A DNA stretch of 38,412 nt from a virus. The notes beneath the pieces are model-generated. The model saw nothing but the letters and a program-made list of their open reading frames with translations. It was not told the origin of the DNA and made no database searches. Each line of letters starts with the position of its first letter. The first letter of the stretch is position 1. Below are positions 1 through 38,412 of the stretch, one piece after another. The stretch spans positions 1 to 38,412 of the IMG/VR virus record IMGVR_UViG_3300035457_000002; one strand, 5' to 3'. A program made the position numbers and the translations under genes.

Positions 1-123
1 CCGCCTTTCAAGCGGGCTTATAATTAGGATGCGGCTCTTGTTATGTCAATATGGTAAGTAACTGTCTCAGTTCCTACCGTCACATCAATTGTGAGGTGAT
101 TTACACCAACGTCAAGTGCGGCA
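1..123. repeat. Terminal direct repeat, left copy
   Basis: These 123 bases are identical to the last 123 of the window. This is expected when a circular or circularly permuted genome is written as a linear contig. The repeat lies in the end of the second tail-tube gene, so it is probably an assembly overlap and not a special terminus. It joins the tail-tube genes at the left edge to the tail-assembly genes at the right edge. Confidence 0.95.
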
Positions 124-797
124 GTTCCGGCTTGCGTTACTGTGCTGCCTGCGTCATCTTTTTGCAGGATGGTAGCGCCCGTCAGAGTGCTTGTCATCGT
201 GACGCCTGTTGTAGCGTTTGACACCGATCCGGCATAATGCAGCCATGATTTATCTGTAGCAAAGAGCGGGGCAAGTGTCACAGAACCTATAACCATTGTC
301 GTCAATATCGTGTTGATAGGAGCGGCAACAAACGCCAAATCGGTGGGGCTGAAAGAACCAAGTACCGGATTACCAACAAAGTTGATTGTGTAATTCAGCT
401 TTGCAGATGCGCCACCATCGCCGCCGAAAGAGTCAAACTGAATTGAGCATGGCTGCTTTTCTGCGTAGTAGTAGGTAAGTGCGGGAGTTTCATAAATCCA
501 GACATTGACGACCTCTGTCTCTGCGCTATCCAATACAGCGCGGTTTTTGCGAAGGTTATCAAGGAATTCAAATACCGCATCACCATTGATTGCTACCGCT
601 TCAATTGGCAGGGTGGGGGCGTATGAATCAATGGATACAGAGGCGTTAGCCTCGTGAATATAGTTTTCAGTTACTACATTGGGATTCATGGCGATTTGAG
701 CCGCCGAAACACCATCACCAATAAGCGACCAAACAGGGGAGAGAAGAGTACCGGTATTCAGGAAGTGCTTTACCTGATTTCTTTTTATTTTGCCCAT
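24..797 (-). CDS. Major tail (tube) protein paralogue with C-terminal Ig-like domain
   Basis: This 257-residue protein is a second copy of the tail-tube protein. Residues 1 to about 150 align closely with the product of the gene just upstream (807-1286); both begin M-x-KIKR and share AMNPNV, YIHE, GDAVFEF, SFGGDGG and LNYTINFVG-type blocks. About 105 further Thr/Ser/Val-rich residues follow and end in VTYHIDITRAAS, the pattern of a cadherin-like or bacterial Ig-like beta-sandwich. Such domains decorate phage virion surfaces and often bind carbohydrate. It is a separate gene with its own start, not a frameshift extension. The plain copy probably forms most of the tube and this copy is a minor or decorated subunit. 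Confidence 0.85.
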   Translation of the reverse strand: MGKIKRNQVKHFLNTGTLLSPVWSLIGDGVSAAQIAMNPNVVTENYIHEANASVSIDSYAPTLPIEAVAINGDAVFEFLDNLRKNRAVLDSAETEVVNVWIYETPALTYYYAEKQPCSIQFDSFGGDGGASAKLNYTINFVGNPVLGSFSPTDLAFVAAPINTILTTMVIGSVTLAPLFATDKSWLHYAGSVSNATTGVTMTSTLTGATILQKDDAGSTVTQAGTAALDVGVNHLTIDVTVGTETVTYHIDITRAAS

Positions 798-806
798 GTT
801 ATCCGC

Positions 807-1286
807 CTATGAAGGGGTAAAAGCTTTTGAGGAAGTATTGAAAGTTCCTGCAATGGGATCGCCCACAAAGTTAATTGTGTAATTGATCTTGACTGCCTTT
901 CCACCATCACCGCCAAATGAATCAATCTGGATTGCGACGGTCTGCTTTTCGGCTGGGTACGCAGTAGGACCACCCGACTCATAAGCCCAAACGTTGACAA
1001 TGTCGGTTTCAGCATCGTCCAGCACGGCGCGAGCCTTGCGGAGTGCGTCTACAAACTCAAATACCGCGTCACCCGTTACCGCTGTTTGTTCGGCGGGGAA
1101 TGTCGGGGCGTAACCATCAACGCTGATTGTCGCGCTGTCCTCATGGATATATGTCTCAGTGGTTACGTTTGGATTCATGGCGATAGCGCCCGTTGTCACA
1201 CCATCACCAAGCAGGCTGTAAGTTGCTGTAGTGGCCGGAGTGGTATTGATATAAGTAAGAACCTGACTTCTTTTAATTTTTGCCAT
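807..1286 (-). CDS. Major tail (tube) protein
   Basis: The 159-residue product is a compact tail-tube protein lying right after the tail-terminator gene, the standard siphophage position. The ATG follows an AAGGAG ribosome site. It is highly similar to the N-terminal 150 residues of the next gene but lacks that copy's Ig-like domain. It should polymerise around the tape measure to form the non-contractile tail tube. The family call rests on position, size and paralogy and not on a specific catalytic motif. Confidence 0.85.
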   Translation of the reverse strand: MAKIKRSQVLTYINTTPATTATYSLLGDGVTTGAIAMNPNVTTETYIHEDSATISVDGYAPTFPAEQTAVTGDAVFEFVDALRKARAVLDDAETDIVNVWAYESGGPTAYPAEKQTVAIQIDSFGGDGGKAVKINYTINFVGDPIAGTFNTSSKAFTPS

Positions 1287-1300
1287 TGTGTTGCTCCTTG

Positions 1301-1738
1301 TTATGGCTTATCTTGATCGTACTCAATGCGGCATGTCATTTGATAAATTGCGGTTTCGCTTTCGCCTTGCTGATATAAAAACGGTTGACTGACCGCTTCA
1401 ATGATTGTTGGGTGTTGATTACTGTTTAATGTAAGTCCAGTAAAAACGCCCGCCAAAGTCTGGGACTCGAACCAATCAGCGACGCCTTCAAAAAATCCAC
1501 TATTTGCCAGCCTTGTAGCGTCATCGGCTGTCAAGGCTATCATTTGCAAGGCAAAGTTAAATTGGCGGGTACTGCCCCCCGCAATATCGGTTTCGATAAT
1601 CCTAACGCCTGGCTGGGGGGAGATAGAGAACTCGTTTGGGTTTCCATTGAGGGCGTCAACCAATACAATCCCATTTGATCCAATGCCGCTGTATGTTTTT
1701 ATGTATGTCTGTAGCGCAGCTAAAATAGTTGTTGTCAT
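1301..1738 (-). CDS. Tail terminator / tail completion protein (minor capsid 3-like)
   Basis: The 145-residue protein starts at an ATGA overlap with the preceding gene and precedes the tail tube genes. Length, position and the pattern of a short N-terminal helix followed by a mixed alpha/beta domain fit the family annotated as minor capsid protein of siphophages, which caps the tail tube and joins it to the head-closure complex. No single diagnostic motif is visible, so the call is mainly from gene order. Confidence 0.65.
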   Translation of the reverse strand: MTTTILAALQTYIKTYSGIGSNGIVLVDALNGNPNEFSISPQPGVRIIETDIAGGSTRQFNFALQMIALTADDATRLANSGFFEGVADWFESQTLAGVFTGLTLNSNQHPTIIEAVSQPFLYQQGESETAIYQMTCRIEYDQDKP

Positions 1739-2124
1739 CCTTGACCTGCCAGCTTCTTAGCGCCCTTGATAATCTCTTTACCGCTTACGGCTTTCATTCG
1801 GGCAAACCAAAACGGCCCGCGTAATTGTCCCGTCTGACTGCCTGGCTTCCTTCCGCTGTAGTATTGTTTCTTTGCATAAGGCGCAATCCACATGACAAGC
1901 CCACTGCCTATTTCAGAACCTAGTATTCCGGTCTTGATAAGCGTCCCCGTCAGCAAGGGCGTGTATGGTTCGCAAAGTCTTATAACCTCGCTATCGACAA
2001 ACCTTTGAGCGGCGGTGTAACGTGCCGTCCATTTCTGGACAAAGTTTGGATTCCAAATCAGTTCGGCTTTGCCGTTCTTGTCAATGTCGATGTGTCCTCG
2101 AGGGGTTCTGATTATAGGCGTCAT
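1735..2124 (-). CDS. Minor capsid / tail-connector protein (minor capsid 2-like)
   Basis: I chose the ATG that forms an ATGA overlap with the preceding stop, giving 129 residues beginning MTPIIRTPRGH. The C-terminal segment (RGPFWFARMKA followed by GKEIIKGAKK) is typical of the minor capsid protein 2 family, the functional equivalent of HK97 gp10-like tail-completion proteins. It sits between a head-closure candidate and the tail terminator, so it probably belongs to the neck. Confidence 0.7.
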   Translation of the reverse strand: MTPIIRTPRGHIDIDKNGKAELIWNPNFVQKWTARYTAAQRFVDSEVIRLCEPYTPLLTGTLIKTGILGSEIGSGLVMWIAPYAKKQYYSGRKPGSQTGQLRGPFWFARMKAVSGKEIIKGAKKLAGQG

Positions 2125-2528
2125 TTTGCACCAATTTGCCAATGTTGTAATGACAGGCTTCCCGCGTCCATCGTATCGACTGAGGATATGGTCAAAACAT
2201 TGTCATATTTGGCAAACAACTGGCTTGTCGTGAAGCCAGTACCGATCTCATCGGATACCAAGCCTTTTACGATGACATCGCCCTCACAGAGCGTCCATTT
2301 TCCCGTTTTGGTAACAAGCGCCTGCCATGCTTTAGGGTCAAGGTGATTCGCGCCGCGTTGAAGGGGGACGTAGATAGTTGCAACATTTGACGCCAGCTTG
2401 CCCGAACTTGTACCCATGACGGCTTTTGTATTTTCCCATTTCACATCTACAATCTGCGTCCGTTGGTACTTCTCAACGCCCGCAAGAAAGTATTTGTTAT
2501 AGATGGTCATGGAGGCATTAACTAACAT
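2121..2528 (-). CDS. Head closure protein candidate (minor capsid 1-like)
   Basis: The protein has 135 residues when started at the ATG after a GGTGA element; a second ATG at 2510 (MTIYNKYF) would also match the usual family start. It is mostly beta strand, with the TIYNKYFLAGVEKY opening common in minor capsid protein 1 homologues. It overlaps the preceding connector gene by a few bases and the next by ATGA, so the neck genes are translationally coupled. It likely closes the head after packaging. Confidence 0.65.
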   Translation of the reverse strand: MLVNASMTIYNKYFLAGVEKYQRTQIVDVKWENTKAVMGTSSGKLASNVATIYVPLQRGANHLDPKAWQALVTKTGKWTLCEGDVIVKGLVSDEIGTGFTTSQLFAKYDNVLTISSVDTMDAGSLSLQHWQIGAK

Positions 2529-2937
2529 CAATATCACCGCCATATTCACCAGAAGCGAAGCCGCGAAACATCAAGCCGGTTGAGGATAGATAAAGGGAGG
2601 CTTGATCTGCAAGTTTTTGGACACTGGATTTCATCTTGACTGAGTTTGTCGCATAAGATACTGAGTTATTGCCCGTTGACTCGCTCTGTATGCCGTCGGC
2701 GTTTCCGTTTGCCGCCTGCGTCTGTAATTCCTCTGCCACCGCACAAGTCGCCATTTTGATCTTATCTATGGTTGCTGCATCTGTTGCAGCGGCGATGATT
2801 GCGGCTGTGCGGTTGAATGTCAGGACGTCAATTTGTGCGCTTGCCCGTAGTGCCAACTGAGCAAACAAGGTAGAGGCTATGACGGAACCTAAATATGTGT
2901 CGGTATAATACTGATAAGTAACATACGTTGTTGTCAT
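2518..2937 (-). CDS. Head-tail connector protein, gp6-like
   Basis: The 139-residue, Ala-rich helical protein opens with a YVTYQYYTDTYLG segment followed by helices and a C-terminal loop with RGFASGEYGG. Small helical proteins of this kind directly downstream of capsid genes are gp6/gp15-type adaptors that dock on the portal ring. The neighbours (capsid and head-fibre-like protein on one side, neck proteins on the other) support this. Sequence motifs alone are weak. Confidence 0.65.
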   Translation of the reverse strand: MTTTYVTYQYYTDTYLGSVIASTLFAQLALRASAQIDVLTFNRTAAIIAAATDAATIDKIKMATCAVAEELQTQAANGNADGIQSESTGNNSVSYATNSVKMKSSVQKLADQASLYLSSTGLMFRGFASGEYGGDIDVS

Positions 2938-2950
2938 AGCCTCGAATCCT

Positions 2951-3436
2951 TTAGCTCTTGCGTAATATCAGCGCCATGTAAACCTTTGTCGAAAGGTCGC
3001 TTGCGCTCGACTGTTGGATTTGATCTGCAACAGTAATGGCACTCTCAAACAATGACGCTTTATCCCCCACATCTGCGGCGACCTGTCCAGTTACGGAAAG
3101 AACAACATCGTTGACTTTTACACCCGCCAATGTGCATGCACCCGTTCCATTCTTGCCACTAAATGAGATAATGTCAAGTTTGGCGGTTACTGCAGCAACA
3201 CCTGCGGGGGTGACAGCGCGGTCTGTGTCGCTTCCTGCAATTGCCTCTGCGGTTGTGGCAAGCTCCACCAATCCAGAAAACGTCGCCGTTGAACCAATTG
3301 CCGCAAGATTTGCGGGGGTCACGGCTTTATCGTCTGCGGATTTTGCGAGCGCTTGAGCGTCGGAAGCGGGGGCGGTTGTAAGCGTTGCGGCTGATAATTG
3401 ATTTGCCCAATCAATACCCTTAATTGTTACTGCCAT
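2951..3436 (-). CDS. Head fibre / capsid decoration protein candidate
   Basis: This 161-residue protein follows the capsid genes and starts by a TAATG overlap with the small upstream gene. Residues about 30-85 contain two copies of a repeat (KAVTPANLAA; RAVTPAGVAA, each near a G/A-L-x-E-L-A-T segment), which is the phage tail-fibre repeat type. The C-terminal part resembles head-fibre proteins. A capsid-proximal gene with fibre repeats suggests a fibre or decoration protein on the head. A tail fibre encoded out of place is the alternative. Confidence 0.6.
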   Translation of the reverse strand: MAVTIKGIDWANQLSAATLTTAPASDAQALAKSADDKAVTPANLAAIGSTATFSGLVELATTAEAIAGSDTDRAVTPAGVAAVTAKLDIISFSGKNGTGACTLAGVKVNDVVLSVTGQVAADVGDKASLFESAITVADQIQQSSASDLSTKVYMALILRKS

Positions 3437-3591
3437 TATTTACCTACCTCGACGGATTTAGCCGTCTTTTCTGCCTTAATGGGCTGTTCTGGCTTTTCCT
3501 CTACCACCTCAACATATCCAGCCTTTTTCAAGTCTGCGATAATGCTGGGGTTTTCGGTGTTGCGGGTAATCCCGTCTTTATACAGTTTCAT
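3436..3591 (-). CDS. Small capsid-associated protein, HeH/LEM-like
   Basis: This 51-residue gene fills the gap between the capsid gene and the fibre-like gene. It starts MKLYKDGITRN after an AGGTGATCC sequence and ends in a TAA that overlaps the next ATG (TAATG). The core (SIIADLKKAGYVEVVEE) resembles the short helix-extended-helix motif common in small proteins beside phage capsid genes, followed by a Lys/Glu/Pro tail. The function of such proteins is unknown. Confidence 0.7.
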   Translation of the reverse strand: MKLYKDGITRNTENPSIIADLKKAGYVEVVEEKPEQPIKAEKTAKSVEVGK

Positions 3592-3598
3592 GGATCAC

Positions 3599-4489
3599 CT
3601 ACGCTTTCTTATGCAGGTAAACGCCGCCTACCTTGTTATCCAAAACAAAAGCGTCGTGGTACAGGTCGTAATCGAATATCCAATTGTCAGCCGATTGGTT
3701 TTCGTCAGGGCTGAAAATCTTGGGGAGTTCATGTTTCTTGACTTGTACAACGGCATTCGGATCAATCAACATGAAGTTGATTTCTTTGCCGCCTGAACTC
3801 TTGGAATAGTGACCAGCGGCAGAAGCGGTAGCACCAGCTTCAAGATCAATTGCGGTATAGAAGCGAGTTTGGGGGACCATGACAACGGGCACGCCGTCAA
3901 GGTTGGTTACAGCGCGATTAACTGTGTTATCGTTGCCGAGCATACGAGTCACAGCGGCTTCTAGCGCACCCATGCAGGTGTCTGAGAAGAAAGCAACACA
4001 CTGGCTCAAATCAGCTTCAGCGGCGCGGATTGCGGCTTTTGCGGCGTCCCACGCAGCCAAGATTGTGGAACTAGTCAAAGTTGCGCCGGTGGTTGTACCA
4101 ATGCTTGATTTGCTCGCATACTTCGCAAAGCGATAAGCATCAATTTCAGGAACGACTTTGGTGCGCATGAATTCGCCGGCGGTCAAGCCAAACGCCATAC
4201 CCAAAGTTTCGTCGTCGTCCATACGGGCAACGTGAAAAGCGCGAGCGCGATGAGTCGCCAGAGTCAAAAGCTCCCAGGCTCCAACGATCTCGCCTTTGGG
4301 GTAATCAGCGCCACGAGCCATATCACCCAAGCCGCCCATAGTCATCTTGTAGATTTCGACGGTGGGGGTTCCAGCAAAGTTGGCAATCTGGCGGTTGGTG
4401 GTGTCCATGCGCGCGGTAACGGATGAGAGTTTGTACAACTCATCCAATACCGGCATAAATTTCTTTGCATATTCAAACGATTGAGTCAT
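3599..4489 (-). CDS. Major capsid protein
   Basis: The 296-residue protein sits immediately after the scaffold gene (3-base gap), the canonical site for the HK97-fold capsid protein. It opens with a helical segment (SFEYAKKFMPVLDELYK), a block resembling the E-loop (VEIYKMTMGGLGDMARGADYP), and a helix like the spine helix (LGMAFGLTAGEFMRTKV). Length is typical for an uncleaved HK97-type capsid that uses a separate scaffold. No protease gene is visible nearby, consistent with a scaffold that exits without a dedicated protease. Confidence 0.88.
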   Translation of the reverse strand: MTQSFEYAKKFMPVLDELYKLSSVTARMDTTNRQIANFAGTPTVEIYKMTMGGLGDMARGADYPKGEIVGAWELLTLATHRARAFHVARMDDDETLGMAFGLTAGEFMRTKVVPEIDAYRFAKYASKSSIGTTTGATLTSSTILAAWDAAKAAIRAAEADLSQCVAFFSDTCMGALEAAVTRMLGNDNTVNRAVTNLDGVPVVMVPQTRFYTAIDLEAGATASAAGHYSKSSGGKEINFMLIDPNAVVQVKKHELPKIFSPDENQSADNWIFDYDLYHDAFVLDNKVGGVYLHKKA

Positions 4490-4492
4490 GAT

Positions 4493-5068
4493 TTATTTTC
4501 CTTGTGTTGCGGCGGGTAGTTTTGCGCCTTGTCTTGCAGCTTCTACCACCTTGTCGCTAATGATTGATTGATTGTTTCCGCCCAACACAATCTTGGGCGG
4601 TTCGACGTAGTCATTGAAATACTTACCATGTGAGGCTTTGAGAGGCTCGACTTGTTCTTTTAATCCGATAAAGGTGTCATCTTTTTCGCTGTACTTCAAG
4701 TCATCAGTTTTCAGATGAGCCTTGACCGCAACCAGGTCCTCTACCTTGTAGACTTCTTTCAAGTCGCGCTCTAATGCGTGTTCTTGCTTGACCTTTAGTA
4801 TCGCGGCGGCGGCTTCGCTTTGCGCTTGCTCGGCTTTGGTTTTCCATTCACCAACAGCGGTGTCAACATCCTCTTGGGTTTTCATGCCTTTGAATTTCTC
4901 GATCTGGCTGTTTGCCTCGCCTAATTGCGTTTTCAGGGTCGTTACTTCCTGCGCGGATGTTTCAACCGAAGTTTTGAACTTCTCAACATCCTTGCCATGA
5001 GCCGCCATGATTGCATCAATCTGCGCTTCGTCGGTCAATCCTATTGCCTTCAAATCCTCACGTTTCAT
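4493..5068 (-). CDS. Scaffolding protein, GP20 family
   Basis: The 191-residue protein starts MKREDLKAIGL after GGAAAAGC; an upstream GTG at 5092 is less likely. Residues 1-25 and the coiled coil that follows (about 25-105, with ETSAQEVTTLKTQLGEA) match phage minor structural protein GP20 scaffolds. The C-terminal part (GLKEQVEPLKASHGKYF) is the capsid-binding region. It would nucleate the procapsid with the capsid protein encoded just downstream. A terminator upstream means scaffold and capsid may be transcribed separately from the portal genes. Confidence 0.88.
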   Translation of the reverse strand: MKREDLKAIGLTDEAQIDAIMAAHGKDVEKFKTSVETSAQEVTTLKTQLGEANSQIEKFKGMKTQEDVDTAVGEWKTKAEQAQSEAAAAILKVKQEHALERDLKEVYKVEDLVAVKAHLKTDDLKYSEKDDTFIGLKEQVEPLKASHGKYFNDYVEPPKIVLGGNNQSIISDKVVEAARQGAKLPAATQGK

Positions 5069-5157
5069 TTTTGCTTTTCCTTTTCTACTCACAGTTACGA
5101 TTTTTAGGTGTTACGTCACCAACTGCTTACCCTTTTGTACGTGTCGTAAATCACGAA

Positions 5158-5200
5158 ATAAAAACCGCGTCTAAAACCTTTTATAGGCTTTAAGCGCGGT
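5158..5200 (-). terminator. Rho-independent terminator before scaffold-capsid genes
   Basis: On the minus strand, 15-base arms (ACCGCGCTTAAAGCC and GGTTTTAGACGCGGT) form a hairpin with two mismatches or wobbles and a 7-base loop, followed by TTTTTATTT. It ends transcripts coming from the terminase-portal genes. The 90 bases that follow before the scaffold start contain a small GGTG-TTACGT-CACC inverted repeat and probably a promoter that I could not assign. Confidence 0.85.
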
Positions 5201-5218
5201 CGATTGACGGAGCTTTGT

Positions 5219-5335
5219 TTATTCGTCTTTCGGTATTATATCACTTTTTGTTTTAATGTCATACCGTTTTTCGATTACCGAAACAATCATCAATAATGCT
5301 CTGCGAAACAACAACCAAAAATCCCTGTCTGTCAT
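5219..5335 (-). CDS. 38-residue phage micro-protein
   Basis: It starts at an ATG overlapping the stop of the minor head gene (TAATG). The sequence MTDRDFWLLFRRALLMIVS and the following VIEKRY form one amphipathic or membrane-associated helix and then a charged tail. Very similar MTDRDFW micro-proteins occur in many siphophages, which supports it being real; their role is unknown. Confidence 0.7.
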   Translation of the reverse strand: MTDRDFWLLFRRALLMIVSVIEKRYDIKTKSDIIPKDE

Positions 5336-6459
5336 TATACTTGCTCCCTTACATACTGCCTGTTTAGTTTCGACTGTCGGATAAATTCCCGCATTGCCGC
5401 CTGCCACTGAGACACTTTCGCCGTCTCTTGTACATGTGTCAACTTCGCCGCCTCTAATGCCTGTTCCTGTCGTTTCCATAATCGTATTTGCCTCTCTATG
5501 TAACGCTGTTTTTGGGTCGCGTCATACGTACTAACTTTCTCGCCATCTACCGTTCGCTTTGCGTTGTTGAAGTCTTTTACATCCTGCTTACTATATGCGT
5601 TCTCGGATATACCCTCATAAAAGGGATAGAAAGAATGACGACAATTCCAACCACCTAAACCTTCGCCCGTCCCATATCCTGTGACCTGTGCGAAGTTAGG
5701 ATACTTCTTTGTTCCACCAACGCGGCTGTAGATGCGCCCCTGCCAAGAAGCGTGATTCGTTGGACCTACACCGTGATTGCGTGCACCAATATGTGCAGAT
5801 ACCGCAATCAAGTTTGTTCCTGCCTCATCCATGCGGTTTAGTTGCAATTGGTTTGCCGTCTGACCTACGCCGGTCAATACCGTGCGTCTCATAGCTACGT
5901 CAAGTTGCGACTTCGCGCCTGTGGCGTAATCAATAACATCCAACCCGTCAACGGCTGTTTGTTTGATTGCGGCGCGTATCGCTTGATCGTAGCTCATCGC
6001 GCCGCTGCTTACCTGCATATAAGCCAAGTCAGCGTTTTTTATAAACGCTTGCTGGGCTGAAATAGCTGTTGTTTTCGTGAGGTTAGTCATTGCGCCCGCA
6101 GTCTTTTGTAGCCCAGCCTGTAGGACTTGCTCCATAGCAGGGGAGAGGGCAAGCGCGGGAATATCTACGCCAGCCTCTTTATGGATTTTGTCATCAAAAC
6201 GCAAGGTCTTGACGCCTGCCTTCTCAAACATCGCCCTTAGTTCGTTTTCAGTCTTGCCCGTTAAGCGTGACAATTCCTTGATTGCGTTCTGATATACCGC
6301 GCCAGACTCTTGTAATCTTTCCATCTGCCACGCGGTAGCCTGAGACATTCCCATTTTAGATAAGCGGCGAGCCATATCCTGAATAATTGAGGTTACATAT
6401 TCCTCGTGTAAATCAAGTAATGGTTTGGCAAGATTATCTAAGTAATCCGACTCAAGCAT
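5335..6459 (-). CDS. Minor head / capsid morphogenesis protein (phage minor capsid 2 family)
   Basis: The 374-residue protein has a helical N-terminal half and a C-terminal domain carrying HIGARNHGVGPTNHASWQGR, then WNCRHSFYPFYEG, the hallmark His/Trp/Cys pattern of phage minor capsid proteins of the head-morphogenesis class. It overlaps the portal gene by 8 bases, the standard pairing. The role is inside the procapsid near the portal; homologues may be ejected with DNA. Confidence 0.88.
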   Translation of the reverse strand: MLESDYLDNLAKPLLDLHEEYVTSIIQDMARRLSKMGMSQATAWQMERLQESGAVYQNAIKELSRLTGKTENELRAMFEKAGVKTLRFDDKIHKEAGVDIPALALSPAMEQVLQAGLQKTAGAMTNLTKTTAISAQQAFIKNADLAYMQVSSGAMSYDQAIRAAIKQTAVDGLDVIDYATGAKSQLDVAMRRTVLTGVGQTANQLQLNRMDEAGTNLIAVSAHIGARNHGVGPTNHASWQGRIYSRVGGTKKYPNFAQVTGYGTGEGLGGWNCRHSFYPFYEGISENAYSKQDVKDFNNAKRTVDGEKVSTYDATQKQRYIERQIRLWKRQEQALEAAKLTHVQETAKVSQWQAAMREFIRQSKLNRQYVREQV

Positions 6460-7975
6460 TCGCGCCTTGTGCGTTCATCATTTGGTTGTTGGACATGTTC
6501 TGGTTATTCATGTCTTGCCCGTTCATCGCGCCTTGATTGCCTTGATTGTCTCCGGGAGGAGGCGGCGGATTAAAGAAACTATTGGCTTGTTGCTCTTCTG
6601 CGACCATTGCAAGGTATTTGCGGGCGACTTCCTCTGTCTCGCCTTTTACCACCATGCGGTACTCAATTTTCGACATAAGATTTGCACTGACTTCTAACAT
6701 GCTATTTGCAAGTAGCACATCATGATCAGATACAACGCTATCGTCAAAGTACCAAACTGCGTCATAGTTTCCCTCTGGCGCAAGATTGTAAATGGTCGCC
6801 CATGTATCCATTGCCCAAAGCAGATGTTCAAAGGCGTCCTCAAGGGCGTTTTGTGTATCTGTGATGGTTGCATAAGTGCGCTGTTTGCTTGCCTTAATTT
6901 CTGTTGCTGTCAATGCTACGGTATTAGGGTCTGATATGGTTCCTTGTGCGAGTCCACAGGTAAATTCAATGCGTTTGAGAATTGCATCAAGCCCTGCAAG
7001 TATGGAAGCCTCGCGCAGAGTGGGCGTCCATTCCTCAAACAGTTTGTTACCATCACCCACATTGCCCGAACTGTGGAGCGTTCTATAAAGTCGCTTAATA
7101 GGCAAGAAAGGTTTCTTTGTCGTTGAGTCAATATCAAACGCGCCAGGGTCGGCATACAAAGCGCGTTTACCACTCTCAAACTCCCACATGAGTTTTTCCC
7201 ATTGCCCATCTGCTTGTTCAATCAATTCCTCTGCGCGTGCATAACACGACACGCCAAGCGGTGAAGTGGGATCAACTGAATTAGCCAACGGATACTTGAA
7301 ATAGGAAAAGAGCGGGCGCTCAATACCGGTAATCATTGCATCTGGTTGTAGGTCTGCCCATTCAGGGACAATAGACAGGGCGCATTGATTACCCAGCGTA
7401 TTTGGCGAGGTTGCAATAAAGGCAGTATTGACGATTCGATAGCCCGCATCTGTCAATGAGTGATATTCAAGCCGCGTGTAATACTTATCACCAATCGTCT
7501 TTGTGTCCGAGAATACACAGGCCGTCATGCCGTTCTCATCAAAGGATATTGGATAGAATTGGTCTGCTTGCACAAAGTCCACTATCACCTTGTCGCCTTT
7601 GACGTAGGGCTTCATAATCAAGCCACCCTTTGCACATCCAAACTCTACCTTTTGGCGAATATCCTTAAGCGCGTTTTCGACTTGCTCATAAAGATAATCA
7701 GCGCGAGGACTACCTGTTATCTCGAAATCAAGTTCAATCGTAACGGCGCGGGATATTTCGGATGCAATCGCAGCAGGTAGTTGCAACGACTTGGTTTCGT
7801 CGTTCAGCCAGGTGGATTGGTTTGAGTACATCAGCGTCCATTTCTGTAACGCCTCAGACATCAGCGGCGATATGGCAACATCAAAATTTAGAGCGGATTT
7901 GACCGAAGATTGATTAATCATTTTATTTATCCATTCCTTTATCCATTGCAGGATTTTTTGAAAACCTTGAAACAT
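6452..7975 (-). CDS. Portal protein (SPP1 gp6-like)
   Basis: The 507-residue protein begins with an amphipathic helix, then the portal core with LQLPAAIASEISRAVTIELDFEI, a stem helical region and a crown ending in an Asn/Gln/Pro-rich tail (NPPPPPGDNQGNQ). The length matches SPP1-type portals. It forms the dodecameric ring through which the terminase pumps DNA. Position between terminase and minor head protein is canonical. Confidence 0.88.
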   Translation of the reverse strand: MFQGFQKILQWIKEWINKMINQSSVKSALNFDVAISPLMSEALQKWTLMYSNQSTWLNDETKSLQLPAAIASEISRAVTIELDFEITGSPRADYLYEQVENALKDIRQKVEFGCAKGGLIMKPYVKGDKVIVDFVQADQFYPISFDENGMTACVFSDTKTIGDKYYTRLEYHSLTDAGYRIVNTAFIATSPNTLGNQCALSIVPEWADLQPDAMITGIERPLFSYFKYPLANSVDPTSPLGVSCYARAEELIEQADGQWEKLMWEFESGKRALYADPGAFDIDSTTKKPFLPIKRLYRTLHSSGNVGDGNKLFEEWTPTLREASILAGLDAILKRIEFTCGLAQGTISDPNTVALTATEIKASKQRTYATITDTQNALEDAFEHLLWAMDTWATIYNLAPEGNYDAVWYFDDSVVSDHDVLLANSMLEVSANLMSKIEYRMVVKGETEEVARKYLAMVAEEQQANSFFNPPPPPGDNQGNQGAMNGQDMNNQNMSNNQMMNAQGANA

Positions 7976-7978
7976 AGC

Positions 7979-8278
7979 TCACCATCCACAAAGAGTATTA
8001 CCTTTTATCCAATTTGCAGGCGCAATCATCACCCAGCTATGATCTGGGCCGCGTGATTGCTCTCGAAGTCTAACTTTCTCGCCTTTTGGCAACGTATAAA
8101 GCACAGCAAAACCGTCGTGCGGATTGCCCTGTACGTTCGCGTCCTGACACAGCACACCCCAGCGGGGAAGGGTGTTACCTGTGATTACGTCATCCTCAAC
8201 TGTGATTACAAACAACCCATTGCGGAGAGGATAGACAAACCCGCAAATAACAGCCAAAAGAAACAGTATTTTTTTCAT
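7979..8278 (-). CDS. Secreted or membrane-anchored SH3-like small protein
   Basis: I chose the ATG at 8278, preceded by GAGGAAAATAAAC overlapping the terminase stop, giving 99 residues. The N-terminus (KKILFLLAVICGFVYPL) is a signal peptide or membrane anchor. The remainder, with VLYTLPKGEKVRLREQ and WVMIAPANWIKGNTLCGW, reads like an SH3b-type beta barrel. It is unusual between terminase and portal genes. It may act at the cell envelope, for instance in exclusion or lysis. Function is not established. Confidence 0.65.
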   Translation of the reverse strand: MKKILFLLAVICGFVYPLRNGLFVITVEDDVITGNTLPRWGVLCQDANVQGNPHDGFAVLYTLPKGEKVRLREQSRGPDHSWVMIAPANWIKGNTLCGW

Positions 8279-8280
8279 GT

Positions 8281-10074
8281 TTATTTTCCTCGTTGACGCC
8301 ATTCCAAGTTATGAGCATAGCGCATCGTGTCTATGCAGTGGTTATCATGGTCTGGATACTCTCCAATAAACGTCCCATCTTTCATTTGCTCATGTTCACA
8401 ATTTACAAACTCACGAACATGATTAGGAGAGCGTTTTGGGTCCATCACAATCTTGACGCGGGATTGTAGCCACTTATAGGAATATTTGACACTCCCTGGA
8501 CCCTTTTCAGCACCGCGTATATTTGCACCATAAGCGCGAAAATCCATGACCGATTTATCCTCTGAACTGTCCGCAACAATCAATTGTTCTGGCGTTATTT
8601 TCTTTGTCTCAGTAAGTTTGGCGTATGCTTGCTCATTTCTTAGTTTGTGTTGAAAGAATTCGTCAATCACATAAATCGTCAAATGCTTTGCGTCGTAATG
8701 ATAGCGACCCCAAACGAAGGGATCGGGACTAAACCCCCAGTCGATTCCTTCTTTGAGATTGTCAAACTTCGCTATTTCCTCATCAGTGATTTCCCTGATT
8801 TCCAAGTTCTCAAACACCTGTCCGCCTGTACCTGTGGCAATACCCATGTATTCATGTTCGTATGCTTTAGGATTTGCGGTTTTCAGATGTTCGGCTTCGT
8901 CAATAAATGTTTGCCCGAGCCATTCTTTAGGAATATCCAAGTAACTGCATTTGTGAACGGGTCGCCGTCCCTCTTTGGGTACAAGCGTCCATTGATTTAC
9001 CCATGACTGTATGCTTTTCGGCGTGTTCCAAGTCTCAAACATCCAAGTCGTATCACCACCACGCAAGGCGGATTGTAGGATATTACGTACTGCTTCCTCG
9101 CCTCTGAACTGGTCAAATTCCTCAAACCACAGGATACCCAAATAACCAAAGGGCGGTTTGATACTCTTTAGGCTGCCTGGATCGTCTGCACCTGAAAAGT
9201 AAATCTTTTGTCCTGTAGGGATATACGTAATTTCCATAGGCGACACATTCGGTTTGAATTGCTCACGCAATCCCAACATGTTTATGCCCCACATGATTTG
9301 AGCATAAACGCTGCCACGTAAATCTTTAGCCTTTTGGCGCAAAGCAAGACAATGTACTTGCGGGTTGTTGACAATCAGATAAGGTATCACCCACCCACCG
9401 ACAAAGGTACTTTTGGCAGAACCGCGCCCATCCCCAAAAGGAAACTCTTTGTACTTGTGATTTATGATGTCCCTGTAAACATCAAGATAGACACCAGCTA
9501 GGAACTCAGCCGGAATAGAGGGGAGGACGCTTACTGCATTATTACCGTCTGGTTTTTCTTCCTTATCGCCAAACATCTTGTAAAATTTACCCATCAACTC
9601 AAGAGCGCGTTGGCTGTCGTGTAGCTCAACTTCTACCCATTCGCCCTCCCATTCCTCCGCATCCTCGCCTTGACCCTCTACCCGCCTTTCGCGTTTCGTC
9701 TTGAGCTTCTTAATTAAGAACATGTACGCTTCAGCTTGCGGATCGGAGAAATTGAAGTAGACAAAGCCATCGTCACCAATGCGGATAAACGGAAACATTT
9801 CAGCCCGCGCCATTGCTCCAAGGCGATAAATCACTTCGTTGCCAGGCATTGCGCCCACATTCAGGCGGCGCGTAATTTCACCCTTAATGTTAGGTTTTGT
9901 AAGCATATCAGACGCCGTAGTCCGAGCCGAATCGTAGCTTGCTTTCGGGTGTAGCTTCATATATGCCCGCGTTGCATTCATATTGCATTCAAAATAAGCG
10001 TTTACCATTGCCAACTCATCAAGACTTAGCTTTATAGGGGTATCGCTGTTTTCTGCGTTTTGTTTCTTTTCCAT
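8281..10074 (-). CDS. Terminase with fused small- and large-subunit regions
   Basis: The 597-residue protein starts at ATG 10074 after CAGGAAATCA. Residues about 15-70 resemble the helix-turn-helix domain of small terminases, and 150-170 (HDSQRALELMGKFYKMF) resemble a small-subunit C-terminus. Large-subunit motifs follow: Walker A-like GDGRGSAKST at 214-223, Walker B LGILWFEEFDQ at about 312-322, then nuclease segments GIDWGFSPDP, VADSSEDKS and HDNHCIDTMRYA. It therefore carries both DNA recognition and ATP-driven packaging/nuclease activities, usually two genes. No separate small terminase gene is visible upstream. Confidence 0.92.
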   Translation of the reverse strand: MEKKQNAENSDTPIKLSLDELAMVNAYFECNMNATRAYMKLHPKASYDSARTTASDMLTKPNIKGEITRRLNVGAMPGNEVIYRLGAMARAEMFPFIRIGDDGFVYFNFSDPQAEAYMFLIKKLKTKRERRVEGQGEDAEEWEGEWVEVELHDSQRALELMGKFYKMFGDKEEKPDGNNAVSVLPSIPAEFLAGVYLDVYRDIINHKYKEFPFGDGRGSAKSTFVGGWVIPYLIVNNPQVHCLALRQKAKDLRGSVYAQIMWGINMLGLREQFKPNVSPMEITYIPTGQKIYFSGADDPGSLKSIKPPFGYLGILWFEEFDQFRGEEAVRNILQSALRGGDTTWMFETWNTPKSIQSWVNQWTLVPKEGRRPVHKCSYLDIPKEWLGQTFIDEAEHLKTANPKAYEHEYMGIATGTGGQVFENLEIREITDEEIAKFDNLKEGIDWGFSPDPFVWGRYHYDAKHLTIYVIDEFFQHKLRNEQAYAKLTETKKITPEQLIVADSSEDKSVMDFRAYGANIRGAEKGPGSVKYSYKWLQSRVKIVMDPKRSPNHVREFVNCEHEQMKDGTFIGEYPDHDNHCIDTMRYAHNLEWRQRGK

Positions 10075-10276
10075 TGATTTCCTGTATAGAAAACTTGACG
10101 GGGATCGCCGCAACCTCTAAAATCACTCCAACTTGCTCCTTTACCTGCAATAACTGTGTAATGGCTTTTATATCCTTCTTGGACAATCCTAGCGTCACAT
10201 TAAAGCCGCCATCGATCAGGGTTTTTATCCCTGAGACTTGCGCCGTAAACCTAATTACCTCTGCTTCTTTTTTCAT
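10019..10276 (-). CDS. Conserved phage protein of unknown function
   Basis: An 85-residue protein beginning MKKEAEVIRFTAQVSGIKTL. It overlaps the terminase start by 56 bases, so the two are translationally linked. The alternating beta pattern (FTAQV, KTLIDGGFNVTLGL) then a helix and a very basic tail (KETKRRKQRYPYKAKS) resembles small phage proteins often seen near recombination or packaging genes. No function can be named. Confidence 0.6.
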   Translation of the reverse strand: MKKEAEVIRFTAQVSGIKTLIDGGFNVTLGLSKKDIKAITQLLQVKEQVGVILEVAAIPVKFSIQEINGKETKRRKQRYPYKAKS

Positions 10277-10277
10277 T

Positions 10278-10346
10278 TCACCAGACGCCAATAACAACAC
10301 CAACAACAAGGGCTACTTCAACCCACGGCAATGTGGTATTGCTCAT
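10278..10346 (-). CDS. 22-residue membrane micro-protein
   Basis: The frame starts in an ATGA overlap with the stop of the 211-residue gene and ends two bases before the next ATG. The sequence MSNTTLPWVEVALVVGVVIG followed by VW is one hydrophobic transmembrane helix. Perfect nesting between two genes supports translation; size alone would not. A holin-like or accessory membrane peptide is possible. Confidence 0.45.
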   Translation of the reverse strand: MSNTTLPWVEVALVVGVVIGVW

Positions 10347-10978
10347 GGTTTCATCACATCTGCAATAGTCCACGTAGCAGGGCGCTGAAGCAACACATTT
10401 ACCATATTTGTTTTAACCCATAACCCAAGCTCAACCCGTTCTATTTGAGCAACAAACACATCCAACCCACCACCTACCTTGAAAGTGATACCGCCATTTG
10501 TTATTCCTACTGGAAAGGTGAACATGTGTGGATCGGTGAAAAAGTTCCTGCCATCTGCATATTCGGGATGAAGATAATCAAAGGCTACCAATTTCAGATA
10601 TTTTGAGGTGGATTTGTTTTTATAGAATGCTTTCAGGTTTCCACCGGATGAACTGGTACGGATGTTTACGGGCTGATTGCGGTCAATCACCTTTACATCT
10701 GGATTTTCGTCATTGTTGAAAAACATCTTCTCATATTCACCCAGCCATTCCCGCGCTTTGGGATCAGGATTTATCCGGTCGCTGACTGACCACCACTCTT
10801 GAAATGGCACACCATCCACACCCGCATTATCGTTTGGAACTGTCGTAAATATGGTTTCATCCGGCGCACCAGTTGGGCGGGGTTGATGCAATAAGACACA
10901 CCAGCCAATATTTGATGTATCCAACCATGTAGATTGAATGGAGCCGTTAGCCCTATAAAGTTCAATCTTTGGTTTCAT
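10343..10978 (-). CDS. Hypothetical protein downstream of endolysin
   Basis: A 211-residue protein in ATGA overlap with the endolysin gene. It has no signal peptide and is rich in Trp and Asn; segments such as SIQSTWLDTSNIGWCVLLHQP and GGGLDVFVAQIERVELGLW suggest a beta-rich fold. Coupling to the lysin suggests a lysis or cell-wall-related role, but no family is recognised. Confidence 0.6.
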   Translation of the reverse strand: MKPKIELYRANGSIQSTWLDTSNIGWCVLLHQPRPTGAPDETIFTTVPNDNAGVDGVPFQEWWSVSDRINPDPKAREWLGEYEKMFFNNDENPDVKVIDRNQPVNIRTSSSGGNLKAFYKNKSTSKYLKLVAFDYLHPEYADGRNFFTDPHMFTFPVGITNGGITFKVGGGLDVFVAQIERVELGLWVKTNMVNVLLQRPATWTIADVMKP

Positions 10979-12018
10979 TTGAGCATATACTCATCGTAGG
11001 TGTCATCAGCGCGGTAAACTCGCATTTTTACAAGCGGACTGTCATCATCCGGCGTTGGGGGTTGTTCGGGCGGCGGTGTTGTGCCGGGCTCCACGGCTTC
11101 CACAATTACCATTCCCGAAGGCGCAGCGGTTACCTTGCATTTGTCGGTAAGTGGGATCAATTGCCCGCTTGCCTTGTAGTAATGCTCAAATCCGGTTATG
11201 TCTGTCCCGCCCACAGAAAGAACACCATAAACATACCCACCAATCGGTAGGGTTGCAATCGCTCCACCGCCTGAAACTTTCTTGATATTCAATGCCGTTT
11301 TAGCCGTTCCTTTTACTGTAACTGACATGCTTGTATCTCCTGTTGGTGTTATTTGTGGAGGTTCTGGCGGCAATACTACACCACCAACATATTCTGCCTC
11401 GAATTGGTCTAAAGTTCCATTGTATAAATTCACGTCTGGACCTTCCCGATATTGCCACCATGTCCACTTTTTCCATGAGCCGTAAAGGGAGGGTTTGCTA
11501 ATTCCAGGCACATAAATCCAGGGATATTGAGCAGTCCATAACTTGAATTGTGAAAGGTAATCATGTGCTGTTTTAGGAGCGCCACGCATTACCAATTCAT
11601 AAGCACCTGGACCGGTATAAATCCCTGGCGTTACTTTTTCCTGCGTTATTAGATAACAAAAATCAATGAGGTTCTTATATCCTGCAAATTGTGTTTTCCA
11701 GTAATCGCGTTCCGTCATGGAGATGACTGGCTTTTCTATATCCACCCACAACCCCAATTCCCCTACCGATTCAAAGATATGGAATTTCTTCATCTCTGTA
11801 ATGTGATCGGCTGATTTATGGCGGCTGTCGCAAAGCCAATACCAGCCGCGCTTCAAGCTATATTGCCGCGCAAGTTCCCACCAGTCAGAACAATAACGAG
11901 GAATATCCGCCCAAGCACCCTGTCCAGCTTTGAATACAACCCCAATATATCCCTCTGCAATCAATTTAGCAGGGTCAAAAGGATTATCGCTGTAAAGGTC
12001 AATAAACTTGATTTCCAT
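10975..12018 (-). CDS. Endolysin, GH25 lysozyme-like with C-terminal SH3-like region
   Basis: The 347-residue product starts at ATG 12018, overlapping the stop of the GH16 gene as TAATG. Residues 1-210 follow the GH25 muramidase barrel: FIDLYSDNP with Asp7 and LWVDIEKP with Asp93 and Glu95 as the D-x-E acid pair, then KLWTAQYPWIY and WTWWQYRE near the end of the domain. Residues about 225-310 are a repeated beta-strand region resembling SH3 domains (TALNIKKVSGGGAIATLP), followed by a Pro-rich linker (GTTPPPEQPPTPDDD). It should cleave peptidoglycan glycan strands at lysis. No signal peptide, so export needs a holin. Confidence 0.85.
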   Translation of the reverse strand: MEIKFIDLYSDNPFDPAKLIAEGYIGVVFKAGQGAWADIPRYCSDWWELARQYSLKRGWYWLCDSRHKSADHITEMKKFHIFESVGELGLWVDIEKPVISMTERDYWKTQFAGYKNLIDFCYLITQEKVTPGIYTGPGAYELVMRGAPKTAHDYLSQFKLWTAQYPWIYVPGISKPSLYGSWKKWTWWQYREGPDVNLYNGTLDQFEAEYVGGVVLPPEPPQITPTGDTSMSVTVKGTAKTALNIKKVSGGGAIATLPIGGYVYGVLSVGGTDITGFEHYYKASGQLIPLTDKCKVTAAPSGMVIVEAVEPGTTPPPEQPPTPDDDSPLVKMRVYRADDTYDEYMLK

Positions 12019-13016
12019 TATGGTAGACAAACTTTCTGGTTATGTGCTGGAAATAACAGACATTCAAAGGTTGGGGTAAATATTAGTGAAGGCGTCCGCG
12101 TTGGCATTACTGTCCTAGTCGGAGTGCGTGATGGTGTGAATATCGTAGTAATGGGTGTTTTCGTAATCGGGATATATGTTTCGGTTGGCGTTGCGGGCGT
12201 ACCAGTAATAGGTGCGGATTTCCATACTCTCACATAATCTACCAGTTGAGCCGTTGGCAATTGTACTTGCGTCCCCGCTACCGCCAAGTTCAGCATTAAG
12301 TAATGCGGTACTGAAATAATGCCTGTAGTGTATTGCCATACCTGCCTCCCGTCATAATACCAAGTGATTTTGCCTGGCTCCCAATTGGCAGCGTAAATAT
12401 GATAGCCAGTGGTAGAGCCAACAACGGTCGAGTTTCCGCCTGGACCACCACCCGAATAATGATAGTGATAGGATACCGACTGGTCTGTTCCGTAAGCCTC
12501 GAGCACGTCAATCTCGCCGTCTTGCGGCCAACGCTGTCCATCCGTCCAAAACGAAGGCCATACCGATTTATGGTCAACGCCCGCCGGACTCCAGATACGC
12601 GCCTCGAAATAGCCATAGGTAAATTGAAAATGCTGATTACTGGAGATAAGCCCCGATTGATACGGAGCTACTGACCCATCCCTGCGATGGCAATTTGGAT
12701 CTGTATTGGGGGTAATAGATAATTTCAGACTGCCATCCACTAACGAAACATTAGCGGGATTGTAGCAAGTATATTCATTGGTGTTTGGCGGGTTGGTGAT
12801 CGAAGTATCATTTGCGCCAAACCAATTCGGCTTCCATTTACTAAGGTCAAGCGTAATCCCATCAAATTCATCGTTGAATATCAAATTCCACGCCCCCGAC
12901 TGACCAAAAGGCGGAGGGACTGGTGTCGCCGTAGGAATGGCAGTATTCAATATCTTTTGTGAAACAGGGGCGCAAGCGGTAAGCAATAACAGTAAGATTA
13001 TAAGTATTTTTTTCAT
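12018..13016 (-). CDS. Lipoprotein GH16 glycoside hydrolase
   Basis: The 332-residue protein has a lipoprotein signal (MKKILIILLLLLTAC, Cys15 in an LTAC lipobox), a Thr/Pro-rich linker, a GH16 domain at about 40-270 and a second Thr/Pro-rich tail. The catalytic signature is GEIDVLEAYG with Glu168, Asp170 and Glu173; upstream are IFNDEFDG and FTYGYFEARIW, typical GH16 strands. Family members cleave beta-1,3 or 1,3-1,4 glucans and related polysaccharides. A host-anchored exoglycanase inside a phage lysis block could remove capsular polysaccharide or help progeny release. The linkers resemble those of Chloroflexota secreted proteins. Confidence 0.88.
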   Translation of the reverse strand: MKKILIILLLLLTACAPVSQKILNTAIPTATPVPPPFGQSGAWNLIFNDEFDGITLDLSKWKPNWFGANDTSITNPPNTNEYTCYNPANVSLVDGSLKLSITPNTDPNCHRRDGSVAPYQSGLISSNQHFQFTYGYFEARIWSPAGVDHKSVWPSFWTDGQRWPQDGEIDVLEAYGTDQSVSYHYHYSGGGPGGNSTVVGSTTGYHIYAANWEPGKITWYYDGRQVWQYTTGIISVPHYLMLNLAVAGTQVQLPTAQLVDYVRVWKSAPITGTPATPTETYIPITKTPITTIFTPSRTPTRTVMPTRTPSLIFTPTFECLLFPAHNQKVCLP

Positions 13017-13304
13017 TCATCCTTCCACTGATTCGGGAATTAAATCTTTTTTGATCCACTTCCAATCTATAATGTCCGGCTTTTTTCCATATTCAATTGA
13101 CATAGATACTTCGAGATGAGAAGCATCAAGTTTATTGGTCAATTCCTTTACCTCAGCCTGTAACTCAACCACAAGTTTTCTGTAGTTTACCGAAGCGGTC
13201 GAATCATCAAGCACATTTTGAAATTTAGTACGCCTGAAAGATAGCCATGTACCAATTATCAATATGGAAATATTTAGAACTGTAAATATAATTGTAGTTT
13301 CCAT
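13017..13304 (-). CDS. Membrane-anchored coiled-coil protein, possible holin or spanin-like
   Basis: The 95-residue protein has one N-terminal transmembrane helix (TTIIFTVLNISILIIGTWL), a basic stop, then a coiled coil (about 40-70, LVVELQAEVKELTNKLDAS). The stop is directly followed by the ATG of the GH16 gene. Small bitopic proteins with coiled coils upstream of endolysins are often spanin- or holin-related, but nothing here is diagnostic. Confidence 0.6.
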   Translation of the reverse strand: METTIIFTVLNISILIIGTWLSFRRTKFQNVLDDSTASVNYRKLVVELQAEVKELTNKLDASHLEVSMSIEYGKKPDIIDWKWIKKDLIPESVEG

Positions 13305-13307
13305 TTA

Positions 13308-13565
13308 TTATTTTCGCCTTGATATAAGTAGGATTAAGGACAACGCTATACACGTCGTAATAATATTTGAGCGCGCTATGAATTGCCTTGTTTCTAGGGG
13401 AAAGTTTGTTACCGAAAATAATAAATAAATCAAAAATTGCATAAATGAAGCCAGCGAAAAAATCTTGATCGGCGTTTGTATTCTCTCGTCATGCGTAAAA
13501 ACAACAACTGTCATAAATAATGCAGCTAATGCCACTAACCATGCCGGAATTTCAAATAGTTCCAT
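13308..13565 (-). CDS. Three-helix membrane protein, holin candidate
   Basis: Started at ATG 13565 after AAAGG, the protein has 85 residues with three hydrophobic helices (AWLVALAALFMTVVVF; FSLASFMQFLIYLLF; NIITTCIALSLILLI) and a basic C-terminus ISRRK. This is the class I holin layout, a few genes before the endolysin. An in-frame ATG at 13580 (MTKAYMELF) would give dual starts, reminiscent of holin/antiholin pairs. Holin function is inferred. Confidence 0.6.
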   Translation of the reverse strand: MELFEIPAWLVALAALFMTVVVFTHDERIQTPIKIFSLASFMQFLIYLLFSVTNFPLETRQFIARSNIITTCIALSLILLISRRK

Positions 13566-13582
13566 ATAAGCCTTTGTCATGG

Positions 13583-13607
13583 CTGGGAGCGGCTCATGCG
13601 CTCCCAG
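13583..13607 (-). promoter_or_regulatory. Perfect 9-bp hairpin before holin candidate
   Basis: CTGGGAGCG and CGCTCCCAG form a perfect 9-base-pair stem with a 7-base loop, ending just before ATG 13580. A second, interrupted stem (CCCC-GTCC with GGAC-GGAATGGGG) lies in 13612-13660. Neither is followed by a T-run on either strand, so they more likely modulate translation or RNA stability than terminate transcription. Confidence 0.6.
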
Positions 13608-13667
13608 CACTATTCCCCGTCCGAATCCTGTTCTTTTGAGTCAACTGGACGGAATGGGGTGCAATAA

Positions 13668-13961
13668 TTATCCCTTTGCTTTTGGAGTAAACAGATAAGC
13701 AAGCTGATTGCCGGATGCAATCACGAAAATCGCCTTCAATAGGGCAATAACACCCGCCTTGTCACATGTGGTGACAATATTCAAGTCAACTGCAAACGGT
13801 GAACAAGCTAAACCGAAATAAACAGCACCCACGCCAAGCACCATTGCAAGCATGACAAGCCCTTTATTGGCAAGACCATCAAACCAGGCTTTGGCAGCGG
13901 GAAGATACGAGAAGATCAGAGAAAGAACAGCACCCACGATTCCAAGTAATACGGTTTCCAT
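13668..13961 (-). CDS. Membrane protein, second holin candidate
   Basis: With the ATG at 13961, preceded by AGGAG and a 6-base spacer, the protein is 97 residues (METVLLGIVGAVLSLIFSYL...). Helices are at about 3-22, 33-52 and a weaker one near 70-90. Its size and position, upstream of other small membrane genes and the lysins, fit a holin or accessory lysis membrane protein. Phages with several such genes often use one as antagonist. Confidence 0.55.
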   Translation of the reverse strand: METVLLGIVGAVLSLIFSYLPAAKAWFDGLANKGLVMLAMVLGVGAVYFGLACSPFAVDLNIVTTCDKAGVIALLKAIFVIASGNQLAYLFTPKAKG

Positions 13962-14042
13962 TTTTATACTCCTGTTACTAATCAATTAGATTTTTGTTGA
14001 CAAAAAGCATTATATCACGCATGATAAAAAGCTGTATGACAT

Positions 14043-14156
14043 TCATGGCTTCCTCATCTCAAGTTTGCGGTAAAAGCGGTCATAGCCGCGTTCACCCAGG
14101 CGGATCATGTAGAACACAACAGCAAGCAGGGGGAAAAATAGATAGAGTCTTTTCAT
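14043..14156 (-). CDS. 37-residue single-pass membrane micro-protein
   Basis: The gene starts in an ATGA overlap with the upstream stop and encodes MKRLYLFFPLLAVVFYMIRL, then a short basic tail (GERGYDRFYRKLEMRKP). One transmembrane helix with an Arg/Lys-rich C-terminus. Its own TGA overlaps another ATG that opens a 22-codon frame (14046-13978, MNVIQLFIMRDIMLF...), which may be a further micro-gene but is less certain. This chain of overlapping starts is typical of phage operons. Confidence 0.5.
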   Translation of the reverse strand: MKRLYLFFPLLAVVFYMIRLGERGYDRFYRKLEMRKP

Positions 14157-14419
14157 TCTTTTGCCCTACATCCTTTACAAACATACTTGTTTTCACGCAT
14201 ATATCTTATTTCAACCGCAACGCCATCTTTTATCATTTTGCTGATTACATCACGCGATTGAACTTTAGATAAACCCTTTTCCATCAGTCTGTCTATAGTC
14301 CAATCGGTAGGTAATAATTTGACACACATTTTCTTTGTCAGTTCTGCGTTGATGGCGTCATTCAATGCTTTTACGGCTTCACTTTCAGATATGGTCAGGT
14401 GCTTCACGACGGTACTCAT
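14153..14419 (-). CDS. Small putative DNA-binding protein with terminal Cys pair
   Basis: The 88-residue protein is helical at the N-terminus and then reads like a small winged-helix region (WTIDRLMEKGLSKVQSRDVI, then a wing KDGVAVEIRYMRENKYV) ending in CKGC. It overlaps the phosphoesterase gene end by 35 bases. It may regulate transcription, but the helix-turn-helix assignment is by eye. Confidence 0.55.
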   Translation of the reverse strand: MSTVVKHLTISESEAVKALNDAINAELTKKMCVKLLPTDWTIDRLMEKGLSKVQSRDVISKMIKDGVAVEIRYMRENKYVCKGCRAKE

Positions 14420-15233
14420 ATTTTATATACTCCACTTCTTTTTTAGCAATATCACAGAACAGCAATCCGATCTCTGGCATTCCGGCGCTTTTTCCTATTC
14501 GATGAATATAGGGATTCGCGCCTTGCCAACACGGACCAATATAGGAATGAATGGAGAAGTTGTCTCCACTTTCCGAATATCTATGAACATGTCCACGAAA
14601 GGCAAAATCTGGTAGTGGCTCGTGCCATCGGTTGGCGTATTCCATAACCAAATCAGACGACAAATGGTTTGCGGCGTCTTTTTCTGTTCTTGGAACCGTA
14701 CCCATATTTACGTGATGTGCTAGGTCAAACTTACGTCCGCCTATGAAGGTTCTCAGATATTGGTATGAATATTCTTTTGTTCGCCTTAGTTCTGAGTTTC
14801 TGTGAATTATCCCCTTTTTTTCTTTTTCCATTTGTCTTGCTATTTTCTCATCCAACATCCCGTTATTTCCTACATGGGCTTCCGTGCCACGAATGACAAT
14901 TATCTTTTTCGCCATTTCTATAATCGGCAAAAATAATTCGATAGAATGGTCTCGGACACAATCAACATCTTTTGATATATATTGGTTACTTCTATTTTTT
15001 GCGTCAATATCGCCAATCTCACCACCGATCCCCACAACAATCGGACGCTTGCCTGCCCTGTTTTTTACTTCTTTCCACGCATCCAGCCAACCATTATATA
15101 AGGCTTTCTGTAAGGCGTTAGCATGATAAACATTGCCTTCCCCCATATCAATTACAGGCAATGAAACCGCCTGCTTACTATTTATGTGAATATCTGTTAC
15201 CCATACAAAAACTGGATTTTTCAATGTATCCAA
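14385..15233 (-). CDS. Metallophosphoesterase
   Basis: This 282-residue protein uses a TTG start 8 bases after AAAGGAT. Calcineurin-like motifs are in order: D14-x-H16 (WVTDIHINS), GD at 74-75 (GGEIGDID), a variant of the GNHE motif (RGTEAH, 116-120), LAHHVN near 172, and GHVH at 214-217. It should be a two-metal phosphoesterase acting on a phosphodiester or nucleotide. The GTEAH variant replaces the Asn of GNHE with Thr. Its cellular substrate is unknown. It is the gene next to the solitary cassette. Confidence 0.85.
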   Translation of the reverse strand: MDTLKNPVFVWVTDIHINSKQAVSLPVIDMGEGNVYHANALQKALYNGWLDAWKEVKNRAGKRPIVVGIGGEIGDIDAKNRSNQYISKDVDCVRDHSIELFLPIIEMAKKIIVIRGTEAHVGNNGMLDEKIARQMEKEKKGIIHRNSELRRTKEYSYQYLRTFIGGRKFDLAHHVNMGTVPRTEKDAANHLSSDLVMEYANRWHEPLPDFAFRGHVHRYSESGDNFSIHSYIGPCWQGANPYIHRIGKSAGMPEIGLLFCDIAKKEVEYIKYEYRREAPDHI

Positions 15234-15296
15234 AATTTATCCTTTAGTGCGGTGAACTGCCCGCAACAGATGAGTATTTTTTGCAATCACAAAGCT

Positions 15297-15393
15297 GGCT
15301 AACGGTTTGCGTTAGCGGATGGTTGTGGCGGGCGTGGATCAACTGTCATATTTTGCCCAGCCCACAACCAGTCCGCTGCACGCTGTGTTGGGC
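15297..15393 (-). other. attC site of solitary cassette
   Basis: Read on the minus strand: R'' GCCCAAC (15393-15387), L'' CAGCGTG, an imperfect self-complementary middle, L' TAACGCAAACC and R' GTTAGCC (15303-15297). The L'/R' block is the same as in the main array at 26-32 kb. The cassette 5' end (GTTGGGCGTGC from 15541) is the reverse complement of the extended R'' box over 11 bases. Confidence 0.88.
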
Positions 15394-15540
15394 GTGCTTC
15401 TCAGAACAAAAATTCTTGCCGTCTCTCACGATAGCTTCTTTTTTTAGAACCAACTCGTTGCAATAACTACAAACAACGTAATTTGGAAGAAACTTTTTTA
15501 TAAATTCTTTATAGTTATATTTTTTCATAGGCACGCCCAA
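15303..15540 (-). mobile_element. Solitary integron-type gene cassette
   Basis: A 238-base cassette bounded by G/TTGGGC upstream and G/TTAGCC downstream, with one gene and one attC. It lies between the metallophosphoesterase and the SH3 lipoprotein genes in the same transcriptional direction. The upstream junction reads CACTAG/TTGG, not the CCG/TT left by a previous attC, so it inserted at a non-attC site. Joining the flanks restores one frame, ATGGCGGCTGAAACACTAG plus TTAGCCAGC..., of 25 codons that the cassette interrupts. Confidence 0.88.
15346..15528 (-). CDS. Cassette gene: small zinc-finger-like protein
   Basis: Sixty residues from ATG 15528 (MKKYNYKEFIKKFLPNYVVC...). A Lys-rich N-terminal helix is followed by CSYC, FCSEKH and a final GCGLGKI. 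The Cys/His spacing (C-x2-C, then C-x3-H) suggests a treble-clef type zinc finger. The last 15 codons run into the cassette's attC. The ATG lies only 13 bases inside the cassette boundary with no clear ribosome site. Function unknown. Confidence 0.6.
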   Translation of the reverse strand: MKKYNYKEFIKKFLPNYVVCSYCNELVLKKEAIVRDGKNFCSEKHAQHSVQRTGCGLGKI

Positions 15541-15669
15541 CTAGTGTTTCAGCCGCCATTTTACAGCCTATATCGCCAAATGGCTGTTTAGACGGTGATA
15601 AATTAATTACGGTTGATAGTCCTCTGTTTCATTTGGATCGTGAGGACAGGTCTTTAGAACAAAGTGTTG
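15541..15669. other. Intergenic stretch flanking the solitary cassette
   Basis: No confident gene is present. The minus strand contains the beginning of the frame interrupted by the cassette (ATG GCG GCT GAA ACA CTA) and a short open stretch after the SH3 gene stop that reads TCPHDPNETEDYQP without a normal start codon. One TGTTGTC heptamer is at 15665-15671. Confidence 0.5.
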
Positions 15670-16026
15670 TCATTTTTTCACCAAACATAAATACCGACTG
15701 GATACCCAACCAGTTTTTGATTTATAAACGACCTCATACCAATCTGTGAAAACTGGCGTCTTTTCCAACTTTCGGGTTCGTACCACAACCTCGCCATCCT
15801 GAATAACCATCAAAACCACAAAGTTTGTACCTGCGCCTTCTCTTAGATTCAAGCCGCCTGAATTACATACAACCATTTTACTTTGTTCTGGTTGTGTTGT
15901 CGGACGTAATTCAGAAACTTGGCTAATCGGTTTAGAAACTGGCGAAAATGGCAACGGGTCTTTGATTCCAATATCACAAGCTAATACCGACAACACCAGA
16001 GCGCAGAAAGCTAAATATTTTCTCAT
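15670..16026 (-). CDS. SH3-domain lipoprotein
   Basis: The 118-residue protein has a lipoprotein signal (MRKYLAFCALVLSVLAC, lipobox VLAC with Cys17), a Pro/Ser/Thr linker, and a bacterial SH3 domain from about residue 50 (VVCNSGGLNLREGAGTNF, then WYEVVYKSKTGWVSSRYL). SH3b domains bind peptidoglycan. Its start overlaps the upstream stop as ATGA. A surface lipoprotein expressed during infection could alter the host envelope or exclude competing phages; this is inference. Confidence 0.82.
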   Translation of the reverse strand: MRKYLAFCALVLSVLACDIGIKDPLPFSPVSKPISQVSELRPTTQPEQSKMVVCNSGGLNLREGAGTNFVVLMVIQDGEVVVRTRKLEKTPVFTDWYEVVYKSKTGWVSSRYLCLVKK

Positions 16027-16400
16027 TTCTTCCCTCCACTTGACAACACTCGCAAATCAAGGTTTTCTGTCCAATTTTCGGTATCAAATACTATCTGTAT
16101 TGCTTTGACTGTTGTCCGATCTGGCGACAACACCCTGAATCGTCTTATCAAGCCAGCTTTCTCCAGTCTCGACAACACCACCCGCAAAAGTGCAGCGTGT
16201 TGTCGGCTCTTCTCGCTTATTTGCAAGGCGTTTTTGCCTGTTGTCAATATAAGATTTGATTTCTCCCTCGAAGTCGGCATAAAGTGTGGAATGTTGTCCG
16301 TATTTGCTGATTGTTTGAATGGTTGCGCCTTTTCCTCTATGCTTGCGACGGAGGACAATTGCTGGGTGTTGTCGGTCACTGCCTTGAATTTGGATGTCAT
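16023..16400 (-). CDS. Winged-helix DNA-binding protein
   Basis: The 125-residue protein starts at an ATG preceded by AGAGGAG and overlaps the SH3 lipoprotein start (ATGA). Residues about 65-108 (HAALLRVVLSRLEKAGLIRR then a wing FRVLSPDRTTVKAIQIVF) fit a winged helix-turn-helix. The gene is packed with GACAACA/TGTTGTC heptamers, so it may bind and control its own region. A second frame (16461-16084, GTG start in a TAGTG overlap) is open over most of the same DNA; this frame is preferred because of its ribosome site and downstream coupling. Confidence 0.6.
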   Translation of the reverse strand: MTSKFKAVTDNTQQLSSVASIEEKAQPFKQSANTDNIPHFMPTSREKSNLILTTGKNALQISEKSRQHAALLRVVLSRLEKAGLIRRFRVLSPDRTTVKAIQIVFDTENWTENLDLRVLSSGGKK

Positions 16401-16460
16401 AAGGGTAAATCTCCTCTACTGTTGTCGTAATTTCTTCGACAATTGCACCATCGGACAACA

Positions 16461-17198
16461 CTATTTCGGGCGGGTTTGGTCGCTCTGATTGCTCCCGCCG
16501 TTCAATTTTGGGACAACATCCTCGGCATTGTAATTTCTAGTAAGTTCTGTTTGTCCATTTTGCATTTTCTTACCATAAGCCGCATCAAAAGCCGCACCGT
16601 GCTTATCTCCATATTCCTGAATTACGCCACGTTCTTTCTTCTTGGATTCAACCTTGCGGGCGGCGCGATGAATACGGCGAAGTTCGCGGGCATGCTCTTC
16701 CAGTTCACGTGCTTCCTCATTCATTTCGATATACTCATCGTCAAGGATTTGAAAGCGATGAGATTGATACACATGATAGATAAACAGGCTAAATACGACA
16801 ACAAGCGTCATTACTTCAACCCATTGAATTCTTGTATATCCTAAAATATAAACCGCACCAGAAATAAGCCCCATGAGGGCAATTGAAATCCAGGACAAGT
16901 TTAGCCCATATCGGGCAATCTGTTTTTGATCGTAATTATTGCCAATACGCTCACGCAACCAGTTACTATAAATCAGGCCGCCAGAGCCGGCGATAACCCA
17001 CAAAGCCCCATACCACCAAAAGGTAATCTGCCATACTGCATAACCTGTGATGACATCAACTATCACCGCGCCTACGGTCCAAACAATCTTTGCGCCTGTC
17101 AATTGTTGGCGCTCAACTTTCAATGGGCGATTTCCGTTCTTTTCACGCCGCCTGTTTTCCTCTTCCATCTCTCGCGCAATTTCGTCATTTTCATTCAC
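16461..17198 (-). CDS. Multi-pass membrane protein with cytoplasmic coiled coil
   Basis: The 245-residue protein has a charged N-terminal segment (EMEEENRRREKNGNRP), four hydrophobic helices (about 35-55, 63-82, 100-120 and 126-145), then a long Glu/Arg coiled coil (EMNEEARELEEHARELRRIH) and a polar tail. No enzyme motif. It overlaps the upstream gene by ATGA. Its role is unknown; membrane proteins of this size in phages may act in exclusion or membrane remodelling. Confidence 0.65.
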   Translation of the reverse strand: MNENDEIAREMEEENRRREKNGNRPLKVERQQLTGAKIVWTVGAVIVDVITGYAVWQITFWWYGALWVIAGSGGLIYSNWLRERIGNNYDQKQIARYGLNLSWISIALMGLISGAVYILGYTRIQWVEVMTLVVVFSLFIYHVYQSHRFQILDDEYIEMNEEARELEEHARELRRIHRAARKVESKKKERGVIQEYGDKHGAAFDAAYGKKMQNGQTELTRNYNAEDVVPKLNGGSNQSDQTRPK

Positions 17199-17398
17199 TT
17201 TGCACCTGCCTCTAAAAGTTTTTGTACTTCCTGTTTTGACGCCAAGTCTGCGGCTTCTTTGCTATCAAAGTCCCAAAGATATTGAGCGCCACTATCCAAC
17301 AATACAACACCGACCCAACGCCATAAGATTTGAAAGCTATCACCAACACGCGGATAACTCTTCGTCATTCCCATCTCCAACTGCTTGATCCTATTCAT
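17195..17398 (-). CDS. Small hypothetical protein
   Basis: I start at ATG 17398, preceded by GGAGG at good spacing, giving 67 residues (MNRIKQLEMGMTKSYPRVGD...). The frame is also open upstream but the ribosome site decides. The middle (QILWRWVGVVLLDSGAQYLWDF) is hydrophobic and beta-like, the end a helix (LASKQEVQKLLEAGAK). The fold is reminiscent of very small phage beta proteins; no function. Confidence 0.6.
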   Translation of the reverse strand: MNRIKQLEMGMTKSYPRVGDSFQILWRWVGVVLLDSGAQYLWDFDSKEAADLASKQEVQKLLEAGAK

Positions 17399-17540
17399 TC
17401 CATACCTCCAAATACTGAGATATTTCGCCATCCTTGATCGTAACCGACATGATACGACGGGAGGGGCGAGTAGACGGTAGTCTGACTCCCTGCCACAGAG
17501 ACAGGAACAAACAAGTCAAAACAAAGAGTAGAAAAGCCAT
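17391..17540 (-). CDS. 49-residue protein with N-terminal signal or anchor
   Basis: The ATG directly abuts the TGA of the upstream gene and the TAG overlaps the next start by 8 bases (ATGAATAG). The N-terminus MAFLLFVLTCLFLSLWQGV is hydrophobic with a Cys at position 10, followed by an Arg-rich stretch (PSTRPSRR) and a soluble tail ending EVWNE. It could be a small membrane or lipoprotein partner. Support comes from its tight fit between neighbours. Confidence 0.5.
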   Translation of the reverse strand: MAFLLFVLTCLFLSLWQGVRLPSTRPSRRIMSVTIKDGEISQYLEVWNE

Positions 17541-17744
17541 TCATCTATTTTCCAGCCGGTCCGCTTTTGCTTCACATTTGATAGCGTTGCTTTCGTTTTC
17601 AGCCAGCCGCCATAGGGCAGCGGCGTTACGGTAAAAGCCGGCTGCAATATCAAAGTCGTTGTTTCTTTCCGTTGTTTCGGCTCGGCTTTGCGCATGTTGG
17701 GCTGATTTTACCGCCCGTCTTATATCTGCATCGTTACTGTTCAT
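17541..17744 (-). CDS. Small helical hypothetical protein
   Basis: Sixty-seven residues with an ATGA overlap to the nuclease gene upstream. It is polar, Ala-rich and helical throughout (SAQHAQSRAETTERNNDFDI; AAALWRLAENESNAIKC), resembling a short helical-hairpin repeat. No function recognised. Confidence 0.6.
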   Translation of the reverse strand: MNSNDADIRRAVKSAQHAQSRAETTERNNDFDIAAGFYRNAAALWRLAENESNAIKCEAKADRLENR

Positions 17745-18139
17745 TTCGTCACCTTTTTAACAACTTTGGTTTTTGGATAATCCAAATAAGTTTGTAAGTT
17801 TTTTTGGGCTTCTTCTGCGCCGTAAGGAACACAACACATATATCCTTGATCCTCAACGGCGGAGATAAACTCTTTTTGGTTTTCGCTCAACTTACCCGTA
17901 AAATCTTTCATCTCAATATAAAGACCGAAATAGCCTCCGCGAGCAACAGGCAAAAACAAGTCACAAACACCTGGTCGCAATCCCTCAGCCTTTAGAATGT
18001 TCATCCTCATTGCGCCAACCCTACCACCACCAAGCATTGCGCCATTCGGTATCGCGTGAATAAGATCAAGCTCGGGGTATTGTGCGAGATGATAAAAGCA
18101 CCAATCTATCAATGCTTTTTGTTGGTCATGCTCGCTCAC
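17741..18139 (-). CDS. VRR-NUC domain nuclease
   Basis: The 132-residue protein shows the VRR-NUC version of the PD-(D/E)xK fold: HAIPNGAMLGGG with the early loop, EGLRPGVCDLFLP with Asp60, LYIEMK with Glu76-x-Lys78, and LSENQKEFI. Stand-alone VRR-NUC proteins in phages cleave branched or structured DNA. It sits in ATGA overlaps on both sides in a leftward operon. Catalytic residues all appear intact. Confidence 0.88.
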   Translation of the reverse strand: MSEHDQQKALIDWCFYHLAQYPELDLIHAIPNGAMLGGGRVGAMRMNILKAEGLRPGVCDLFLPVARGGYFGLYIEMKDFTGKLSENQKEFISAVEDQGYMCCVPYGAEEAQKNLQTYLDYPKTKVVKKVTK

Positions 18140-18399
18140 TTCAACGCCTCTTCAAACATATCTATTTGTCTTTCTAGCACATCCTCGCGTTCAATTCCAG
18201 CAACCACCAATTGGAAAGCCTGCCATGTGGGAATATCATTTTTCTTGTCGGTCTTTCTGCGCCAGTTTCTATATGACCTGCACATCTTTTTCTGTGTCTC
18301 TCGGTCATATTTAGGGAGTTGCAAACCGTTTGAAATGTGACTTGCAGCAAAACCGTTTTCGGCTATTTTCTCTGAAATCATCCATTCAACGATGTTCAT
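18136..18399 (-). CDS. Hypothetical protein beside VRR-NUC
   Basis: Eighty-seven residues, highly charged, overlapping both neighbours by four bases. A central basic segment (YDRETQKKMCRSYRNWRRKTDKK, shown only in part: MCRSYRNWRRK) could bind nucleic acid; the C-terminal helix (EREDVLERQIDMFEEALK) is acidic. No known family recognised. Confidence 0.6.
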   Translation of the reverse strand: MNIVEWMISEKIAENGFAASHISNGLQLPKYDRETQKKMCRSYRNWRRKTDKKNDIPTWQAFQLVVAGIEREDVLERQIDMFEEALK

Positions 18400-19040
18400 A
18401 CCACCTTACCTTCCGCCAATACTTCACTCTCGATTATTCGCTGGATTTCCTGTGCATGACTTATACAAGCCTTTTTGTTTTCCACGCTTTTCAGAAACTC
18501 AAATGACTTGTAATTTACGAGGGTTGTTAAGTGTCCTTTTACTACATCATACAGAGTCGGCTTAGTGGGTGGGTCATAATGTTCGCGCATTTCATCAGCC
18601 GTCCACTTTTCTTTTACTGCTCGCGCAAGGGCTATCACTGGACCACCTTTTACTTTTTCATTGTAGGCTAACGACTTTGCAATCCGTAAATGCTCAAAAG
18701 ATAATACCGTCAAAAGCTCATCAGCCCCTTTAAGTTGGTTATAGGTAGCATTTACCTCGCACCAGCGGCGCAGGGTTTGTCCACTATCACTAAAGCGTTT
18801 CTTTTTTAGTTGCGAATTGACGGCGAATGAACAAGCAACCAAAAACTCTTCTTTTGTTTCAAATACCTTACCGCCTTCGGGATAGGTGAGGGTTTTATGC
18901 TCTGGCCACATATCATTTACTAACCGCGCTATATGCCAAGCATTATCATCCGCGCATTCCTGATTTGCATCATACAGTTTTGCGGTTTCCCGCAAGTCCT
19001 TTACAAATTCTGGGTCAAGATAATTGGTAGAGTCTATCAT
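18396..19040 (-). CDS. Hypothetical phage protein
   Basis: A 214-residue mostly helical protein. Features include ECADDNAWHIARLVNDMW near the N-terminus, a basic stretch KKKRFSDSGQTLRRW at about 78-92 and a helical C-terminal domain. It is in ATGA overlap with the winged-helix gene upstream and the 87-residue gene downstream. The first part has the layout of helix-turn-helix regulators, but I cannot assign a family. Confidence 0.6.
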   Translation of the reverse strand: MIDSTNYLDPEFVKDLRETAKLYDANQECADDNAWHIARLVNDMWPEHKTLTYPEGGKVFETKEEFLVACSFAVNSQLKKKRFSDSGQTLRRWCEVNATYNQLKGADELLTVLSFEHLRIAKSLAYNEKVKGGPVIALARAVKEKWTADEMREHYDPPTKPTLYDVVKGHLTTLVNYKSFEFLKSVENKKACISHAQEIQRIIESEVLAEGKVV

Positions 19041-19270
19041 TCGTGTTTTTCAGGATTGTGCTTATATCCTGCCTCAATTATTCGATAAACATGCTTTCCG
19101 CCGCGTTGTATCTTTTCTGCAAGTCCGGCTTTTACAAGTTTATCAAGCAACCATGAAACATAACCAGAGCTTTCAGACCCCAACACGTCACCCATTTCAG
19201 ACATAGTCAAGGTAGGATGTTGCTTCTTTTGTGCTTCCAATAATTTGCGATGTTTCTCTTCAATAGTCAT
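19037..19270 (-). CDS. Winged-helix regulator
   Basis: This 77-residue protein is a nearly complete winged helix: HPTLTMSEMGDVLGSESSGY (helix-turn), VSWLLDKLVKAGLAEKI (recognition), GGKHVYRI (wing). It is the first gene of a leftward operon, with a near-consensus promoter whose predicted start is only 4-5 bases before the ATG, so the message is almost leaderless. It may autoregulate the operon. Confidence 0.75.
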   Translation of the reverse strand: MTIEEKHRKLLEAQKKQHPTLTMSEMGDVLGSESSGYVSWLLDKLVKAGLAEKIQRGGKHVYRIIEAGYKHNPEKHE

Positions 19271-19280
19271 AACTAGTCCT

Positions 19281-19308
19281 ATTATAGAATATTTCTTCTA
19301 AATGTCAA
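19281..19308 (-). promoter_or_regulatory. Sigma-70-type promoter, leftward operon
   Basis: Minus strand: TTGACA (19308-19303), 16-base spacer, TATAAT (19286-19281). A second TTGACA lies 11 bases farther upstream. The predicted transcription start falls about 4-5 bases before ATG 19270, leaving no room for a Shine-Dalgarno sequence. This is the best promoter in the window by consensus. Confidence 0.85.
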
Positions 19309-19325
19309 GGTTTGTCAACCCCCAA

Positions 19326-19544
19326 TTATCTCAACCACCACGAAATCACGAGGATTGCCACCATCGCCAGAATTGCTTTTATGTAGTCGGTACGGGTCAT
19401 CTCAAAGCCTCCAATTTTTGCATCTCTATTCATATTTCTTAAGACATCTTCCACAAAAAAACTAAAATGTTTATCGTCCTTCCAAACCTCAAGATACATT
19501 CCCCCTTCCTCGTTTGTCACTTCCGCAAATTCAATTTCATTCAT
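19326..19544 (-). CDS. Small tail-anchored membrane protein
   Basis: Seventy-two residues with an acidic soluble N-terminal part (MNEIEFAEVTNEEGGMYLEV) and one C-terminal transmembrane helix (YIKAILAMVAILVISWWLR). It lies 7 bases after the helicase gene and is the last gene of the leftward replication block. Function unknown. Confidence 0.65.
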   Translation of the reverse strand: MNEIEFAEVTNEEGGMYLEVWKDDKHFSFFVEDVLRNMNRDAKIGGFEMTRTDYIKAILAMVAILVISWWLR

Positions 19545-19551
19545 CTTTCAC

Positions 19552-20931
19552 CTATTCAATATCTTTCCGATTGGGGCTAAACGTTCTTATTGACGCATTC
19601 TCGAACTTCACAAATGACTTCTTTATTACCAAATCAACCAGTCCGCAAGCCCCATTTCTATGCTTTGCAACTATCAACTGAACAATGTTTTGCTTGTCCT
19701 CTGCCTCTGGCGCATTGATAAAAATAATGGCGTAGGCATCATTCTCCAAACTTCCACTTTCGCGCAAATCTGACATAATAGGTGTTTTATTGGATCGTTG
19801 TTCAACCGCCCTGGACAATTGAGCCGCAGCTAAAATGGGAACATTTAATTCGCGGGCGAGATACTTTAATCCCCGCGAAACAGAGCTAACCTCTAATTCT
19901 CTATTTTGATACTTTCCACCATCTCCACCAGCAAGCTGAATGTAATCAACCACTATCAAATCCAACCCGCCATTAGCTTTTATTTTCCTAGCTGTTTGCC
20001 GAATTTGATTTATATTGATACTTGAAAGGTCGTTGATAACAATTGGAAAATCTGAAACAACCTCAACGCCATGAGTAAATAAAGGCCATTCGTTTTCCAA
20101 TAATTTCCCCAGTATGATACGGTGCAAATCCACCTCAATCTCTTGGGAGATCAATCGCTGTGCTACTTGTTGTCGTGACATTTCAAGGGAAAATACAGCA
20201 ACTCGCTTTTTTATTTTTTGTGCTGCATGTTTGGCAATCGTCAAAAGTAACCCTGTTTTTCCCTGTCCTGGTCTACCCGCCACTATGTAAACATTTCCAG
20301 GTATCATGCTACCTAAAATCTTATCAAGGTCAAGCAGTCCGGTCGGCACACCTACAACTTTATTTTGTGAGGCTTGATCGGTCCAGTCGTAAGCCTCTGA
20401 AACTGCTACTGATAAAGGAACAGTATATTCATCCTCTGCGCCGTAAATGGTTACTTTTGAAAGCTCCACATTCATATCAGCAATAATATCTTTTACCCGC
20501 CTGCCATTCATAGCCCAACTTGCGCCTTTATTCAGAAAGGTCAATATCTGGCGCTTGGCCGCATAATCCATTACGTTTTCAGCGTAGGATAATAAATTTC
20601 TAGGTTCTCCATTTTCTCGAATTTTTGATAATGCCATTCGCCCTGTAAACTTCACAAGTGACGTAAGTCCATCAAGAGTGAAATCCTCTATTTTTCCAGT
20701 ACGTTCCAATTCATCCCCAACCGTAATTGTATCAATGCTCATGCCATTTGAATGAAGTTGTTCAAACGCAGACCAGACCCAACTATAAGGCAACCACCCA
20801 AAACAATCATAAGTTACTATCTCTCGCACCTGATTGTAGGTTGATCCATCGCGCATCACCGCGCCCAATAATCCAACCTCATTATGATAACTGTGTTCTT
20901 TGGTGTTTATTATTTTTTCATCTTCAATCAT
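19552..20931 (-). CDS. Replicative DNA helicase, DnaB family
   Basis: The 459-residue protein has an N-terminal helical DnaB domain (HNEVGLLGAVM at about 16-26) and a RecA-like C-terminal domain with Walker A GRPGQGKTG at 219-227, FSLEMS at 247-252, Walker B DLIVVDYIQL at 324-333 and the LSRAVEQRSNKTPIMSDLRE motif. It is a complete hexameric replicative helicase for phage DNA. The start overlaps the preceding gene by ATGA. No helicase loader or primase is recognisable, though two upstream genes are candidates for loading or initiation roles. Confidence 0.95.
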   Translation of the reverse strand: MIEDEKIINTKEHSYHNEVGLLGAVMRDGSTYNQVREIVTYDCFGWLPYSWVWSAFEQLHSNGMSIDTITVGDELERTGKIEDFTLDGLTSLVKFTGRMALSKIRENGEPRNLLSYAENVMDYAAKRQILTFLNKGASWAMNGRRVKDIIADMNVELSKVTIYGAEDEYTVPLSVAVSEAYDWTDQASQNKVVGVPTGLLDLDKILGSMIPGNVYIVAGRPGQGKTGLLLTIAKHAAQKIKKRVAVFSLEMSRQQVAQRLISQEIEVDLHRIILGKLLENEWPLFTHGVEVVSDFPIVINDLSSININQIRQTARKIKANGGLDLIVVDYIQLAGGDGGKYQNRELEVSSVSRGLKYLARELNVPILAAAQLSRAVEQRSNKTPIMSDLRESGSLENDAYAIIFINAPEAEDKQNIVQLIVAKHRNGACGLVDLVIKKSFVKFENASIRTFSPNRKDIE

Positions 20932-21185
20932 ATAAGGCGCTCCGCAAGCCAGTCTGAAAAACAGTCGCTATTGCTAAATTTTATCCGTGTCCCCTTTACG
21001 TCTATTATTACACTTGAATCAATCGGTGGAATATTATCCTTTAGCCAGTCCAGATATTCAATATAAGCCTGATTAGTTTCAAGTGCAACCGCTATTTCAC
21101 GGCTTAAAACTTGACCTTCGCTATGATGAATAAACACAGCCTGCGTAATTTGTCTAACCTGTTCGTCTATTGGGGTTTGGCACAT
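20928..21185 (-). CDS. Small hypothetical protein upstream of helicase
   Basis: Started at ATG 21185 after AGAGGA, it has 85 residues beginning MCQTPIDEQVRQITQAVFIH. It overlaps the upstream gene by 32 bases and the helicase by 4. A helical N-terminus with a possible helix-turn-helix (VLSREIAVALETNQAYIEYLD) is followed by a beta-strand region (SSVIIDVKGTRIKFSNSD). This could be a DNA-binding replication accessory protein; inference only. Confidence 0.6.
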   Translation of the reverse strand: MCQTPIDEQVRQITQAVFIHHSEGQVLSREIAVALETNQAYIEYLDWLKDNIPPIDSSVIIDVKGTRIKFSNSDCFSDWLAERLI

Positions 21186-21786
21186 AGATATTTTTATCCT
21201 CTGGAAGTGGTTTATATTGTGGCGTCGAAGCTGGTTTATCCTGTCTTTTGAACATATCCCAAGCAGTAGAAAACAAGTCAGGATCACGTTTTATCTGTGT
21301 TGCATTCATTCCCCCAGCAAACTTGCCTTTGTCGTCATACCAGGCAACATACCGCTTGAAAACTTCCGAATCGGTTCGGAACTCATCAACCACCAGTTTC
21401 AGCAAATCGCGCCATTCTTTTTTGATATTCCACCAATCCCAGGGACGGGTAATTCCAAAGGCGGCTTCAATTGCGGAAGTTGCGGCGCGTTCAAACTTTT
21501 CACGGTCCACTGTTTCCTGACTGACCTCTAACCCTCCAAAGATTGCCGCTTCAACACTTGTCTTTGCAAGGTCTTCTTTTGTTGTTTTGTAAATCGCCCT
21601 TTCTTCATCAGTTCGTTTTTCCCCTTCGCTAATTGAGGCATTGGCCAACAATTCAGATAATTTGCCGATTTCCTCTTCAAGCAATAAAGCGTCCCCCGTT
21701 ACATCTGTAATAGCAGGACTGTCTGCAACCCAAACAGAAATAATTTTATTAAATTTTTGTTTACGTTCACGTCTTAATGTTTGCAT
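21154..21786 (-). CDS. Replication-associated hypothetical protein
   Basis: The 210-residue protein starts after a GGAAAAAAAC ribosome site and is the first gene of the helicase operon. Its N-terminal half is helical and acidic. The C-terminal half has aromatic-rich motifs (AAFGITRPWDWWNIKKEWRD; VFKRYVAWYDDKGKFAGG) as in phage proteins that precede replicative helicases. It may load the helicase or recognise the origin. No motif proves this. Confidence 0.6.
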   Translation of the reverse strand: MQTLRRERKQKFNKIISVWVADSPAITDVTGDALLLEEEIGKLSELLANASISEGEKRTDEERAIYKTTKEDLAKTSVEAAIFGGLEVSQETVDREKFERAATSAIEAAFGITRPWDWWNIKKEWRDLLKLVVDEFRTDSEVFKRYVAWYDDKGKFAGGMNATQIKRDPDLFSTAWDMFKRQDKPASTPQYKPLPEDKNIYVPNPNRRTG

Positions 21787-22084
21787 GTTTTTTTCCTTGT
21801 TAGGGTCTTTAGATTTAATTTTTAATACAAAAATCCTAGGGGCAGCCTAACGTCTTTTCTCAATTAGAGACTAAAGACGGACTGACTATCTTTCGCTTGC
21901 TTGGTGAAAGCCTTTGCGCCGCTGCTGTTCTTGGTTTTGTCCAGCGGTTGCCCTTTCGGGATTGAAGTCTGTCCCAGCGGTGAGCTTGTCGGTAACAGTT
22001 TAGCGCGATTTTGCCTGTGGTGATTTTATATTTATGCTTCCCGTCCGCGCCTTCTACGGGTTGCAATTGTTAGATTTCTACCAA
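21787..22084 (-). other. Structured intergenic region before replication genes
   Basis: About 298 bases without a confident gene. The minus strand holds CCCGAAAGGG (a GNRA-capped hairpin), then CGTCTTT...AAAGACG with an inner TCTC/GAGA stem at 21845-21875, then GGATTTTTGTATT, a 13-base word also found in the next intergenic region upstream. A 68-codon frame with a TTG start (22066-21860) has no ribosome site and was not called. The region may be a leader RNA or part of the replication origin. Confidence 0.5.
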
Positions 22085-22588
22085 TTATCTCGAAATAAAA
22101 CTTGTTGATGTTGGCTTATCAATAAATAAATACCACGCAATATTGTCATATCCATCCATTGTAGTACCAGGTATCCATTTCAAACGCCCCACACTTATGA
22201 TTGTTTTACAATATTTCATATATGGGGCGGATTGAGTGGTGTACATCCAGTCTGCATCAAACAAAAGCCAGGTAGGAAGTTGTAATCTTAGGTTTTCGAT
22301 TATTGGATGTAACAAACTGCGAGTCCAGGGTGGATTGGTTATAAAAAAATCTGCTTGTGTTTCATATTTATGTGTTCTGGCATCTATTTCTTCATCTGAA
22401 TAGCCAACACAATTTAGAGGACGAAGAGTTTCTACTAGATCTCCAGCACCAACACAAGGTTCGTAATAACAAATATTCTCACGGATAAAATTCCTTAATG
22501 CTATACCTGGTCTTTTATCCCATGTATAATATTTATCCTTTGATATTTTAGGCAATTCTTTTGTGCTGTTTTTTGTTCTTTTACTCAT
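22085..22588 (-). CDS. Small adenine-methyltransferase-like protein
   Basis: The 167-residue protein starts after AAGGAAAAC. Motif I is EPCVGAGDL (43-51) and motif IV is NPPW (85-88), the order of gamma-type N6-adenine methyltransferases, but there is no target-recognition domain. It is similar in build to short SAM-dependent phage methyltransferase-like proteins that may be inactive. The last third (SVGRLKWIPGT; NIAWYLF) provides the core beta strands. A role in modifying phage DNA is plausible. Confidence 0.7.
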   Translation of the reverse strand: MSKRTKNSTKELPKISKDKYYTWDKRPGIALRNFIRENICYYEPCVGAGDLVETLRPLNCVGYSDEEIDARTHKYETQADFFITNPPWTRSLLHPIIENLRLQLPTWLLFDADWMYTTQSAPYMKYCKTIISVGRLKWIPGTTMDGYDNIAWYLFIDKPTSTSFISR

Positions 22589-22774
22589 TGTTTTCCTTAG
22601 TCTGTGAATACAAAAATCCCTTGTAAGTTTGAGTCTCGGCTAAAGGCACGTGATGGGCTTCTGATCCGTCCTTGACAGGGACTAACCTTAAGCCGATACT
22701 CAATCCAACAAAGGATTGTCATGTGCCATCACGTTGCGCTTTTGTTTAGAGGGTGTCAATCCTCGCGCTTGTTC
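22589..22774 (-). other. Structured intergenic RNA with long hairpin and possible pseudoknot
   Basis: The 26-base arms at 22615-22640 and 22692-22717 are complementary at 21 of 26 positions and enclose a loop with its own GTCC/GGAC hairpin. CGTGATGG in the loop (22649-22656) is also complementary to CCATCACG downstream (22727-22734), which would cross the main stem. On the minus strand the stem is followed by TTTTTGTATT, so it may act as an attenuator before the methyltransferase gene. No gene is seen here. Confidence 0.6.
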
Positions 22775-22969
22775 TTACTCATCTATAATATCACAATATC
22801 GGTTTGATTTCAAGTCAATCTGTATCTCTTTATTGATGGCGTCTTGCAAACGCTTTTCCAGATTAACCAATTCGCTGTTTGGCGTCTTTGTTATGTCTGT
22901 CGTTAATCCAATATATGAGGTTACGACATGCTTTGCTTCGATCAGGAGTTGTAGAGTTTCTTCGTCCAT
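22775..22969 (-). CDS. Small helical hypothetical protein
   Basis: Sixty-four residues, ATG preceded by AAAGGATAAAAAC, a good ribosome site. The sequence is a helical hairpin (ETLQLLIEAKHVVTSYIGL; ELVNLEKRLQDAINKEIQID). It is the first clear gene leftward of the divergent control region and is followed by the structured RNA. No function recognised. Confidence 0.65.
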   Translation of the reverse strand: MDEETLQLLIEAKHVVTSYIGLTTDITKTPNSELVNLEKRLQDAINKEIQIDLKSNRYCDIIDE

Positions 22970-23028
22970 GTTTTTATCCTTTTGGGTATAGAGAATCTAT
23001 GGGCTGAGTGTTGCGGTGGGGTCGTCGG

Positions 23029-23157
23029 TTACTCTCCTACCCGAGCAGCCCCGCAGTTCTCCAAAGAAAGGCTTTCGCTACCTATTGTAAAACGGGTAGG
23101 TACATCTTCCGTCAACAGTATGTCGTGACTTCCAACTCCTGCGCCCGTAATTACCAT
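23029..23157 (-). CDS. Possible 42-residue micro-protein
   Basis: A frame from ATG 23157 to TAA reads MVITGAGVGSHDILLTEDVP and ends CGAARVGE. An AAAAGGA element is about 13 bases upstream, a little far. Codons look ordinary, and nothing else explains this stretch, but there is no homology argument. It could equally be part of an untranslated leader. Confidence 0.3.
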   Translation of the reverse strand: MVITGAGVGSHDILLTEDVPTRFTIGSESLSLENCGAARVGE

Positions 23158-23177
23158 TGTAATGTGCTGTTCCTTTT

Positions 23178-23215
23178 CGCCCCGCCTGTCTTTTCCTATC
23201 AGACGGGGCTTTTGA
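23178..23215 (+). terminator. GC-rich hairpin, terminator-like
   Basis: GCCCCGCCTG and CAGACGGGGC pair with one mismatch around a short loop, followed on the plus strand by TTTT. No rightward gene precedes it, so if it terminates it would end a rightward non-coding transcript or read-through around the circle. In the leftward leader it would be a stable hairpin without a T-run. Confidence 0.5.
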
Positions 23216-23261
23216 GGAGAGGGGCGGGATTGCTACTGTGAGCCGTTTACCGCACAATTCG

Positions 23262-23267
23262 ATAATA
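23262..23267 (-). promoter_or_regulatory. Candidate leftward early promoter (-10)
   Basis: On the minus strand TGCTATTAT is an extended -10 element; no good -35 hexamer is present. Its location in the AT-rich gap between divergent blocks suits a leftward early promoter for the 22-23 kb genes. Confidence 0.4.
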
Positions 23268-23367
23268 GCACAAAATCGGAAAAACAGCTTAAAATAAACT
23301 AAGAATTAGATTAGAAAATTCTCACCAAATACTTATCTGGTTTTAATCTACTTTTTGATGTTGTGTG

Positions 23368-23373
23368 TATAAT
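23368..23373 (+). promoter_or_regulatory. Rightward early promoter with leaderless start
   Basis: A perfect TATAAT ends 7 bases before ATG 23381, so the predicted transcript would begin at or within a base or two of the start codon. There is no Shine-Dalgarno sequence. No -35 consensus is seen. This is the second short-leader promoter in the genome. Confidence 0.6.
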
Positions 23374-23380
23374 AATAGTC

Positions 23381-23674
23381 ATGGAACACACAGCAACTAA
23401 GTTTGTTTATCATGACGGTCTAAATCACTACGACAAAGAACAATGGTTTGACGTAGAAGGTTTTAGCGGGTGGGCTGTTGTTGAATGTAACTATAAAGGC
23501 ACAGTGGAGCGTGAAATGAAATACTACTACTTCAAAATTGGCTTTGAACTTCCTAGCGATAAAATCGCCAATGAGGTTCTTGACATCATCAGCCTGATTA
23601 CTGATCTAGTCCGCCGATTGACCGGCATTGAGATACTTCACGCTCTGGAGTATGAGGACAAACCTAATGAATGA
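23381..23674 (+). CDS. Early hypothetical protein, leaderless
   Basis: Ninety-seven residues beginning MEHTATKFVYHDGLNHYDKE. The ATG lies 7 bases after TATAAT; a GTG farther upstream is inside the promoter and was rejected. A beta-rich first half (EREMKYYYFKIGFELP) is followed by a helix (NEVLDIISLITDLVRRLTGI). As the first rightward gene it may be an early host-takeover protein. No family recognised. Confidence 0.65.
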   Translation: MEHTATKFVYHDGLNHYDKEQWFDVEGFSGWAVVECNYKGTVEREMKYYYFKIGFELPSDKIANEVLDIISLITDLVRRLTGIEILHALEYEDKPNE

Positions 23675-23900
23675 CACTCTTGCAGGTTGCGGACGCGATG
23701 GAAAGAAGATTGTCAAGTACTGCCAGAAATGTGGTGCAGTTATTGAATGCGGCAAAGGCGACCACATGAAGGTTTGTACCGCTCGCGGTGTTGTACCTGT
23801 TCCTGTGGCGCATGAGTTAGGAAAAGGACTATTGCACGCTATTTGCAAGGAATTAATGCATATTGGAATTCCTGCCACACAGGAAAAGAAGAGGATATAA
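23667..23900 (+). CDS. Small zinc-ribbon-like protein
   Basis: It starts at ATG 23667 in an 8-base overlap with the upstream stop (ATGAATGA), giving 77 residues. CQKC at about residue 19 and then ECGKGDHMKVC form a likely zinc site. The remainder is helical. It could bind nucleic acid or a host protein. Not in a recognised family. Confidence 0.6.
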   Translation: MNDTLAGCGRDGKKIVKYCQKCGAVIECGKGDHMKVCTARGVVPVPVAHELGKGLLHAICKELMHIGIPATQEKKRI

Positions 23901-24328
23901 TGAGTAGAACAACCAACGGAAACTTGACAGGTAGAGCAGCTCACACAGAATTGACAGAGTTGCGCGAGCGAATTCAATCAGACTTCGATAAAAAGAAAGC
24001 ACAGGAACATGCGCAACTAATGGATATTTGTCAGGAACTTGCGGACGTTTTGGGAACAGAAGAATACCTAAAATGGGTAGATGGGACACCTACGCTCAAT
24101 TTTTGGGACCACGCCGCCGATAAACTACTTGAATTGAAATCGCTCGCGTTTCAGGTAAAAGAAGAAATCGAAGCCGATAACGAATGGCTGGCAGTGGGGA
24201 AGTTGCACAATACCGCCGATCATATCAAGGTGGTTGCTAATCGCATTAATTCGGTACGATATTCATACGACGTAGAACAATGGCAAAAAGAAACAGAAGA
24301 AACAAGAAAAACGGATTATCCTATTTAA
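23900..24328 (+). CDS. Early hypothetical helical protein
   Basis: 142 residues starting at the ATG in a TAATG overlap. It is almost wholly helical with coiled-coil character (ELTELRERIQSDFDKKKAQE; LKSLAFQVKEEIEADNEWL). It closes the first rightward gene group; a new promoter follows at once. Function unknown. Confidence 0.65.
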   Translation: MSRTTNGNLTGRAAHTELTELRERIQSDFDKKKAQEHAQLMDICQELADVLGTEEYLKWVDGTPTLNFWDHAADKLLELKSLAFQVKEEIEADNEWLAVGKLHNTADHIKVVANRINSVRYSYDVEQWQKETEETRKTDYPI

Positions 24329-24337
24329 TGGTATAAT
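24329..24337 (+). promoter_or_regulatory. Extended -10 promoter
   Basis: TGGTATAAT just after the stop of the upstream gene is an extended -10 element. Transcription should start near 24344, at the left arm of the structured leader that precedes the recombination genes and the cassette array. It is therefore the probable promoter of the array. Confidence 0.65.
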
Positions 24338-24341
24338 TACT

Positions 24342-24483
24342 TTGTCACAGTTTCACAGGAGAATTTTTATTCCGAGATAAACCACCGCCCGTCTGCCGCG
24401 CTCCTGTACTGTGACAAGTTCGGAATGCAGATTGGCGGTGTTTTATTCAGGAGCGCAAAATGAAAGAAATACAATTGTCACAG
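24342..24483 (+). promoter_or_regulatory. Leader with mutually exclusive and crossing helices
   Basis: TTGTCACAGT-TTC-ACAGGAG (24342-24361) pairs with CTCCTGTACTGTGACAA (24401-24417): 17 base pairs with a 3-base bulge. ATTCCGA (24369) pairs with TCGGAAT (24420), and ATAAACCACCGCC (24377) with GGCGGTGTTTTAT (24434) with one mismatch. These helices cross one another. GCGCTCCTG (24398-24406) also pairs perfectly with CAGGAGCGC (24448-24456), which contains the Shine-Dalgarno sequence of a 25-codon frame. The first and last pairings compete, as in an RNA switch. Confidence 0.7.
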
Positions 24484-24537
24484 GGTAAGGTTTCTTTAAA
24501 GGAATTTGGAGAATTTGCAAAAACAAATAGGAAATGA
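24460..24537 (+). CDS. 25-residue leader peptide or remnant
   Basis: ATG 24460 follows CAGGAGCGCAAA, a good ribosome site that the leader can sequester. The peptide MKEIQLSQGKVSLKEFGEFA then KTNRK resembles the first residues of AP2/HNH endonuclease-type phage proteins (K-x-IQL-x-x-GKV), so it may be the stump of a lost homing endonuclease, or a regulatory leader peptide. Confidence 0.4.
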   Translation: MKEIQLSQGKVSLKEFGEFAKTNRK

Positions 24538-24547
24538 TCGCCACATA

Positions 24548-24617
24548 GTACCAAACCGTTACACCCTAACCCGCGCCAGTGTGGTACGCTGGCAAACTTA
24601 CCCGCTCTTAGGGCGGG
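24548..24617 (+). promoter_or_regulatory. Second structured leader, before ERF gene
   Basis: GTACCA (24548) can pair with TGGTAC (24582), while GCCAG (24575) pairs with CTGGC (24589); the two cross, giving a pseudoknot. CCCTAA (24564) pairs with TTAGGG (24608), and CCCGC with GCGGG closes a final small hairpin before AAGGA and ATG 24637. CAAACCGTTA at 24552-24561 matches the R'-end of the attC sites, possibly a relic. Confidence 0.5.
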
Positions 24618-24636
24618 ACACACAAGGAAAATATAA

Positions 24637-25248
24637 ATGAATAAATCGGCAAATATAAGTAAATTTTCAATAGCACTTGCAAAGGCTCACGCAGAAATGC
24701 CGGCCGTCAATAAGAACTCAACCAATCCATTTCTAAAAAATAAATATGCTGATTTAGGTGCTGTAATTGAGGTTTCCCGTCCAATTTTGGCAAAATACGA
24801 ATTGGCGATTGTTCAATCTCCCGTAAGCGATGGGGAGAAAATTGGACTAACCACATTGATGATTCATTCAAGCGGTGAATTCATCGAAGATACTATTTAT
24901 CTTCCAATTTCCGACAGCAAAGGATTGTCTGTTGCTCAATCCGCTGGTGTAGTAATTTCATATCTTCGCCGCTATGCTTTACAGGCATTTTTAAATATGT
25001 ATGCCGATGAAGACATTGATGGAAATTCAGAAGACAAGAAAGTAACAACCGCTAAACAGGAAAAAATTGCCACCAAGCCAAATGAAATCATAACCGCCTC
25101 AGAGTGGGAAAATTTTGAAGCTCTGGTAAAACGCGCGGACGAAAAAGGAATAAAACATCCTGCCTATGAACGCGCAAAAATGGATGCAGGACGTTTGAAT
25201 GGCGTATCGAACTGGATAAAACAAGAACTTGAAAAGGTAGGTAAATAA
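24637..25248 (+). CDS. ERF-family single-strand annealing protein
   Basis: The 203-residue protein starts after AAGGAAAATATAA. Residues 1-130 match the ERF recombinase family: NPFLKNKYADLGAVIEVSRP, GLTTLMIHSSGEFIED and SAGVVISYLRRYALQAFL. A linker and C-terminal helical region follow. It pairs homologous single strands during phage recombination and repair. Its stop overlaps the SSB start (TAATG), a common pair. It may also act on folded single-stranded cassettes, which is speculation. Confidence 0.88.
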   Translation: MNKSANISKFSIALAKAHAEMPAVNKNSTNPFLKNKYADLGAVIEVSRPILAKYELAIVQSPVSDGEKIGLTTLMIHSSGEFIEDTIYLPISDSKGLSVAQSAGVVISYLRRYALQAFLNMYADEDIDGNSEDKKVTTAKQEKIATKPNEIITASEWENFEALVKRADEKGIKHPAYERAKMDAGRLNGVSNWIKQELEKVGK

Positions 25249-25661
25249 TGTGGCATCAGATTGATATTATTGGAAATCTTGGAAAAGACCCAGAAATGCG
25301 CTATACACCATCAGGACAGGCGGTAACTTCTTTTTCAGTTGCATCCTCACGATCATATTCTAAAAACGGAGAAACTGTTAAAGAAACTATTTGGTTTCGT
25401 TGTGAAGCTTGGGGAAAAGTGGCAGAGGTTGCCAACCAATATTTGCACAAAGGTTCAAAAGTTCTTATAATTGGACGGTTGAAACCAGACGTTGCAACTG
25501 GTGGACCTAAAATATGGTCAAAACAAGATGGGTCAAGTGGTGCGTCATTTGAAATTGTTGTATCAGAATTAAAGTTTCTTGATCCAAAGGAAAAGCAACA
25601 AACCGCAACTCCATACGACGAAGCCTCTCCAGATGTTGGAGATGGTGAAAACTTACCCTAA
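25248..25661 (+). CDS. ssb: Single-stranded DNA-binding protein
   Basis: 137 residues with a canonical OB fold: MWHQIDIIGNLGKDPEMRYT, VTSFSVASSRSY, IWFRCEAWGKVAEV and KGSKVLIIGRLK. The C-terminus is acidic (SPDVGDGENLP) but lacks the final Phe of the usual DDDxPF tip, so contacts with host partners may differ. It is translationally coupled to the ERF gene. Confidence 0.95.
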   Translation: MWHQIDIIGNLGKDPEMRYTPSGQAVTSFSVASSRSYSKNGETVKETIWFRCEAWGKVAEVANQYLHKGSKVLIIGRLKPDVATGGPKIWSKQDGSSGASFEIVVSELKFLDPKEKQQTATPYDEASPDVGDGENLP

Positions 25662-25669
25662 CCCTCCAC

Positions 25670-25692
25670 CCAGGCGCTAGGGGGACGCCTGG
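25670..25692 (+). promoter_or_regulatory. Intercistronic hairpin
   Basis: CCAGGCG and CGCCTGG form a perfect 7-base-pair stem with a 9-base loop, between the SSB stop and the next ATG. No T-run follows, so it probably affects RNA processing or translation. Confidence 0.55.
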
Positions 25693-25701
25693 AATACGAT
25701 C

Positions 25702-25950
25702 ATGGCGTCAAAAACAGTAACCCGTAAATATGTTGATGGAACACAAGAAACCCTGCTAAGAAAAAAGCAAGGCAGACATAAGATACTTAAAGAGTTTCTT
25801 CGTCCTTGTCGGGTTATTGGAAGTGTGAGTCAATCAAGACGCGACAAACTGGACGAAATAATATCTTCTGGCGTTTTGAAAGAAAGCGATATTATTAATC
25901 ACGCTTTGGATATGTGGTTTTGTTACTATACTAAATTAACTGTACAGTAA
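25702..25950 (+). CDS. Putative ribbon-helix-helix protein
   Basis: The 82-residue protein has a basic N-terminal half (TRKYVDGTQETLLRKKQGRH) and a C-terminal segment (SRRDKLDEIISSGVLKESDI, then INHALDMWF) with the spacing of a ribbon-helix-helix regulator. It ends 16 bases before the first cassette boundary, and a palindrome ACTGTACAGT covers its last codons. It is the last ordinary phage gene before the array. Confidence 0.6.
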   Translation: MASKTVTRKYVDGTQETLLRKKQGRHKILKEFLRPCRVIGSVSQSRRDKLDEIISSGVLKESDIINHALDMWFCYYTKLTVQ

Positions 25951-25981
25951 ATCAGTCAAGCAATAGTTAGAAGGCTAAAAC

Positions 25982-26647
25982 ATGTTCACTTTGCACAACG
26001 GCGATTGTCTCGAATACCTAGCCACTCTTCCAGCGGGAAGTGTTGACGCAGTAGTAACAGACCCGCCGTATTTTCTGCCTGCTACACATTATTCTACCCG
26101 TTCAAGGTCTGCCCGTTCTCTGAGCGATTTATCAATGCTCGAACACTTTTACCGCGATGTGTTCACAGAACTTGCAAGGGTTACAAAGCCTTCGGGCGTT
26201 TGGTATGTTTTCTGCGATGGTCAAAGTTATCCCGCCTTTTATGTTTCAGCATATCCCCATGTAAAGGCGTTGCGTCCGCTCATTTGGGATAAGGTTGTTT
26301 CGTTCAATGGCTACACTTGGCGACATCAGCACGAAATTATTATGTTCGCAGAGTTGCCCGAAGCAAAGCCAATACCCACAGGCGATGGAGATATTTTGAG
26401 AAATCGCGCTGTTCCTGTAAATGATAGGGAACACTTGGCAGAAAAGCCAGTTGATTTATTGGCGCAACTTGTCAAGAAATGTGGTCAGATTATTCTTGAT
26501 CCATTCGCGGGAAGCGGGTCAACTGGCAAAGCGGCATTGAAGGAAGGCAAAGATTTTATTGGTTGTGAAATTGACGAGAGATATTATCGTCTTGCACAAT
26601 CAGGGCTTGAAGGCATAGAGCCTAGTACGCCTTCTAACACAGCGTGA
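25982..26647 (+). CDS. Cassette 1: DNA methyltransferase, beta class
   Basis: The 221-residue protein carries DPPY at 27-30 (motif IV) and DPFAGSGSTG at 173-182 (motif I), with DKVVSFNGYTWRHQHEII between; this permuted order is the beta class of N4-cytosine or N6-adenine methyltransferases. No restriction enzyme accompanies it, so it probably protects phage DNA or has a regulatory role. Its stop lies in the first bases of attC (C-terminus PSNTA). The first 52 bases of the cassette are identical to those of cassette 8. Confidence 0.9.
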   Translation: MFTLHNGDCLEYLATLPAGSVDAVVTDPPYFLPATHYSTRSRSARSLSDLSMLEHFYRDVFTELARVTKPSGVWYVFCDGQSYPAFYVSAYPHVKALRPLIWDKVVSFNGYTWRHQHEIIMFAELPEAKPIPTGDGDILRNRAVPVNDREHLAEKPVDLLAQLVKKCGQIILDPFAGSGSTGKAALKEGKDFIGCEIDERYYRLAQSGLEGIEPSTPSNTA

Positions 26648-26725
26648 ACCCGACAAAAACTAGAGTCGGGCAAAATTATCAGGTTCGGCGTTCCCCGTTT
26701 TTGCGGGTTACGCAAACCGTTAGGC
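26632..26725 (+). other. attC site 1
   Basis: R'' TTCTAAC, L'' CAGCGTGAACCCG, L' GCGGGTTACGCA, R' GTTAGGC. L'' and L' pair apart from one extra G in L'', the extrahelical base typical of attC. Nearly identical to attC 4 (two differences in about 87 bases). Confidence 0.92.
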
Positions 26726-26761
26726 GGCTTCCTTGCAAGCCAAGAGAAAGGTAAAACAAAT

Positions 26762-27028
26762 ATGTCAAGCAAAAAATGGCGCATGAAAACTGGTGAAATC
26801 ATAAACATAGCAGATATGGCAGATAGTCACCTTGCCAATACTATCGCCATGCTTCGCCGTAAAGGTTTCGTTAGCAATTCGGATTTGTCAATGTATCTTT
26901 GCTCTGAACCGAATGGTGAAATGGCACAGGAATTATATTTCGCAGAGTTGAGCCGCATAAAAACGCATCCTTCGCTAGATGAGTTAGAAGCAGAGCAGGC
27001 ACGCCGCCTAACAAATGCTTGCACCTGA
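26762..27028 (+). CDS. Cassette 2: hypothetical protein
   Basis: Eighty-eight residues beginning MSSKKWRMKTGEIINIADMA. Mid-region NTIAMLRRKGFVSNSDLSMY is helical and basic; the last codons (RRLTNACT) enter attC 2. A ribosome site AAAGGTAAAAC precedes it. The LRRKGFVS segment is reminiscent of a helix-turn-helix, but no family is recognised. Confidence 0.65.
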   Translation: MSSKKWRMKTGEIINIADMADSHLANTIAMLRRKGFVSNSDLSMYLCSEPNGEMAQELYFAELSRIKTHPSLDELEAEQARRLTNACT

Positions 27029-27131
27029 CGGGGCGACTCATCTGTGCGGCGGCAAGTATTACGTAGACAATGTGCTTGGTGAAGTTTGTTGTCGATGCCA
27101 AGCGCCCCGCAGGTAAAGCACACCGTTGGGC
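27006..27131 (+). other. attC site 2
   Basis: R'' GCCTAAC, R' GTTGGGC at 27125-27131. The cassette 5' end GTTAGGCGGC is the exact complement of GCCGCCTAAC at 27003-27012. The L' box is CAGGTAAAGCACACC, one of the more divergent of the set. Confidence 0.85.
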
Positions 27132-27160
27132 GTATACTTGGCAAAAAGGAGATTTGAAAA

Positions 27161-27325
27161 ATGGCACAAATAATAATCGTTGAGTACACATATATTTTTT
27201 ATTGCGATGGTGATTTATTCGAGCAAAATACTTTTGGTTCTGATGAAGCCGCTATCAAGCACGCTAAAGCCGAAGCAGAGAAACGTGGCAAACCTGTAAA
27301 GGTTGCAAGATGGCTTGAATTTTAG
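27161..27325 (+). CDS. Cassette 3: 54-residue protein
   Basis: It starts after AAGGAGATTTGAAA, a strong ribosome site, and ends before attC 3. The protein MAQIIIVEYTYIFYCDGDLF ends in AEKRGKPVKVARWLEF: three strands and a basic helix. The build suggests a compact alpha/beta mini-protein. Function unknown. Confidence 0.65.
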   Translation: MAQIIIVEYTYIFYCDGDLFEQNTFGSDEAAIKHAKAEAEKRGKPVKVARWLEF

Positions 27326-27336
27326 TCGGGCAATAC

Positions 27337-27434
27337 GCCCAACAAAGCGTGCACCTGACGTATGGTGGGCTTCGGCGTGGTGGACGGTTTTTCCTACACC
27401 CGCCACCATACGCAGGTAACGCAAACCGTTAGAT
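27337..27434 (+). other. attC site 3
   Basis: R'' GCCCAAC, L'' AAAGCGTGCACCTG, L' CAGGTAACGCAAACC, R' GTTAGAT. The 5' GTTGGGCGTA of the cassette is the exact complement of TACGCCCAAC (27334-27343). The middle TGGTGGGC...CGCCACCA closes the hairpin. Confidence 0.9.
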
Positions 27435-27448
27435 GCCTCAGGAGCAAA

Positions 27449-27847
27449 ATGAAAAACGCCGCTGGTGATGTCAATTGCGATGTGTACATTCGCCAAGAGT
27501 TGGAAGCCGCAAATATTCCAGTTGCAGAGATAGAAATCTTGCGCAGCAAAGGCGAAGTTCCATCAGCAATCATAGGTATTTTGGATGGATGGACTTTCCG
27601 CAGAGCCTGGTATTACTGGGTTGCAGAGTCAGACAGATCGGTTTTGCTTTTCAACTTTGCCAATCCATTGCACGAAAAGTACGGTGAAGCAGTTAGAGTT
27701 GATGGTCACTGTGCTTGCCCTGCTCCTCGTGAATACCTCAAGGAACCGTGGTGCATCGGCGTAAATCTCTACCACGTCGACAGCCAAGATGGTTTGATTG
27801 CGTTGGCAGATGCCATTAGGTCGCAGACGGCATCTAACACCGCGTGA
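27449..27847 (+). CDS. Cassette 4: hypothetical protein
   Basis: With the ATG after CAGGAGCAAA it has 132 residues. Segments FRRAWYYWVAESDRSVLLFN and HCACPAPREYLKEPWCIGVN are rich in aromatic residues and Cys, with strand content that suggests a small globular alpha/beta protein. It ends SNTA at the start of attC 4, like cassette 1. No known family recognised. Confidence 0.7.
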   Translation: MKNAAGDVNCDVYIRQELEAANIPVAEIEILRSKGEVPSAIIGILDGWTFRRAWYYWVAESDRSVLLFNFANPLHEKYGEAVRVDGHCACPAPREYLKEPWCIGVNLYHVDSQDGLIALADAIRSQTASNTA

Positions 27848-27925
27848 ACCCGACAAAAACTAGAGTCGGGCAAAATTATCAGGTTCGGCGTTCTCCGTTT
27901 TTGCGGGTTACGCAAACCGTTGGAA
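27832..27925 (+). other. attC site 4
   Basis: R'' ATCTAAC, R' GTTGGAA. Interior nearly identical to attC 1, while the R'' box is different and matches this cassette's own 5' end (GTTAGATGCC / GGCATCTAAC). R'' thus co-varies with the cassette and not with the rest of attC. Confidence 0.92.
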
Positions 27926-27935
27926 AGCCTAAGCC

Positions 27936-28727
27936 ATGTTGAGTGATAGCAAAGTAAGAATACCAAACCAGCCGTCTTTCTTTCGTGGGCGTGTCCTTGT
28001 GTGGTTTTCGTGTGGTGCGGCTTCGGCTTGCGCGGCGAAACTCACGCTCGAACAGTACCCAGATGCAGATATTTTATACTGCGATACCTTAGCCTTTGAG
28101 CATCCAGACAACCGCCGATTTATTTCCGATGTCGAAAAATGGATAGGCAAGGAAATCAAAATATTGAAGTCTGAAAAGTATCAAGATATTTTTGATGTGT
28201 TCGATAAAACAGGCTGGCTTGTCGGTGTCAGTGGCGCACGCTGCACACAAGAACTAAAGCGCAATGTCCGCGAACAATATCAGGGCGTTGGCGATGTGCA
28301 TGTGTTCGGATTCGGCGTGGATGAACTTGCCCGCCTTGCCCGATTTGAGCGTGACAATCCAGAACTTTACCTATTGTTCCCGCTCCGTGACGCTGGCATG
28401 AATAAGCAAGCCTGTTTGGATATGCTCATGCAAGCGGGCATTGAATTACCAGCCATGTATAAACTTGGATACAAAAATAATAATTGTATTGGGTGCGTGA
28501 AAGGCGCGAAAGGTTACTGGAATAAAATCCGCGTGGATTTTCCAGAAGCCTTTGAGCGTATGGTCAAGCAAGAGCGCAAAATGAATATCAAAATTCTTGA
28601 TGTGTTTCTTGATGAATTGGAACCGTCCGCAGGTAACTATCATTCAGAGTTTGAAACTGAATGCGGTGTAGTCTGTGCGGCTTTTCCAACACAGCGTGCA
28701 GCGGACGCGATAGAGCCGCGCCGCTAA
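27936..28727 (+). CDS. Cassette 5: PAPS reductase-like PP-loop protein
   Basis: The 263-residue protein has a PP-loop variant FSCGAASA (24-31), ADILYCDTLAFEHPDN, ARCTQELK, FGFGVDE and a NNCIGC Cys pair, all features of the phosphoadenosine phosphosulfate reductase family of adenine nucleotide alpha hydrolases. The loop has Cys-Gly-Ala-Ala in place of the usual Gly-Gly-x-Asp, a version seen in phage and mobile-element members. Relatives include sulfur-transfer enzymes for DNA phosphorothioation, so nucleic-acid modification or anti-defence is possible. It is the largest cassette cargo. Confidence 0.8.
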   Translation: MLSDSKVRIPNQPSFFRGRVLVWFSCGAASACAAKLTLEQYPDADILYCDTLAFEHPDNRRFISDVEKWIGKEIKILKSEKYQDIFDVFDKTGWLVGVSGARCTQELKRNVREQYQGVGDVHVFGFGVDELARLARFERDNPELYLLFPLRDAGMNKQACLDMLMQAGIELPAMYKLGYKNNNCIGCVKGAKGYWNKIRVDFPEAFERMVKQERKMNIKILDVFLDELEPSAGNYHSEFETECGVVCAAFPTQRAADAIEPRR

Positions 28728-28742
28728 CGCAAGCCGTTCTAC
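28684..28742 (+). other. attC site 5
   Basis: The shortest of the series, 59 bases. R'' TTCCAAC, L'' CAGCGTGCAGCGG, L' CCGCTAACGCAAGCC, R' GTTCTAC. Its L' has CAAGCC in place of CAAACC. The cassette 5' GTTGGAAA matches TTTCCAAC. The cassette gene ends inside it. Confidence 0.9.
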
Positions 28743-28773
28743 GGCATCTTGCCAAAATAAAAAAAGGTGAAAC

Positions 28774-28980
28774 ATGTTTGAAAAATTACTGAAACAATGG
28801 GCTAATGAGCAAGGCTTCCAAACGTGGTCACAAGACCATGCGGCAGTTCTTCGCAATCTATCTTCCTGGCTCAATACTCATGCCGTAGAACAACTGCGTG
28901 CACTGGACACGCTACGCTGTGAGGAAGAAGGCTGTAAAAAGCCTGCCGTCATGTATTATTGTGAAACTCATGCGCCTTAG
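28774..28980 (+). CDS. Cassette 6: small protein with attC-encoded Cys tail
   Basis: Sixty-eight residues after AAAAGGTGAAAC. The N-terminal helix (MFEKLLKQWANEQGFQTWSQ) is cassette-specific; the last 30 residues are encoded by attC 6 and contain LRCEEEGCKKPAVMYYCETH, with the Cys/His spacing of a zinc finger. The reading frame crosses almost the whole attC and stops just before L'. Function unknown. Confidence 0.6.
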   Translation: MFEKLLKQWANEQGFQTWSQDHAAVLRNLSSWLNTHAVEQLRALDTLRCEEEGCKKPAVMYYCETHAP

Positions 28981-29009
28981 TCGCGTGCCAGTAACGCAAA
29001 CCGTTGGGC
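28885..29009 (+). other. attC site 6
   Basis: R'' GTAGAAC, L' GTAACGCAAACC, R' GTTGGGC. The cassette 5' GTTCTACGGC is the exact complement of GCCGTAGAAC (28882-28891). GTTCTAC is an unusual R', and the matching unusual R'' shows the pairing is not a generic motif effect. Confidence 0.9.
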
Positions 29010-29034
29010 GGACTGCTCAACAGAAAGAGGTAAT

Positions 29035-29313
29035 ATGTCACAAGCACAATTAGCACGTGGTTGTCAGTTCGGGAAACACGGTGAGCCATTTTTATGGCAC
29101 GGTAGCGGTAATGATGGTGTAGATATTGCCATTATGCAACTCATCAACCTCGCAAAAGATAATCCCAGGTTGGCGCACGAAGCCGCTGAGTTTGTTGATG
29201 CCTGTGTAAAAGATGCCGCCCAACAAGGCATGCACCCGACACGCCCACAGCCTGCGCCCTCTACCTGCAAGTGTGGCTCTAAAGATGGCTATCATGCCGC
29301 ATGGTGTAATTAG
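29035..29313 (+). CDS. Cassette 7: small protein with shared attC-encoded tail
   Basis: Ninety-two residues after AAAGAGG. Residues 1-63 (MSQAQLARGCQFGKHGEPFL...) are cassette-specific. The last 27 or so are encoded by attC 7 (QQGMHPTRPQPAPSTCKCGS, then KDGYHAAWCN), and are shared with cassette 13 except for one residue. The Cys-x-Cys and terminal Cys may bind metal. Function unknown. Confidence 0.65.
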   Translation: MSQAQLARGCQFGKHGEPFLWHGSGNDGVDIAIMQLINLAKDNPRLAHEAAEFVDACVKDAAQQGMHPTRPQPAPSTCKCGSKDGYHAAWCN

Positions 29314-29340
29314 GCGTGCGGGTAACGCAAACCGTTAGAA
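29218..29340 (+). other. attC site 7
   Basis: R'' GCCCAAC, R' GTTAGAA. Apart from a single base, about 122 bases here are identical to attC 13. Its 5' counterpart GTTGGGCGGA matches the extended R'' at 9 of 10 bases. Confidence 0.9.
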
Positions 29341-29349
29341 GGCTAAAAC

Positions 29350-30033
29350 ATGTTCACTTTGCACAACGGCGATTGTCTCGAATACATGAAGGCTTTACCA
29401 GTCAAGGCGTTTGATTGCGTCATCACAGACCCGCCTTATGGTATCAATTTCATAAATGGTGGTGGTCGCAATCCTGCAAACGGCTGGCGCACTTTTTACG
29501 ATGGCGAAGGCGATTGGGATAAGTGGAAACCAACAAAAGAATATTTTGATGAAATGTTCCGTATCTCAAACAAAGTAATTATTTGGGGCGGTAATTACTT
29601 CTCAAATCTTTTACCACCTTCGCAACAGTGGCTGGTGTGGGATAAGGGTCAGCGTGATTTTAGTTTAGCCGATGGCGAATTGGCTTGGTCAAGTCTCGAT
29701 AAGGCTGTAAGAATTTACACATATTCAAGAGCCGCAATGCTCAAAGAAAGGGTAGAACATCCTACACAGAAACCAATATCACTTATGAAATGGTGCATTG
29801 AAATATCATCCGCTCAATCAGTTTTTGATCCGTTCATGGGGTCAGGAAGTACGGGTGTCGCCTGTATGCAAATGGGTATCCCGTTTACTGGTTGCGAAGT
29901 CAATGCAAAGTATTTTTCCATAGCAGAGAAGCGCATAAAATCGGCGGTCTTTCAGCCGTCGTTCCTTACGCCTTCTAACACAGCGTCCACCCGACAGGGG
30001 CGGGCTGCGCCTCAGTTTGATAACTTTGAATAA
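29350..30033 (+). CDS. Cassette 8: DNA methyltransferase, beta class
   Basis: The 227-residue protein has DPPYG from 27 and DPFMGSGSTG at 160-169, with HPTQKP at 137-142, the standard core of phage and restriction-modification N6-adenine/N4-cytosine methyltransferases. The first 12 residues (MFTLHNGDCLEY) and 52 cassette bases equal those of cassette 1, while the rest is quite different. The C-terminus (about 20 residues) is encoded by attC 8. Confidence 0.92.
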   Translation: MFTLHNGDCLEYMKALPVKAFDCVITDPPYGINFINGGGRNPANGWRTFYDGEGDWDKWKPTKEYFDEMFRISNKVIIWGGNYFSNLLPPSQQWLVWDKGQRDFSLADGELAWSSLDKAVRIYTYSRAAMLKERVEHPTQKPISLMKWCIEISSAQSVFDPFMGSGSTGVACMQMGIPFTGCEVNAKYFSIAEKRIKSAVFQPSFLTPSNTASTRQGRAAPQFDNFE

Positions 30034-30082
30034 TTTTATGGTCTTGCGTTCTCGCCCCTGCGGGTAACGCAAACCGTTAGGT
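29973..30082 (+). other. attC site 8
   Basis: R'' TTCTAAC, L'' CAGCGTCCACCCG, L' GCGGGTAACGCAAACC, R' GTTAGGT. CAGGGGCGGG...TCGCCCCTG forms the inner stem. The cassette 5' GTTAGAAGGC is the exact complement of GCCTTCTAAC. Confidence 0.92.
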
Positions 30083-30087
30083 GCTTC

Positions 30088-30333
30088 ATGGCTAATAAAT
30101 TCAATCACTTCAAATTGTGGCTTTATCAAAAGTTGGGCGTGGGCTGGTCTGCTCATTGGTCGCCAGATGGTAAATTGCTTGCAGTGTATTACCTGCCAAC
30201 AATCGTCCGTCCTGGTGGTAGCGCACCTAACAAAATTTTGCACGCAGACGCGGCTATGCCGCCGTCCGCCGAGCCTGATTCTAGCTCTGATATTGTCCCC
30301 GCTGTTGAGTCTGATACTCTGCCGCGCTGGTAA
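30088..30333 (+). CDS. Cassette 9: hypothetical small protein
   Basis: Eighty-one residues from an ATG 11 bases inside the cassette with no strong ribosome site. The first half (FNHFKLWLYQKLGVGWSAHW, then SPDGKLLAVYYLP) is aromatic and strand-rich; the second half is encoded by attC 9, low-complexity and acidic (PPSAEPDSSSDIVPAVESD). The tail is probably a by-product of attC. Function unknown. Confidence 0.55.
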   Translation: MANKFNHFKLWLYQKLGVGWSAHWSPDGKLLAVYYLPTIVRPGGSAPNKILHADAAMPPSAEPDSSSDIVPAVESDTLPRW

Positions 30334-30348
30334 AAACAACCGTTAGCC
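30225..30348 (+). other. attC site 9
   Basis: R'' ACCTAAC, R' GTTAGCC. The L'-R' block is degenerate (AAAAACAACCGTTAGCC in place of AACGCAAACCGTTAGGC). The 5' end GTTAGGTGC still matches GCACCTAAC exactly. Confidence 0.8.
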
Positions 30349-30365
30349 TGCTGAAAGGAATGGCG

Positions 30366-30737
30366 ATGAAAATTGATATAGTAAAAAATGGCACGTTTGA
30401 AGTAGGTGATTGTCACGTTGTTGGCAAATTGCCCGAATCAAAACCGTATGTCTGGATTGGTGATAATAATGTTTGTTTGGCAGTCCTCGATAAACGTCAA
30501 ATGAATCTACTCAACAAACAATGGGCGCAGGCTAACAAAGCGTGCATCCGACGTGTGCCACGTCGCGGCGTGAAAGCAAAAACCCGCAAGGCTTCGCGCC
30601 AGTTGGAACGTGTCGCATGTCCTGAGTATATTGAAAGCGTGCGGCGAACGGGGCTATGCCCCGAATGTGACAGCGAGATTTTGCCAACACATTTTTGTAT
30701 GATGGGGCATTGGTGCAGTGAACCGCCCCGCCTCTAA
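30366..30737 (+). CDS. Cassette 10: protein with C-terminal zinc-ribbon-like tail
   Basis: I start at ATG 30366 (after AAAGGAATGGCG), giving 123 residues (MKIDIVKNGTFEVGDCHVVG...). The first 55 residues are strand-rich and end at the R'' box. A basic segment (RRVPRRGVKAKTRKASRQLE) and a Cys-rich end (LCPECDSEILPTHFCMMGHW) follow inside the long attC interval. The gene may be a fusion of two cassette genes through a degenerate attC. Confidence 0.6.
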   Translation: MKIDIVKNGTFEVGDCHVVGKLPESKPYVWIGDNNVCLAVLDKRQMNLLNKQWAQANKACIRRVPRRGVKAKTRKASRQLERVACPEYIESVRRTGLCPECDSEILPTHFCMMGHWCSEPPRL

Positions 30738-30753
30738 CGCATGTCCGTTAGTT
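30530..30753 (+). other. attC site 10, atypical and possibly composite
   Basis: R'' GGCTAAC at 30530 matches the cassette 5' end (GTTAGCCTGC / GCAGGCTAAC), but R' GTTAGTT is 224 bases later. The L'' (AAAGCGTGCATCCG) and L' (CCTCTAACGCATGTCC) sides do not pair well. The right part holds its own hairpins (GGGGC-TAT-GCCCC; GGGGC...GCCCC). This looks like left and right halves of two different attC sites. Confidence 0.6.
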
Positions 30754-30782
30754 GCTGTTTTGCTAAAAAAGGAGTTCCAAAA

Positions 30783-31058
30783 ATGAGTTTTCCAAATATA
30801 ATTTCGGGTTATGCCTGGCAATGTCCATCCTGCAAAACATGGTTTCCCACTGGTCAGTCTCATGCGTGTGGTGGAACCTATCAACCGTACATTGACCCAT
30901 CCGTCTTGGAACGCATCGCAAAGGCTCTCGAAGAAATTGCATCGCAACTAACACAACGTTCACTGGACGCGGCTACATACGAGCGTGATGGCTTATTATT
31001 CTGTAAAACTTGTGGATCTGGCATGGGTGCGGTTGAAGATGCAACCCCGCGCCGCTAA
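30783..31058 (+). CDS. Cassette 11: zinc-ribbon-like small protein
   Basis: Ninety-one residues with ATG after AAAGGAGTTCCAAAA. The N-terminal part has WQCPSCKTWFPTGQSHACGG, a C-x2-C...H-x-C zinc site. The C-terminal 36 residues come from attC 11 and include FCKTCGSGMG, a second Cys pair. The middle is helical (LERIAKALEEIASQL). It may bind nucleic acid; unproven. Confidence 0.65.
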   Translation: MSFPNIISGYAWQCPSCKTWFPTGQSHACGGTYQPYIDPSVLERIAKALEEIASQLTQRSLDAATYERDGLLFCKTCGSGMGAVEDATPRR

Positions 31059-31073
31059 AGCAAACCGTTGGGC
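30946..31073 (+). other. attC site 11
   Basis: R'' AACTAAC, L' CCGCTAAAGCAAACC, R' GTTGGGC. The cassette 5' GTTAGTTGC is the exact complement of GCAACTAAC (30944-30952). GTTAGTT/AACTAAC is again an uncommon pair. Confidence 0.88.
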
Positions 31074-31099
31074 GTTTCCTTGCGAAACAAAGGAGTCTT

Positions 31100-31366
31100 A
31101 TGTTTGATGAAATCGTAAACGAAGATAAAATAGTAAACGAAATTGAAACACGTTGCAAAAATCCACTCGAAACACAATCCAGCATCGCGCAGAGTTACGC
31201 TAACATGTTGCGCTATTTGCACTTTATCTCGGATGACAAAATCAAAATTGCAAACAACGCAATCAAGGCGCGTTATCCATCCAAGAGCGGGCTTGCTCGT
31301 GTAAAGAAAATGGCTTGGGCTATCGTTGAAAAACGCCCAACATCGCGTGCACTGGATTTTCTTTAA
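31100..31366 (+). CDS. Cassette 12: helical hypothetical protein
   Basis: Eighty-eight residues after AAAGGAGTCTT. Predominantly helical and charged (FDEIVNEDKIVNEIETRCKN; SSIAQSYANMLRYLHFISDD) with a basic C-terminal half (NAIKARYPSKSGLARVKKMA). It stops in the left half of attC 12. No family recognised. Confidence 0.65.
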   Translation: MFDEIVNEDKIVNEIETRCKNPLETQSSIAQSYANMLRYLHFISDDKIKIANNAIKARYPSKSGLARVKKMAWAIVEKRPTSRALDFL

Positions 31367-31426
31367 GGCGCGGCAAAATCGGCTGGTCTTGCACAATCCG
31401 CAAACCAATAACGCAAACCGTTGGGC
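31335..31426 (+). other. attC site 12
   Basis: R'' GCCCAAC, L' AATAACGCAAACC, R' GTTGGGC. The cassette 5' GTTGGGCGTTT is the exact complement of AAACGCCCAAC (31331-31341). Confidence 0.9.
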
Positions 31427-31446
31427 GGCTTCGCCCGAAATAATTT

Positions 31447-31498
31447 CCCCGCCGTCTGTGCCGCGAATGCGGAAGCTGCTCTAGGAGCGGCGGCGGGG
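31447..31498 (+). promoter_or_regulatory. Three-way-junction RNA in leader of cassette 13
   Basis: CCCCGCCG (31447-31454) and CGGCGGGG (31491-31498) close an 8-base-pair stem that contains two further hairpins, CCGC-GAAT-GCGG and GCTC-TAG-GAGC. Just upstream GGGCG-GCTT-CGCCC forms another. This unusually long leader precedes AAAAGGAG and the cassette gene at 31517, and may be a small structured RNA. Confidence 0.55.
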
Positions 31499-31516
31499 TC
31501 TAGCAAAAGGAGAAAC

Positions 31517-31732
31517 ATGAGTGAATTAGAAAAACAGGCTTATGAATTGTGCCTAGCAATTGAACAACTCCCAGCAGGTGAGTATCAAACAAAATTGTCT
31601 GTTATGGCGAGCGATCTTTTGCAAAACATTCGCGCCGCCCAACAAGGCGTGCACCCGACACGCCCACAGCCTGCGCCCTCTACCTGCAAGTGTGGCTCTA
31701 AAGATGGCTATCATGCCGCATGGTGTAATTAG
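31517..31732 (+). CDS. Cassette 13: small protein with shared attC-encoded tail
   Basis: Seventy-one residues from the ATG after AAAAGGAGAAAC. The first 42 residues are helical (MSELEKQAYELCLAIEQLPA...). The rest (QQGVHPTRPQPAPSTCKCGS and on) is encoded in attC 13 and differs from the tail of cassette 7 by one residue. Two unrelated N-terminal parts sharing one tail is what exchange of attC modules would produce. Confidence 0.65.
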   Translation: MSELEKQAYELCLAIEQLPAGEYQTKLSVMASDLLQNIRAAQQGVHPTRPQPAPSTCKCGSKDGYHAAWCN

Positions 31733-31759
31733 GCGTGCGGGTAACGCAAACCGTTGAGC
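31637..31759 (+). other. attC site 13, last of the array
   Basis: R'' GCCCAAC, L' GGGTAACGCAAACC, R' GTTGAGC. The cassette 5' GTTGGGCGGC is the exact complement of GCCGCCCAAC (31634-31643). Nearly identical to attC 7. It is followed by a gene without an attC. Confidence 0.9.
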
Positions 31760-31786
31760 AGACCGCTCAATAGAAAGAAATTTCAC

Positions 31787-31996
31787 ATGAATAACATACA
31801 AATTAAATTCACCCCCTTATCTATAAGAAAATGTGTATATCAATTTATTAGAGTAGGAATTGAAGATATTGGTAATCCTGTTATTATGGAAAAAGAAATA
31901 TATCAATATTTTATAGATCACGACCCTCAAATTAGAGAATTATTAAATAAAGGGGAACCGTTTACAATGTGTCTCGTTTTGGACGAGCACAATTAG
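31787..31996 (+). CDS. Small protein at right edge of the array
   Basis: Sixty-nine residues (MNNIQIKFTPLSIRKCVYQF...). No attC follows, and its sequence is visibly more AT-rich than the cassettes. Its leader TTGAGC-AGACC-GCTCAA is a perfect 6-base hairpin starting exactly at the array boundary. It may be a native phage gene that once followed 25950 directly, or a cassette that lost its attC. The stop overlaps the stop of the convergent tail-fibre gene. Confidence 0.65.
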   Translation: MNNIQIKFTPLSIRKCVYQFIRVGIEDIGNPVIMEKEIYQYFIDHDPQIRELLNKGEPFTMCLVLDEHN

Positions 31997-33291
31997 GCAA
32001 TATCGAATGTAATCAATATCGAAACAAAATCATTTACCGCCCATGTATAAGGTATTGTGCTGGAAAGGGCGGTAACTGACATATAGGTTCCGGCGGTGTT
32101 GATTGCATAAATTGTGATAGTTGAAACACTAAGGGCGGCAAGCCCAGCAAATGTATTTGTGCCATAATCCTGCAACCAACAAGTAACAATAGGAAAACTT
32201 GCCGCACAGGGTGTCGAGGATGTAAAGGTAACACTACCAGAACAAGCCCCACCAGCGCCTAACGTATAAGTAATGACATTTGTACATTTCTTTCCTATAA
32301 TATTAAACTTGGAAGAAATTATATTAGAGGCTCCACTAAATCCTCCTGGGGTAGATGTAAAATTTTGCCACTGGGGAAAACCAAACGGGCCTTCTGCATT
32401 GCTAAAATATATTGCGCTCGGGTTTCCAGCAAAAACATAATCGGTTGTGGCGTAAGTAGTGATAGTAGTTTTTCCGGTTCCCGAATTCCATACAGCGCTT
32501 AAAATTTGTTGATATTTTGTGGTTGTATCGGTATATTTTAGTTTTGTAGATTGTCCAACAACTCCCGATACGTCTACGTCAACCGTAAAAGTTTGATTTC
32601 CTGTTCTAGTTGGATTTGCCCAAGCAACAGGAACCCAACCATCGTTTGCAATACTTGTCCAGTCTGTACCATTTGATGTTGGAATGTTTCCCGAAGTTCC
32701 AGGCGCAACATCAACAATATTATGACTATCGTTCAACGCCTTTGCAGTAACATACTTTACATCGTCCGTGCCCGTATCTATATCAGTTCCAGCCGCCTTT
32801 GCGCCGCCGCTAGGTAACGCATCCATTACAACATAATCAACCCCATCGTAAACCACATCTGTAATCATGCCGGAAATAATGGTAGTAGCCGAACATGCAA
32901 TCTTTGCACCCGTGCTATCGTATTGTTTCAATGACTTCGCGCCCTTGTTGTCACGGTTGAGGGTAGGAGTTGCTCCAGCAGTTGCGTTGAATTTCACGCG
33001 CCAATGTTCTAATGTTGCCAAAGCAGACGCTTGCGGAGTTGTCAGGGTAAACGCCGTTGAAGTCCCGCCCGTGGTGTATGTCACAAGCGCGTCGTCAAGG
33101 GTGTCAACTCCAATTTCAAGTTTATTCAGCAATGCGGCGTTTATGTCTGTGCCTGCAACAGCGACAGGCGTTGTTAATACGATTTGCATATCTGACTTAT
33201 AAGCCGTGCCGCCGTTCTCTTTTATGTCGTAACGCGCAGCCTCAGTTAATACCTCATCGACGACGGTGTCTTTTATAAAAGTTTTCGCCAT
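31993..33291 (-). CDS. Tail fibre protein
   Basis: The 432-residue protein starts after GGAGAATAAC and is the last gene of the structural operon. It is Thr/Ser/Gly-rich and beta-structured; the N-terminal part (VVDEVLTEAARYDIKENGGT) probably attaches to the tail, followed by long beta-rich segments and a C-terminal domain (SASNI-type, GAGGACSGSVTFTSSTPC). Position after the baseplate genes makes receptor binding likely. It ends in convergent overlap with the array-side gene. Confidence 0.7.
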   Translation of the reverse strand: MAKTFIKDTVVDEVLTEAARYDIKENGGTAYKSDMQIVLTTPVAVAGTDINAALLNKLEIGVDTLDDALVTYTTGGTSTAFTLTTPQASALATLEHWRVKFNATAGATPTLNRDNKGAKSLKQYDSTGAKIACSATTIISGMITDVVYDGVDYVVMDALPSGGAKAAGTDIDTGTDDVKYVTAKALNDSHNIVDVAPGTSGNIPTSNGTDWTSIANDGWVPVAWANPTRTGNQTFTVDVDVSGVVGQSTKLKYTDTTTKYQQILSAVWNSGTGKTTITTYATTDYVFAGNPSAIYFSNAEGPFGFPQWQNFTSTPGGFSGASNIISSKFNIIGKKCTNVITYTLGAGGACSGSVTFTSSTPCAASFPIVTCWLQDYGTNTFAGLAALSVSTITIYAINTAGTYMSVTALSSTIPYTWAVNDFVSILITFDIA

Positions 33292-33292
33292 G

Positions 33293-33805
33293 TTATTCTC
33301 CTATTGCCATCCAAGCTACATTAAAAACAGTTCCGTTATTAAAGTTTGTTGCATACTTTATTCTTATATACGCCGATGAAGAATTTATGGCGGATGTTTG
33401 AACTATAGCCGGAACCGCTCCACCAGTAGCATAACTACTATCAGATATAACAGTCGCCAACACTATTGGTTTATAGGAAAATGCAACAGGGAAGGTGATG
33501 GTATTCTCCATTTTAGGGGTTGCATTGTCTGATACGGTAAATGTTGTTACACCAACCTGAATTTTTACATTTGTTGGTGTTGGTGTATATGTGGTTGTGC
33601 CTGGTGTATCCCAAACAGTAGAACTTCCGCCCTGTCTTTTTGAGATAATATTTGGGATAAACGATTGAATAAAATTTAAGAATGTTATTCTTTTTGTTTT
33701 GTTTACGTCAAGAGGCTCACTTATATCCTCAATGACTAAATTATCACCATCGGCAGGTGTTGTTAGTTCTGTTAATGCTGAAATTTTTATAATTGTTGGT
33801 GTCAT
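33293..33805 (-). CDS. Tail fibre / receptor-binding protein with H-lectin-like domain
   Basis: Starting at ATG 33805 (GGAGAAATTACCT upstream, ATGA overlap) it has 170 residues. The N-terminus (TPTIIKISALTELTTPADGD) is the usual fibre attachment repeat. Residues about 105-170 (ITFPVAFSYKPIVLATVISD; AYIRIKYATN; FNVAWMAIGE) resemble the H-type lectin fold, which binds GalNAc-like sugars. It probably contacts surface polysaccharide. Confidence 0.72.
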   Translation of the reverse strand: MTPTIIKISALTELTTPADGDNLVIEDISEPLDVNKTKRITFLNFIQSFIPNIISKRQGGSSTVWDTPGTTTYTPTPTNVKIQVGVTTFTVSDNATPKMENTITFPVAFSYKPIVLATVISDSSYATGGAVPAIVQTSAINSSSAYIRIKYATNFNNGTVFNVAWMAIGE

Positions 33806-35175
33806 AGGTAATTTCTCCAAGAGTTATTTCTGGTCAGTCCCGCGCCGCTTTTTGCTATTCCGGCCCGCACGTATCTCACGGGGTTAGTAGCGGGTGGGAT
33901 GTAGGCGGGGACTAGTCCGCGTATGTCTGTTTGGGCTAAAAAGCCTTTTGTCAGGTCAATATCCATCTTAATTACAGATGCAAGGATTTTGTTGCCATAT
34001 ATTGCGTTGGATAAAACCACGTCATTTATTTTTGCCGTAAATGTTGGAAGCAACTTTACTTTCTGCAAATATCGCTGTCGGTAATAATCACGCACATTGT
34101 CAATTATCACCTGTCCATTGTTCGTGTTGACAAGCGTTGCGTCGGCTATTGTTAGAGTGTTTTTGTTGCTCGAATTCTCTATTCCCGTCTCATTGAAAAC
34201 GTATGATCGTTTGCTGTCAATCCACGGGTAACCGGTGATCGTCACCTGTCCAGCTGCGGAAATGGTCAGATAAATGGCGTTTGGTCCCAAGTTATATTCG
34301 CCGCCCGCCTCGATGTAATCACCGTTTTCAGTCCCAATGTAATCGCCGCCCTCGGTCCCTAAGACTGACTGTGTATATCCAGGTCCGCTAATAACTACTG
34401 AGTAGTAAGGTTTTTCAAAAACAATTTTATAGGATCCAGCATCTAAATATTTATCGAATATCGTTTCAACGTTAGTGCCTTGTGTGTAATTATGCGAGAC
34501 AAGTTCAATACTTGAAATGAGTGGCAATAGTTCGATGGGGGATTCTTTGCCTAGCCTTTCGTTGTCTTTGATTTTAGTCGTATAAAACAACTCAGGGATA
34601 TTACTTTTTATCATCAGTGGCGATGTACGGCGAGAAGATACGACAGTTGCGCCGGCGGCGAAAGCGATGTGTTGTAAAGCCTCTCTGTACGTTCCTGCGG
34701 GGATGTAGCCACTTATTACAACATTTGCCAAGCTCGAATCAAGTTCACAGGAAAAATTTATTGGATAAAACACATCTTGCATAATTTGTTCTAATGCAAA
34801 GTTCTCCTGCCAAAATATTCCATCGAAGTCTATGTCAGCCAAAACACCAATAATATTTGATGCGGTAAATTCCAAGATGCTTTTACTTGGATTTTTCCAT
34901 TTGTCCAAGTAAAACTTTCCGATTAGATTATTTGTTCCATCAATGTTTTCATAAACCAGAATTGGAAGCTTTTCTTTTAGCAATGAAAACGTATCCGAGA
35001 ACATTGAAAATGTCCCATCAGTTGAAATAATCTTGAATTCAATTGTGTCAATTGGCAGTTCGGTACTGATTGAATTATTCTGCTCAATTAGGTGTGCGCT
35101 AATAACTTGAGTTCTGGAAAACTCAATAGTACCGCTGTCAAGTAAGAACTGAATAACCGGATAGGTAACAGACAT
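33802..35175 (-). CDS. Baseplate hub / tail-associated protein
   Basis: The 457-residue protein lies after the distal tail candidate. The N-terminal half (SKSILEFTASNIIGVLADID; ALQHIAFAAGATVV) resembles the gp27-like hub domain of siphophage tail-associated proteins; the C-terminal half is a repeated beta region with EGGDYIGTENGDYIEAGGEY. No lysozyme or peptidase motif is visible. It would form the tail tip with fibres attached. Confidence 0.7.
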   Translation of the reverse strand: MSVTYPVIQFLLDSGTIEFSRTQVISAHLIEQNNSISTELPIDTIEFKIISTDGTFSMFSDTFSLLKEKLPILVYENIDGTNNLIGKFYLDKWKNPSKSILEFTASNIIGVLADIDFDGIFWQENFALEQIMQDVFYPINFSCELDSSLANVVISGYIPAGTYREALQHIAFAAGATVVSSRRTSPLMIKSNIPELFYTTKIKDNERLGKESPIELLPLISSIELVSHNYTQGTNVETIFDKYLDAGSYKIVFEKPYYSVVISGPGYTQSVLGTEGGDYIGTENGDYIEAGGEYNLGPNAIYLTISAAGQVTITGYPWIDSKRSYVFNETGIENSSNKNTLTIADATLVNTNNGQVIIDNVRDYYRQRYLQKVKLLPTFTAKINDVVLSNAIYGNKILASVIKMDIDLTKGFLAQTDIRGLVPAYIPPATNPVRYVRAGIAKSGAGLTRNNSWRNYL

Positions 35176-35537
35176 TATGGGACCACAGTGGGAGATATGG
35201 CAATCACTGCAAACGACAAATTGCGAAAATATGGCGTTGCCCCGTCTTTTACCACCTCATCTTTTACGCCCGCAAAGTAACAATCAAACGTATTGCCAAG
35301 GATGGTTATTGTGTGTGATGATACTGGCTCGGATAGTTTCAAAAACAGCGCGGCATAATCCGACACATTGTTTGCGCTCATGCCCGCCTCGCAGTCATAG
35401 TTTACGTATACCCCTATTGGCTCGGAGTGTAGTACGCCATCCTCCGATCTCTCGGCGAATTTATAGAGCATGTCGGCTTTACGAGAAACAGCCTTAAGCG
35501 GGATTGCATAAGTAGTCGAATCAATTACTATACTCAT
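35175..35537 (-). CDS. Small tail protein, distal tail candidate
   Basis: A 120-residue beta-rich protein (VIDSTTYAIPLKAVSRKADM; HTITILGNTFDCYFAGVKDE). It overlaps the tape measure gene by ATGA and the hub gene by TAATG. Its position fits a distal tail protein, though most are longer; a small tube-tip adaptor is equally likely. Confidence 0.6.
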   Translation of the reverse strand: MSIVIDSTTYAIPLKAVSRKADMLYKFAERSEDGVLHSEPIGVYVNYDCEAGMSANNVSDYAALFLKLSEPVSSHTITILGNTFDCYFAGVKDEVVKDGATPYFRNLSFAVIAISPTVVP

Positions 35538-37240
35538 TTCGTTACTCCGCTCTTAATCAAACTATTACCGCGCCGCATCTGTACCTTTTGTTGCCCATCG
35601 TAGATTAACTCATTGTCAAGGTACACAGGCATGTTGACGGTCATCTCCCCACTGCCCGCGCCCTGCATTTCCTCGCGCACAATCTGACGGATTAAGTCGG
35701 CTGGGGCTTCAATGTTCTTACCTGATTTTTGATCTCCCAGCATTGCTAAAAATTGGGCGTTTGGCGGGATTACCGCGCCCGTGGCAAGTCCTGGAATCTG
35801 CGGGGCGGAAATGCTGCCAATGGGGGAAAAGCCAGGTAATAAATTACCAACAGAGTTGGCTGCGTTTATGACTGAATTTATGCCACTAATAACACCTTCG
35901 ACCATACCATTTACAATGTCTATAATGTTATTTATAACGCCCTTCACGAAACCTCTTACGCCCTCGAAGATATCGCCAAACTTTTGACCTACAAAATCCA
36001 ATGCCTTGTCAAATATAACCATGAATGGATCGATGAAGTTGACCCTAATCCAGTCAAACAGCAAGCTAAATACAGCCTTTATTTTTTCCGGTACAGTCAA
36101 ACTACCGCTTGAGATTGTTGACCACAATCCTAAAAACAAAGTTTTTGTGCTTTCAACCAAAGTAAAGAAGCCAACTGACAGCGGGTCAAAAATGTTTGTC
36201 TTGAAATTCGCGCCAGTTGTGTTATCAACAAACAAACTGTTCAGAATTCCATCAATGCCAGGCTTGAAATTGGAAACCAGCCAATCATTTATCAAACCAA
36301 ACGACTGTTGTATTTTCTGCGAGGTTGTAAGGCTATCGTCTGTGAGAGTTGCCCATAAGCCAGTAAATAAGGTTTTCGTGCTTTCGATGATGTTCCAAAA
36401 TCCGACAGAGAACGGGTCAACAAAGTTTTTCTTGACTGAATCCCACGCACCAGCTATTTCCTGACCTATCCACGTTCCCATCCACCAATCACGAATCGGC
36501 ATGATCACATTGGCAAAAAACCAATCCTTGATATTTCCCCAAGTTTCCTGTATTTTACCTATCGGGTCATTCCACCAAGACCCTATTAAGTCTTTTATGG
36601 CTTGTACCTTCTCCATAATTTCATTGGTCACAGGAACCATCTGGGTTAATACCTTTGGCAACTCCGCCGTAGTAGCCACGCCTGAATCGGTAGGTGTTTG
36701 CAATACATTGATTTGATCAAATGCAGCCAGCGCACCTTTAGCGGCTTTCTCTGCTTTTTGGGTGTTCTTTGCCAAATCTGCTGCCGATCCAGAGACAACC
36801 TGTACAACCTGACTTTGTCCAAGAAACGCAGCGGTAATCATGGCGATTTGATTGAACAGCTTTATCAGCCAATCAAGCGCAATTTTGATATAGGGCACGG
36901 CAAACTGAATCAATGGCAGAAACGCGGCGGCGATTGAAAATTGAAGTTCTGTAAATTGGTTCTTTATTCCCTCAATGTCTTTAGCTAATGGCGTTCCCTT
37001 TAGGTTTGTGCTTATCAGGTTGGAGATTGAATCGCGGATGGAGCCGAAAAGACTACGCAGTGACGCACCCAGCACAAGCAACGCGCCAATGCTCAACGCC
37101 TTGAAAAACGCCTTAAGAGATTGCCCGAATTTAGCAAATCCTTCTGACATTTTCTTTGTGCCTTGATTGAAACCTTTCGAGTCAATCGCAGTATCTATAC
37201 GGATATATCCGTCCGCTGTTCCGGCTGTAATTGCGACCAT
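35534..37240 (-). CDS. Tape measure protein
   Basis: At 568 residues this is a short tape measure. It begins ITAGTADGYIRIDTAIDSKG (tube-binding start), has several hydrophobic helices at about 50-70 and 95-150, and a C-terminal tail (GLATGAVIPPNAQFLAMLGD) typical of the family. Two tandem repeats of roughly 85 residues each contain PFSVGFWNIIESTKTLF or PLSVGFFTLVESTKTLF. At about 0.15 nm per residue the tail would be near 85 nm, an estimate from general phage experience. Confidence 0.9.
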   Translation of the reverse strand: MVAITAGTADGYIRIDTAIDSKGFNQGTKKMSEGFAKFGQSLKAFFKALSIGALLVLGASLRSLFGSIRDSISNLISTNLKGTPLAKDIEGIKNQFTELQFSIAAAFLPLIQFAVPYIKIALDWLIKLFNQIAMITAAFLGQSQVVQVVSGSAADLAKNTQKAEKAAKGALAAFDQINVLQTPTDSGVATTAELPKVLTQMVPVTNEIMEKVQAIKDLIGSWWNDPIGKIQETWGNIKDWFFANVIMPIRDWWMGTWIGQEIAGAWDSVKKNFVDPFSVGFWNIIESTKTLFTGLWATLTDDSLTTSQKIQQSFGLINDWLVSNFKPGIDGILNSLFVDNTTGANFKTNIFDPLSVGFFTLVESTKTLFLGLWSTISSGSLTVPEKIKAVFSLLFDWIRVNFIDPFMVIFDKALDFVGQKFGDIFEGVRGFVKGVINNIIDIVNGMVEGVISGINSVINAANSVGNLLPGFSPIGSISAPQIPGLATGAVIPPNAQFLAMLGDQKSGKNIEAPADLIRQIVREEMQGAGSGEMTVNMPVYLDNELIYDGQQKVQMRRGNSLIKSGVTK

Positions 37241-37812
37241 TATCTACCTGCCTGTTGTAACAATCTCTCAAACTCTGCGTTCGCTTCTCGCTCTTCCAGC
37301 GTCCTGTCGTCCACCTCTGGCACTTCGAACATTTCGCCCAGTTCACGCGCTGTTTGCTTTTCTTCTTTCGTTGCTTTCCCTGTCTTGACCCTGCGGCGAA
37401 GGTTTATCAGGTTGCAAAAGGTGGTATCTGCGCCCAAGTCCATAAATAGAGCAAGAAACTCCCACCAGTGCAAGTCAGCCATAGTCAAATCAATATTGTG
37501 AGTTTGCCTGAAGGCTGAAAATATCATGTCAGCGTCTTTCGAAAATGAATACAATCGTGGTGCGTAATTGTCACCGTCTGACACCTTTCCACCATTGAGA
37601 AACCAGCCGCATCTTTCCATTGCGGCTTTTGCGTCCCGGGGTTGGGTGACAAATAGGTTATGCAGCATAATGATTTGCTTTTCGACGTTGGACAATTCGC
37701 CGTCCTCGAATGCGAGGATGATTCTCAGACATGAGCGAAAATCGGCATTGATCTGACATATCTCTCCTGATATATCAATTTCAGTAGGGAGAGTGTCGGT
37801 CAGAATGTTCAT
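37240..37812 (-). CDS. Tail assembly chaperone, Gp15 family
   Basis: The 190-residue protein matches bacteriophage Gp15: an N-terminal helix after MNILTDTLPTEIDIS, DFRSCLRIILAFEDGELS, YSFSKDADMIFSAF, TMADLHWWEFLALFMDL and a Glu-rich tail. It starts in a TAATG overlap with the gene upstream and precedes the tape measure. It helps wrap the tape measure during tail assembly. No frameshift site linking it to the upstream chaperone was evident. Confidence 0.85.
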   Translation of the reverse strand: MNILTDTLPTEIDISGEICQINADFRSCLRIILAFEDGELSNVEKQIIMLHNLFVTQPRDAKAAMERCGWFLNGGKVSDGDNYAPRLYSFSKDADMIFSAFRQTHNIDLTMADLHWWEFLALFMDLGADTTFCNLINLRRRVKTGKATKEEKQTARELGEMFEVPEVDDRTLEEREANAEFERLLQQAGR

Positions 37813-38270
37813 TATTTCTTCTTGCCTTTTACGGTTCTCTTGTTGCGTTTTGCGCTTTCTGGATTGAGATAGGGAGATACTTTTTGTACGCGGGTCTTGG
37901 AGATGAAGGGCGAAATACCGTCAAGAAACTGGCTGAACATGTCCAGCGTCCGCGCCCCACCAAATACCTTGAGGCTCGTATCCTTGCCAAAGACCGAATC
38001 GATTCGGTCACAAATGTAATCGCATGAATCGCGCAATAAGGTAAGTCGTGCCGCCATATTGATAGGTAAACCATCTGCGTCAAGTGAGGTTATTTTCTCG
38101 TTCTGTTCTGCGCGTGCCTGATATTCTTTTAGTTTTTCTTCAAACTGCGCGATGAGTTGATAGAACTTTTCGACAAATATCAGGTCAGACGGATTGAACT
38201 CGATTACACGGGCGGGGTCGTCGTTGACCATAATTCTCTTTACGCCAGTGTCTATTTGTATTGATTCCAT
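37812..38270 (-). CDS. Tail assembly chaperone, first gene
   Basis: From ATG 38270, after AAAGG, the protein has 152 residues. It has the N-terminal VIEFNPSDLIFVEKFYQLIA domain and long charged helices of the siphophage tail-assembly chaperone, ending in a very basic tail (NKRTVKGKKK). Just after the tail-tube genes (across the circle junction) and before Gp15, this is the standard position. Confidence 0.75.
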   Translation of the reverse strand: MESIQIDTGVKRIMVNDDPARVIEFNPSDLIFVEKFYQLIAQFEEKLKEYQARAEQNEKITSLDADGLPINMAARLTLLRDSCDYICDRIDSVFGKDTSLKVFGGARTLDMFSQFLDGISPFISKTRVQKVSPYLNPESAKRNKRTVKGKKK

Positions 38271-38284
38271 GTATTGCCTTTCTG

Positions 38285-38305
38285 AAAACCCGCCTTTCAA
38301 GCGGG
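38285..38305 (-). terminator. Partial terminator after tail-tube genes
   Basis: On the minus strand GCCCGC-TTGAAAG-GCGGG is followed by TTTTC. It sits between the tail-tube genes and the tail-assembly genes, at the seam of the circular map. Such attenuators let highly expressed tube genes outnumber downstream genes. The same sequence starts at base 1. Confidence 0.75.
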
Positions 38306-38412
38306 CTTATAATTAGGATGCGGCTCTTGTTATGTCAATATGGTAAGTAACTGTCTCAGTTCCTACCGTCACATCAATTGTGAGGTGATTTACACCAACG
38401 TCAAGTGCGGCA
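38290..38412. repeat. Terminal direct repeat, right copy
   Basis: Identical to bases 1-123. Joining the copies restores a continuous structural operon, which supports a circular map of 38,289 bp and completeness of the genome. Confidence 0.95.

Follow-up and report, generated by a model that had tools for sequence, protein, structure and literature searches.

A solitary integron cassette at a second attI-like site in an integrase-less phage, and the case for an integrase acting in trans

In the phage examined here, one genuine integron cassette with exact junctions, at positions 15303-15540, lies alone at an attI-like site 10 kb from the main cassette array of the same genome. An integron integrase acting in trans, probably that of the host, is the best explanation for its presence, since the phage encodes no such enzyme. 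The window, i.e. the whole stretch of DNA that was analysed, is a complete phage record (G000) of 38,412 bp with a 123-bp terminal repeat and genes for terminase, portal, tape measure, DnaB, Erf and lysis functions. The features on which the argument draws are as follows.

14385..15233, minus strand: downstream flanking gene, encoding a 282-aa metallophosphoesterase-like protein (named from motifs by eye; no Pfam match)
15297..15302, minus strand: right half of the target site, /TTAGCC
15303..15393, minus strand: attC of the solitary cassette, R'' GCCCAAC ... L'/spacer/CCG, with variable terminal stem TGGTTGTGG/CCACAACCA
15303..15540, minus strand: solitary integron cassette, 238 bp, starting TTGGGCGTGC (15540) and finishing ...AACCG (15303), with G/TT at both ends
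15346..15528, minus strand: ORF of the solitary cassette, 60 aa, cysteine-containing and zinc-finger/metallothionein-like, its last residues encoded by the attC
15541..15563, minus strand: left half of the target site, TAAAATGGCGGCTGAAACACTAG/, with attI-like core GGCTGAAACACTAG (ranked by the junction model)
15670..16026, minus strand: upstream flanking gene, encoding an SH3-domain lipoprotein (SH3_3, E 3e-10; 47% identical in the related record G003)
25702..25950, plus strand: small ORF, 82 aa, just upstream of the array attI-like site, with weak likeness to the ORF in the same place in record G046
25941..25966, plus strand: array attI-like site, TGTACAGTAAATCAGTCAAGCAATAG/ (rank 1 of 1,460 GTT sites)
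25967..31753, plus strand: main array of 13 cassettes, with two DNA methyltransferases, one PAPS-reductase-like protein and small proteins

A 238-base minus-strand insertion with one gene and one attC had been predicted in this place, and its coordinates, strand, length and junctions proved exact; its orientation is, as also predicted, that of the flanking genes and of its own operon. On the minus strand the cassette opens at G(15541)/TT(15540) and closes at G(15303)/TT(15302), the slash marking the crossover point. At 15541 the strand reads ...GGCGGCTGAAACACTAG/TTGGGCGTGCCTATGAAAAAA... and, 238 bases on, ...CCGCTAACGCAAACCG/TTAGCCAGC..., such that the cassette is preceded by CACTAG/ and closes ...AACCG/TTAGCC. 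These junctions bear out a second insertion, independent of the array, exactly at G/TT.

The interval holds the components of an integron gene cassette, namely a folding attC with R'' and R', G/TT bounds and one ORF that ends in the attC, and its identity is confirmed by the match of its 5' end to its own R'' box, the pairing of its R boxes and the fold of its attC. By the cassette rule, the 5' TTRRRY of a cassette is complementary to its own R''; here GCACGCCCAAC at the cassette's own R'' box is, base for base, the reverse complement of its 5' bases GTTGGGCGTGC, and the 5'-terminal 12 nt and R'' share a complementary run of 11. Scored in this manner as own-pair runs, all 14 cassettes of the window sum to 135, against an average of 73 for permuted pairs, none of the 20,000 permutations exceeding 107; array cassette no. 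10 scores low because its attC exceeds the 170-nt search. Within the excised circle, R'' and R' pair at 7/7 positions, whereas in place the hybrid R' (GTTAGCC, with TTAGCC from the phage) pairs only partially with R'' (GCCCAAC), which is the outcome expected from recombination at G/TT. The bottom-strand hairpin of the attC has a folding energy of -28.7 kcal/mol, the z-scores being -4.5 for the bottom and -5.3 for the top strand when excised and -3.4 in place, and shuffled sequence totalling 0.41-0.62 Mb yielded no hit to the attC scanner. The 60-aa cassette protein matches Metallothio_Pro (E 4e-6) and PP0621_fam (E 7e-6), both below the curated cut-off, and neither the protein nor its DNA has relatives in the viruses, the 21 attC-bearing Chloroflexota genomes, or the phage and plasmid records searched.

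With its single attC, the solitary site falls outside the definition of a CALIN (at least two attC sites and no intI), within which the array falls. The 82-aa ORF before the array resembles its G046 counterpart at 54% over 28 aa (E 0.001). Within the array, two distinct methyltransferase cassettes begin with an identical 52 bp (25966-26017 and 29334-29385), and array cassettes 7 and 13 have a 122-bp end in common at 99% (29215-29336 and 31634-31755); such repeated starts and ends may be traces of exchange between cassettes. Past the last array attC, positions 31754-31996 contain a cassette-like start TTGAGCAGACCGCTCAATAGAAAGA, which resembles the start of array cassette 7, and an ORF, with no attC, and are probably a decayed 14th cassette.

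The site that received the solitary cassette appears to be an attI-type half-site rather than just any G/TT, a refinement of the earlier reading. Junctions between phage DNA and a first cassette have a common motif ending ..AAACA(T/C)TAG/TT, which was modelled as a weight matrix of 14 nt, trained on 20 cassette/phage junctions that all came from other virus records, the window being excluded. Among the window's 1,460 GTT sites, this model placed the array junction at rank 1 and the solitary junction at rank 2, and a 23-nt version, likewise trained with the window excluded, placed the solitary junction at rank 1; when TAG was ignored, the two ranked 1 and 2 of 55 TAG/TT sites, and 5 and 6 of 1,459 GTT sites. 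When each record was left out in turn, 16 of 23 known junctions came top in their own record, and those of the window came at 1 and 2. The left half-site GGCTGAAACACTAG thus resembles attI up to its G/TT crossover, and its AAACACTAG/TT is common to the virus sites L107, L119, L250/L261, L253, L255 and L259; against the virus attI TGTACATTCCGCTCAAACACTAG, it is alike at 14/23 positions, AAACACTAG among them. To the right of the cassette, TTAGCCAGCTT resembles a cassette start and may represent an older, decayed neighbour, although no R'' partner for it was found nearby. The original suggestion that the insertion may have broken a small gene is not supported. Joining the flanks does create a frame of 25 codons, for which no ribosome-binding site was seen by eye, but when the joined gap was shuffled with dinucleotides preserved, a frame of at least 25 codons spanned the join in 36% of cases, so its existence is at chance level and is no evidence of gene disruption.

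A virus-type attI is defined here by TGTACA about 23 nt before G/TT together with an ORF of 65-80 aa that ends 0-38 nt upstream. The pattern of this virus-type attI, TGTACANTCYGNNNAANNMMTAGTT, occurs in 21 virus stretches (L047, L063, L068, L078 as a near match, L087, L107, L109, L119 and L249-L261) vs 0/298 genomes of the Chloroflexota class, the contigs 3300029893_000010 and 3300028840_002990 having two copies. Most of these sites are followed by cassettes, and those of L252 and L253 are apparently empty. Members of the companion ORF family, directly upstream of many of the sites, include L262:2243-2446, L265:3992-4189, L254:557-745, L259:10084-10275 and L257:5561-5764, among others, and the family consensus is FRPDL..Y..Y...L..KLNE....KMS.TDAVK.AIEKA....PDV.I..KRKRY. 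The small protein has no Pfam or PHROGs match; it was considered as a ribbon-helix-helix protein and rejected as such, the Pfam and PHROGs searches being empty and no fold match occurring in the PDB, and its AlphaFold model is of moderate quality (pLDDT 77.5), with two helices. As the family alignment is too little conserved for a wide virus scan, a single sequence was used instead, and it recovered itself and three contigs, one of them the G027 record, with attI and cassettes downstream in two of the three. At L263:922-1125 there is a companion gene (83% identical) with no attI or attC downstream, and this contig is possibly a platform-free relative. The solitary site of the window does not belong to the virus type, having no TGTACA element, companion small ORF or palindrome, and may therefore be either a platform that has decayed or a sequence that is attI-like by chance; the array site has TGTACA at a shifted spacing.

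Among viruses more broadly, the attC-type pattern matched 85 virus-contig stretches, and an attC finder detected 187 sites across about 50 virus records, some whole and some partial. Several of these records contain phage genes related to those of the window, including portal genes in G020 (67%), G027 (59%; circular) and G002 (57%), and a fibre gene in L111 (79%); L120 is another of them. Seven have two separate attC clusters, i.e. the window, G004, G005, G017, G031, G034 and G037; in G004 one of the two clusters has just one cassette, and each cluster has an attI-like junction, and in G017 the clusters lie near both contig ends and so may be one. The interval between the early and lysis modules is repeatedly used for cassettes, because G020, G027 and G002 all carry cassettes in it, with a TGTACA-type attI at two such sites. 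In G003, the genes are colinear with those of the window (four-helix membrane protein, 136-aa protein, SH3, metallophosphoesterase-like, holin-like and g13308 homologue), at identities of 47% for SH3, 49% for the g13308 homologue and a weak 24% for the metallophosphoesterase-like protein. The gap between its SH3 and metallophosphoesterase-like genes is 46 nt with no cassette, vs 198 nt plus the 238-bp cassette in the window. It had been proposed to compare relatives for an empty site joined exactly at the predicted position, and the comparison gave a partial answer: the syntenic interval of G003 is free of a cassette, while no join at the level of bases was found, no relative being close enough. 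Protein baits found no relatives of the flanking metallophosphoesterase-like and SH3 proteins in the virus collection, which, having no close relatives of the flanking genes, therefore offers no base-level empty site.

As to the enzyme, the window record has no match to the integron-integrase model TIGR02249 and does not contain a complete integron, i.e. an intI adjoining attI and array. Among the 48 attC-bearing records searched, 37 had no intI match, and a full-length intI above the curated cut-off was present in five of 48, the window not being one of the five. In the five intI-bearing loci L125-L129 (records G033, G042, G035, G007 and G026), the first cassette directly follows the intI stop, e.g. 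..AATCATGAG/TT. The absence of intI, the standing of both window junctions as the best attI-like sites and the seven two-cluster records uphold the prediction that the phage is a repeated target of an integrase in trans. The attC pattern of the window is present in one Chloroflexota groundwater genome, and the same attC type occurs in 21 of 298 genomes of that Chloroflexota class, 14 of the 21 having intI. Sequences next to intI in Chloroflexota are of like form, e.g. GCTGTATAAACGCTAG/TTCGGC and GCTGGTTAAATCATAG/TTGGGC. A matrix from nine putative Chloroflexota attI sites put the solitary junction at rank 1 of about 1,460 with 14 or 16 nt and at rank 2 with 12 nt; these sites were picked by eye once the phage motif was known, and the host-site model is therefore not independent of the phage model. 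We infer that the IntI of the host was the actor and, from the attC and attI type only, that this host belongs to the phylum Chloroflexota; the solitary cassette would still be mobile today.

Very probably, then, a single mobile cassette makes up 15303-15540 and recombined, in circular form, into an attI-like half-site through an integrase absent from the phage, likely the IntI of a Chloroflexota host. The cassette circle would have entered the double-stranded phage half-site GGCTGAAACACTAG/TTAGCC in a reaction between the bottom strand of attC and an attI-type site, cut at G/TT. The enzyme would be an integron integrase with no gene in the phage, its likeliest source being the IntI of the infected Chloroflexota host, and the site, flanked by the early module on one side and the lysis/packaging module on the other, would be a second, independent landing site, 10 kb from the array. 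A wider proposal, that there is a group of Chloroflexota phages with dedicated integrase-free attI sites, often two per genome and some with a companion protein, that exchange host cassettes by means of host IntI, the solitary cassette marking the second site, is plausible yet somewhat short of an even chance.

Two alternatives retain the same enzyme and differ in the nature of the site. In one, to which we would also give a little less than an even chance, an intergenic sequence that is attI-like by accident was used in an off-target event of the attG type, with no benefit to the phage. The lack of TGTACA, palindrome and companion ORF, which sets the solitary site apart from most virus attI sites, and the presence of just one cassette accord with this, as does the fact that non-classical insertion at attG is established in bacterial genomes (Loot et al. 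2024, as cited in PMC12901181). It is less easily reconciled with the rank of the site as the best attI-like one in the genome over 23 nt, and with the cassettes that three relatives have in the same module interval. That interval, shared with the platforms of G020 and G027, rather favours the other alternative, a remnant of a former second attI platform and array that lost cassettes and its TGTACA element. The 14/23 positions in common with TGTACATTCCGCTCAAACACTAG, including AAACACTAG, the cassette-start-like TTAGCCAGCTT downstream and the analogous pair of solitary cassette and array in G004, both attI-like, all suit such a history, which we nonetheless hold to be rather doubtful given that an R'' complementary to TTAGCCAGCTT was not found nearby, the companion ORF is absent and the G003 interval is without a cassette.

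Explanations that dispense with the integrase fare far worse. Homologous or illegitimate recombination, as suggested for other phages in PMC9892861, could have moved a cassette within the phage, and the solitary attC does have a 21-nt exact match to array cassette 5; the gene and the remainder of that attC are not repeated in the array, however, and both junctions fall exactly at G/TT with an attI-like left flank, making such a move very unlikely. That the segment is an ordinary phage gene followed by a terminator-like hairpin accounts for an ORF and a hairpin being present, but is refuted by the complementarity of the segment's own 5' end and R'', by G/TT at both ends and by an attC scanner that has no hits in shuffled sequence, and can be regarded as practically untenable. 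Recombination of a cassette circle by an integrase in trans, probably that of the host, is the reading that we prefer.

If that reading is true, phages borrow the gene-capture system of bacteria: the phage genome supplies just the recombination sites, at two or more positions, and relies on an enzyme of the host. Such borrowing would account for the gain by phages of small accessory genes, among them DNA methyltransferases with a possible role in protection from restriction, and phages would both carry integron cassettes and take part in their exchange. A lone cassette at a site that resembles the landing sites in integrons of the likely host suggests that such phages repeatedly acquire genes via a recombinase encoded elsewhere.

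The closest known systems are the phage CALINs of Qi et al. 2023, in which attC cassettes, often encoding DNA methyltransferases, occur without intI; in assays with IntI1, five of the six phage attC sites examined recombined into attI1 (PMC9892861). The present phage is like them in having attC-bearing cassettes and no intI. The phage CALINs, however, were required to have at least two attC sites and were attributed to possible off-target homologous or illegitimate recombination (PMC9892861), whereas here there is one cassette at an attI-like site, the same phage having a second platform, and the phages are of the Chloroflexota type. IntegronFinder 2 likewise calls a CALIN by default from at least two attC sites, although single-attC cases can be true. 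Cassettes have also been described at attG sites of bacterial genomes (Loot et al. 2024, via PMC12901181), that is, outside an integron at a non-classical site, as here; attG was described there in bacterial genomes, whereas the phage target closely resembles a host-type attI. With the chromosomal integrons of Chloroflexota, the phage has in common the attC type and the putative intI-adjacent attI core, and it differs in having no integrase gene, the TGTACA attI being a feature of virus contigs and of 0/298 genomes of the class. A literature search, which was not exhaustive, brought up no description of phages with integrase-free attI sites. What is new here is that one phage lacking an integrase has a second attI-like site, and that about 20 virus contigs contain an attI of the virus type.
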